Source of the DNA: Candidatus Chromulinivoraceae bacterium
GTDB taxonomy: Bacteria > Patescibacteriota > Saccharimonadia > Saccharimonadales > Saccharimonadaceae
Direction of reading: 5' to 3'
NCBI GenBank assembly: GCA_035478595.1
Contig: DATIJL010000019.1
Span: 1 to 39,684, forward strand
Length of the DNA: 39,684 bases
Below, piece by piece: positions 1 to 39,684 of this stretch (position 1 is its first letter; every line of letters starts with the position of its first letter). The position numbers were made by a program, and so were the translations under genes. The notes beneath the pieces are model-generated. The model did no database searches. It saw only the letters and a program-made list of their open reading frames with translations, and was not told where the DNA came from.

Positions 1-1
1 C

Positions 2-412
2 GAAGCACTGAGACTCGCCGAAGAAGCAGGAGTTGATCTGGTTGAAATCTCACCAAACGCCAATCCACCTGTTGCAAAAATCATCGACTGGGGTAAATAC
101 CAATACCAGAAGATGAAGGAGCTGCAGAAAAACCGCAAGAGCAGCAAACAAAGCGAGCTAAAGCAAATGCGGTTTGGCCTAAAGATTGGATCTGGAGACT
201 TGGATATCAAGCTTCGAAAGATCCGTGGCTTTTTGGCCGCTGGACACAAAGTGCGAATTCAGATTTTCTACAGGGGTCGCGAGATGGCCCACAAAGAAAT
301 CGGATACGAAATGATTGATAAGATTGTAGCGCTTCTCGAAGATGATGCAATTCTCGAGCAAAAGCCTCAGATGGCTGGTCGCAATCTGAGCATAGTAGTA
401 AGGAGTAAATAA
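2..412 (+). CDS. infC: Translation initiation factor IF-3 (5'-truncated by window edge)
   Basis: IF-3 binds the 30S subunit, keeps the subunits apart and proofreads initiator tRNA and start codon. Only the last 136 residues are inside the window; the frame is open from base 2 and the true start lies to the left. The visible part has the end of the N-domain and linker (ANPPVAKIIDWGKYQYQ) followed by the C-domain with the conserved stretch RKIRGFLAAGHKVRIQIFYRGRE. The stop TAA shares its last base with the ATG of rpmI, and an AGGAG at 401-405 inside the infC end serves rpmI. The infC-rpmI-rplT order is the classic translation operon, which in many bacteria is autoregulated by L20; no such leader is visible here because the operon start is outside. 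Confidence 0.97.
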   Translation, partial: EALRLAEEAGVDLVEISPNANPPVAKIIDWGKYQYQKMKELQKNRKSSKQSELKQMRFGLKIGSGDLDIKLRKIRGFLAAGHKVRIQIFYRGREMAHKEIGYEMIDKIVALLEDDAILEQKPQMAGRNLSIVVRSK

Positions 413-606
413 TGCCAAAGATCAAGACCCACAAGGGTACTGCAAAGCGTATCAAGCTTACCAGTACCGGCAAACTGACCCGTCGTCGTGCATTTGGCGC
501 TCACTTCTTGGCAAAGAAGAGCAAGAGCCGCAAGCGCGCGATTGGCACCACTGCCACCGTTACAGGTGCAATGGCAAAAAATGTTAAACGAGCACTAGGA
601 GTATAA
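412..606 (+). CDS. rpmI: 50S ribosomal protein L35
   Basis: L35 is a small basic protein of the large subunit. The 64 residues carry the family signature [19 protein letters not shown] near the N-terminus and a Lys/Arg-rich remainder, at normal family length. The start is fixed by AGGAG seven bases upstream and the one-base overlap with the infC stop (TAATG), which suggests translational coupling. rplT follows after 4 nt, the standard IF3-L35-L20 arrangement. Confidence 0.98.
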
Positions 607-610
607 TCAA

Positions 611-955
611 ATGCGAGTAAAACGAGGTGTTACCGCACGTGCGAAACACAAGAAGATCTTAGCTGCAGCCAAAGGCATGCAGCACAACCGCACACGTTCA
701 TACCGTCTTGCTAAGCAAGCCGTTATCCGTGCGCTTCAGTACGCTTACCGCGACCGTCGAAACCGCAAGCGTGATTTCCGTGGTCTCTGGATCACGCGTA
801 TCAACGCGGCGGCACGCGAACAAGGCACAACTTATGGCAAGCTTATTGCCGGCCTTAAGGCTGCAAATATAGAGCTTGACCGCAAAGTTCTTGCAGAGCT
901 TGCTGTTAGCGAACCAAAGGCTTTTGCTGAAATCGTAAAGAGCGCTAAAGCGTAG
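611..955 (+). CDS. rplT: 50S ribosomal protein L20
   Basis: L20 is an early assembly protein of the 50S subunit that binds 23S rRNA. The 114-residue product is of normal length and shows the family features [17 protein letters not shown] at the start, [20 protein letters not shown] in the middle and a helical C-terminus. It is the last gene of the infC-rpmI-rplT operon and ends 18 bases before a strong intrinsic terminator. A weak GGAGTATAATC lies just before the start, and the stop of rpmI is within it. Confidence 0.98.
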
Positions 956-973
956 TCTTTCTTAACTCCTTAC

Positions 974-1007
974 ACCAAAAATACCGCTCTAAGGCGGTAT
1001 TTTTGGT
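974..1007. terminator. Bidirectional intrinsic terminator between rplT and rnpB
   Basis: A perfect 14-bp stem (974-987 with 994-1007) closes a 6-base loop. The A-rich outer arm on one strand is a T-rich tail on the other, so it can end both the plus-strand ribosomal protein operon and the minus-strand rnpB transcript. Confidence 0.9.
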
Positions 1008-1008
1008 T

Positions 1009-1355
1009 GACAGCCCGTCGGTAAGCCGGGTTCTGTCGTGGATGATCATCTATCTAGTCTAGTGGTTGCCCACTAGATCGAGCGGGTATCGACCTACGGA
1101 CGGACCGTCCTTTAATGTAGATCTCCTTGCAGCTGACAGGGTTTACCTCCTCCGTACGTCACCGTACGTTGCTGTGGGCTCTTACCCCACTCCTTTCACC
1201 CTTACCTCAGGTTGCCCTGAGGCGGTTTCGTTTCTGTGGCACTTTCCCTAGGGTTTCCCCCGGTCGCCGTTAGCGACTGTCATGTCCTATGCTGCCCGGA
1301 CTTTCCTCTTAAGTACCTATAAGGGTGATTAAGCGATCATCTAACGAACTGTCTG
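1009..1355 (-). ncRNA. rnpB: RNase P RNA, bacterial class A
   Basis: This is the catalytic RNA that cuts the 5' leaders off pre-tRNAs. On the minus strand it has the universal P4 5' element GAGGAAAGTCCGGGC (about 1301-1315) and the 3' element ACAGAACCCGGCTTA (about 1021-1035), the two halves of the catalytic core. The ends pair as expected: GACAG (1349-1353) with CTGTC (1009-1013) for P1, and GATGATC with GATCATC for P2. Length is about 347 nt, which is normal. The 5' end is set from the -10 box at 1361-1366 and the 3' end by the shared terminator. Open reading frames seen inside this RNA are not genes. Confidence 0.96.
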
Positions 1356-1360
1356 ATGCT

Positions 1361-1366
1361 ATTATA
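1361..1366 (-). promoter_or_regulatory. -10 box of rnpB, embedded in the stop codon of the upstream gene
   Basis: The minus strand reads TATAAT. The middle bases are the TAA stop (1362-1364) of the Nudix/RNase H gene. The -35 region is weak (TTAACG about 18 bases upstream). The predicted start near 1355 matches the rnpB 5' end. Confidence 0.75.
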
Positions 1367-2240
1367 CCTCATTTTGGGCATGTACGTTAAGAATCTTATT
1401 AACGATGCCGTCTGCCAGCTGGTTAAACTCACGACGCACATGAGTGAAAGTTACCTTATCAAATTTCCCCATAAGCTCTTTTATATGCTCGTGGATAGGC
1501 CAAAGCTCACGATTTTTAATCTGATACATACCGTTCATTTGGTTAACCACCAGTAAACTGTCCATTCGAACGTCTACTGTACGGGCCCCCATTGCCAATG
1601 CTTTTTCTAATGCCAAACTTACGCCGTGATATTCGGCAACGTTATTAGTTGTAATGCCAAGATACATTCCACCCTCGTGCAACACTTGCTCCGCTTCATC
1701 CATAATGACGAACCCTGAAGCTGAAGGTCCGGGATTACCTCGCGATCCCCCGTCTGTATAGACAATAACGCGTGAAAGGTCTGTTGTTTTTGACACATCA
1801 CTGCCAATAAGCTCTGACTTTTTAGCTGTTTCAATTCTTTGTTGTGATATACCCAACAATAATTTAGCAGACTCAGTCAACTCGTTTTGCTGTATTTTTG
1901 ACATCTTTTCCCAGAGGTAATGATCGTAATTTGAACTTAATGTTATTTTAACATCATCACTTTCAAGGCTAACCAAGTAGAGAATGAACACGTATTGCGT
2001 GTCTCGATCATCATGATCGATGTAGCTTACGACATCGTACAGTTGTGCCGTACGTATTGTGACGCCGGTCTCAGTTTTTAGATATCTCCCTAGGGCATCC
2101 TCTGGCTGCTCGCCATATTCCAACCTGCCGCCAGGTAATTCATACTTTTCTAGAATAGTCTCGCGCCCATTCGCGCGTCGCAATAAGAGCGTTTTGTCAT
2201 TTTTATGGATAATAGCACGAACAGCGATACGTTGATTCAT
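1362..2240 (-). CDS. Nudix-like domain fused to RNase HI
   Basis: A two-domain protein of 292 residues. Residues 1-140 are a Nudix fold whose box reads GGRLEYGE, then seven residues, then RYLKTETGV: the REUxEE core has become RYLKTE, so two metal-binding or catalytic glutamates are lost and hydrolase activity is doubtful. Residues about 155-285 are RNase HI, with YTDGGSRGNPG (first Asp), NVAEY (Glu), MDSLLVV (second Asp) and LADG (last Asp), so all four catalytic acids are present and cleavage of RNA in RNA/DNA hybrids is likely. AGGA lies five bases before the ATG. The gene stands alone; its stop codon lies inside the rnpB promoter. The Nudix part may act as a nucleotide- or nucleic-acid-binding module (inference). 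Confidence 0.9.
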   Translation of the reverse strand: MNQRIAVRAIIHKNDKTLLLRRANGRETILEKYELPGGRLEYGEQPEDALGRYLKTETGVTIRTAQLYDVVSYIDHDDRDTQYVFILYLVSLESDDVKITLSSNYDHYLWEKMSKIQQNELTESAKLLLGISQQRIETAKKSELIGSDVSKTTDLSRVIVYTDGGSRGNPGPSASGFVIMDEAEQVLHEGGMYLGITTNNVAEYHGVSLALEKALAMGARTVDVRMDSLLVVNQMNGMYQIKNRELWPIHEHIKELMGKFDKVTFTHVRREFNQLADGIVNKILNVHAQNEV

Positions 2241-2322
2241 AGTCCTGGATTCTTTCTGTTTTGGCCGTTTTCTTTATTTTATCATAAATAAAAATAGCCC
2301 CTGCAGGCCATCGATAGAATTT

Positions 2323-2399
2323 TGGTCGGGGTGACAAGACTTGAACTTGCGACCTCACGGCCCCCAGCCGTGCGCGCTACCAGGCTGCGCCACACCCCG
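2323..2399 (-). tRNA. tRNA-Pro (anticodon GGG)
   Basis: The minus strand folds as a cloverleaf with acceptor stem CGGGGTG/CACCCCG, discriminator A and an encoded CCA. The anticodon arm is CACGG-CTGGGGG-CCGTG, giving GGG, and the T-arm carries TTCAAGT. It lies about 11 nt downstream of the 6S-like RNA and has no promoter of its own in that gap, so it is probably processed from the same transcript. Confidence 0.96.
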
Positions 2400-2556
2400 T
2401 CATCTAAATGCCCCAGGTCTACCATCGGCACTTTGATATTCCCCGCGTAATTGCAAGGTGGGTGCTCTCAGCCATTTCCACGGAAACAAACCATATTGAG
2501 CTCCCTATCAAATGATATTAGGAAAATCATATGTGCGTAGGCTTTCCTGGGACTCT
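2400..2556 (-). ncRNA. ssrS: Probable 6S RNA
   Basis: An unannotated stretch of about 155 nt begins seven bases after a perfect TATAAT on the minus strand and ends just before tRNA-Pro. It folds by eye into one long rod. The ends pair GUCCCAGG (from 2553) with CCUGGGGC (to 2410), followed inward by CUAC/GUAG, GCAC/GUGC, UGAU/AUCA and UUUCC/GGGAA. An unpaired central bubble follows, then a terminal arm with CUCA/UGAG and a UUUCC-GU-GGAAA hairpin. A closing stem, central bubble and terminal stem are the architecture of 6S RNA, which mimics an open promoter and binds sigma70-type RNA polymerase. The motif CACCCACCUUG also recalls proteobacterial 6S sequences from memory. A covariance search would settle it. 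Confidence 0.65.
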
Positions 2557-2559
2557 TTT

Positions 2560-2565
2560 ATTATA
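2560..2565 (-). promoter_or_regulatory. -10 box of the 6S-like RNA / tRNA-Pro transcript
   Basis: TATAAT on the minus strand, preceded by GG, lies 12 bases past the M50 protease stop. The predicted start is about 2553-2555, where the paired 5' end of the RNA begins. Confidence 0.7.
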
Positions 2566-2577
2566 CCACTTGAAATC

Positions 2578-3222
2578 TTAGGAGATGCCGAAGATGTGGC
2601 TAAATATTCCAACAAAAAAGTAGATTGCGCTGCTCATATAGCTCCCGATAAGTGAACCCGTAAAAAGAATAAGGAAGAATACGAGCAGAATACCGTATTG
2701 CTCAATCCATTCCATTCCTCTACGTACAAATTCGGGCGCAAGCGCATAAAGCACTCGTGACCCGTCGAGTGGTGGGATCGGTATCATATTGAAAACGAAG
2801 AATCCGAGATTTACTAAAACCCCTGTCTGCAGTACAAGTCCGATGAATGTACCTTGCGACACATGGAATACCACAAGGAGAGTAAAGAATAGAAAAGCCA
2901 ACACAAAGTTAGTTAGCGGACCAGCAATGGCGACAAGTGCCGCACCCCATTCGTCATATTTGACCCTGTTAGGATTGAACGGAACAGGTTTAGCACCACC
3001 AAACACAGGGAGCCCAGATACTGCAAGTAGGATTGGTAAGATTAGCGTAAGAAATGGGTCTATATGCTTCAGAGGATTCAGTGTAAGCCTTCCCTGAAGC
3101 TTTGCCGTGTCATCACCCAAAAAGTATGCCATGTAGCCGTGCATAGCCTCATGAAGCGTCATAGAGATCAATATTACTCCAATAACGACAAAAACATATG
3201 TAATTGTTGCGCTGTCCATCAC
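2578..3222 (-). CDS. Site-2-protease-type M50 zinc membrane metalloprotease
   Basis: This is a multi-spanning membrane protease of the rhomboid-sized, PDZ-less M50 group. It has HEAMH (the HExxH zinc site) in the first membrane helix region at about residues 24-28 and the second-metal motif NMIPIPPLDGSR near residue 145. About five hydrophobic segments are visible over 214 residues. Such enzymes cleave substrates inside the membrane; the substrate here is unknown. A -10-like TATACT at 3229-3234 is 6 nt before a GTG at 3222, which is followed directly by ATG at 3219, so the mRNA is probably leaderless. Either codon may be used. Confidence 0.93.
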   Translation of the reverse strand: MMDSATITYVFVVIGVILISMTLHEAMHGYMAYFLGDDTAKLQGRLTLNPLKHIDPFLTLILPILLAVSGLPVFGGAKPVPFNPNRVKYDEWGAALVAIAGPLTNFVLAFLFFTLLVVFHVSQGTFIGLVLQTGVLVNLGFFVFNMIPIPPLDGSRVLYALAPEFVRRGMEWIEQYGILLVFFLILFTGSLIGSYMSSAIYFFVGIFSHIFGIS

Positions 3223-3228
3223 CGCTCT

Positions 3229-3234
3229 AGTATA
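3229..3234 (-). promoter_or_regulatory. -10 box for leaderless M50 protease mRNA
   Basis: TATACT with TG two bases upstream on the minus strand, 6 nt before GTG 3222. Confidence 0.6.
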
Positions 3235-3251
3235 CAGGACTATTCGCGCAG

Positions 3252-3962
3252 CTAATAGTCAGCTTCGTCGTAATAAAATTCACGCTCAGCGAAGGCTTCA
3301 CCATTATCCATAAGTTCCATAAACTCATCAACGCTCGTAAAGCGCTTCGGTACTTTATGAAATTCCTCTACTGTCATCCAACGGTTGATTCCGCCCTCAA
3401 ACTCTTCTATTAGTTCACCATCAAACTCCGTCGCATATACACAGAGAAATATCTTATCTTCAAGCAGCTTTCCCGTTGTCTTACTAAAATCTCGCTTGTG
3501 ATAAAGCAACTTATACTCAAACTTAGCCTCAAGACCCGTTTCCTCTTTAAGTTCGCGGTCAGCAGCCTCTATAACCGATTCGCCCCACCGAACCTTACCA
3601 CCCATACGGCCCCAAAAATCGAAGTACGGATTCTTTTTGCGCTGTTGAAAGAGAAACTCTCGTTCCCCCTGCTCATTCTGACGCTCCAGAGTAATGGCTA
3701 CTGAGATTTTTGGTTGTTTCTCAATCTCATTTTCATCCGTATCCATGCGATTGGCGTATTCTTTACCTTTGTGAGTCAACCGGTAATGCTTTTCGAGTTT
3801 TTCGACATAACCTTCATCAATAAGTTTTTTAATATGGAAATTAAAGTGATCACTCGTGAGTTCAGTTGCCTTTTGTAATTCCGAAAAGGCAGCCTGCGGC
3901 CTGAACAACAAGTGTCGCAGTATTGCAACCTGTGCCTCATGCGTGTTGGGTTCGTAACTCAT
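3252..3962 (-). CDS. Winged-helix protein with C-terminal Nudix hydrolase domain
   Basis: Residues about 5-70 form a winged helix (AQVAILRHLLFRPQAAFSEL, then a recognition helix and wing ending YRLTHKGKEYA). Residues about 85-235 are a Nudix domain with an intact box, GGKVRWGESVIEAADRELKEETGL spanning all required Gly, Glu and Arg positions. The order (HTH first, Nudix second) is opposite to the NAD regulator NrtR. Catalysis on a nucleotide-diphosphate substrate is likely; DNA binding and ligand sensing are inference. The open frame extends to 4007, but ATG 3962 fits best: GATACT (3969-3974) lies exactly 6 nt upstream, as in other leaderless genes here. ATG 3992 is an alternative. Confidence 0.88.
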   Translation of the reverse strand: MSYEPNTHEAQVAILRHLLFRPQAAFSELQKATELTSDHFNFHIKKLIDEGYVEKLEKHYRLTHKGKEYANRMDTDENEIEKQPKISVAITLERQNEQGEREFLFQQRKKNPYFDFWGRMGGKVRWGESVIEAADRELKEETGLEAKFEYKLLYHKRDFSKTTGKLLEDKIFLCVYATEFDGELIEEFEGGINRWMTVEEFHKVPKRFTSVDEFMELMDNGEAFAEREFYYDEADY

Positions 3963-3968
3963 ATCCCT

Positions 3969-3974
3969 AGTATC
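3969..3974 (-). promoter_or_regulatory. Possible -10 box for leaderless wHTH-Nudix mRNA
   Basis: GATACT (4 of 6 to consensus) on the minus strand, 6 nt before ATG 3962. Confidence 0.4.
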
Positions 3975-4042
3975 TCCTATTTGGTTTTTCATCCCAAGCA
4001 TAACCAAACCGTACGACCTTAACTAGTAAAGTAGACTTCACC

Positions 4043-4071
4043 TTGACGAAAAAAGGTAAAAGAGGTAAACT
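4043..4071 (+). promoter_or_regulatory. rpmB promoter
   Basis: TTGACG (4043-4048) and TAAACT (4066-4071) are separated by 17 bases. The predicted start is near 4078, giving a leader of about 30 nt. Confidence 0.7.
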
Positions 4072-4108
4072 GGTACAGATTGTAAAAAGTAAGTGGAAGT
4101 AATAAATT

Positions 4109-4339
4109 ATGGCAGCACGATGTGAACTCACCGGAAAAGGCAAGCAGTTTGGCCACAATGTCAGCTTCTCTTTGCGTCGCACTAACCGCGTCTTCAAGCC
4201 AAACCTACAAAAGAAAACTTTTGTAGTCGACGGCCAAAAAGTAACGATGATCCTCTCAACACAGGCTATCCGTACGCTTAAGAAAAAAGGCATTCTAGCA
4301 ACTGCTGGCAAGAAAAAAGACCTAGCACTCGCCGCTTAG
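4109..4339 (+). CDS. rpmB: 50S ribosomal protein L28
   Basis: L28 is a large-subunit protein near the E site. The 76-residue product has the family start [19 protein letters not shown], the conserved [12 protein letters not shown] segment and the C-terminal [12 protein letters not shown] helix, at normal length. It is a single-gene plus-strand unit between two minus-strand genes, with its own promoter 40-65 bases upstream and a terminator 20 bases downstream. GTGGAAG about 10 bases before ATG is a modest ribosome-binding site. Confidence 0.97.
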
Positions 4340-4359
4340 GCATTTGATACGTCTTTATT

Positions 4360-4397
4360 ATGAAAATAACACCTGGCCTACCAGGTGTTATTTTCAT
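4360..4397. terminator. Bidirectional terminator between rpmB and the MBL-fold gene
   Basis: A perfect 17-bp inverted repeat (4360-4376 with 4381-4397) with loop CCTA and A/T-rich outer arms, able to end both converging transcripts. Confidence 0.9.
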
Positions 4398-4412
4398 ACC
4401 GTTACCCGCCGT

Positions 4413-5048
4413 TTAGCTACGGGTAATTTCGATAGTAGTGAGTACAGGTGGAAGCGAGCCAGCTCCTTTTACCTTATACTTACCAACCGTCTCAACGGGA
4501 GCACCGAGTTCCTTAACAAACGTTTCAAGAGGTTCCTGTGGCATTTCATATGTCACCGCAGGATCGGCATAGTGAGTTGGAATAACGATCTTAGGATCTA
4601 TCTTGTGAACAAGGCTCGTAGCGCTGGTCGCATCGAGCGTTAGGCCGCTACCACCAACTGGAATAATAAGTATGTCGACAACACCGATCTCCTCCAGTTG
4701 CTCATCTGTTAACGATGGTGCGATATTACCAAGAAGTGCAATGCGCACATCACCACTTTCGAGGCGATAAATTGTTGCCACCTTTTCGTCCTTTTCGGTA
4801 TCGATATGACGAATAGCGCTCACACCGTGAATCGCAAAGTCACCTATCTCGTAATCACCAGGTCCGTCAATCGCAAGTTGCGACGAGTCACTGCTTAAAG
4901 CAAACCGGGGTTCAGTTGCAATTTCCACAGCATCCTTCACAACTAGATTTTTTAGGCCTACCTCTGATAACTTAGGGTCAATGACGACTGTTGTCTTTTT
5001 TGTTGCAATAACAATGCCGTTGCCACCTTTATATTCAATTTCAAACAT
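4413..5048 (-). CDS. Metallo-beta-lactamase-fold protein lacking the HxHxDH metal motif
   Basis: The 211 residues follow the plan of small Lactamase_B_3-type proteins: IDPKLS early, GPGDYEIG in the middle, LGNI, then IIPVGGSGLTLDA and IPTHYAD near residue 165. Where the family has HxHxDH this protein reads VEIATEPRFAL, with no histidine, and the LGD aspartate is Asn (LGNI). Only the late His in PTHYAD remains, so hydrolase activity is unlikely. A structural or binding role is possible. It lies 14 nt after the winged-helix/NTase-like gene and is probably co-transcribed with it. TTTCTAGAAAGAGGAGAG-like purines before the ATG give a good ribosome-binding site (GAGGAGA). Confidence 0.85.
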   Translation of the reverse strand: MFEIEYKGGNGIVIATKKTTVVIDPKLSEVGLKNLVVKDAVEIATEPRFALSSDSSQLAIDGPGDYEIGDFAIHGVSAIRHIDTEKDEKVATIYRLESGDVRIALLGNIAPSLTDEQLEEIGVVDILIIPVGGSGLTLDATSATSLVHKIDPKIVIPTHYADPAVTYEMPQEPLETFVKELGAPVETVGKYKVKGAGSLPPVLTTIEITRS

Positions 5049-5062
5049 ATTCTCTCCTCTTT

Positions 5063-5650
5063 CTAGCCTTTTAGGACATTATCAGTATCTAACAGAATAG
5101 CGTGCTTACCGTTCAGAATCTCAGTGATGAATTTGTCACGCACGCTTAAGCGATAGTAGAACTCATCGTAGCTAAGCACGCTATAGTTCAGCTCCCTACC
5201 TTCGCCCTTTTCAATCTGTTTGATTGCATTCTTAAGCTTGGTCCCTGACACTTCGCCAACCAACAACAGGTCAACACTACTGCTTGAGCCTTTCACCAAC
5301 ACACCAGCCATGATAGCAATCCGCACACCGGCAAGTTCTTTGATGATCTCTTGCCAATGGCCTTCTTGGTTTATCTCGGTCGCCTCTTCCATGCGCTCAT
5401 CTGCAAAGATAGCACGAAATGGTACGTAAAATTCATAACGTTGGTTAATTTCGTAATAGAGTTTATTGTCAGCACTGTCACTGGTAATAATCCCAACTTC
5501 AAGCATGTTTGAGAGTTCGCGTCGAACAGAGTTGATTTGTTCATCAATCAACCGCGTTATTTCGCGCACATAAAATGCCTTCCCCGGATTGTTCAAGAAC
5601 AAATGGAGAAGTTTTACCCGTGTTTTTGAGCCAAATAATGCGTCGATCAT
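5063..5650 (-). CDS. Winged-helix protein with nucleotidyltransferase-like domain
   Basis: Residues 1-75 form an ArsR/MarR-like winged helix (SKTRVKLLHLFLNNPGKAFY, then VREITRLIDEQINSVRRELSN as recognition helix, then a wing with LYYEIN). Residues about 95-195 resemble the minimal nucleotidyltransferase fold seen in wHTH-NTase regulators (VLVKGSSSSVDLLLVGEV, where family members have GS..R.DSDIDLLV), but the usual DxD is reduced to VDLLL. It is likely a DNA-binding regulator with an inactive NTase-like sensor. It is the first gene of a two-gene unit with the MBL-fold gene. ATG 5650 follows AGGTAGAGAG. Confidence 0.8.
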   Translation of the reverse strand: MIDALFGSKTRVKLLHLFLNNPGKAFYVREITRLIDEQINSVRRELSNMLEVGIITSDSADNKLYYEINQRYEFYVPFRAIFADERMEEATEINQEGHWQEIIKELAGVRIAIMAGVLVKGSSSSVDLLLVGEVSGTKLKNAIKQIEKGEGRELNYSVLSYDEFYYRLSVRDKFITEILNGKHAILLDTDNVLKG

Positions 5651-5694
5651 CTCTCTACCTAGAATAACTTTCGTGTTCTATGATACCATGTTTT

Positions 5695-6573
5695 TTATTG
5701 CTTTGCGAGTAGGCGAAATAAATAGTTGCGCGCCTCTATCGGATCGAGCCAGTGAATTGCGTGGTTTCGTTTTAGCCACGTTATCTGCCGCTTTGCGAGT
5801 CGCCAATCTGCTGTTGTGGCTTTTACCTTTATTTCTTCGAGCGTCTGTTCGCCCTCCAGATAAGATCGTATGAGGCGATAGATATTTCCTGTCATAGCCT
5901 CGTTATTCCAACCATATTTTTTGCTCAACATAGTAGCTTCATCTACAACACCATCGTCAAATAATTGTTCAATACGCTTTGAGATACGGTTGCGTAATAC
6001 TTCGCGATCTGTAGTTATTCCTACAATAAAGCTATTGTCTATAGGCTTAGCACTTCTCTTTACGCTTACGCCTTTTTGTTCGATTGCACGAATAACATAG
6101 CGCTTGTTGAGCGAATTTTCTGGTAGAGACACGTTGTTTTCAATGCAATAATCATGCAACTCTTCTAGAGTCATGGCCTCAAATTCAGCACGTTGCTTAG
6201 AGTCGGCCTCTACTCCAAACTGATAATCGAAAAGTACAGCGTCTATATAAAGTCCTGTGCCTCCCACAAGGAGTGGTACGCGTCCACGTTCACGAATCTC
6301 AGCAATCTTTTTATTTGCATATCGCTTAAAGTCGGCTGCGCTAAATCGCTCGCCTGGCTCAATGAGATCCAGGCCATAATGTGGAACGCGTGTGCGCTCT
6401 TCATGCGTAGGCTTGGCCGTCCCGATATTCATTCCTTTATAGATAGTACGAGAATCGGCACATATAATCTCACCACCAAAATGCTCGGCCACTTCAATAG
6501 CGAGCGAGGTCTTACCGCTCGCAGTTGGACCAACAATTACAACAAGAGGCGGCTCTAGAGATCTGGCTGCCAT
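5695..6573 (-). CDS. miaA: tRNA dimethylallyltransferase
   Basis: MiaA adds a dimethylallyl group to A37 of tRNAs that read codons starting with U. The 292 residues have the P-loop GPTASGKTSLA at 14-24, the DSRTIYKGMNIGTAKPT substrate segment, VPHYGLDLIEPGERFSAADF, and LLVGGTGLYIDAV. Length is near the usual 300. AAGGA is six bases before the ATG. The start lies 19 nt inside the end of the upstream alkyltransferase-like gene, so it is the last gene of the thrS operon. Confidence 0.96.
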   Translation of the reverse strand: MAARSLEPPLVVIVGPTASGKTSLAIEVAEHFGGEIICADSRTIYKGMNIGTAKPTHEERTRVPHYGLDLIEPGERFSAADFKRYANKKIAEIRERGRVPLLVGGTGLYIDAVLFDYQFGVEADSKQRAEFEAMTLEELHDYCIENNVSLPENSLNKRYVIRAIEQKGVSVKRSAKPIDNSFIVGITTDREVLRNRISKRIEQLFDDGVVDEATMLSKKYGWNNEAMTGNIYRLIRSYLEGEQTLEEIKVKATTADWRLAKRQITWLKRNHAIHWLDPIEARNYLFRLLAKQ

Positions 6574-6869
6574 CGACGTTCCTTAAAATTATCAACAATA
6601 AAATCTGTACATGTAACACCTTCGGCCTCCAGTAATTGCCGCTGCACCTCCCTGCCGCCGTGAAACCCCGACGCAAGACCGCCAAAGCGGTTAACCAACC
6701 TGTGCCATGGCAACTCGGAGGGACCATAATGTGCCATACCACCCACAATTCGGGCCGCATTTGCGTGACCCGCAAGTCCAGCGATATCTCCGTAGGTAAT
6801 CACTCGACCCTCTGGTACTTGAGCCATGGTCTTGTATACATCCTGACGAAACTGACTATCTGTTGGCAT
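6555..6869 (-). CDS. Alkyltransferase-like protein (ATL), Cys-to-Trp MGMT homologue
   Basis: The 104-residue protein matches the C-terminal DNA-binding domain of O6-methylguanine methyltransferase: VPEGRVITYGDIA (helix-turn-helix region), ARIVGGMAHYGP and then PWHRLVNRFGGLA. In the repair enzyme the motif is PCHR with the alkyl-accepting Cys; here it is PWHR, the hallmark of ATL proteins, which cannot transfer the alkyl group but bind O6-alkylguanine and flag it for nucleotide excision repair. It overlaps the HAD gene by 14 nt and miaA by 19 nt, so it belongs to the thrS operon. Confidence 0.93.
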   Translation of the reverse strand: MPTDSQFRQDVYKTMAQVPEGRVITYGDIAGLAGHANAARIVGGMAHYGPSELPWHRLVNRFGGLASGFHGGREVQRQLLEAEGVTCTDFIVDNFKERRWQPDL

Positions 6870-7482
6870 ACGACTCTATCTCTGAAATGACGGCACTCCA
6901 ATCTAGACAGCGCACCATGTCTGGCAACAACGTGCGATCACTGCTCCACGGGTATTCGCCAAAAAGCACGACGCGCTCCACACCGGCGGCACGTAGCGCC
7001 TCTTCGCCATGCCCCATATGATCATCTATTAATACCTGCGCACCAATGGAGTTACAAACGTCTCCTTTTGAGCGACGAGTGACGGTACTTGTTGAGGACA
7101 CGATGAAATTAGTGTGTTCGACACTTACAAAACAGTCTTTAAAATAGCGCTCAAGCATGCGCTTTGTGACGTCCTGAAGAAAATCAGCCCGCCCCGTAAC
7201 CAGGTGAAGCTCATGAATATCTGCCAGCTGGTGTACTGCACGGACTGACTGTTCACTTGGCGCAATAGCTGCGTGCTTGTCCGAACGCAAGAATTCATTA
7301 ACTCGTTCGATCGCCTGATCATCACTACTAGTTCCCCACGTCTCCAATCGTGCTGGCTGATACATATCACGCAATGTCAACTTGGTTCCAAACCGCTCGT
7401 TATAATCGTCAATGATGTTCTGCGAGGTTGGCATTAAGACATCATCACAGTCAATCGCAATTACCAGACGCCTACCTCGCAT
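6856..7482 (-). CDS. HAD-family 5'-nucleotidase-like phosphatase
   Basis: A 208-residue haloacid dehalogenase-fold protein. Motif I is AIDCDDVL near residues 9-16 (nucleophile Asp followed by Asp two residues on), motif II is LVTGRAD near residue 96 and motif IV is VLIDDHMGHG near residue 150. The layout resembles 5'(3')-deoxyribonucleotidase-like proteins (NT5C type), which dephosphorylate nucleoside monophosphates; the substrate is not proven. Its ATG overlaps the thrS stop by one base (TAATG) and its end overlaps the ATL start, so it is translationally coupled within the thrS operon. Confidence 0.85.
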   Translation of the reverse strand: MRGRRLVIAIDCDDVLMPTSQNIIDDYNERFGTKLTLRDMYQPARLETWGTSSDDQAIERVNEFLRSDKHAAIAPSEQSVRAVHQLADIHELHLVTGRADFLQDVTKRMLERYFKDCFVSVEHTNFIVSSTSTVTRRSKGDVCNSIGAQVLIDDHMGHGEEALRAAGVERVVLFGEYPWSSDRTLLPDMVRCLDWSAVISEIESYANR

Positions 7483-9293
7483 TACAAACCCCTTAGATGC
7501 TCCGCGAGATCCGTCAGCTTCACTTTTTCTTCGCCAGCCTGAGTGCGGATACTTACTTCCCGAGTTTCTTTATCCTTCGGACCCACAATCAGTTGGACAG
7601 GAATCTTCCAGCTAGTTGCTTCGCGAATCTTTTTACCCAAGCTCTCGTTGCGATCATCCACTGTGTAGCGCATCTCATTATACTTAACAGGTTTCATAAG
7701 AACCATGTCACGCAAAATTACTTCGACTTCTGCCACGTAATCAAGTACGGTATCGTTAATCGTCAATACCCGTACCTGCTCTGGCGCTGCCCATAAAGGG
7801 AACCAACCTGCTGTATGTTCGATAAAAACGCTTAGAAACCGTTCGATAGAACCAAGTAGCGCACTGTGGATCATAACCGGGCATTGAGCCTGGCTATCAG
7901 TATCAGTATATACAAGGCCAAACCGTTCTGGCTGTACGAAGTCGAGTTGCACAGTTGCAAGCTGATGCTCACGGCCAAGAGCGTCTGTCGCCATAAAATC
8001 GATCTTTGGACCGTAAAATGCCGCCTCTCCATTCTGCTCAAAATATTCGAGATTATTCGCAATAACAGCGGCCTTGAGCTGTGCCTGTGCAGACTCCCAA
8101 AGTTCCGGAGCACCGAGGTATGAATCGCTTTCATCACGGTAGCTTAGACGAACTCGCAGTTTCATTCCAAGTGTAGTATACAATTCATTCGCGCTAGCAA
8201 GTAGGCCGTCAATCTCATCCTCAATCTGATCGTGACGACAAAAGACGTGACTGTCATCCTGCGTTAGCGAACGCACGCGGTTCAATCCACCAAGTTCACC
8301 TGTTTTCTCATCTCGATAATCTGTGGTTGTCTCAAGAAAGCGGACCGGCATATCGCGATAGCTCCTCGGACGTGATGCAAAAATTTGCGTATGATGCGGA
8401 CAGTTCATCGGCTTCAACACCATTTCGTCACTTGTTTCTTGACTCTCTACTAAGAAAAGCTCATCTCCAAACTTCGCCCAGTGGCCCGAAGCCTCGTACA
8501 GTTCTTTCTTAGTAATATGTGGAGTCCACACCTTCGTAAAACCGCGAGCCTGACGAAGCTGATTTGAATATTGCGCAACAATGTCACGAAGTACCGTTCC
8601 ACGTGGCGTAAACATGGGTAGACCAACGCCAACTAGGTTCGATATAGTATATAGGTCTAGCTCCTTGCCAAGCTTACGATGGTCACGAAGCTTCGCCTGC
8701 TCCATTAGCTCGAGATATTCATCAAGTTCTTCTTGGGTCGCAAAGGCAACGCCGTATAATCTTTGCATCTGCGCATTCTTCTCGTTACCACGCCAATAAG
8801 CACCAGCCACGCGCATCAGCTTGAATGCACCAACATCCTTAGTGTTAGCCACATGCGGACCACGACAAAGATCGGTAAAGTCGCCATTTTTATAAAACGA
8901 CACTTCATCAACAGCGGACTCACCTTCGGCAATTGTACCAAGTTCGTCCGCATCAAGGTCTTTGGCTACGGTAGTGCCGGAGCGTTTGAGGTCGTTTAAT
9001 AGCTCCTCTTTATAAGGTTGCCTACTCTCTTTCGCCCAAGCAATCGCGGCGTCGACTGGCATAGTTGAGCGCTCAAATTCCTGTGCTTCAGTAATAATGC
9101 GACGCATAGTTTTTTCGATCTTACCAAAGTTAGCCTCGGAAATTTTTTGATCCCCTAGGTCAATATCGTAGTAAAAACCGTTTTCTACCACCGGACCAAC
9201 GCCAAATTTAGCCTCTGGCCAAAGACGTTTTACCGCGGCAGCGGTGATGTGCGCAAGACTGTGTCTCATTGCATGCAGTTGTTCATCGTTCAT
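7482..9293 (-). CDS. thrS: Threonyl-tRNA synthetase lacking the TGS domain
   Basis: This enzyme charges tRNA-Thr. It is 603 residues long and starts directly in the editing domain: HSLAH near residue 10 (HxxxH) and DLCRGPHV near residue 140 (Cys and His of the editing site). The class II catalytic core follows, with MNCPHH (zinc Cys), RDEKTGELGGLNRVR and the C-terminal anticodon domain. The TGS domain found at the N-terminus of E. coli-type enzymes (about 60 residues) is absent. The frame is open to 9365, but ATG 9293 has AAAGGAG six bases upstream, and the extension would run back through the riboswitch terminator. First gene of the operon with the HAD, ATL and miaA genes. Confidence 0.96.
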   Translation of the reverse strand: MNDEQLHAMRHSLAHITAAAVKRLWPEAKFGVGPVVENGFYYDIDLGDQKISEANFGKIEKTMRRIITEAQEFERSTMPVDAAIAWAKESRQPYKEELLNDLKRSGTTVAKDLDADELGTIAEGESAVDEVSFYKNGDFTDLCRGPHVANTKDVGAFKLMRVAGAYWRGNEKNAQMQRLYGVAFATQEELDEYLELMEQAKLRDHRKLGKELDLYTISNLVGVGLPMFTPRGTVLRDIVAQYSNQLRQARGFTKVWTPHITKKELYEASGHWAKFGDELFLVESQETSDEMVLKPMNCPHHTQIFASRPRSYRDMPVRFLETTTDYRDEKTGELGGLNRVRSLTQDDSHVFCRHDQIEDEIDGLLASANELYTTLGMKLRVRLSYRDESDSYLGAPELWESAQAQLKAAVIANNLEYFEQNGEAAFYGPKIDFMATDALGREHQLATVQLDFVQPERFGLVYTDTDSQAQCPVMIHSALLGSIERFLSVFIEHTAGWFPLWAAPEQVRVLTINDTVLDYVAEVEVILRDMVLMKPVKYNEMRYTVDDRNESLGKKIREATSWKIPVQLIVGPKDKETREVSIRTQAGEEKVKLTDLAEHLRGL

Positions 9294-9315
9294 ACGTGAC
9301 TCCTTTTTGATAATT

Positions 9316-9485
9316 AAAAAACATGCGATGACTGGTTTTAATAATATTAAATCCATATATCGCATGTCTCGGACCCTTTATGGGCGGTTCCACCGGACTT
9401 CCTGCTTGGCAGGCGCTCATGAAACACGTTACGTACGTGTTACTCCCACGGAACTCGGCGGATGGTTAGACCGCGTCTATGTTCG
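9316..9485 (-). promoter_or_regulatory. T-box riboswitch of thrS, apparently ultrashort stem I type with terminator
   Basis: The thrS leader contains the T-box core GGTGGAACCGCC (about 9383-9395). It folds as an antiterminator: CGG (ending 9394) pairs with CCG, the seven-base bulge UGGAACC is ready to bind the tRNA acceptor end, and GCCC-AUAAA-GGGU forms the upper helix. Downstream is a terminator with a 9-bp stem (9321-9329 with 9359-9367), an inner AT-rich hairpin and T6 (9316-9321). At the 5' end a short hairpin GCGG...CCGC (9458-9474) shows the loop UCUAACCAU, holding ACC, a Thr codon followed by A. An AGUA S-turn-like motif lies in the next helix region, and CCTGC-CAA-GCAGG forms a third stem. 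Uncharged tRNA-Thr would favour read-through into thrS. Confidence 0.88.
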
Positions 9486-9490
9486 CTATT

Positions 9491-9519
9491 ATCATATATA
9501 AACTATACCAATATTGCAA
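9491..9519 (-). promoter_or_regulatory. Promoter of the thrS T-box transcript
   Basis: On the minus strand TTGCAA lies about 17 bases before TATGAT (9491-9496). The predicted start is near 9485, just before the specifier hairpin. Confidence 0.55.
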
Positions 9520-9556
9520 TCCCCACCCCTATTTGGTATCATAAGTCAGCAACTGA

Positions 9557-9633
9557 GGGCGATTAGCTCAGTTGGCTAGAGCGCCACATTGACGTTGTGG
9601 AGGTCAGAGGTTCGAATCCTCTATCGCCCACCA
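9557..9633 (+). tRNA. tRNA-Val (anticodon GAC)
   Basis: Cloverleaf with acceptor GGGCGAT/ATCGCCC, discriminator A, encoded CCA, anticodon arm CCACA-TTGACGT-TGTGG giving GAC, and T-loop TTCGAAT. Followed 16 bases later by an intrinsic terminator. Confidence 0.97.
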
Positions 9634-9649
9634 TATTGCTATCAAATCA

Positions 9650-9680
9650 AAAGAAACCTCCTTGACGAGGTTTCTTTTTT
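9650..9680 (+). terminator. Terminator after tRNA-Val
   Basis: An 11-bp stem (9650-9660 with 9667-9677) with loop CTTGAC and a run of T. The loop and first base of the descending arm also contain TTGACG, a possible -35 for the next gene. Confidence 0.88.
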
Positions 9681-9690
9681 ATATTACATT
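9662..9690 (+). promoter_or_regulatory. Possible promoter of the macro-domain gene, overlapping the terminator
   Basis: TTGACG (9662-9667) and TACATT (9685-9690) are 17 bases apart. The -35 sits in the loop of the tRNA-Val terminator. Moderate match only. Confidence 0.4.
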
Positions 9691-9755
9691 CAAAAGCGTT
9701 TCCGAAGTGAGGCCTGGGGGTATTTTTCCCTCAACGATCGAGAAGCGAGGATGTC

Positions 9756-10259
9756 ATGACCGAGGTCACGGTACAGGAAGGCGACATCACCAAGGTGAGC
9801 GCCGACGCACTCATCACCGCCATCAACTCTGGCGGTATGTGGTTCAGTGGTATCGACGGCGCGATTCAGCGCTGTGCGGGCCCGATGTTCCACAACCAGG
9901 CGGCAACTGCCAACCTGAGCGATGGCGTCACCGTGTTCGCCCAAGCGACCCAACAGCACAGTGGTGCATTCCGCAACGTCCTGTTCGTCGTGGACGATCT
10001 GCGACAGCCACTCAGCCAGATCGTGGAGATCGCGCTGAAGGCCGCCGACAGCGCTGGCGTCACCAGCGTCACCCTGCCTGCAATGCGCACAGGTGTCATG
10101 GCCGGCGCATACGAGCGCACCACCCAGGAAGCCGTCGCTCAGATCGGGATCGGCGTTCGCAACTTCGTCGCCGGAGGGCCACGAAGTGTTCGCCAGATCA
10201 CCTTCGTGGTCTACAACGACCCGAGCAATGCGCGCACACTCCGGAACACCTTCGCCTAA
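9756..10259 (+). CDS. Macro-domain (ADP-ribose-binding) protein, GC-rich and probably acquired
   Basis: The 167 residues have the macro-domain plan: VQEGDITKVSADALITAINSGG (the GDIT...D..INAAN-like strand-loop), SGIDGAIQRCAGP (glycine loop), VTLPAMRTGVMAGAYER (where the family has P.IGTG..G.P) and a last strand ITFVVYND. Macro domains bind ADP-ribose and some remove ADP-ribosyl groups or process ADP-ribose phosphates; activity here is not certain because the catalytic Asn loop is altered (INSGGMWFSG). A GAGG five bases before ATG sets the start. Sampled 60-base blocks are about 60% GC with many C- or G-ending codons, unlike the neighbours. It stands alone between tRNA-Val and a strong GC hairpin. 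Confidence 0.88.
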   Translation: MTEVTVQEGDITKVSADALITAINSGGMWFSGIDGAIQRCAGPMFHNQAATANLSDGVTVFAQATQQHSGAFRNVLFVVDDLRQPLSQIVEIALKAADSAGVTSVTLPAMRTGVMAGAYERTTQEAVAQIGIGVRNFVAGGPRSVRQITFVVYNDPSNARTLRNTFA

Positions 10260-10270
10260 CAGCGAGGGCT

Positions 10271-10301
10271 GGGCTCCGTCGATCTTGCGTCGACGGAGCC
10301 C
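10271..10301 (+). terminator. GC-rich hairpin after the macro-domain gene
   Basis: A perfect 12-bp stem (10271-10282 with 10290-10301) with a 7-base loop and no clear U-run. This style differs from the AT-rich terminators elsewhere in the window and travels with the foreign-composition gene. Confidence 0.7.
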
Positions 10302-10404
10302 CTGTTCTATATGTCCACTATTTGTAGAAGTTTTCCACGTGTGATTCCGCGTTGTTTTATAGGTTCATATACCATATATGACATAGACTGAAACATGAGC
10401 GTAG

Positions 10405-10433
10405 TTGACAATTTAAGACACTTATGCTAATAT
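10405..10433 (+). promoter_or_regulatory. Near-consensus promoter of the 40-residue gene
   Basis: A perfect TTGACA (10405-10410), a 17-base spacer, and TAATAT (10428-10433) with the extended TG two bases before it. The predicted transcription start is the A of the ATG at 10440. Confidence 0.8.
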
Positions 10434-10439
10434 GTCCAC

Positions 10440-10562
10440 ATGGGTAAAGATAAGAATATATCATCACCATCAGCACTAGAACAAGTTCATCTTTCTTTCG
10501 AGTACGACATGTCCTGGAAAGATGCTAAAAAAGCCATTCGCGTACGAACTCATAAATCGTAG
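10440..10562 (+). CDS. Leaderless 40-residue protein of unknown function
   Basis: A short frame of 40 codons (starting MGKDKNISSPSALEQ, ending RVRTHKS) sits in a complete transcription unit. A near-consensus promoter ends 6 nt before its ATG, and an intrinsic terminator with a T-run begins 25 bases after its stop. The product has an acidic-aromatic middle (FEYDMSW) and a basic tail (KDAKKAIRVRTHK). No family is recognised and no membrane segment is present. The unit could instead be a small RNA of about 175 nt, but the ATG exactly at the predicted transcript start, as in other leaderless genes here, favours a protein. Confidence 0.6.
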   Translation: MGKDKNISSPSALEQVHLSFEYDMSWKDAKKAIRVRTHKS

Positions 10563-10587
10563 TTTGGCTGTAACACGCAGTATCGCT

Positions 10588-10618
10588 ACTACCTCCTACT
10601 ACAGGAGGTAGTTTTTTA
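10588..10618 (+). terminator. Terminator of the 40-residue gene
   Basis: A 10-bp stem ACTACCTCCT/AGGAGGTAGT (10588-10597 with 10603-10612), a 5-base loop and T6. Confidence 0.92.
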
Positions 10619-10663
10619 TCCCCATAATCCTTATGTTTTCCACTATCTTTTTTAATAGCTATA

Positions 10664-10679
10664 TGTCAATATATAGACA
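10664..10679 (+). promoter_or_regulatory. Probable NrdR box over the nrdR start codon
   Basis: TGTCAATATATAGACA is a near-palindrome whose central ten bases fit the NrdR operator core (C-w-A-t-A-T-a-T-w-G). The last base is the A of the nrdR ATG. This predicts autorepression. No second box at the usual helical spacing was found. Confidence 0.6.
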
Positions 10680-11158
10680 TGTTTTGCGTAAATTGTTTTA
10701 ATCCAAACACTCAAGTGGCCAACTCACGACCAAATAAAAAACAGCCGTCTGTGTGGCGGAGACGTAAATGCCCTCAGTGCGGCACTACATTCACCACCTA
10801 TGAACGACCTTCTCTAGCAGACAATAAGTCTATCGATCTTCTTTCGGGCGGAACAGATACCTTTAATCTGGGTAAACTTATACTCAGTATCTCTAAAGCC
10901 TTTACTCACTCGCCAAGAGATGGCGAATATAACGCACTATGGCTCGCTCAAACAGTGGAAGACACACTCTCATCCCAACACGAGACAATAACACCAGAAG
11001 ATGTTGAGGCAGTAACGCATACAACGCTAAAACGTTTTGACGAACTGGCCGCAGTCCAATACGCAGCGCAGCATCAAATGATCGAAACGACTAAGAAACG
11101 TGGTCGGCCTTCTTGGCGCGAGCACGGGCAACCGAAGCGTGGGTCGCCTTCTCAGTAA
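10679..11158 (+). CDS. nrdR: Transcriptional repressor NrdR
   Basis: NrdR represses ribonucleotide reductase genes in response to ATP/dATP. The 159 residues have the zinc ribbon (CVNC at 3-6, CPQCGTTFTTYER near 34-46, with SRP and RRRKCP between) and then an ATP-cone. The cone starts near SGGTDTFNLGKLILSISKAF and contains the ITPEDVEAVTHTTLKRFDELAAVQYA segment. Length is normal apart from a basic tail (KKRGRPSWREHGQPKRG). The NrdR box covers the start; no Shine-Dalgarno is evident. The last 68 bases overlap the converging glycosyltransferase gene. No ribonucleotide reductase gene is in the window. Confidence 0.94.
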   Translation: MFCVNCFNPNTQVANSRPNKKQPSVWRRRKCPQCGTTFTTYERPSLADNKSIDLLSGGTDTFNLGKLILSISKAFTHSPRDGEYNALWLAQTVEDTLSSQHETITPEDVEAVTHTTLKRFDELAAVQYAAQHQMIETTKKRGRPSWREHGQPKRGSPSQ

Positions 11159-12752
11159 CATCGAAATTATCAAGATACTTACCTAAGAAAAGATGGGTCT
11201 GGGCGTTAAACGCCGAAGCTGCACTATAGACGATAGCCGTTACGGGCATAAGACCCCACTGTAGCACCATCCAAAGGGTACGGTGGCGCTTATACCGAGC
11301 TGGACGCGGCGGTAACATCTTGAAGCCTAAGAAAACAGTAATGAGCAGTCCTACCATTGCGACTTGCTGAATACCGCTAATCACCTCAGGCAGTTGGTGA
11401 GCAGCAATATCGCGGGCTGCTTGACTATTAATAAGTAGCGGCACCCACCCGCCTACAGCAACAAGTATGGAAATGCTTGCTAATGTAACATGGCCATCTA
11501 TGAGACGAAGAAGTCGTGCGAGCCCAGGTAAAAGCGGCACATTGCGGTCTTTCGTAAAAATACGCGTTGCCACATATGGAATATCTGATGCGCCATAAGC
11601 CCAACGGCGAAGTTGCATAAACTGTGCCTTAAGGGTACGGCCGTAGGTTGTAGAAAGAACGGCGTCTTGATAGATAGGAACATAGATCGGCGTAACGGCA
11701 TAGTTACCGTTAAAGTAAAAATAACTGCGCCAATACTGATGGCCGTCTTCAACGATAGAGCGTTTACTCCAGAATTTCATCTCCACAAGCGCGTCCATAG
11801 GCTGTGAGTGTGAAGCAAAGTTTCGAAGCGTATGAGGTCGCATAGAGCTAATGATATTCCAAAACGAGTTACCAGTGGCAAGTACACGCATAGGTGCCGG
11901 TGCATCCCAAATATTATTCAAAAAGAGTGCGATCGGTTGGTATGAAAGGTGTTTACGGTCTTCATGTACGATATATTCATACGTAACGTAATCGAAATAT
12001 GTAGCATGCGGACGGTTGTCGCAGTCGAGCGTCGTTACGATAACGTCTTTATAGGCAATTTTCTGCTCATTCAACAGACCTTTCAGGTATTCGCCTGCAA
12101 ACGTAATGTTACCGCCCTTGCCTCTCACTTCATTAGGGAGCCCATCGGGGTGTTTAATAATCTCAAAGGTCTTAAAGGTGTTTTTAAATCGCTTTTCGAG
12201 GCGTTTTGCGGTTTTTTCAATCCCCTCGCCACCCCGCTCTTCATACGTAAAGATAACGATCATACGATCGCTATCGTAGTGAGTATCCGCCAATGTTTGC
12301 ATGGTTGGCTCAATAACTTCATAGTCCTCATTATATGCCGCTACAATCACCGCGTTGTACATCTGAGACGGCTTAGGAAAGGCAGCCGAGTCAGCCGCCA
12401 TGAGTCGTAGGTTCTCTTTATGGGCCTCAAACCCAAAGCCAGACGAATGCTCAATCTTTTCTTTTTCGTAACTTTCAACAGGTTCTTCTAATTGTTTAAG
12501 ACGAGCATGCCAATCCACCTTCTGCGCTCTATCAAGACGTTGACGACCCGTAATGGTATGAGCAGCAATGCCAAAGGCCTTTACAAGCACTGTAATGATA
12601 AGAAGGAGTAGATAAATAGCAGCGGCTAGTGGACTTAACAGCGACAGAACAACCAACATGATCAACATGCCATAGCTTAGAATAGCTGGCAGCATTTCAA
12701 AGAAACGATACTGCCTCGTTCGTTTTTTTAGAGGTAACTCAAGATCAATCAT
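11091..12752 (-). CDS. Membrane-bound GT2-family glycosyltransferase
   Basis: A processive-type family 2 glycosyltransferase of 553 residues. Two N-terminal membrane helices (about 20-65) precede a cytosolic GT-A domain with VIVAAYNEDYEVIEPT near 135, TLDCDNRP near 245 (DxD, binds sugar nucleotide and metal), VEDGHQYWRSYF near 335 and QLRRWAYG near 382 (the QxxRW acceptor motif). C-terminal helices follow around 410-520. It probably builds or exports a cell-surface polysaccharide or glycolipid; the sugar is unknown. It is second in an operon after a small membrane protein (3-nt gap) and tRNA-Thr/tRNA-Gly. The tail (ARARAKKADHVS) overlaps the nrdR end by 68 bases. Confidence 0.92.
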   Translation of the reverse strand: MIDLELPLKKRTRQYRFFEMLPAILSYGMLIMLVVLSLLSPLAAAIYLLLLIITVLVKAFGIAAHTITGRQRLDRAQKVDWHARLKQLEEPVESYEKEKIEHSSGFGFEAHKENLRLMAADSAAFPKPSQMYNAVIVAAYNEDYEVIEPTMQTLADTHYDSDRMIVIFTYEERGGEGIEKTAKRLEKRFKNTFKTFEIIKHPDGLPNEVRGKGGNITFAGEYLKGLLNEQKIAYKDVIVTTLDCDNRPHATYFDYVTYEYIVHEDRKHLSYQPIALFLNNIWDAPAPMRVLATGNSFWNIISSMRPHTLRNFASHSQPMDALVEMKFWSKRSIVEDGHQYWRSYFYFNGNYAVTPIYVPIYQDAVLSTTYGRTLKAQFMQLRRWAYGASDIPYVATRIFTKDRNVPLLPGLARLLRLIDGHVTLASISILVAVGGWVPLLINSQAARDIAAHQLPEVISGIQQVAMVGLLITVFLGFKMLPPRPARYKRHRTLWMVLQWGLMPVTAIVYSAASAFNAQTHLFLGKYLDNFDVTEKATHASVARARAKKADHVS

Positions 12753-12755
12753 AGA

Positions 12756-13130
12756 TTATAAGAAAGCGACCTTTAGGACAGCGTGCGTAATAAAGAAAGC
12801 AATAACAACGAGTAGAAGACTCAACCAGCCAAACATAAATGCCATTTGACGGCGACCTTGCATATGAAGTTTTATGATAAGTGCTGTGTGCATAACACCA
12901 ATCAGCGCGCCAAAAACAATAAATGTGATGAGGTAATACCATTTTTCACGGTAGAAGTTCGTACCGCCAAAAGCGGTGTAGTGTACAGCGACCTGGAGAT
13001 CGCTCGGACGCAAAGACGCGCCCACGTAGATACAGTACGAGACACACAGCAGTAACAACACCACAACCATAGTGGTCAACAGGCGATCTGCCAAGATTGA
13101 TTTTACTGTTGTTGTAATAATATTTTTCAT
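12756..13130 (-). CDS. Small three-helix membrane protein, GT2 partner
   Basis: A 124-residue protein with hydrophobic segments at about residues 18-38 (TTMVVVLLLLCVSYCIYVGA), 65-90 (YYLITFIVFGALIGVMHTAL) and 98-122. The family is not recognised. The frame is open upstream into tRNA-Gly, but the first usable codon outside the tRNA is ATG 13130, only 7 nt after the tRNA CCA end, with no Shine-Dalgarno and no -10 box. It is 3 nt before the GT2 gene, so it may stabilise or assist that enzyme (inference). Confidence 0.8.
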   Translation of the reverse strand: MKNIITTTVKSILADRLLTTMVVVLLLLCVSYCIYVGASLRPSDLQVAVHYTAFGGTNFYREKWYYLITFIVFGALIGVMHTALIIKLHMQGRRQMAFMFGWLSLLLVVIAFFITHAVLKVAFL

Positions 13131-13137
13131 GATGTCT

Positions 13138-13212
13138 TGGTGCGGGTACAGAGAATCGAACTCTGCGCTCAACCTTGGGAAGGTTGCATATTAACCACTA
13201 TACGATACCCGC
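13138..13212 (-). tRNA. tRNA-Gly (anticodon CCC)
   Basis: Acceptor GCGGGTA/TACCCGC, discriminator A, encoded CCA, anticodon arm CAACC-TTCCCAA-GGTTG giving CCC, T-loop TTCGATT. It follows tRNA-Thr by 11 nt and precedes a membrane-protein ATG by 7 nt. Confidence 0.95.
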
Positions 13213-13223
13213 ATAGTCTCGTA

Positions 13224-13299
13224 TGGAGCCGCTGTCCGGATTTGAACCGGAGACCTACGCTTTACGAAAGCGCCGCTCTACCAGCTGAGCTACAGCGGC
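13224..13299 (-). tRNA. tRNA-Thr (anticodon CGT)
   Basis: Acceptor GCCGCTG/CAGCGGC, discriminator T, encoded CCA, anticodon arm GCGCT-TTCGTAA-AGCGT giving CGT, T-loop TTCAAAT. A TATAAT at 13317-13322 (minus) would start the transcript near 13310. Confidence 0.95.
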
Positions 13300-13316
13300 A
13301 TAAGTGGATCCCTGTT

Positions 13317-13322
13317 ATTATA
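13317..13322 (-). promoter_or_regulatory. -10 box of the tRNA-Thr/tRNA-Gly/GT2 transcript
   Basis: TATAAT on the minus strand, 17 bases before the tRNA-Thr 5' end. It is the only evident promoter for the two tRNAs and the two membrane genes behind them. Confidence 0.65.
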
Positions 13323-13397
13323 TCACCTGCAAACAGTAAAATAAAACAGTTGCCACCAGAGATAAAAACTGATATCATATTGAGGACTAAAAGATAC

Positions 13398-13473
13398 GGG
13401 CTCGTAGTGAAGGGGTTATCACGCCTCCCTGTCACGGAGGAGATCGCCGGTTCAAATCCGGTCGAGCCCGCCA
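13398..13473 (+). tRNA. tRNA-Asp (anticodon GTC)
   Basis: Acceptor GGGCTCG/CGAGCCC, discriminator G, encoded CCA, anticodon arm CCTCC-CTGTCAC-GGAGG giving GTC, T-loop TTCAAAT. Divergent from the tRNA-Thr/Gly unit. Confidence 0.96.
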
Positions 13474-13485
13474 AGTTGAAATTAT

Positions 13486-13519
13486 AAAAACTTCTCTCTC
13501 TCACGAGGGAAGTTTTTGT
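13486..13519 (+). terminator. Terminator after tRNA-Asp
   Basis: A 13-bp stem (13486-13498 with 13505-13517, one G-T pair), a 6-base loop and a T-rich end. Confidence 0.88.
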
Positions 13520-13537
13520 TTATGTGGCATAGAACAT

Positions 13538-13565
13538 TTGCAATCCTTTTTTAAATGGTTATGCT
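13538..13565 (+). promoter_or_regulatory. pyrB promoter
   Basis: TTGCAA (13538-13543) and TATGCT (13560-13565) are 16 bases apart. The leader is about 20 nt and contains GAGGAGG. Confidence 0.6.
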
Positions 13566-13590
13566 AGGAGAAGTATAACGAGGAGGGACC

Positions 13591-14526
13591 ATGCAACATA
13601 TTCTCACGGCGGATCAATTTAATCACGAAGAGTTAGCGCAGCTATTTGGCCGCGCTGTTTTTTTTAGAGAACAAGATAGTAAGATCGCTACACGACAAGC
13701 AATCATGAAACTACACCATGGGCGTATTATGGTTTCAATGTTTTACGAGCCTTCAACCCGAACAAGGTTTAGCTTTGAAATCGCCGCAGCAAAACTAGGC
13801 ATGACGGTCGTTGGTACTGAAAACGCAGCCGAGTTCTCCTCTGCCGCTAAGGGTGAGACGATTGAAGACACTGTGCAGGTCTTAAACGAATACGGTGTGG
13901 ATGCAATTTGTATGCGCACTAAAGAAGATGGTCACGCCGCCAGAGCTGCTAACGTCAGCAAAGTTGCCATTATAAATGGCGGGGACGGCAAAGCCGAACA
14001 CCCTACACAGGCCGTTCTTGATATGTATACGATCTATGAGCATTTTGGGCGGCTGGATAACTTGCGCGTTGTCATGGGTGGTGACCTAGCACACGGTCGA
14101 ACAGTCCGCTCACTCGCTCAGCTGCTTTCAACCTACCCAAACAATCATATTGTGTTTGTCTCAACGCCAGACTTACAAATAGGCCAGGATATTAAAGAGC
14201 GACTTACAAAGAACGATACAACATTTGAAGAAACGGATGATATACAAAAAGCCTTTTCAGGTACGGATGTTGTTTATTGGACTCGTATTCAGTTAGAACG
14301 ACATGGCAACGACAAGTTAGATCTTGGTCAAGGTAAGTTCGTTATTAATAAAACAACGCTCAACTACCTCCCTAAAGAATCGATCATTATGCATCCCCTA
14401 CCTCGGGTACACGAAATTACGACAGACGTTAATAATGATCCACGCGCGCAATACTTCCGGCAAGCCGGTAATGGGCTATACATTCGTATGGCCATGCTTG
14501 ACCAGATATTAAAAGAGCTCCCCTAG
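13591..14526 (+). CDS. pyrB: Aspartate carbamoyltransferase catalytic chain
   Basis: ATCase joins carbamoyl phosphate and aspartate, the first committed step of pyrimidine synthesis. The 311 residues have FYEPSTRTRFSFE near 53-65 (carbamoyl-phosphate loop), GDGKAEHPTQAVLD near 132 (ATCase-type HPTQ rather than the ornithine enzyme's HPCQ), GDLAHGRTVRSL near 165 and HPLPRVHEI near 268. Length is normal for a catalytic chain. GAGGAGG sits six bases before ATG. It is a monocistronic unit: its terminator begins within its last codons, and no pyrI, carA/B or pyrC is nearby. Confidence 0.95.
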   Translation: MQHILTADQFNHEELAQLFGRAVFFREQDSKIATRQAIMKLHHGRIMVSMFYEPSTRTRFSFEIAAAKLGMTVVGTENAAEFSSAAKGETIEDTVQVLNEYGVDAICMRTKEDGHAARAANVSKVAIINGGDGKAEHPTQAVLDMYTIYEHFGRLDNLRVVMGGDLAHGRTVRSLAQLLSTYPNNHIVFVSTPDLQIGQDIKERLTKNDTTFEETDDIQKAFSGTDVVYWTRIQLERHGNDKLDLGQGKFVINKTTLNYLPKESIIMHPLPRVHEITTDVNNDPRAQYFRQAGNGLYIRMAMLDQILKELP

Positions 14527-14537
14527 GAGCTCTTTTT
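14511..14537. terminator. Bidirectional terminator overlapping the pyrB stop
   Basis: Stem AAAAGAGCTC/GAGCTCTTTT (14511-14520 with 14527-14536). The loop contains the pyrB TAG. It serves pyrB on one strand and the superoxide dismutase gene on the other. Confidence 0.85.
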
Positions 14538-15134
14538 CTATTTCTGGCCATAACGTTCAGCTACAAAGTCCCAGTTGACCACGTTCCACCATGATTTTAC
14601 GTAATCATCGCGTTTGTTCTTATAGTCAAGATAATACGCATGCTCCCACACATCAAGGCCTAATAGCGGCGCCTCTTTGCCCTGCATGATTGGAGTGTCT
14701 TGATTGGGTGTTGTGATTATTTCCATATTTGGTTGAAGCCATGCCCAGCCACTTCCAAACACACTGAGGGCCTTCGCTGTAAATTCATCCACAAAACCTT
14801 GATAGCTACCATATTGTGCAATAATTTTATCTGCCAGTTCCCCTGTTGGTTCGCCTCCGCCGTCTGGAGACATCCATTGCCAAAATAGGGCGTGGTTATA
14901 GTGCCCGCCACCGTTATTGCGAATAATCGTTTTAACGTTTTCTGGAAGCACGTCCAGATCATCTAAAAGACTCTCAAGTGGACGCTCACGTAATGCCGGA
15001 GCGCTGTCAATTGCCATGTTTAGCTTGTCTACATACGCTTGATGATGTTTATCATGATGAAGTTTCATAATGTCGCCACTGATGTACTTGCCAAGCGCAT
15101 CATAGTTATATGGCAGGTCTGGTAATTTATACAT
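14538..15134 (-). CDS. sodA: Superoxide dismutase, Fe/Mn family
   Basis: The enzyme converts superoxide to oxygen and peroxide in the cytosol. The 198 residues are of normal length. All four metal ligands are visible: His in KLHHDKHHQAYV (near 26), His in GGHYNHALFW (near 81), and Asp and His in DVWEHAYYLDY (near 163-167). GGGHYNH and DVWEHAYY are more like the Mn or cambialistic forms, but the metal cannot be fixed from sequence. AGGAGG lies six bases before ATG. It follows the foldase gene by about 9 nt and may be co-transcribed with it. Confidence 0.96.
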   Translation of the reverse strand: MYKLPDLPYNYDALGKYISGDIMKLHHDKHHQAYVDKLNMAIDSAPALRERPLESLLDDLDVLPENVKTIIRNNGGGHYNHALFWQWMSPDGGGEPTGELADKIIAQYGSYQGFVDEFTAKALSVFGSGWAWLQPNMEIITTPNQDTPIMQGKEAPLLGLDVWEHAYYLDYKNKRDDYVKSWWNVVNWDFVAERYGQK

Positions 15135-15143
15135 ACATACCTC

Positions 15144-16202
15144 CTATTGCGTTACTGATTGGTTATCTACATTTGGAACAGAAATATATTCGTGAATCTT
15201 GTTGTCTTTTTTGAGTGCAGCAAATTGTTCATCAAACTTGATAAGTGGAATACGTATGTATTCGTAATTAATTTGCGTGTCACTCTTATCAAGAAGTCGT
15301 ACAAAGTAATAACCATCACCTGTTGTCGTTTTCATAACGCCTGATACAGCACCTTTTTGGAGTTTAGTCGCCTCAGCACTGAGACCTCCATCGCTGTTTG
15401 TAAGTGGCACCATGCCGGATACACCAGCAGTAACCTTTGCGCTGCCGTTACCACCTAGTTGTGTCGCAATAGCGCCAAAGTCAGCATTTGGAGCTTTCAC
15501 AAGACTCGCTGCTTGGTCGGCTTTACCTTTAGCGGTTACGTCAATTGCGTACGCAACTGCCTGGTGGAGTAACTTACTTTTTGCATCCTGCCGGTATTCA
15601 TCTGGTGACCATCCTAAGATGCTAAGCGCCGAAGCATCGTATGTTTCTTGTGAGATTGTACCGTTTGCCGTGTTGCGATCGTTTGTAATTACTTGGTCTA
15701 CCTGCTGATCGCTCACACTAACTCCAAGCTGCCCGGCTAACTTGGCCGCGTAGGCATCCTGTTCAACATTGTCCATTGATTTTCGTTTAACATAGTCAAG
15801 TTGACGCTTGCCGTCACTACTGCCAAGATCGACTTGTTCGCTCGACTGTAAGTAGTGTGCGGAACTGTTGTAATACATAAGATATGAGCTATAACGGACA
15901 GATTGTCCATCAACCGATGCTACAGGTAATGGCAAGACGCGCGTAACTCGATAAAAGAATGAACTCGTATTTTGTACCTGGTAAAGCTGCCACCACCCAA
16001 CAACCGCAGCTAGTACCAGAGTAACGAGTGTTACAATTATAGTATTTATTACAAGCTTGTGACGAGCGTACTGCATAGGATACTTAAACCGGCGTCCGCC
16101 AGCTAGAATACGCTCTCTGTGCTCTGCAACCGTTTCATTGGTAATACGTGAAGGAATTGCCTGCATAGCTCCCCTGCGTCTCTTAAACGGTAGTTTCTTC
16201 AT
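15144..16202 (-). CDS. Membrane-anchored SurA/PpiC-type foldase
   Basis: A 352-residue protein with a basic cytosolic head, one membrane anchor near residues 48-70 (VINTIIVTLVTLVLAAVVGWW) and an extracytoplasmic part. The latter has a SurA_N-like helical region (about 95-215, with VASVDGQSV at its start) and a parvulin-like region (about 225-315, including LQKGAVSGVMKTTTGDGYYF, the usual G.[IV]S.P...GY.[FI] pattern). It probably assists folding of exported proteins such as pilus or surface proteins (inference). The frame opens at GTG 16217, but ATG 16202 has AAGGAG just upstream. It overlaps the PH-domain gene by 20 nt. Confidence 0.83.
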   Translation of the reverse strand: MKKLPFKRRRGAMQAIPSRITNETVAEHRERILAGGRRFKYPMQYARHKLVINTIIVTLVTLVLAAVVGWWQLYQVQNTSSFFYRVTRVLPLPVASVDGQSVRYSSYLMYYNSSAHYLQSSEQVDLGSSDGKRQLDYVKRKSMDNVEQDAYAAKLAGQLGVSVSDQQVDQVITNDRNTANGTISQETYDASALSILGWSPDEYRQDAKSKLLHQAVAYAIDVTAKGKADQAASLVKAPNADFGAIATQLGGNGSAKVTAGVSGMVPLTNSDGGLSAEATKLQKGAVSGVMKTTTGDGYYFVRLLDKSDTQINYEYIRIPLIKFDEQFAALKKDNKIHEYISVPNVDNQSVTQ

Positions 16203-16722
16203 AATCTCCTTGCCCACCAGTTATAGCAGCCGAAACCGCATCTTGTAGCTTGTTATAAATTTCATCCGGATGCTCAACCTTGTGGATAACAAGGTCACCC
16301 ACAAGAGTCTGAATGACAATCGTGCCGTATCCAAAAATTTCGCCACTTAGTCCAGGTACATTATAGCTTATGTTTTGGATCTTTGACAGTCGCAGTTCCA
16401 CCACATTCTTACCAAAAAATCCCTGTTGCGTTATCTGGCGAAGACGCTGATCGGTCACAATGTATACAGTAAAATACCACATAATAAAGTGATAAGAAAA
16501 AAGAAATAGGCCAATAGTGAGACCGAGAATTGGGAGTAAGAAAAGTTCTAGGTTCGTTTGCCAGATAAGTGGTGGTATAGCGAGAAGTGCAAATGGAATG
16601 ACAAGAAGGTAAAAGCCTTTACGCATAGAGATCATATGGCGTCGAAATACAAAAAGCAGTTGCTCGCCATCACGCTGTCCGTCAAAGTCGAGTCCCTCCG
16701 AAGAACGGTCTTTTTTGCTCAT
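16183..16722 (-). CDS. Bacterial PH-domain (bPH2) membrane protein
   Basis: A 179-residue protein with two membrane segments around residues 35-75 (GFYLLVIPFALLAIPPLIW and FLLPILGLTIGLFLFSYHF). A bPH2/DUF304 domain follows (YIVTDQRLRQITQQGFFGKN, then VELRLSKIQNISY, then GTIVIQT). Members such as YdbS/YdbT are envelope proteins of unclear role. ATG 16722 is chosen over the codon at 16740 because TATAAT ends exactly 6 nt before it, predicting a leaderless mRNA. The foldase gene follows with a 20-nt overlap. Confidence 0.85.
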   Translation of the reverse strand: MSKKDRSSEGLDFDGQRDGEQLLFVFRRHMISMRKGFYLLVIPFALLAIPPLIWQTNLELFLLPILGLTIGLFLFSYHFIMWYFTVYIVTDQRLRQITQQGFFGKNVVELRLSKIQNISYNVPGLSGEIFGYGTIVIQTLVGDLVIHKVEHPDEIYNKLQDAVSAAITGGQGDYEETTV

Positions 16723-16728
16723 GTCGAT

Positions 16729-16734
16729 ATTATA
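16729..16734 (-). promoter_or_regulatory. -10 box for leaderless PH-domain mRNA
   Basis: A perfect TATAAT on the minus strand, 6 nt before ATG 16722. Confidence 0.7.
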
Positions 16735-16771
16735 TACCATTCATCCCTTAAAAATAACAACATACCGTTGT

Positions 16772-16809
16772 CACATAAAATGCCAGGCGTTAACTTGGCA
16801 TTTTATGTG
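16772..16809. terminator. Inverted repeat after the HD-domain gene
   Basis: A perfect 14-bp repeat (16772-16785 with 16796-16809) with a 10-base loop, lying between the end of the HD gene and the PH-gene promoter. Without a T-run outside the stem it is a likely but not textbook terminator. Confidence 0.55.
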
Positions 16810-16818
16810 GTACTCTCA

Positions 16819-16905
16819 ATGGATAAAAGGTGGAACACTCTTTACCCTGATATTATGTCACTTTATAAAAGACTAGAAGAAATGGGCGTTAGACCCGATC
16901 TTTAA
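16819..16905 (+). CDS. Possible 28-residue protein
   Basis: A short frame begins MDKRWNTLYPDIM and ends EEMGVRPDL. Its composition is protein-like, but there is no Shine-Dalgarno and no -10 box at the leaderless distance, and it overlaps the end of the minus-strand HD gene by 17 bases. Weak candidate. Confidence 0.2.
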   Translation: MDKRWNTLYPDIMSLYKRLEEMGVRPDL

Positions 16906-17475
16906 CGAAAAAGATTAGCTTCAATGCCTCGTAGCGAGGCCGCACTTCCCGTCTTACATCATCGAAGAACAATTTTTTATTGAAGTCCTTTTCCATTTTT
17001 CCATGCATCCAGTCTTTGAATATTACGTAGTCATCTTTCGGACCATAGTGTCGCCAACAAAAAAGTGGATAGAAATCCGTGAGAAAGTGGGCAGCGCCAT
17101 CAGCGGTAGCCATAACTTTTCCTTCCAGTGATGTCGGCTTCAGCTCCTTGCAGCTATGCGGTTTGATGATCTCGTCCACTACAAAAGCCGTGTCCTGCAT
17201 ATCGAAACCACTTTCCTTCAATAATTCTTCGGCGATCTTGAGGCTTTCGGCTTCGTGCTCTGGACGCTCGCGTGCCATAACTGCATCAGCAACGTCATGG
17301 AGGAGCGCTCCAGCAACCGCGAGGTCAATATTCGCCCCTTGGCTATTCTTTTGGTTAGATCGGCGACAACGAGCACATGATTCTCGTAGGCCCAATCGAT
17401 CCATACATCTGCATTCGGATTGTTAGCAGTATAAAGCTTTTCGACTTTTTCTCGTAAGATATCCAATTTCTGCAT
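16889..17475 (-). pseudogene. HD-domain phosphohydrolase, frameshifted
   Basis: Two overlapping frames together make one HD-domain protein of about 195 residues. The first (from ATG 17475) gives MQKLDILREKVEKLY and WAYENHVLVVADLTKRIAK, with the first HD-family His. The second continues ANIDLAVAGALLHDVADAV (the HD pair), EIIKPH, and MATADGAAHFL with a later Asp. They join if one base is restored in the C4 run at 17335-17338 (GGGG on the coding strand). Both halves keep conserved residues, so the break is recent, a sequencing slip, or a slippery site. TATGAT ends 6 nt before ATG 17475. The family hydrolyses phosphomonoesters or nucleotides; substrate unknown. Confidence 0.8.
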
Positions 17476-17481
17476 ATACCC

Positions 17482-17487
17482 ATCATA
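17482..17487 (-). promoter_or_regulatory. -10 box for leaderless HD-domain mRNA
   Basis: TATGAT on the minus strand, 6 nt before ATG 17475. Confidence 0.6.
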
Positions 17488-17540
17488 CATCAACCTTAAA
17501 AGATGCGAACTCATGAAACAGATTAGAGATTTAGAACAAA

Positions 17541-17569
17541 ATAAAAAGACATCGACTCCGCAATGTCTT
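17541..17569 (-). terminator. Terminator of tRNA-Arg
   Basis: Stem AAGACAT/ATGTCTT (17546-17552 with 17563-17569), followed on the minus strand by a T-rich tail. Confidence 0.75.
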
Positions 17570-17588
17570 CGTATCTGTAATACAAAAA

Positions 17589-17665
17589 TGGTACCCCGGG
17601 CGGGAGTCGAACCTGCAACCTTTTCCTTAGGACGGAACTGCTCTGTCCAATTGAGCTACCGAGGC
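17589..17665 (-). tRNA. tRNA-Arg (anticodon CCT)
   Basis: Acceptor GCCTCGG/CCGGGGT with a terminal G-T pair, discriminator A, encoded CCA, and an anticodon loop GTCCTAA giving CCT for AGG codons. The T-stem has an A-C mismatch and the anticodon stem ends in a G-A pair, so it is a slightly irregular molecule. TATACT at 17677-17682 (minus) is a likely -10. Confidence 0.92.
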
Positions 17666-17676
17666 GTATAGGGGTT

Positions 17677-17682
17677 AGTATA
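17677..17682 (-). promoter_or_regulatory. -10 box of tRNA-Arg
   Basis: TATACT on the minus strand, 11 bases before the tRNA 5' end and just after the ndk terminator. Confidence 0.55.
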
Positions 17683-17687
17683 TCATA

Positions 17688-17715
17688 AAACCAGCGACCG
17701 GCTGACCGCTGGTTT
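17688..17715 (-). terminator. ndk terminator
   Basis: Stem AAACCAGCG/CGCTGGTTT (17688-17696 with 17707-17715) with a 10-base loop, followed on the minus strand by TTTTATGATAT (first T inside the stem). Confidence 0.75.
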
Positions 17716-17730
17716 ATAGAGTGCACTTCC

Positions 17731-18252
17731 CTATTTACGAGTTTTTGCTGGCATTGGCTGAGTAAAATACTCGTGGACTGTTTGGTAGTCAGCAAAAATT
17801 TCTTTAGAATTAAACCAGTGTTCAATTTCCTGGGCTGCCTCATCAGGATCGCCTGAAGCATGCAGAATTGTTGGCAGTGCAACATTGTGCGTGTTAACGT
17901 GATCGAGACTGGCATGTGCGTAGTCGCCGCGAATCGTGCCAGGGGCAGCTTCGTTCGTACTAGTAGTACCAACCATTTTGCGAACTTGTTTAACTGCACT
18001 GACACCCTCGAGTACCATAGCAATAACGGGACCTTCCTGCATAGCACCAAGTTGTACTCTAAATTGAGCCTCTCCACGACGGGACACCATCTTGCCAATT
18101 GTCTCATAGTGGTGGTAGTAGTGAGCCTCGTCTGGGTTCACCATTTTCATTGCAATGATCTTAAGACCAACTTTTTCGAATCGGCTCAACACTTCTCCGA
18201 CGATACCGCGTTGTACAGCATCTGGCTTAAAAACAACCAGTGTTCGTTCCAT
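17731..18252 (-). CDS. ndk: Nucleoside diphosphate kinase
   Basis: Ndk passes the gamma phosphate of ATP to other nucleoside diphosphates through a phospho-histidine. The 173 residues have ERTLVVFKPDAVQRGIVGEV at the start, the substrate segment KMVSRRGE, GTIRGDYAH and then the active His in LPTILHASGDP near residue 131. The family usually has NxxHxSDS; here the last Ser is Gly-Asp. At 173 residues it is about 25-30 longer than typical Ndk, with extra residues between GDYAH and the active site and at the C-terminus. AAGGAG lies before ATG. It is a single-gene unit. Confidence 0.94.
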   Translation of the reverse strand: MERTLVVFKPDAVQRGIVGEVLSRFEKVGLKIIAMKMVNPDEAHYYHHYETIGKMVSRRGEAQFRVQLGAMQEGPVIAMVLEGVSAVKQVRKMVGTTSTNEAAPGTIRGDYAHASLDHVNTHNVALPTILHASGDPDEAAQEIEHWFNSKEIFADYQTVHEYFTQPMPAKTRK

Positions 18253-18353
18253 GAATTATTCTCCTTGTTTTGTGACGTCTCTATTTTATCAAAACTCACC
18301 TCGTTAAGATAGTCAGCGAGACCTCAACTGTATTCAAGCGCAATCATCTGAGC

Positions 18354-18359
18354 TATGCT
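18354..18359 (+). promoter_or_regulatory. -10 box for leaderless Xer recombinase mRNA
   Basis: TATGCT ends 6 nt before ATG 18366. Confidence 0.55.
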
Positions 18360-18365
18360 AGAAAT

Positions 18366-19283
18366 ATGTATTTAAGTGAACTTATATTAGATTATATTGA
18401 ACACCTTGAAGTGGAGGGAGGACGGTCTGCAAAAACCGCTGAAAATTACAAACTATACCTAGAACGGTTTGTAGAGTTTAGTAACGACACGACCGTTGAT
18501 AAAATTACCTCAGAGGTGATTCGTAAATACAGGCTTTGGCTTAACCGTTACAAAAACGACAACGAGGATGAGCTGGCAACGATTACACAGAGCTACCACC
18601 TCATTGCTCTACGCGGTTTTTTAGGCTACCTCTCTAAGCGCGACATACCCAGCCTTAGCCCGGAAAAAATTGAACTCCCTAAGGTATCACGTAAACAAGT
18701 GACATTCTTGCACTACGATGAAGTTACGCGCCTACTCGATAGCATCCCTCTTGATAGCGAGGCTGGACTCCGAGATAGAGCAATTATCGAACTTCTTTTT
18801 TCAAGTGGATTACGCGTTTCAGAACTTGCTAACCTAAACCGTGACCATGTTAACACCAAGCGTCGTGAGTTCATGGTCCGTGGTAAGGGCCAGAAAGATC
18901 GGCCGGTATTTATTGGCGAAGCCACTGCCCTCCGCGTCGAAGACTATCTATCCGCTCGATTAGATAATCTACCTCCTCTTTTTTTGAGTTATAGTCGCAA
19001 CAACACCACAAACACAACAGGTGAATATCGCCGCCTTACCACACGAAGCATACAGCGTATCATCAATAAGTATGCACGCTTGGCAGGCATCACTAAACAT
19101 GTTAGTCCGCATACAATGAGGCATAGCTTTGCTACTGATTTACTTATGAACGGCGCTGATATACGCAGTGTACAGTCAATGCTTGGTCACAGCAACATTA
19201 GTACAACCCAGGTTTATACTCATGTTACGGATGAGCACCTACGCGAAGTATATGAGAAGTTTCACAGTGATACGGATACCTAG
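18366..19283 (+). CDS. xerC: Xer-type tyrosine recombinase
   Basis: A 305-residue recombinase that probably resolves chromosome dimers at a dif site. Residues 1-95 are the SAM-like DNA-binding domain (YIEHLEVEGGRSAKTAENYK). The catalytic domain has all the expected residues: Arg in SGLRVSELANL (about 148), Lys in RGKGQKDRPVF (about 178), HTMRHSFATDLLMNGADI (His-x-x-Arg, about 248), MLGHSNISTTQVYTHV with the second His and the nucleophile Tyr (about 283). No other recombinase or integrase marks lie nearby, so a housekeeping Xer is more likely than a phage integrase. No Shine-Dalgarno is present. Confidence 0.93.
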   Translation: MYLSELILDYIEHLEVEGGRSAKTAENYKLYLERFVEFSNDTTVDKITSEVIRKYRLWLNRYKNDNEDELATITQSYHLIALRGFLGYLSKRDIPSLSPEKIELPKVSRKQVTFLHYDEVTRLLDSIPLDSEAGLRDRAIIELLFSSGLRVSELANLNRDHVNTKRREFMVRGKGQKDRPVFIGEATALRVEDYLSARLDNLPPLFLSYSRNNTTNTTGEYRRLTTRSIQRIINKYARLAGITKHVSPHTMRHSFATDLLMNGADIRSVQSMLGHSNISTTQVYTHVTDEHLREVYEKFHSDTDT

Positions 19284-19284
19284 A

Positions 19285-20478
19285 CTATGGGGTACATGTG
19301 CTAGTGCCACTATAGCCAGCGTCACTATCAGTCACGACAAAGTTTTTACACAAGTTACCACTTAAATCGATAGCAACATTCGGATATGTAAAATCACCCG
19401 TAAGCTCTACACGCGCCTGAACACGACGAAACTGCTCATTTGCACGGCCGGTTGAGTCAATAAGAGGCTGCACCTGGTTAAACTGCACGTAGCTATTACC
19501 GTTCTTGAGGCGGATCTGGAAGTGTGCTCCATTGTAGAGCGACGACAAACGCAGATAGGCATTGCGATTAGCTACGTTACCGTCGATTGGCGATGGCAGC
19601 TTAATTGTCGCACTACAAGCATATTCGCTATTCGTAAAACTTGTCGCACACTTAACTTGCTGAGGCGCGTTTGTAGGACTCCGTCGCGCATCCAAGGCAA
19701 AATCAGACGTCGTAAGGCCTGTTGAGGATGGATACAGGAATAGTGTATTAGCATCGCTCTTATTTCCCGCCTGACTATCATCGAAATCAGACAGTTTGAA
19801 ACTTCCCCCCATTTGCATAAGCTGCGTGCGCATAAGAGCTGGATAGTTAAACTGCCATTTAGTACCCATCGGCGGCAGAGCTACACTTGCACCTGACGAT
19901 GGAAAACTAATGGTTGGATTGTTAGTGGCTGATGAAATGTCATCGCGACTAAACCAGTGAAGTTCTACTGTATCGAATATGCCGACACCTCGGATTGGAA
20001 CGATCGATGAGGCGTTGGTTGCGAGAGTCCCCTTATAGTCGTCAGTGTTTACACCGATTTTTACACAGGTATATGCCTGATCAAGCTTTGCTGAGTTTGT
20101 ATCAGTCTCATTTTGTTGAATAATCGTTTCGTTATTTGCCGCCCCTACGATTCCCGCTTTCGATAGTGCATCACAGCTAGTGGTTGATTCACCTGGTGCC
20201 GGCGTCAACGCATTTGCAATAGTTATACAGTTTACGCTTGATGGTGCAGCATTGTTACGACATTCTTGATCCAACAGCAGCAAACGCTTCGCATCTTCTA
20301 CACCCGCTTGCGCAGAATCGTAAGCACTTTTGGAAAGATCATCCGAAGTTGCTTGTTGCTGATCGCGGAGCATCAATTGAATAAAACCAACTGTCACAAC
20401 GGTCATAAGCAGCGCTGAAAAAATAACAATAAAGAGAGAGACCGCTCCACGCTGATTACCTTTGTTATACTGTTTCAC
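19285..20478 (-). CDS. PilX-like type IV pilus accessory protein
   Basis: A 397-residue protein with a short basic head, one hydrophobic N-terminal helix (GAVSLFIVIFSALLMTVVTVGF, about 11-32) and a long exported part rich in Ser, Thr, Asn and paired cysteines. The N-terminus matches PilX-type proteins, which resemble pilins but lack the GFTLIE cleavage motif. GTG 20478 is chosen because GGGAGG lies eight bases upstream, and it follows the previous stop by one base. Last gene of the minor-pilin operon; it ends two bases from the converging Xer gene, with no clear terminator. Confidence 0.78.
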   Translation of the reverse strand: MKQYNKGNQRGAVSLFIVIFSALLMTVVTVGFIQLMLRDQQQATSDDLSKSAYDSAQAGVEDAKRLLLLDQECRNNAAPSSVNCITIANALTPAPGESTTSCDALSKAGIVGAANNETIIQQNETDTNSAKLDQAYTCVKIGVNTDDYKGTLATNASSIVPIRGVGIFDTVELHWFSRDDISSATNNPTISFPSSGASVALPPMGTKWQFNYPALMRTQLMQMGGSFKLSDFDDSQAGNKSDANTLFLYPSSTGLTTSDFALDARRSPTNAPQQVKCATSFTNSEYACSATIKLPSPIDGNVANRNAYLRLSSLYNGAHFQIRLKNGNSYVQFNQVQPLIDSTGRANEQFRRVQARVELTGDFTYPNVAIDLSGNLCKNFVVTDSDAGYSGTSTCTP

Positions 20479-20479
20479 T

Positions 20480-21196
20480 TTATTGACCTCCCGATTTGTT
20501 GCCTGCACGTGCAATAATATCAAACCTATTTACTGAACAATAATCTTGATCGCCTACTCCTGCGGCTGGCGGCTTACAAGACGTATTGTCTGTTGTTAGC
20601 TGCTGCCTGTCATTCGTCCCTATTACCATAGAAATAGCGTAGATGGCTTGACTTGTACTTGCGTCGCTTGCTGTTTGTGCAATGGAGAATGCATGCACAA
20701 CAAGATCACGATCACCTGTTGTCAGTATCTCCGTCGCATCTAATCGAGTAACTGTTGTGTTCATGTTTGAGCACAGAGCACCTCCAGCATCCGCTACCTT
20801 AGCAAAGTGAACGGGTGTATTGTCATCGTACTTATTATATAGCGCTGGCGCACCAGGGCCTCCCGCAAGCGCGGAACCATAGTTCCAAGCGTAGCTGTAG
20901 TTTCCCAAACAAAGTCGCCCACCACCTGGTAGCATAACGTACTTTGATGTGGCCGTTGCTGGTGAGTTATCGACTTTAGGCGTTACATCAAACGGAACAC
21001 TCGAGGCAATACTCTGCTGCAGTTCCGTAGTGACAGCACGCCCGGCCTGGTCTACTTCACGCAGCGTAATACCTTTATTGTAGATATTTCCTATTTGAAT
21101 CGTTGTCATAGCGACTGCAACTAGAAGAACGGAGATAAAGGTCATGGCAAGCATGAGCTCAATGAGTGTAAATCCGTTTTGCTTTCTATGGTTCAT
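20480..21196 (-). CDS. Type IV minor pseudopilin, PilW-like
   Basis: A 238-residue pilin-like protein. The head MNHRKQNG is followed by the prepilin peptidase site and helix FTLIELMLAMTFISVLLVAVAM; cleavage is expected after Gly8. The mature part has several cysteines. It overlaps the upstream PilV-like gene by 11 nt and ends one base before the PilX-like start. Its size, plus its place after GspH- and PilV-like genes, suggests PilW, part of the priming complex at the pilus tip (inference). Confidence 0.88.
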   Translation of the reverse strand: MNHRKQNGFTLIELMLAMTFISVLLVAVAMTTIQIGNIYNKGITLREVDQAGRAVTTELQQSIASSVPFDVTPKVDNSPATATSKYVMLPGGGRLCLGNYSYAWNYGSALAGGPGAPALYNKYDDNTPVHFAKVADAGGALCSNMNTTVTRLDATEILTTGDRDLVVHAFSIAQTASDASTSQAIYAISMVIGTNDRQQLTTDNTSCKPPAAGVGDQDYCSVNRFDIIARAGNKSGGQ

Positions 21197-21821
21197 ACAG
21201 CCTCACAATCGTCCCCAAGGTGATCGGTGCAGAGCTGCCGGGACTATCCCAACAGGCACGAATATGAAAATCAACAAATCCGGGACCATTAGTCGTAGCA
21301 GAAGGCACGGCCTCTACCCAAATGCCATAGGCGCTATTTATGCTTGAGTCACTATTATAGATAATCTGAGCAAAGGGAGGTAGTGATGCATTCAAAGGTG
21401 CCGTCATAACTGGTGCGGCGTTCGATACAGTAGCCGTTCGCGCGTTTAAGACAAAGGGGTGCTGGCCTGGCACAGTTGCAGGACATGACACCCCAGATAT
21501 CTGCCCAAAGGCCGACGCACCATCGGCACCCAGACCTGTTGTTTTGTCGGTCATTTTTACCCATTCGGCAGCAGTGCCCGTGACAGCATTTCCATTGTTT
21601 TGAAAGGCTGTCACGTAGGCGTTGTGAATATATCGAATTGCTTCCGTCTGAGCATCCATCTGCTGACGCACAAGGGTAATTTCTAATGAACGCTCTGCCG
21701 TCGAGGTACCTTGATTCATAATCGACATACTACCAACGGCAACCATAGCAAAAACAGCGACGGCAAACAGCACCTCAATGATCGTATCACCCTTTTCATG
21801 CCGCCTATATATCAATCGCAT
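21186..21821 (-). CDS. Type IV minor pseudopilin, PilV-like
   Basis: A 211-residue pilin-like protein with a class III-like processing site: the head MRLIYRRHEKG is followed by DTIIEVLFAVAVFAMVAVGS, with Asp rather than Phe after the Gly and the conserved Glu at +5. The rest is a globular exported domain with two cysteines. It overlaps neighbours on both sides (10-11 nt), so translation is coupled within the minor-pilin operon. Confidence 0.88.
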   Translation of the reverse strand: MRLIYRRHEKGDTIIEVLFAVAVFAMVAVGSMSIMNQGTSTAERSLEITLVRQQMDAQTEAIRYIHNAYVTAFQNNGNAVTGTAAEWVKMTDKTTGLGADGASAFGQISGVSCPATVPGQHPFVLNARTATVSNAAPVMTAPLNASLPPFAQIIYNSDSSINSAYGIWVEAVPSATTNGPGFVDFHIRACWDSPGSSAPITLGTIVRLYEP

Positions 21822-22558
21822 ACACTATCCGTTTCTATTGGTACTTGAATTGCGCTCTGACTAGTTGCATATGGAATAACACGAACTTCCATTCGTCTGC
21901 CCACAAATGTCCCAGGCACAGCATTTACACACAAATCATGCTGAACACTAGTAAGCGCAGCCGAGATCATACTGCCGAGATTCGTCTGCATTCCATCTTG
22001 AGTAAAGGTTACAATGGAACCACTGAGTGGCGAACGAACTATCAGAATAGATAGTGGCATAGGCGAAGTTGTCTTTGGCTTTACCACTTGAGCGCCCCAG
22101 CCCACTACTTGTGTATCTTGATTGATTGGAGAAATGCCAAGCTTGTAGTTATTGGCAATCTCAGCGACGTCACTTACCTGCGCGGTTGTGTTAGGTAGCT
22201 CGTAACCAACAACGTTTGAGGCTGTCAGATTGGTACCTGTTGCATCTATTGTAATAAACCGACCCAAAATAACGCAGTTAGTTGTACCACGAGGTTGTCC
22301 CGCTGACGGATTAGGTGCAACCGACACGTTGCCAGAACTATCACATGTCCAATTTTGGTCACGACTATTCGCTACAGAGGTAACTTGACTATATTGCTGC
22401 TGAATATAAGATTGAAGCGAACTCACACTGTCACGATATCGCTGTTGATTGATAGCAATTCCTGATCCGACCAAAACAGATGCCGCCAAAAGCCCCGTTA
22501 CCGCGAGGAACAGCATGACTTCGATAACGGTAAAACCTGCTCGCTTCATAGTGCCCAT
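21812..22558 (-). CDS. Type IV minor pseudopilin, GspH/FimT-like
   Basis: A 248-residue pilin-like protein. The head MGTMKRAG is followed by FTVIEVMLFLAVTGLLAASVL, a clear prepilin cleavage site and helix. First gene of the four-gene minor-pilin set after pilD. TATAAT at 22567-22572 (minus) lies 8 nt before ATG 22558; ATG 22549 (MKRAG) is the alternative start. No Shine-Dalgarno is present. Confidence 0.88.
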   Translation of the reverse strand: MGTMKRAGFTVIEVMLFLAVTGLLAASVLVGSGIAINQQRYRDSVSSLQSYIQQQYSQVTSVANSRDQNWTCDSSGNVSVAPNPSAGQPRGTTNCVILGRFITIDATGTNLTASNVVGYELPNTTAQVSDVAEIANNYKLGISPINQDTQVVGWGAQVVKPKTTSPMPLSILIVRSPLSGSIVTFTQDGMQTNLGSMISAALTSVQHDLCVNAVPGTFVGRRMEVRVIPYATSQSAIQVPIETDSVCD

Positions 22559-22607
22559 GTGGGCTCATTATAGCATAAGTAGTTTGGAGAGAGTAAGTAT
22601 CCCGCCT

Positions 22608-23486
22608 CTATATAAATGCGTTGAAATACCAAGTCAAAATAACATTACCAAACCATGCTGCGATTACCGTGCCTAAGATAAGCAATGGTCCAAATGGTAC
22701 GTGCGTTTTGCGCGTAAGCTTACCAATAACCATTCCCGGGATCACAATCAGGCAACCAATTAGGTTAGCTGCAAACAAGGCGATGAAGGCCAGTTTCCAA
22801 TCACTAAGTAAAAGTGCTAATGCCAGTCCTAGCTTTACATCGCCAAAACCGATCCACCGCCCTTTCGAGACAAGCCATAGAATGAAATAAAGTCCACTCA
22901 ATATAACAATGGCAATAAGCGCATTGATCGCCATAGCCAACGGATCAAGTGAGCTAAAGATATTGAAGCATGTTGCTACCGCAGCTACACCAATAAGTGG
23001 AAACACGATACGGTTTGGTAGAATGAACCATTTAAGATCGTACGCGAACAAAATCGCCAGGAGCACACCTGCAATAAGCCAGAGTAGGAAATAGGTAAAT
23101 TGTGGCGCTGTTAGAAGCGCTTGAGGCCACATGATATACGTACCAGCAAAGAATATAGCTACACCGAGTTCCATCAAGGGCTCGAACCAACCTATTTTTT
23201 GCTTACAATAACGACACTTCCCTCCAGTGCTTAGCCAACTCACGAGTGGGATAAGATCATACCATGCAAGTCTGTGGCCACAATGTAGACACTGAGAGCG
23301 ATCACTCGTAAAGGTTGATTTAGTCAGCGACTCGAGCGCTTTGTATTCTTTTTGGTTTATTTTTTCACCAGCTGCTTTGTCTTCTTTAAGCTGACGGGCA
23401 CGTAGACGCCATACGGTTGCACCAGCAAAACTTCCCATAACGAGGCCAAAAAGCGCCAAACCCCCTGCAATAATCAATCGTTCCAT
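22608..23486 (-). CDS. pilD: Prepilin peptidase / N-methyltransferase
   Basis: An inner-membrane aspartic protease that cuts prepilin leaders and methylates the new N-terminus. The 292-residue protein has an N-terminal domain with two CxxC pairs (CLHCG near 65, CRYCK near 90) that bind zinc in PilD/GspO. Several membrane helices follow, with the catalytic aspartates in YDLKWFILPNRI (about 150) and GFGDVKLGLAL (about 215, the GxGD motif). The N-terminal domain has an insert with many Lys and Glu. ATG 23486 is chosen over earlier in-frame codons because TATGAT (23494-23499) ends 7 nt before it. Confidence 0.94.
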   Translation of the reverse strand: MERLIIAGGLALFGLVMGSFAGATVWRLRARQLKEDKAAGEKINQKEYKALESLTKSTFTSDRSQCLHCGHRLAWYDLIPLVSWLSTGGKCRYCKQKIGWFEPLMELGVAIFFAGTYIMWPQALLTAPQFTYFLLWLIAGVLLAILFAYDLKWFILPNRIVFPLIGVAAVATCFNIFSSLDPLAMAINALIAIVILSGLYFILWLVSKGRWIGFGDVKLGLALALLLSDWKLAFIALFAANLIGCLIVIPGMVIGKLTRKTHVPFGPLLILGTVIAAWFGNVILTWYFNAFI

Positions 23487-23520
23487 AAGCATTATCATAC
23501 AGTAAAATGGTATGAAAAGA

Positions 23521-23547
23521 AAAATCCGGGACAAATTCCCGGATTTT
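23521..23547 (-). terminator. Terminator of the pilM-pilA transcript
   Basis: An 11-bp stem (23521-23531 with 23537-23547), followed on the minus strand by a run of T (TTTTTCTTTT). It separates the main pilus operon from pilD and the minor pilins. Confidence 0.85.
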
Positions 23548-23565
23548 ATACGCTACACACTCTCT

Positions 23566-24027
23566 CTAGTTGTTGTCACAGGCGATACCACCGCCTTCAA
23601 GCTTCATCTGAAGCGCAACCTTGTGAGCTCCAGCGTTAGTTGTTAAACTTTCTCCATTACAACTTGCACCGACATTTTCATAGATGCTTGGATTAGATGC
23701 GTCAAAAGATGCTCCTGAGGCTATGGGGCCAGGAACAAATTTATAGTCCGTACCCGCTGGATCGGTAAATGAATCACCGTTTGACCGTAGATAACTCGTT
23801 GCAAATCCAACCCAGTCCGATGGTAAGCCACCGCGGTTATTCGATTGGTAGTTAGTCACTGCAGTGATAGCCCGGCTAAGGTCCTGCTTACGCTGCGTAT
23901 CGCGCTGGCTGCGCTGCAATGCAGGTAATGCAATAAATACCATCAAGAAGATCAGAGCGGCAATAGCCAGCACCAAGACGACCTCGATGATGGTAAAACC
24001 TTTTTGTTTTTGCTGTTGAGCGTTCAT
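23566..24027 (-). CDS. Type IV major pilin (PilA/GspG-like)
   Basis: A 153-residue pilin. The head MNAQQQKQKG is followed by FTIIEVVLVLAIAALIFLMVFI, the classical class III site and assembly helix. A helix rich in Arg and Gln and a small globular head with two cysteines near the C-terminus (ASCNGE and GIACDNN), a likely D-region disulfide, follow. Its size, simple architecture, own upstream gap and dedicated terminator suggest the main fibre subunit. ATG 24027 has AGGTGG ten bases upstream; ATG 24036 is too close to that site. Confidence 0.88.
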   Translation of the reverse strand: MNAQQQKQKGFTIIEVVLVLAIAALIFLMVFIALPALQRSQRDTQRKQDLSRAITAVTNYQSNNRGGLPSDWVGFATSYLRSNGDSFTDPAGTDYKFVPGPIASGASFDASNPSIYENVGASCNGESLTTNAGAHKVALQMKLEGGGIACDNN

Positions 24028-24112
24028 AAAATTCATTCCACCTTTCTATGAACATAATATTGGATGCGAACGACGCGCTTATGTTTATGGTAACCTACTG
24101 GCTGCATCTTGT

Positions 24113-25324
24113 CTATACATTTATACCATTGACCAGCGAGTAGATTGGAAGCAAGATTGCAGCAACCATACCACCAGCCACGACTGCAAGAACAACCATA
24201 AGAATAGGTTCGATAGCGGTTGAGATCGCCTTTATCTCTTCGTCAAGCTCGTCTTCATACACCTGAGCCGTCTTCCCCATCATCTCGTCAATCTTACCGG
24301 ATTGCTCGCCAATACGAATCATCTGAGGGACAAGTGGCAGGATGTAATCTTCTGGCTTAAGTGCAGCAGATAGCGCTTTACCGCCCTTCACCTTCTCTGC
24401 CGCTCTGTCGATGCTTCTCGAGACGACCGAGTTATTAACAGCGTTACTGGTGATTCGTAGCATATCAAGCATTGCAACACCCGTCGAAAGGAGTGTCTGT
24501 CCAGTTCGCGCAAAACGCGCCATGTAAAGTTTACGAAACATCTTGCCAAACATTGGCACATTAAGTTTGAAGGTATCTTTCATATGAATACCACTTTCTG
24601 TTTTGAGGTACTGCAAAAAGAAATAGGTACCAATACCGACAACGATGATGATGAGCCACCAAAAGCTCGCAAAAAAGCTAGCAGCAGACACCATCACCTG
24701 CGTAATGAGTGGTAGCGTTTTTTTAAGATCATGGTAGAGTTTTTCTACCTGTGGAACAACAGTGAACAACATGAACGCCAATACAGCAAAAATGACAACA
24801 AGCACAATAATCGGATACGTCAGAGCGCCACGAATTTTACTCATCGTAGCAGCATCTTTTTCTTGCTGAGCTGCTATACGGTTGAGCGACTCATCCAACG
24901 TACCAGAAGTTTCGCCTGCGGCGATTAGTGCCAGGAAGACAGAGTCAAACACTTCTGGGTGTTTTGCAAATGACTCTGAAAGTGACTTACCACCTTCGAT
25001 AGATGCCACAATGTCTTCGATCACCCCTTGAAGTCGCTTGTTTTCAGTTTGCTCAAGCACCGTATGAAGACTCTGAGACAACGGCAAGCCGGCACCGATC
25101 AAGGTAGCGAGCTGACGCGTAAACACCACTCGATCCTTTGTGGTAATTCGGTTCGTAAGACGACCGATCAGACTACTACTCTCATCAATCTCTTGAATAT
25201 CGAGTGGAGTAAACCCCTGGGCAATAAGCAATTTAGCAGCCGCCGTCTCGGAGTCTGCCTGCACAGTTGCCTTAACGATTTTATTCGTTGAGGTATCTTT
25301 TGCCTGGTAGTTAAACTTCTTCAT
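24113..25324 (-). CDS. pilC: Type IV pilus inner-membrane platform protein
   Basis: A 403-residue GspF/PilC protein. It has two homologous cytosolic-helical domains (about 70-190 and 270-390), the first with RQLATLIGAGLPLSQSLHTV and the second with ARTGQTLLSTGVAMLDMLRI. Membrane helices lie near 165-190, 215-240 and 375-398. PilC is thought to turn PilB/PilT movements into pilin insertion or removal. It starts one base after the pilT stop. Confidence 0.95.
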   Translation of the reverse strand: MKKFNYQAKDTSTNKIVKATVQADSETAAAKLLIAQGFTPLDIQEIDESSSLIGRLTNRITTKDRVVFTRQLATLIGAGLPLSQSLHTVLEQTENKRLQGVIEDIVASIEGGKSLSESFAKHPEVFDSVFLALIAAGETSGTLDESLNRIAAQQEKDAATMSKIRGALTYPIIVLVVIFAVLAFMLFTVVPQVEKLYHDLKKTLPLITQVMVSAASFFASFWWLIIIVVGIGTYFFLQYLKTESGIHMKDTFKLNVPMFGKMFRKLYMARFARTGQTLLSTGVAMLDMLRITSNAVNNSVVSRSIDRAAEKVKGGKALSAALKPEDYILPLVPQMIRIGEQSGKIDEMMGKTAQVYEDELDEEIKAISTAIEPILMVVLAVVAGGMVAAILLPIYSLVNGINV

Positions 25325-25325
25325 C

Positions 25326-26396
25326 CTATCCTCTAATTAGCCTTTCAAACTCAGTAAGATCAACAGCAAAGTTACGAGCCTCATCATAAGTTACAGTACC
25401 GCTCTGCACTAAACCGACAAGTGTGCGGTCCATCGTTTGCATACCAAGATCAGCTCCAGTCTGGATAACAGCATCTAGTTGGTGAGCTTTTCCTTCACGG
25501 ATAATATTGCGTACAGCTGGATTGGCAACAAGCACCTCTGCGGCGACCACACGACCACCGCCGATAGCAGGTATTAGTCGCTGAGAACAAATTGCCATCA
25601 AAATGTTTGAAAGCTGTGCACGGATCTGTGGTTGTTGGTGTGGCGGAAACACGTCGATCATGCGATCAACAGATTGAGAAGCACTGTTGGTGTGGAGCGT
25701 CGCAAACACTAAGTGGCCTGTCTCCGCGATAGTAATAGCCGCAGAGATCGTCTCAAGGTCACGCATCTCACCAATCAGCACGACATCTGGGTCTTGACGA
25801 AGACTTGAACGTAGAGCCGCTGAGAACGAGTAGGTATCATAGTGCACCTCTCGTTGAACGATGACTGATTTTTTAGACTTGTGCGTAAACTCGATTGGAT
25901 CTTCAATCGTGATTATGTGATTGGCGCGCTCAGTGTTGATTTTATCAACAAGAGCCGCCAAAGTCGTAGACTTACCAGATCCGGTTGGACCAGTCACTAG
26001 AACCAGCCCTCGTGGATAGTCCGCAAAAGAGGTTACAACCTGTGGCATACCGAGCTCAGTCACAGATTTAATTTCGTTCGGAATAAGACGAAGTGCAGCT
26101 GCCAAATTACCTCGTTCGTGGAAAGCGTTTACACGGAAACGACCGAGTGTGCCAAAAGCAAAGCTAAAGTCAAACTCCTTGTCCTTCATGAGAATCTGTT
26201 GTTGATCTTGGTCAAGAATTGCAAAAATAAGTGTTTCTACTTGTGGCTCATCAAGTGCATTATAGCCGGCGATTGGCGTTAGACTACCATCAACACGAAG
26301 CATCGGAGGCAAACCTACCTGTAAGTGAAGATCGGAAGCACGCTTTTTAACCACCTCTTCAAGTAGTACTTCAATTCTTAGTTCTTGCGTTTCCAT
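25326..26396 (-). CDS. pilT: Type IV pilus retraction ATPase
   Basis: A hexameric ATPase that depolymerises pili. The 356 residues have the N-terminal PAS-like fold (ASDLHLQVGLPPMLRVDG), Walker A GPTGSGKSTT near 135-144, an Asp box, Walker B VVLIGEMRDLET near 205, the His box TGHLVFATLHTNSA near 225, and the PilT-type AIRNLIRE-like segment AVRNIIREGKAHQ near 290. Length is normal. GGTGGAG lies before ATG. It sits between pilB and pilC, which suggests pili that can retract. Confidence 0.95.
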   Translation of the reverse strand: METQELRIEVLLEEVVKKRASDLHLQVGLPPMLRVDGSLTPIAGYNALDEPQVETLIFAILDQDQQQILMKDKEFDFSFAFGTLGRFRVNAFHERGNLAAALRLIPNEIKSVTELGMPQVVTSFADYPRGLVLVTGPTGSGKSTTLAALVDKINTERANHIITIEDPIEFTHKSKKSVIVQREVHYDTYSFSAALRSSLRQDPDVVLIGEMRDLETISAAITIAETGHLVFATLHTNSASQSVDRMIDVFPPHQQPQIRAQLSNILMAICSQRLIPAIGGGRVVAAEVLVANPAVRNIIREGKAHQLDAVIQTGADLGMQTMDRTLVGLVQSGTVTYDEARNFAVDLTEFERLIRG

Positions 26397-26412
26397 ATGT
26401 TCTCCACCCTTC

Positions 26413-28176
26413 TTACGCTGTATCTGACGTCACGCGGTTAACTTCTTCAAGTGTTGTAATGCCCTGTAGTGCTTTTAAGTAGCCGTCCTGACGCATAGTA
26501 ATCATGCCCTGTTCGATTGCCTTACGCTGGATTTCGCTACTCGTTGCGTGTGAGACGATAAGATTTTGGATTTCTTCCGTCACGTCCATCACTTCATAGA
26601 GTCCGGCACGGCCTGCATAACCCCTTGGTGTTTGCGGCGTGTCCCTTCCCTTGACTAAAGTATAAGCGCTTTGGCCTGCTAGGGGCAAGTCTTTATAGCC
26701 TAAATCTGCCGAGACTCGTGCGATATCGGCGCGCGTTCGCGGCAAAAGATGGCCGACAGTCGCCATAATGTTTTGCGTCTCTATCGGTGTTGATTGGTAT
26801 GCATCTCGTTTTGTAGAGACACGGCGAACCAAACGCTGACCGATAATAGTATTTACAGTACTTGCGATGAGGAATGGTTCAACGCCCATATCCAGCAGCC
26901 GTGGTAGCACACCAGCAGCCGAGTTGGTGTGCAGTGTACTAAATACTAAGTGACCTGTAAGCGCCGCCTGGACGGCCAAGCTAGCCGTCTCAGAGTCACG
27001 GATCTCTCCTACCATTACGATGTCCGGGTCCTGACGCAGAATAGAGCGAAGTCCATTTGCAAAGGTCAGCCCCACCTCGCTATTTACCTGTATTTGATTT
27101 ACCCCATCCATCTTATACTCAACGGGGTCTTCAAGTGTCACGATATTAACGGTATCGTTTTTAATTTCTTTAATGAGCGCGTACAGACTGGTCGACTTAC
27201 CCGAACCGGTCGGACCAGAAGTTAACACCATACCATTCGGACGTTTAATGCCCTTACGAATGGCACGTAGTGCACGACCTGCATATCCCATTTGTTCAAT
27301 ATCAAAACTATTGCCCGACTTATCGAGTAAACGAATAACCACTTGCTCTCCCCATACAACTGGACTGATAGCGATACGAAGGTCGACTTCCTTAGCAGCA
27401 ACTTTCACCGTAAATTGACCATCTTGTGGAATACGATGTTCATCGATTTTCATATTGGAAAGGATCTTGATGCGACTTACCAACGCCGGTTCAATTGATT
27501 TTGGCAGCTGCATAATTTCACGAAGCACACCATCTACTCGTACACGAATTTTGAGCGTTTTTTCAAGTGGCTCAATATGCACGTCACTGGCACGAGACTT
27601 AACAGCATATTCCAAAATAGTACTGAGAGCACGACTAATCGGCGAATCTTGGACGATCGTTTTGATATCACTATCAGAGCTTGCGCGCGATTCTTCCTGG
27701 GAAACTTCAGCCGCCTCGTCAACACTAGACAGGTCAGTGCGGTATTGGTCGAGAACATGCCTCACGCCCGCCTCAGACGCCATAAAGACCTTGAGCGGCC
27801 GTTGAATAAGGTTCGCGAGGTAGTCAACCGCCTGCACGTTATTCGCATCAATCATAGCTACAGCAAGACGGTTCTGAACCTCCGCAAGCGGTACGGCCAT
27901 AAATCTCTCGGCAATATCCTCAGGTAAGAGTGTTAAAACATCCTGATCAATGAGACTATTGCTGAGGTTTACATAAGGTACCCCAGAAACCTGTGCAATA
28001 GCATGAGTTAATAGCTCATCATCTACGGCACCCTGTTCCGTCAAAATCGCTAACAACGGTTTGTTGGTTTTTACCGCATCATCCTGCGCCGCATGAAGCA
28101 CATCCTCTGAAACCAGCCCCTCTTCCGTAAGGAGGGTCATGAGTTTTTCTTGCATGTCGTTAGTAAGAAGCGCCAT
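26413..28176 (-). CDS. pilB: Type IV pilus extension ATPase
   Basis: A 587-residue GspE/PilB motor. The N-terminal T2SSE_N/MshEN-type region (about 1-150) includes DVLTLLPEDIAERFMAVPL. The ATPase core has ASDVHIEP near 195, Walker A SGPTGSGKSTS near 320, Walker B IVMVGEIRDSETA near 385 and the His box TGHLVFSTLHTNSA. The usual zinc tetracysteine between the core and C-terminus is missing: the segment after GQRLVRRV has no cysteine. ATG 28176 (MALLTND) is preferred over the longer frame because it begins 10 nt after the previous stop, with AGGGG upstream. Confidence 0.94.
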   Translation of the reverse strand: MALLTNDMQEKLMTLLTEEGLVSEDVLHAAQDDAVKTNKPLLAILTEQGAVDDELLTHAIAQVSGVPYVNLSNSLIDQDVLTLLPEDIAERFMAVPLAEVQNRLAVAMIDANNVQAVDYLANLIQRPLKVFMASEAGVRHVLDQYRTDLSSVDEAAEVSQEESRASSDSDIKTIVQDSPISRALSTILEYAVKSRASDVHIEPLEKTLKIRVRVDGVLREIMQLPKSIEPALVSRIKILSNMKIDEHRIPQDGQFTVKVAAKEVDLRIAISPVVWGEQVVIRLLDKSGNSFDIEQMGYAGRALRAIRKGIKRPNGMVLTSGPTGSGKSTSLYALIKEIKNDTVNIVTLEDPVEYKMDGVNQIQVNSEVGLTFANGLRSILRQDPDIVMVGEIRDSETASLAVQAALTGHLVFSTLHTNSAAGVLPRLLDMGVEPFLIASTVNTIIGQRLVRRVSTKRDAYQSTPIETQNIMATVGHLLPRTRADIARVSADLGYKDLPLAGQSAYTLVKGRDTPQTPRGYAGRAGLYEVMDVTEEIQNLIVSHATSSEIQRKAIEQGMITMRQDGYLKALQGITTLEEVNRVTSDTA

Positions 28177-28186
28177 CGTTACGCCC

Positions 28187-28429
28187 CTACTTACTCGAGC
28201 TCGAGCCGCCCGCTTGATCACCAATAATAACTTGAACTGTTGGGTTAATCGCGTTTGAGTTAAATACACCGGAATCCGGTTGCGCGATATCCGTACTAAT
28301 AGAGTCGGCTGTTTTAACCGTCACTGATTGATTTTGCGTATCACCAATCACCGCCTTAGCTACAAAGTACGCTACCATAACACTGATGGAGGCAATAAGG
28401 ATAATCATTGCTATATCTGATTTTTTCAT
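28187..28429 (-). CDS. Small anchored pilus-operon protein
   Basis: An 80-residue protein with one N-terminal membrane helix (IAMIILIASISVMVAYFVAKAVIG, residues 6-29) and a short polar outer part ending in Gly and Ser. Its start overlaps the pilO end by 4 nt, and pilB follows 10 nt after its stop. By position it takes the place of PilP or another PilO partner, but no sequence family is recognised. Confidence 0.8.
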   Translation of the reverse strand: MKKSDIAMIILIASISVMVAYFVAKAVIGDTQNQSVTVKTADSISTDIAQPDSGVFNSNAINPTVQVIIGDQAGGSSSSK

Positions 28430-29142
28430 GGCTTTACCGTCTTATCTTTTAGATCTACTGTTTTAGCTGGTTCATAGAATGCGTTACCGTTCACCGTAAG
28501 AACTAGCTTGCTACCCTGCGTCTCCACCGCTAGTGTCGTAATATCAATAGCTCGGATAGAACGCTCCAGCCTTTGTAAAAGACTCTTAAGCGCACTAGCG
28601 TTACCGACATCTGTACTTACTGAAAAACGAAAGGTAATTTCATGGTTTGCGCTGTTCGCGTTCGTCGCCGAGTTTGCGGTTGTTGAGGCATCCTGAACGT
28701 TAGAGGTTGTCTGTGATTCAACACCGGCAACTGGGTCAACATTTAACGTCTCAATCGTAAGAGCTGGGTCATTTAAGAACTTCTCTTGGAGTGATGAACC
28801 AAGCGCAGATGAGTTCGCTTCCGACGGAAGCGCATCAAGCACAACCTGGATAGGTTGATTTTCACCCGGCGCCATCGCTGACTTAAGCGCATCATTGGTA
28901 TTGAGTACACGAACTTCGTCTTTTAGCTGACTTATCACTTGATTATTATGAACAAGTGTTGAAGCTGTTTTTGATTTCTCACCCAGAACTTTTTCGTTAA
29001 ACCATGCTTTCTGCAATAAAAAGATAGAAATAACAATAGCAATGCCGACAAGGGCCGACACGATGGCTACCCATGTGAACATCATTCGATTGGCATTTGC
29101 AATCTGTTGGCGTTTTCGAATAGCGACGTCTTCTACAGCCAT
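28426..29142 (-). CDS. pilO: PilO-like type IV pilus alignment protein
   Basis: A 238-residue protein with a cytosolic head, one membrane helix (about 23-45, FTWVAIVSALVGIAIVISIFLL), a coiled-coil-like stretch (about 50-85) and a Ser/Asn/Thr-rich linker. A C-terminal ferredoxin-like part follows (ITFRFSVSTDVGNASALKSLLQRLERS, then IDITTLAVETQGSKLVLTVNGNAF), as in PilO. It probably pairs with PilN in the periplasm-equivalent space. It is placed one base after pilN. Confidence 0.85.
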   Translation of the reverse strand: MAVEDVAIRKRQQIANANRMMFTWVAIVSALVGIAIVISIFLLQKAWFNEKVLGEKSKTASTLVHNNQVISQLKDEVRVLNTNDALKSAMAPGENQPIQVVLDALPSEANSSALGSSLQEKFLNDPALTIETLNVDPVAGVESQTTSNVQDASTTANSATNANSANHEITFRFSVSTDVGNASALKSLLQRLERSIRAIDITTLAVETQGSKLVLTVNGNAFYEPAKTVDLKDKTVKP

Positions 29143-29143
29143 A

Positions 29144-29869
29144 CTAATTTCCTCCTGCCGTATCAGCTGCTTTTTGAGTGAATAGGCTTTGTGGTACGCC
29201 TAGGAACGAATCAGTTGCATTGCTCTGGGTTGGCGCAACAATCGTTGCATTTTGTGCCGTGCGCGAGAAGAGCTGATCTGGATACGCAAAAGTTAATGTG
29301 AAGCGTAGAACTTTTGCTCCGGTGGCATCTTCGCCATAGCTTCGGTCACTGTCATTCATACCACTTGAGAGCGGAACAGACTGTTTTTGACCATTCTCAG
29401 TAAACTGAAATGTCGTTGCGACAATCGTCTTCTTAAAGACATCGAGCGCAGGATAGCCATTGATAGCCTGTGCTTCGACTTTAATTGTCTTAGCCGACGA
29501 ATCAAGAGATAAGTTCGTAATTGCTACATTGTTTGGCGCTGGCGGATTAATAGTCGTCAAAATATCAAAAATACGAGAATCGATGCTTTTTTTATTGTGC
29601 ATATCCGTCAACTTACTTAATTGGTTCTGGATAGTCAGTGTATTGGATACATCTTGAACCTGTGATAATTTGTCGCTTTCGCTCTTGATGGTTCCGTCTG
29701 TTAGCACGCTACGAGCGGTCTGTACGCCAAATACCCACACCGCAAGAACAACAACCACGCCCACAGCAACAATTCCTATCAGAATTGAAAGTGAAATCAC
29801 ACTTGCACGAACACGTTGTGCCTTAATAAGCTCTTGCTTAACATCAGGGACAAGGTTGATCTCAATCAT
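29144..29869 (-). CDS. pilN: PilN-like type IV pilus assembly protein
   Basis: A 241-residue protein that begins with MIEINLVPDVKQEL, the PilN N-terminal peptide that docks in the PilM groove (INLLP-type). A membrane helix (about 24-48) follows, then a coiled-coil-like region and a ferredoxin-like domain. Its ATG overlaps the pilM stop in ATGA. Confidence 0.92.
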   Translation of the reverse strand: MIEINLVPDVKQELIKAQRVRASVISLSILIGIVAVGVVVVLAVWVFGVQTARSVLTDGTIKSESDKLSQVQDVSNTLTIQNQLSKLTDMHNKKSIDSRIFDILTTINPPAPNNVAITNLSLDSSAKTIKVEAQAINGYPALDVFKKTIVATTFQFTENGQKQSVPLSSGMNDSDRSYGEDATGAKVLRFTLTFAYPDQLFSRTAQNATIVAPTQSNATDSFLGVPQSLFTQKAADTAGGN

Positions 29870-30915
29870 GCCTTGTTACTCCGTTGAGCAAGACCAATAG
29901 CAACCGCAAACTCATTCGCCACTGAAGCTAGTTGTTGTTGGTCGCCCTGGTTAACTCGAACTTTTTGCCATGGATTAGCCTGTGCAGAGTTAACGCCCGT
30001 TTTTGCTGTAACATAATCACCAAACTTAGGGATCACACTTCCGTATCCTGATAATAGAATGCCGCCAACTGGGGTGTTCGGATATCTTGTTTGGAAGAAC
30101 TTGATAGATTTTACTAACTCTGCAGCAAAGCCCTCAAGAACACTCTCGACGGCATGGAATACCTGACCTTCAAGACGATCTGGCGCCAGTCCAAACTTAA
30201 CAATAAACTGACGTGCTTGGTCTTCTTGAACGTTGAGGTTTTGCACCGCTGCTTTGACGAGCGAGTGAAGGCCGGTTGGAATAGTACGCACAAGACGTGG
30301 TGAATCGGCATACGTTACTACTAGGTTAGTAGAGAGCTCTCCTACGTCTATAAGTAACCGTGCGTCCTGAATGCCGCTTGGCAGTAGTGAGCGGATCATG
30401 GCGATAGGATCAGGTTCAGCTGCAATAACGTTCAGCCCAAGGCCTTCTACAAACTCCAGGCGCTCTTCAGCATACACGTTAGCTGTACTCGCAAGAAGCA
30501 CCTCTTGTTGCTGTGGGTTATGCGCTGACTGCCCCAAGAGAACCCAGTCAACCTTGGCTTCATCAATGGCCATGGGAATATATTGGTCAATTTGATATTT
30601 AACGGTACTACGCAGCTCTGCCTCGGGCATCATTGGTACATCAATTACCGTTGTAAAAGTTTTCTGTGATGGTAGGCCAATTGCAACATTCTTAGTCTTA
30701 ATGCCACTTTGCCCCACCGCGGTCATAATAATTTCACCCAGGCGATGTTCAGACTCTTTAGAGTTAGCACTCGTTGTTTTCAGATCAACCGGCGCGTATC
30801 CATAGTGCAGTAATGTCCAGTTATCCTGACCATTGTTTTCTAGTTGCACCACGCGAACGGCATTCGTACCGATATCAAGTGCAAAGAAGTCGCCCACGCC
30901 TTTGAATAGTTTCAT
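29866..30915 (-). CDS. pilM: PilM-like actin-fold type IV pilus protein
   Basis: A 349-residue cytosolic actin-like ATPase-fold protein. It has FFALDIGTNAVRVVQLE near 9-25 (phosphate 1), DVPMMPEAELRSTVKYQIDQYIP near 105, LLIDVGELSTNLVVTY near 190 (phosphate 2) and GGILLSGYGSVIPKF near 278 (adenosine site). It binds the PilN N-terminus and links the motor to the platform. ATG 30915 follows TATAAT (30925-30930) by 9 nt and is the first gene of the pilM-pilA operon. No Shine-Dalgarno is present. Confidence 0.92.
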   Translation of the reverse strand: MKLFKGVGDFFALDIGTNAVRVVQLENNGQDNWTLLHYGYAPVDLKTTSANSKESEHRLGEIIMTAVGQSGIKTKNVAIGLPSQKTFTTVIDVPMMPEAELRSTVKYQIDQYIPMAIDEAKVDWVLLGQSAHNPQQQEVLLASTANVYAEERLEFVEGLGLNVIAAEPDPIAMIRSLLPSGIQDARLLIDVGELSTNLVVTYADSPRLVRTIPTGLHSLVKAAVQNLNVQEDQARQFIVKFGLAPDRLEGQVFHAVESVLEGFAAELVKSIKFFQTRYPNTPVGGILLSGYGSVIPKFGDYVTAKTGVNSAQANPWQKVRVNQGDQQQLASVANEFAVAIGLAQRSNKA

Positions 30916-30924
30916 ATTGATCCC

Positions 30925-30930
30925 ATTATA
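30925..30930 (-). promoter_or_regulatory. -10 box before pilM
   Basis: TATAAT with an upstream TG on the minus strand, 9 nt before ATG 30915. The predicted leader is 2-3 nt. Confidence 0.6.
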
Positions 30931-30971
30931 CATAAGCGAGATAAGATCTGGCAAGGTTCTTTCGAAAAAGC

Positions 30972-32954
30972 CTAGAAACGAGGGGGTAGTTCGGTTGAGT
31001 AAACCGTTTGCGCCTTGTCGTTACCACTCGCCTGTAGTTGCGCCCATAGGAACGCGTCAGGCCGTAGATTAAAGCGTTCTGCAGGATCGCCCGACTGTGC
31101 GCCAGAATCACCGCCTGCCGTACGGTTAAGTACGAGCCTGCCCGTTACAACCGGTCCGTTGACAGCTAGTGGATTCTGACATTTGTTCGAGTTCAGATTG
31201 CCAGCAAAATCGTAGCAGGTATTAAGCGTCCCTGTTGTAACAAGCCATGAGTCAAGCTGTTTCACATTATTACTAATGTTAATATTCCCTGCAATAATAA
31301 CCACTTGAGGAATATCTAAAATACTCGACAGAGGCTGATCAGTGTATGTAATATTGCCATTAATCGTGACCGTACCAGTTGCAATGATAACAACGGAACT
31401 TCCCGCTGGTATCGCACCTCCTGTAATCGTGAGATTTCCAGCCGTATGTACCACCGGTTTACTGCCTGTTGGAAATGCCAAGCTACTCACATCCACGCTC
31501 GGACCGCTAATTGGCTGTTTATTTGAGAGTCCGTTGAAGTACGCTGCAATATTTGGTAGAGGCATAAAGTTAGCAGCGGTAGAATAATTACCAAACGAAG
31601 GCGCACCAGAATTATTTATGTTGGCAAACGTCAGTTTACTCCAAGTCGCCTGTGTATTATCGGTCTGACCATTAAGTCCTGATCCCGAAGCAAAACGGTT
31701 GACTGTTCCGACTGCAAAGGCCCCATACTCCACCCAACTACCAAATACTTGCGGTTGACCTCCGACGTTCTTAACTGTCGTACTGGTTTCTATGTTGCTA
31801 CGAACAGCTATGTCACCACCCCATATTTGCACCTTTGGTTTTTTACCAACCACCGTACAGACCGGATTAGAATGCATCCAGTTGCCATCCGTATTTGAAT
31901 GCGGCTGGACAGATAAGGCAAAACAGACTCTTGTACCCACCGGCAAGTCTCCAATATCAAGACCGCTGACGGACGGTTTAAGATTTGGAGATGGCGCCCC
32001 TAAGTCAAAGACACCTGTGCCCTTAGCAACATTTTTACATGTCGAGTTGCCGTCCTTGAAGTAGTCCCCCGCTGCCGCACCACCACCACTCTGACATGGT
32101 GCAAGTGGATTAGCTCCTGCGTTATTCTCGTGTGGCGCCTGCTTGCCAGGGTTAACGTTAATTTGCGTAATCTCCCACTGCGTTGGTTGACTCGCGATCT
32201 GTCCAATATTATCCACACTCGAAGTGACTGTCATAGTACTACCAGCTTCTACTTGCGTCGGTGAAATAGAATCTACATGAGGCGTTAGCGTATAGTTTCG
32301 AAGCTGAGGAAGCCCGCCACCTGGAGCTCCGATAGGGTTCGCACAGTGACGCAAGATCTTATATATGACGTTATTGTTGTAGTCGCGTATCTCGATACCC
32401 GATTCATTTTTATAATTATCATAGTATGCGTCGTCATCGTTCGTTCCATCAGGATTAAAACCGGCATCTACACCTTGATAATAACTGTTGACTGTCGCAC
32501 TCACATTACCCGACCAACGAATTTTTCCTGCCTGATCGAGCCCTTTGAGACGAGCATGAAAGTCAGTCCATTGAGCATCCGATATATTACGACCAACGCC
32601 CGGAGCATTTCTGTCCATCATGGTGTTATAGATAAATGCCGCACTCGTTCTTTTCTGTCGGTTACCGCTGTCATAAGCCGACCGAAACAAATTATATAGC
32701 TGATCAGCGTTATTCACCGTAGCAGCAGGAATTGCCTGGTTATCTCGTATGACAGGCAAAACGAATGTCCCCCCTCGGTCATCGACATTCGAAAAATATC
32801 CCCTATAGCAGGTTCTGCCGAGTACGGTGCCAGGATAACATGCAGCCATTGTCGTCTGATAATAGACGGCTGTAAATGCACCTACCGCTATAGTTGCCAG
32901 AATTGCCCAATGAAAGAGGCGAAAGGTTCGGATATATGCAGCCACCGCCTTCAT
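30972..32954 (-). CDS. Large exported protein encoded beside the pilus operon
   Basis: A 660-residue protein with an N-terminal signal anchor (about 12-36, FHWAILATIAVGAFTAVYY, followed by a Cys-containing segment). A first domain (about 40-190) is rich in Tyr, Asn and Asp. A beta-rich Ig/CARDB-like part (about 225-375, SISPTQVEAGSTMTVTSSV then TRVCFALSV) comes next. The C-terminal part (about 380-640) has short beta repeats (GNLTITGG, GTVTINGNITY, VIIAGNINISNN), as in beta-helix or polymer-forming surface proteins. Pairs of cysteines suggest disulfides outside the cell. The family is not recognised. It follows the TPR-like gene directly (TAAATG) with GGAGG upstream. It could be a pilus-associated adhesin or surface-layer protein (inference). 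Confidence 0.82.
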   Translation of the reverse strand: MKAVAAYIRTFRLFHWAILATIAVGAFTAVYYQTTMAACYPGTVLGRTCYRGYFSNVDDRGGTFVLPVIRDNQAIPAATVNNADQLYNLFRSAYDSGNRQKRTSAAFIYNTMMDRNAPGVGRNISDAQWTDFHARLKGLDQAGKIRWSGNVSATVNSYYQGVDAGFNPDGTNDDDAYYDNYKNESGIEIRDYNNNVIYKILRHCANPIGAPGGGLPQLRNYTLTPHVDSISPTQVEAGSTMTVTSSVDNIGQIASQPTQWEITQINVNPGKQAPHENNAGANPLAPCQSGGGAAAGDYFKDGNSTCKNVAKGTGVFDLGAPSPNLKPSVSGLDIGDLPVGTRVCFALSVQPHSNTDGNWMHSNPVCTVVGKKPKVQIWGGDIAVRSNIETSTTVKNVGGQPQVFGSWVEYGAFAVGTVNRFASGSGLNGQTDNTQATWSKLTFANINNSGAPSFGNYSTAANFMPLPNIAAYFNGLSNKQPISGPSVDVSSLAFPTGSKPVVHTAGNLTITGGAIPAGSSVVIIATGTVTINGNITYTDQPLSSILDIPQVVIIAGNINISNNVKQLDSWLVTTGTLNTCYDFAGNLNSNKCQNPLAVNGPVVTGRLVLNRTAGGDSGAQSGDPAERFNLRPDAFLWAQLQASGNDKAQTVYSTELPPRF

Positions 32955-33506
32955 TTACTGACCTCCCTTAAGACTATTTAAAATACTCTGGTAATCAGCC
33001 TTGTCACTCGCTCCATAAGTATCCGTGGGATCAATGTGATCAATTGCGTACTGGTAATAGGTAGCAGCCGTCACCTTATCACCCATCTGATTTGCGATTT
33101 GACCTACCAGCGCCGCACTACCCGAAACCTTGTTCAACTCGTAAGCACTTTTCGCGGCGGCTAGCGCATCCGGCAGTTGGTTATTATTTAGCAATAGAGT
33201 TGCCAAGTCGGAGTAATACAAAAATTGCTCCTGCGTATTGGTTGCACCCTTAATAGCATCGTTAAGTTTTTGCACACCGCTCTGAACGTTTCCTTCATAG
33301 GCCAACTTGTCAGCTGCATCAGTCGTCTGCTGGGCTACTTGTTGAGGTGTCGTAGTTGATTGACTAGAGTTACTGCCATTGCCATTTTTTTGGCTATTAG
33401 ACTTAGAAATCTGATAATTGCTCCACAAAATAGCAGCACCGGCCGCAAGTGCAATAACTACCACAATAATGATTGCAAAGATAATCAGGCGCCGTGATTT
33501 TTTCAT
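32955..33506 (-). CDS. Membrane-anchored TPR-like protein
   Basis: A 183-residue protein with a basic head MKKSRR, a membrane helix (about 7-29, IIFAIIIVVVIALAAGAAIL), a Ser/Asn/Gln linker (about 35-62) and a C-terminal helical repeat region. The repeats resemble TPRs (DALAAAKSAYELNK, then QIANQMGDKVTAATYYQYAIDH). It likely scaffolds protein contacts on the outer face. ATG 33506 with AGGA upstream is chosen over a longer frame. It heads the two-gene unit with the 660-residue protein and is divergent from ychF. Confidence 0.8.
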   Translation of the reverse strand: MKKSRRLIIFAIIIVVVIALAAGAAILWSNYQISKSNSQKNGNGSNSSQSTTTPQQVAQQTTDAADKLAYEGNVQSGVQKLNDAIKGATNTQEQFLYYSDLATLLLNNNQLPDALAAAKSAYELNKVSGSAALVGQIANQMGDKVTAATYYQYAIDHIDPTDTYGASDKADYQSILNSLKGGQ

Positions 33507-33622
33507 GTATTTCCTGGTCGTAAACGTTAAGTTGTTACAGCTATAGTAGCATAAGAGGAATAGCAGGCTCAAGGTGCATCCTGTTTTAGAACAAATCACT
33601 GTTTTTCTACAGTTACCTCTGT

Positions 33623-33628
33623 TAGAAT
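33623..33628 (+). promoter_or_regulatory. -10 box for leaderless ychF mRNA
   Basis: TAGAAT ends 6 nt before ATG 33635. Confidence 0.6.
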
Positions 33629-33634
33629 AAGGGC

Positions 33635-34711
33635 ATGAGTTTATCTATTGGAATTGTCGGTTTGCCAAATGTTGGTAAATCCACCCTCTTTAACACCTTG
33701 ACCCACAACGACATTTTAGCAGCCAATTATCCATTCGCCACAATCGAGCCGAATACGGGTATTGTTTCCGTGCCCGATGAGCGACTACTAAAACTTGCCG
33801 AGCTCTATCGTAGCAACAAAATCGTTCCAGCCACCGTAACTTTTGTTGACATTGCTGGCCTTGTAGCTGGTGCGTCCAAGGGTGAAGGTCTTGGCAATAA
33901 GTTTTTGGCTAACATCCGCCAGTGTGATGCCATTCTTCACCTCGTGCGCGCATTTGAAAATAGCGATATCGTACACGTATCCGACCGTGTTCACCCAGCA
34001 AACGATATTGACATTATCAATACCGAACTTATTTTGGCTGACCTTGAAACAATCGACCGTCACTTACCTAAGCTCGTTAAGGAAGCCAAGGCAAAGCCAG
34101 CACTACGCGAACAAATTAGCTATTTGGAATCCATTCGTAAAACTCTCGAGGATAGCACCCCTCTCTCGACGTTAAAATCGCTGAACGAGGAATATCTCGC
34201 CGAGCTCCACCTCCTCACCGCTAAACCAGTTATTTACGCCTTTAATATCGATGAGCAAACTCTTACTAACGAGACAAAGAAAGCTGAGCTCACTCAGCTA
34301 GTTACCCCAAACCAGGCTGTCTTTATTTGTGCAAAGCTAGAGGATGAGATTAAAGGACTCGACGATAGCGACGCCAACGAGCTACTTGAAAGCTACGGAG
34401 TTGAAGAGACTGGCCTCAATCAGCTTATCCGCGCAGCTTACAAAACGCTCGGTCTTCAGAGCTACCTCACCGCTGGTCAGAAAGAAGTTCGCGCCTGGAC
34501 AATCAAACAGGAATCAACAGCACCACAGGCAGCTGGTGTTATCCACAGCGATTTTGAACGTGGATTTATTGCCGCCCAGGTCGTTAACTATAACGACCTT
34601 ATTGCCGCCGGTTCGGAAACGGCCGCCCGTAGTACTGGTAAGATTCGAACTGAAGGCAAAGACTACATTATGCAACCGAACGATGTAGTTGAGTTTCGTT
34701 TTAACGTATAA
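33635..34711 (+). CDS. ychF: Ribosome-associated ATPase YchF/OLA1
   Basis: An Obg-family P-loop protein that prefers ATP and acts at the ribosome and in stress responses. The 358 residues have [12 protein letters not shown] at 9-20 (Walker A), the switch [20 protein letters not shown] near 70-90, a coiled-coil insert (about 125-200), the NxxE nucleotide motif FNIDE near 205 (the YchF change from NKxD) and a C-terminal TGS domain (about 275-356). Length is normal. There is no Shine-Dalgarno, and the -10 sits at the leaderless distance. Confidence 0.96.
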
Positions 34712-34730
34712 TATATACATATAATATGTG

Positions 34731-34759
34731 TTGCCATCCAGTCTTTTGCGGTTTACTAT
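34731..34759 (+). promoter_or_regulatory. Promoter of the GC-rich unknown gene
   Basis: TTGCCA (34731-34736), 17 bases, TACTAT (34754-34759). The predicted start is near 34765, at the base of the 5' hairpin. Confidence 0.55.
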
Positions 34760-34763
34760 AGGA

Positions 34764-34781
34764 GTTGGTTCTTCAACCAAC
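34764..34781 (+). promoter_or_regulatory. 5'-end hairpin in the leader of the GC-rich unknown gene
   Basis: Stem GTTGGTT/AACCAAC with loop CTTC, at the predicted transcript start and 22 nt before the ATG. It may protect the mRNA 5' end. The ribosome-binding site GGAGGAG lies outside the stem. Confidence 0.5.
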
Positions 34782-34802
34782 CTTTGACACCCTGGAGGAG
34801 TC

Positions 34803-35183
34803 ATGAGCGAGCACAACGACCAGCTTGCCGCAGAGTCCACGCGTGAGGCCACTACGTTGGCCGGCACGCTCCTGAACGGTGACGTCACCGAAGCGCAGCA
34901 CGCCTTCGCGGAAGCCGCCAACCGTCCGGCACGCTGGATCGAGAAGCCGTACAAGCAGACGACGTTGGCTGCAGTCTTCGTCATCGATCACACGGCAGCC
35001 ATCGTGCGAGGATACCCCGAGAGCAAGAGGCAGCTCCTCGCCGCCCTCGTCTTCGAGGATGTGGCCACACTCCGACAGATCCACAACGTCGGCGGGTCGG
35101 TGCCGCGCATCGCCGAGCTGCTCCAGCCGTACACCGAACTCTCCGAAGAGGAAGTTCGGGAGCGATTGGCCGCAGTCAAGTGA
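34803..35183 (+). CDS. GC-rich gene of unknown function, probably acquired
   Basis: A 126-residue soluble, mostly helical protein, rich in Ala, Glu and Arg, with no cysteine and no membrane segment. Visible pieces are an N-terminal helix (QLAAESTREATTLAGTLLNG), ARWIEKPYKQTTLAAVF, VIDHTAAIVRGYPESKRQ and a C-terminal helix (YTELSEEEVRERLAAVK). No family is recognised. GGAGGAG lies 3 nt before ATG. Sampled blocks reach about 70% GC with strong G/C third positions, quite unlike ychF or tlyA on either side. It has its own promoter-like sequence, 5' hairpin and terminal hairpin. The stop lies in an 18-base palindrome (35181-35198, one pair type G-T). Confidence 0.8.
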   Translation: MSEHNDQLAAESTREATTLAGTLLNGDVTEAQHAFAEAANRPARWIEKPYKQTTLAAVFVIDHTAAIVRGYPESKRQLLAALVFEDVATLRQIHNVGGSVPRIAELLQPYTELSEEEVRERLAAVK

Positions 35184-35204
35184 CCTCTTAAGGGGTCAGG
35201 GGTT

Positions 35205-35240
35205 TGGACCTGCGAGTGGCATACGTCACTCGCAGGTCCA
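35205..35240 (+). terminator. GC-rich terminal hairpin of the unknown gene
   Basis: A 14-bp perfect stem (35205-35218 with 35227-35240), an 8-base loop and no U-run. The style is similar to the hairpin after the macro-domain gene. Confidence 0.7.
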
Positions 35241-35273
35241 ACACTTCCCAATGTCTACCTTTAAGAAATAAAT

Positions 35274-35996
35274 CTACCTCTTAAGTTGTAGGAGATAGAA
35301 CCGTTCACGATTTCCCTTAGAACCCGCCACATCGCTATCATGTTTATCTGATACGACAAAATACTGTTTCGCCCACAGTTCGAAATCTTTTAAGATCTGC
35401 CGACGTACAGCATCATTTTTAATAACTCCTTTATTCGTCTGATTCTTCCCCGCCTCAAACTGTGGTTTAAGCATGGCTGCAATAAGCGTCTCAGAGCCAC
35501 ATAGACTGTTAGCTAAATGTGGTAAAATTTCGCGCAAAGAGATAAACGAGACGTCAATCACAATGATATCTGGCTTTTCATTAGGCAAGTAGAAATCACG
35601 GATATCGGTTTTTTCATGCAACTCAATAGCCGGATTGCCTTGAAGACTTGGGTGAAGCTGATCTGTGCCAACATCCACGGCGAACACTTTTTTTGCTCCA
35701 TGCTGCAAGGCGTAATCCGTAAAACCACCCGTACTACTCCCTACATCGAGAACCGTCTTATTCCTAAAATCAAGTTTTAGTAGCTGTGCTACGCTTGCAA
35801 GCTTTAAACCAGCTCGACTAACATATTGCTCGGTAGCGGTCATCTTAAGATCGTTTGTCTCAGCCACAAACTGACCTGGTTTTTTCGCCAGCTTGCCATC
35901 AACTGTTACCTTACCAAGTTTAATCCAGCTTTCCGCCTGCGAGCGACTTGTAGCAAGACCACGGCGAGCTAGTTCTATATCTAAACGAGTTTTCAT
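35274..35996 (-). CDS. tlyA: TlyA-family rRNA 2'-O-methyltransferase
   Basis: A 240-residue protein with an N-terminal S4 RNA-binding domain (MKTRLDIELARRGLATSRSQA to about 60) and an FtsJ-like SAM methyltransferase. SAM-binding motif I is VLDVGSSTGGFTDYALQHGAKKVFAVDVG near 87-115; other segments are DIIVIDVSFISL near 150 and MLKPQFEAGK near 182. TlyA proteins methylate ribose positions in 16S and/or 23S rRNA. The start overlaps the upstream stop in ATGA (35993-35996); the longer open frame above it belongs to that gene's region. Second gene of a two-gene unit. Confidence 0.94.
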   Translation of the reverse strand: MKTRLDIELARRGLATSRSQAESWIKLGKVTVDGKLAKKPGQFVAETNDLKMTATEQYVSRAGLKLASVAQLLKLDFRNKTVLDVGSSTGGFTDYALQHGAKKVFAVDVGTDQLHPSLQGNPAIELHEKTDIRDFYLPNEKPDIIVIDVSFISLREILPHLANSLCGSETLIAAMLKPQFEAGKNQTNKGVIKNDAVRRQILKDFELWAKQYFVVSDKHDSDVAGSKGNRERFYLLQLKR

Positions 35997-37777
35997 GGAT
36001 ACATAATTCTTTCTATTTGACGAGCAACAGCTGCAACACCTGCATAACCCTGACCTTTGCTCATAATGGTTAAAATATAGGTCCCACGTGGATGCGGCAC
36101 AATAGCCGTATCGTGTACGTAGTCCCATAAAAAACCAACTTTATCGTAAATTTGATTAGCAGGCACAGAGCTACCTGTCGGAATACCATATTTATACGGC
36201 TGACGACTTAGATTGTTCAACAGCCGGTCTCTGTTAACACCACTTACTAGTGTACCATCATTAAGACCAATCATATATTTTGTCAAATCGGCCGCGGTTG
36301 TATGAATAGCGTCGGTGACTACAAAATTTGTCCCGTCACTAAAACCACGGGCATGAATAAAATCATTAATATATTGTCTACCAAACTGCGCAATCCATGC
36401 CTCAGCACATGGATTAGTCGACGGTACGGTCATACGATCGAAGCAGCCCGCAACGTCCGTATCAAGCATTGGATCATTCCAATTAATCTCACCCCTATCT
36501 ATACGGTCAAAAAGCACCAATGAGAGAAAGAGCTTATACGTACTGGCGCTTGGGATACTCTCTGTCTCCCGAGCTGCAGCATACCATTTCTCACCACTCA
36601 GCTGCTGAACTACAATGTGCATATCCTGTGAGTTTGCCACGTCGTTAATATACGCCTGAAGTCCTGCCTGTGTTGTCGTATATTTATGATTAAAAACAAC
36701 ACTCGGCTGTACATCGACAAGGGCAGCTGTCAGTGCAATAGGTTGCGTTTTCTGCAACAACTGTTCATCTAGATCAGCCGCCAATATATCACTATCTATC
36801 GCCTTGCCCGTTGCGCCAGTCGTTCGGTCACTCTCTCTTCCGTCCACAACATTTATATTTGTTTGACCCGCTAGTGTTCCTACCTTGTCATTAATAGTCG
36901 AAAGATACGTTTTTACTTTGGCTTCATCAATCGAAAGTATTACATTCCCTTTAGCATCGGTATTTAATAGCACCCACGAGGCAATGTCGGCACGTGATGG
37001 AATGAATTGCCGACCATTCGCCGTGATTGTTACGGGACGTGCTATCACCGCTTCGGCCTGTACTTTAACTCTCGCCAAGTCCTGCGCTGTTCGCTCGGCC
37101 GGTGTTCGATTACTAGGGATCGCAATAGTCGTCGTTTGACCAATTCCTATCTCAGCACCGCTAAGCGCCTGTTTGATCATATCGGTTCTTACATCACTTC
37201 CTGCAATCTCGGGCGTTGCAATGAGCGTTCCATCTTTGATAGCTAGTCGAGCATTCGCCGGCGGAAAACTAAGATCCTTACTTCTAGCATCGGCAAATGC
37301 CGCAAGCTGTTTTGTGTCATAGAATACATCGGCCATCCTTATTTGAGTTGGTTGCCAGAATATCGAACCCGGAACGAGCCGTTGCCATAAAGGGTATCGA
37401 CTCAGTCTTGCTACCATATCCTCAGTATTTGGCTCAGCCCCTGCTTGAGCTAAGGTGTACGTTTCTTTTTTGTCATTCCCCACCGCAAGAGTTATCTTTG
37501 TGGCGGCGAATTGCTCAGTTATGATTTTTGCCATCTCGTCATGATCATCAAGTCGTGTTGATATTCCATTTACTTCAGCAAATAACAGCCCTTTATTCCA
37601 AGGATAGATCAGCTGCACAATCACCATGACAAACATCACAAATAGCACCGAGTAAATAATCCAACGATGTTTTCGGCGTCTTGGCAGATATGAAAGATAG
37701 GTTTCTCGCCAGTTTTGCATTTGCGAACCTTCTTCTAGATGATCTTTTTGTTTTGCGGCGCTATAGACCGTAGCCAT
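35993..37777 (-). CDS. Membrane-anchored serine penicillin-binding/beta-lactamase-fold protein
   Basis: A 594-residue protein with a cytosolic head, a membrane helix (about 38-60, WIIYSVLFVMFVMVIVQLIY), two repeats resembling PG_binding_4/VanW-associated domains (about 65-190 and 230-345, the second with RPVTITANGRQFI) and a C-terminal class A-like domain. SxxK is in SIPSASTYKLF near 411, the SxN motif is STN near 460, and K[TS]G is KVGF near 560. The region that holds Glu166 in true class A beta-lactamases (ExxLN) has no matching Glu, so a peptidoglycan carboxypeptidase or endopeptidase role is more likely. TATAAT ends 6 nt before ATG 37777, within the 12-nt gap after efp. Confidence 0.88.
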   Translation of the reverse strand: MATVYSAAKQKDHLEEGSQMQNWRETYLSYLPRRRKHRWIIYSVLFVMFVMVIVQLIYPWNKGLLFAEVNGISTRLDDHDEMAKIITEQFAATKITLAVGNDKKETYTLAQAGAEPNTEDMVARLSRYPLWQRLVPGSIFWQPTQIRMADVFYDTKQLAAFADARSKDLSFPPANARLAIKDGTLIATPEIAGSDVRTDMIKQALSGAEIGIGQTTTIAIPSNRTPAERTAQDLARVKVQAEAVIARPVTITANGRQFIPSRADIASWVLLNTDAKGNVILSIDEAKVKTYLSTINDKVGTLAGQTNINVVDGRESDRTTGATGKAIDSDILAADLDEQLLQKTQPIALTAALVDVQPSVVFNHKYTTTQAGLQAYINDVANSQDMHIVVQQLSGEKWYAAARETESIPSASTYKLFLSLVLFDRIDRGEINWNDPMLDTDVAGCFDRMTVPSTNPCAEAWIAQFGRQYINDFIHARGFSDGTNFVVTDAIHTTAADLTKYMIGLNDGTLVSGVNRDRLLNNLSRQPYKYGIPTGSSVPANQIYDKVGFLWDYVHDTAIVPHPRGTYILTIMSKGQGYAGVAAVARQIERIMYP

Positions 37778-37783
37778 AGCTCC

Positions 37784-37789
37784 ATTATA
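37784..37789 (-). promoter_or_regulatory. -10 box for leaderless PBP-like mRNA
   Basis: A perfect TATAAT on the minus strand fills the gap between the efp stop (37790-37792) and ATG 37777, with 6 nt between. Confidence 0.65.
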
Positions 37790-38350
37790 CTACTTCTTGC
37801 GTTCGCGATAATCGCCTGTTTCTGTATCAACAGAGACAATGTCACCGATTTTAATAAAGGAGGGTGCTTTAATGACCAGACCCGTTTCGAGCGTAGCATC
37901 CTTTAGTACGTTAGAGGTTGTATCACCCTTTACTACGTCTTCAGTATAGGTAACTTCCAAGTAGATATTCTTAGGAAGCTCCACGTTAATAACCTTGTCG
38001 CCAAAAAACTGCAGGTTCAGACTATCGCCTTCTTTAAGATATTGCGCAGCCGTATCGACAGTATCAATAGAAAGTTCAAACTGCTCAAAGTTTTCTGGAT
38101 CCATAAAAAAGAACGTGTTGTCGTCACAGTAAAGGTACTGCACACCTTTATTAGTAACTTCTGCGGACTCAATCTTATCCTGGCCTTTAAACGTTTTTGG
38201 GATAACACTTCCATCAACAAGGTTCTTCAGCTTAACATTTACAATGCTGCCGCCACGACCCATAACTTTTTGGGCGTACTCAATAACGCGATAAGGCTTA
38301 CCATCAAGCTGAACAACTGTGCCTTTTTTAAGATCGGTTGGTTGATACAT
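37790..38350 (-). CDS. efp: Elongation factor P
   Basis: EF-P rescues ribosomes stalled at proline runs. The 186 residues have the three-domain plan: KOW-like domain 1 (LKKGTVVQLDGKPYRVIEY), domain II, and an OB-fold domain III ending IKIGDIVSVDTETGDYRER. The tip loop reads KVMGRGGSI, so the residue aligned with the modified Lys34 of E. coli is Arg32. AGGAG lies six bases before ATG. It is a single gene between rpsR and the PBP-like gene. Confidence 0.97.
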   Translation of the reverse strand: MYQPTDLKKGTVVQLDGKPYRVIEYAQKVMGRGGSIVNVKLKNLVDGSVIPKTFKGQDKIESAEVTNKGVQYLYCDDNTFFFMDPENFEQFELSIDTVDTAAQYLKEGDSLNLQFFGDKVINVELPKNIYLEVTYTEDVVKGDTTSNVLKDATLETGLVIKAPSFIKIGDIVSVDTETGDYRERKK

Positions 38351-38389
38351 AGTTTTCTCCTAAAGTTGGTTGACGCTTAGAAATGCTAC

Positions 38390-38419
38390 GCAGCGCACGG
38401 GCTTTCCCTCGTGCGCTGC
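38390..38419 (-). terminator. Hairpin after the rpsF-ssb-rpsR operon
   Basis: A 10-bp GC-rich stem (38390-38399 with 38410-38419) with a 10-base loop and no U-run, between rpsR and efp. Likely terminator or mRNA 3' end. Confidence 0.6.
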
Positions 38420-38436
38420 AGAGTTCTCTAAACAAA

Positions 38437-38637
38437 TTAGTTAGAGGTAACGAACGGAAGCAATGCCAAATGGCGAGACCGCTTAATTGCAACGGCAAGT
38501 TGACGTTGCTGCTTAGCGCTCAGGCCAGTCTTCGCAATTGGTTCGATTTGACCGTACATGTTAATAAAACGCTGTAGAGTCTTTACATCTTTGTAGTCAA
38601 AGTAGACAGGGGTGTCTTTTTTGAATCGTTTAGCCAT
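38437..38637 (-). CDS. rpsR: 30S ribosomal protein S18
   Basis: S18 forms a pair with S6 on the 30S platform. The 66 residues have [20 protein letters not shown] and [26 protein letters not shown], the family signatures, at normal length for a short form. It follows ssb by 11 nt with AAGGAG upstream. Last gene of rpsF-ssb-rpsR. Confidence 0.98.
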
Positions 38638-38648
38638 TTCATGTCTCC

Positions 38649-39083
38649 TTAGAATGGAATTTCACTTAAATCAATAGGTTTGTCGTCGATGTCTTCAATA
38701 ACAACATCGTCAGACTTTTTACTTTGGCTGCTCGAGCCAGAGTTTGATGGACCGCCATCACCGCTTGGACCATCGAGGAATGTAACGTCAGTCGCAACAA
38801 CTTCTACCTTGCTGCGCTTTTTGCCAGTTTCTTTATCATCCCAGCTGTCCTGGCGAAGACGTCCCTGCACGAGGCAGCGGCGACCCTTAGAGAGGTACTG
38901 GCTTACCAATTCTCCCAATTTTTCCCAGGCAGTCACGTCAAAAAAGTCGGCTGCGTCTTCTTGGCCGCCGCGATCAACCGCTATAGAAAAGCTCGTGATC
39001 GTCTTACCTGTTGTCGTGGTGCGTACTTCTGGGTCACGAGTGAGGCGTCCCATTAAAATCACTTGGTTGATGCTTTTGGCCAT
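38649..39083 (-). CDS. ssb: Single-stranded DNA-binding protein
   Basis: SSB coats single-stranded DNA and recruits repair and replication proteins. The 144 residues have the OB-fold ([23 protein letters not shown], then [29 protein letters not shown]), a Gly/Ser linker and an acidic tail ending DLSEIPF, the protein-docking tip. It follows rpsF by 5 nt, the standard bacterial order. Confidence 0.98.
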
Positions 39084-39088
39084 ATTCC

Positions 39089-39439
39089 CTACTCCTTCTC
39101 TTCTGTTTCTTCTTTTGAAGCGTTTACCTTCGCTTCTTCGAGTGCCTTACGTCCCTTTTCATCTTGTTTTACAAGCAGGTAACGCAGTACTTCGTCAGTG
39201 ATGTTCAGCGTGTTGCTAATCTTCAGTGGCGCCTCTGCTGGTAGCTTAACGTCCATGTAGACATAAACGGCAAAATCTTCACGGTTGATACTGTAGGCGA
39301 GTTTTTTCTTACCCCAGTTATCTTCTTTTACAATTTCACCACCAGCGTTTTTGATGATGTCGCGAACTTTCGCGAGCGGCGCCTCAAGGTCAACCTCGAG
39401 GTCCGGGTGAATAAGAACTGTTAGTTCGTACTCCTTCAT
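39089..39439 (-). CDS. rpsF: 30S ribosomal protein S6
   Basis: S6 binds 16S rRNA with S18. The 116 residues have MKEYELTVLIHPDLE, VKEDNWGKKKLAYSINRE and YVYMDVKLPAEAPLKISNTLNITDEVLRYLL, with a Lys/Glu-rich tail. GAGGAGG is about nine bases before ATG. First gene of the operon, behind a leader of about 60 nt. Confidence 0.98.
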   Translation of the reverse strand: MKEYELTVLIHPDLEVDLEAPLAKVRDIIKNAGGEIVKEDNWGKKKLAYSINREDFAVYVYMDVKLPAEAPLKISNTLNITDEVLRYLLVKQDEKGRKALEEAKVNASKEETEEKE

Positions 39440-39459
39440 ATAAGTTTCCTCCTCTGGAA

Positions 39460-39489
39460 TCCTTATGGATGCTTACAGCGAGTGTAAGC
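39460..39489 (-). promoter_or_regulatory. Leader hairpins of rpsF, possible S6:S18 control site
   Basis: Two stems lie between the promoter and rpsF: GCTTACA/TGTAAGC (39471-39477 with 39483-39489) and ATCC/GGAT (39460-39471). The position fits the known autoregulatory S6:S18-binding leader, but I could not confirm its characteristic CCG bulge. Confidence 0.35.
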
Positions 39490-39508
39490 CGAGTTAATAA
39501 CAGTGGTA

Positions 39509-39537
39509 ATTATACCCCATTTACGCTTTAAACACAA
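39509..39537 (-). promoter_or_regulatory. rpsF operon promoter
   Basis: On the minus strand TTGTGT (39532-39537), 17 bases and a perfect TATAAT (39509-39514). Confidence 0.65.
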
Positions 39538-39578
39538 GTCACCCGTACTAACTCACCACCTTTGCAACATAAAAAGAA

Positions 39579-39606
39579 GATAGATGGCGTTAGCCATCTA
39601 TCCCAA
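39579..39606. terminator. Hairpin terminator near the right edge
   Basis: Stem AGATAGATGG/CCATCTATC-type repeat (about 39580-39601) with a short loop. It lies between the divergent rpsF and edge-gene promoters, so it may end a minus-strand transcript from outside the window or insulate the two promoters. Confidence 0.5.
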
Positions 39607-39622
39607 AAAAGCAGGCACTCCG

Positions 39623-39628
39623 TATACT
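39623..39628 (+). promoter_or_regulatory. Possible -10 box of the edge gene
   Basis: TATACT, about 39 bases before ATG 39667. The -35 is not clear. Confidence 0.4.
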
Positions 39629-39666
39629 GTGTTTACGACTAAATAAATACAGAAAGGAGGCCTGCC

Positions 39667-39684
39667 ATGGCCTATTCTACCAAT
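39667..39684 (+). CDS. Start of an unidentified gene (3'-truncated by window edge)
   Basis: The first six codons, MAYSTN, follow a strong GGAGG seven bases upstream. Too little is visible to name the product. Confidence 0.5.

Follow-up and report, generated by a model that had tools for sequence, protein, structure and literature searches.

A putative miniature T-box with a transcription terminator upstream of thrS in Saccharimonadia

The leader of the threonyl-tRNA synthetase gene thrS in a Candidatus Chromulinivoraceae bacterium (positions 9484-9316, minus strand, of the window, the whole 39,684-nt stretch of contig DATIJL010000019.1 analysed here) is of the T-box type and probably decides whether transcription continues into the gene. 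We consider it highly probable (roughly 0.87) that this leader is a T-box of miniature architecture, belonging to none of the classes that we found, that controls thrS transcription. Its anatomy, its covariation, its specificity for Thr and a strand shared between antiterminator and terminator can be read at the sequence level.

The thrS locus and its leader

The thrS gene encodes a 603-residue protein whose match to the TIGR00418 profile (603.8 bits, cut-off 383.65) identifies it as a threonyl-tRNA synthetase (ThrRS). The mechanical open reading frame begins at 9365 and takes in leader sequence, whereas thrS itself starts at 9293. The closest named thrS loci, at 74-77% identity, are those of Saccharimonadia/Saccharibacteria metagenome-assembled genomes (MAGs), in agreement with the "Saccharibacteria-like" label given to the gene in a first-pass annotation. 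The same window also carries a complete bacterial class A RNase P RNA (1006-1352, minus strand; 269 bits). The elements of the locus, in the order of transcription, are as follows.

9519-9491, minus strand: putative promoter, -35 TTGCAA (9519-9514), 17-nt spacer, -10 TATGAT (9496-9491); 9/12 consensus matches
9481-9484, minus strand: 5' arm GAAC of the stem I basal helix P0, partner 9454-9451; 4/4 pairs covary, 97.2% paired over 92 leaders
9475-9480, minus strand: kink-turn 5' strand AUAGAC; GA/GA signature in 84/92 leaders
9471-9474, minus strand: 5' arm GCGG of the stem I upper helix P1, partner 9461-9458; 4/4 pairs covary, 98.1% paired
9462-9470, minus strand: apical specifier loop UCUAACCAU, 9 nt; same loop size in nearly all leaders
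9464-9466, minus strand: specifier codon ACC (Thr), followed by A9463; ACN in 92/92 leaders
9458-9461, minus strand: P1 3' arm CCGC, covarying
9451-9457, minus strand: kink-turn 3' strand CGA and P0 3' arm GUUC, with covariation and the GA/GA signature
9448-9450, minus strand: pseudoknot 5' strand CGU, partner ACG (9434-9432)
9423-9441, minus strand: P2 hairpin AACACG-UACGUAA-CGUGUU, whose loop holds ACG 9434-9432; inner pairs covary in 3/3 columns, 81% paired
9401-9418, minus strand: RRRNG motif GAGCG and stem III CCUGC-CAA-GCAGG, followed by AA at 9400-9399
9366-9398, minus strand: antiterminator, A1 GUCCGG/CCG-A-GAC, bulge UGGAACC (9392-9386), A2 GCCC-AUAAA-GGGU; -9.6 kcal/mol
9316-9370, minus strand: intrinsic terminator, hairpin from GAGACAUGCGAU, U6 tail 9321-9316; -20.6 kcal/mol
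9300-9304, minus strand: Shine-Dalgarno AGGAG, 6 nt 5' of the start codon and downstream of the terminator
7482-9293, minus strand: thrS, start codon at 9293

Conservation of the leader beyond chance

Compared with its shuffles, the 196-nt leader folds better by 4 sd; this is weak evidence when taken alone, and orthologs were therefore collected. Among 149 genomes of the order, thrS was located in 144; the gene was also found in named Saccharibacteria MAGs, and many of these genomes carry UGGNACC about 100 nt upstream of it. Of 295 genomes of the order, 124 are matched by a covariance model built from 17 ortholog leaders, nearly all of them a single time. Among 68 matches examined, 67 had a thrS position, and every one of these (67/67) lies upstream of thrS on the same contig and strand, at a median distance of 78 nt. 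A match is missing in about 58% of the sampled genomes of the order, so the switch is dispensable.

Alignment of 97 matches yielded 92 distinct leaders, the set behind all covariation and specifier counts. The conserved structure is 93% paired over these leaders, compared with 32-42% when the partners are slid, and contains 341 double-changed cells as against 86 in shuffles; the leader structure is far beyond chance. A plain minimum free energy (MFE) fold of the leader lacks stem I and pairs the P1 3' arm to the T-box, but as a picture of the conserved fold it is overridden by the covariation. Rfam searches with the leader, at gathering score and at E<=10, gave only chance miRNA/snoRNA matches. 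A search with the T-box family RF00230, proposed in the first-pass annotation, left the window without a match up to E 10 but did recover two orthologous leaders, L015 (36.4 bits, E 5e-7) and L018 (34.4 bits, E 2e-6), both below the gathering score of 93, which is a database threshold and not a structural criterion.

A TATAAT-like box (at least 5/6 matches) is found within 20 nt of stem I in 86 of the 92 leaders. In 72 of the 86 it is placed 6-7 nt 5' of stem I, so that in most leaders the transcript should start exactly where stem I does.

A truncated stem I presenting a threonine codon

Double changes occur at all eight stem I pairs, and its two helices are 97-98% paired over the 92 leaders. 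The apical hairpin, GCGG-UCUAACCAU-CCGC in the window, ends 4 bp above the kink-turn in the 9-nt loop, with neither an upper stem I nor an IDTM. In form, this is a canonical stem I truncated right above the specifier. The specifier A and C are invariant and only the third base changes (ACC in about 81 leaders, ACG in 5, ACU in 5 and ACA in 1, with four loops of odd length judged by eye), and the next base is a purine. This pattern points to a leader specific for Thr.

The first-pass annotation had described an ACC codon with its following A exposed in the loop of a tiny decoding hairpin. Both the codon (9466-9464) and the shortness of the stem stand, but the idea of a mere hairpin does not, as the canonical basal helix and kink-turn are kept. 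The alignment of thrS leaders suggested there shows covariation and an unchanging ACN; neither of the sequence-level outcomes that it had named as speaking against a T-box, absent covariation or an unconserved Thr codon, occurred.

A pseudoknot in place of stem II

Directly 3' of the basal helix, without a gap, the leader has an H-type pseudoknot that replaces stem II, the S-turn and the IIA/B element of other T-boxes. The CGU:ACG pairing is fully formed in 87 of the 89 leaders that have letters on both sides, and in some of these it changes in concert to CGC/GCG, CAU/AUG, CUA/UAG or CAC/GUG. A loose pattern search for the S-turn (GAA/AGUA) found an S-turn-like arrangement in only 7 of 92 thrS leaders, compared with 13 of 19 ileS/valS leaders. 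Pairing of a GCUU 3' of stem I with a downstream AAGU was considered and dropped, because GCUU covaries with an upstream arm (AAGC/GAAC/GAGU/GUGC). Neither the covarying pseudoknot nor the phylum-wide spread reported below was part of the earlier reading of this leader.

Stem III, antiterminator and the match to tRNA-Thr

Further downstream, GAGCG-CCUGCCAAGCAGG-AA in the window fits the RRRNG-StemIII-AA motif described for T-boxes (PMC7778990). This pattern is found in 43 of 80 parsed leaders, stem III being reduced or absent in the others. Both antiterminator helices covary (A1 86% paired and A2 98.6% paired over the 92 leaders), which substantiates the initial view of the T-box core as a proper antiterminator with CGG/CCG around UGGAACC followed by GCCC/GGGU. 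UGGNAC is present in all 92 leaders, as UGGNACC in 80 and UGGNACA in 12, and the RNA 5' of the bulge measures 80-95 nt in many leaders (92 nt in the window).

All three tRNA-Thr genes of the genome have U73 as discriminator base, to which the bulge UGGA is complementary; among 35 tRNAs read from 30 loci of the genome, U73 is limited to Thr, Cys and Lys. A control from the same genome is a valS T-box that combines GUC with UGGU, matching A73 of tRNA-Val.

Terminator and switching geometry

A strong terminator ending in T6 after the T-box core, as anticipated in the first-pass annotation, is present at 9370-9316; a promoter/terminator scanner misses it because of its loop limit of 8 nt. The strand GAGAC (9370-9366) is common to the terminator and the A1 3' arm. 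A U-tract hairpin starting 2-5 nt inside the A1 3' arm, mostly with GAGAC as the shared strand, is found in about 84 of 92 leaders, as scanned between 8 nt upstream and 15 nt downstream of the model end with G-U pairs allowed, a procedure that leaves the exact first pair uncertain. Where the shared strand varies, it does so together with both partners: GAGAC goes with GUC and GUUUU or GUCUU, GAGGC with GCC and GCUUU, and GAAAC with UUUC and GUUUU.

When the antiterminator is forced, the fold of the window leader is 2.2 kcal/mol less stable than the terminator fold; over 85 leaders the median gap is 5.2 kcal/mol. The default state should thus be off, and tRNA would make up the difference. The overlap between antiterminator and terminator is only 3-5 nt. 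In the window the forced antiterminator removes only the lowest terminator pairs and leaves a 7-bp remnant of -13.7 kcal/mol; since this remnant can still form, base pairing alone does not guarantee read-through, and the switching geometry is the weak point of the switch model. Antitermination would hence have to act through the shorter stem next to the U-tract, sterically through the bound tRNA, or in both ways. The first-pass annotation had noticed by eye that mutual exclusion is partial, with GAC common to the antiterminator and the terminator arm. The same overlap recurs across the thrS leader family, and this conservation argues for design rather than a misreading.

A model for thrS control

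In the model that we favour, the nascent RNA would begin at stem I, and the short kink-turn stem would show ACC in its apical loop, where it could pair with the anticodon of tRNA-Thr(GGU), the adjoining H-type pseudoknot probably orienting the stem. When the tRNA is uncharged, its UCCA end would pair with the UGGA bulge and stabilise the antiterminator, which would remove GAC from the terminator base and allow RNA polymerase to read through into thrS; with charged tRNA, the full terminator would form and thrS would be off. The binding of tRNA, the sensing of its charge and the direction in which thrS is switched are inferred here. Both known affinity boosters, the IDTM and the stem II S-turn, are absent from the window thrS leader, which counts against the model; so do the small overlap between antiterminator and terminator, the missing RF00230 match in the window, and the many genomes of the order that lack a hit.

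An unlikely alternative is that the T-box acts mainly at translation or in a mixed mode, with a weak U-tract terminator and control through access to the Shine-Dalgarno as in actinobacterial ileS. The well-studied ultrashort stem I T-boxes are indeed translational (PMC10482949, PMC7583486), and such an output would also accommodate the few terminator pairs that the window antiterminator takes away. It would leave the retention of a U-tract hairpin beginning in the antiterminator strand in about 84 of 92 leaders unaccounted for, however, and the Shine-Dalgarno of thrS, located past the terminator, stays free of pairing in the leader's centroid fold, with no visible sequestrator. Much less probable still is that the leader is a relic, a T-box descendant that has lost tRNA sensing and now acts as a constitutive attenuator. 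The shortened stem I, the missing stem III in many leaders, the genome reduction of Patescibacteria and the patchy presence of the leader would all suit such decay, but ongoing selection on the leader is shown by the pseudoknot and all functional helices, each with double compensatory changes, by the synonymous-only change of the specifier and by the bulge fitting U73.

The lowest probability falls to feedback by the ThrRS protein. The Escherichia coli thrS translational operator mimics the tRNA-Thr anticodon arm and binds ThrRS, and the leader in the window would share with it the control of the same gene, and has a conserved hairpin that carries a Thr triplet and could be taken for such a mimic. 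Its loop, however, holds the codon ACN and not the anticodon NGU, on which ground a ThrRS-binding operator was rejected, and protein feedback has no place for the T-box bulge, the matching discriminator base, or the glyS, valS and aspS cousins with codons of their own. Attenuation by a leader peptide was likewise rejected, as there is only a single Thr triplet. Transcriptional control by a T-box is the reading that we retain.

Comparison with known T-box classes

T-boxes are known mainly from Firmicutes, with some in Actinobacteria and few in other phyla (PMC2494555). In the four-class scheme, classes I and II are generally transcriptional and have a long stem I with an IDTM, whereas classes III and IV are mostly translational with a short or intermediate stem I, class III needing stem II (PMC10482949). 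The thrS leader resembles class III, as in ileS of Nocardia farcinica and Mycobacterium tuberculosis (PMC10482949, PMC10651847), in its short stem I, kink-turn, lack of an IDTM and apical-loop specifier. It differs from that class in a loop of 9 rather than 5-6 nt, in having one H-type pseudoknot instead of an S-turn stem II or separate IIA/B, in a terminator and free Shine-Dalgarno instead of Shine-Dalgarno sequestration, and in reading Thr rather than Ile, in Patescibacteria rather than Actinobacteria.

With class I (RF00230; Bacillus subtilis tyrS type) the leader shares the basal helix and kink-turn, RRRNG-stem III-AA, the UGGNACC antiterminator and the terminator, but it lacks the upper stem I, IDTM, side-bulge specifier and S-turn stem II, and it stays far under the RF00230 gathering threshold. 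Class II, as in B. subtilis glyQS, is likewise of the transcriptional type and without stem II or S-turn, yet glyQS has a long stem I with an IDTM and a single-stranded linker where stem II would be, unlike the Patescibacterial glyS mini leaders L299 and L313, which have no long stem I and no stem II.

By every structural feature that sequence allows one to test, the leader is a T-box, with the switch overlap only partly present. It seems to join the stem I of class III to the output of classes I and II, with the middle domain of neither. In the open-access literature we found no published class in which an ultrashort stem I goes together with a terminator while an S-turn stem II is lacking, and no relevant T-box report for Saccharibacteria or Patescibacteria. 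The covariation, the ACN in all leaders and the terminators in about 84 of 92 uphold the earlier proposal of an ultrashort stem I joined to a transcription terminator outside Firmicutes and Actinobacteria.

Related leaders across Patescibacteria

In a sample of 380 genomes from across the phylum, a second covariance model matched 69, and 32 of the 44 phylum-wide matches examined precede thrS. Other mini leaders carry GGA/GGC before glyS, GUC before valS, and GAC with a UGGC bulge before aspS (target genes named by eye from the protein sequences); the tRNA-Asp of the window genome has G73. The glyS leaders, from elsewhere in Patescibacteria, are L299, L308, L313 and L314, each with a mini stem I showing GGA/GGC; in L299 and L313 the stem II domain is missing altogether, and they apparently have neither an IDTM nor an S-turn. 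The idea that most Patescibacterial glyS genes have a mini T-box failed, with candidates in only 3 of about 29 glyS leaders. One further mini T-box-like leader (L323; loop AUAUUGGCA, bulge UGGAACC) is followed by no recognisable synthetase, and the strongest RF00230 match in the order (L114, G114:C20:147-443; 89 bits) precedes a methyltransferase-like open reading frame, not a synthetase.

The window genome has a second ultrashort stem I T-box, before a GNAT-ileS operon (L002:1555-1745; C5, about 22110-22300), with GCGG-UUAUCG-CCGC presenting the Ile codon AUC in its loop, an S-turn stem II and a UGGU bulge; RF00230 scores it at only 35.8 bits and seemingly misplaces stem I. In many of this and other Saccharibacteria ileS leaders (L002, L121, L123, L124, L125, L128, L129, L304 and L305), a terminator candidate consists of the stem III 3' arm and sequence past the antiterminator, for example AUCCCUUUUUAGAA ... 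UUCUAAGAAGGGAU-UUUU in L002 (duplex -17.6 kcal/mol). These ileS terminators would, it seems, form at the expense of stem III and with the antiterminator looped out, a pattern spotted by eye and supported at several loci by duplex energies. The valS T-box of the same genome (L001:1501-1700; C4:77443-77642, minus strand) has an intermediate stem I with a side-bulge GUC and no room for an IDTM, and its strong terminator takes up the whole A1 3' arm; it looks like a class IV-like sensor with transcriptional output.

Implications

We regard the thrS leader as a candidate fifth T-box class, by comparison with the open-access literature. It seems fairly likely that such a class, lacking the IDTM and S-turn stem II, having a new H-type pseudoknot and still transcriptional, is spread through Patescibacteria. 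If true, this would run counter to the idea that transcriptional T-boxes depend on a long stem I to capture tRNA quickly, and it would make their need for contact with the tRNA elbow directly testable. A mini T-box of this kind would show how little RNA suffices for reading both the anticodon and the charged end of a tRNA, and would provide a natural regulator of small size for organisms in which genetic tools are scarce. A compact, phylum-wide T-box would add a bacterial group that ranks among the largest and least studied to those known to sense tRNA directly.
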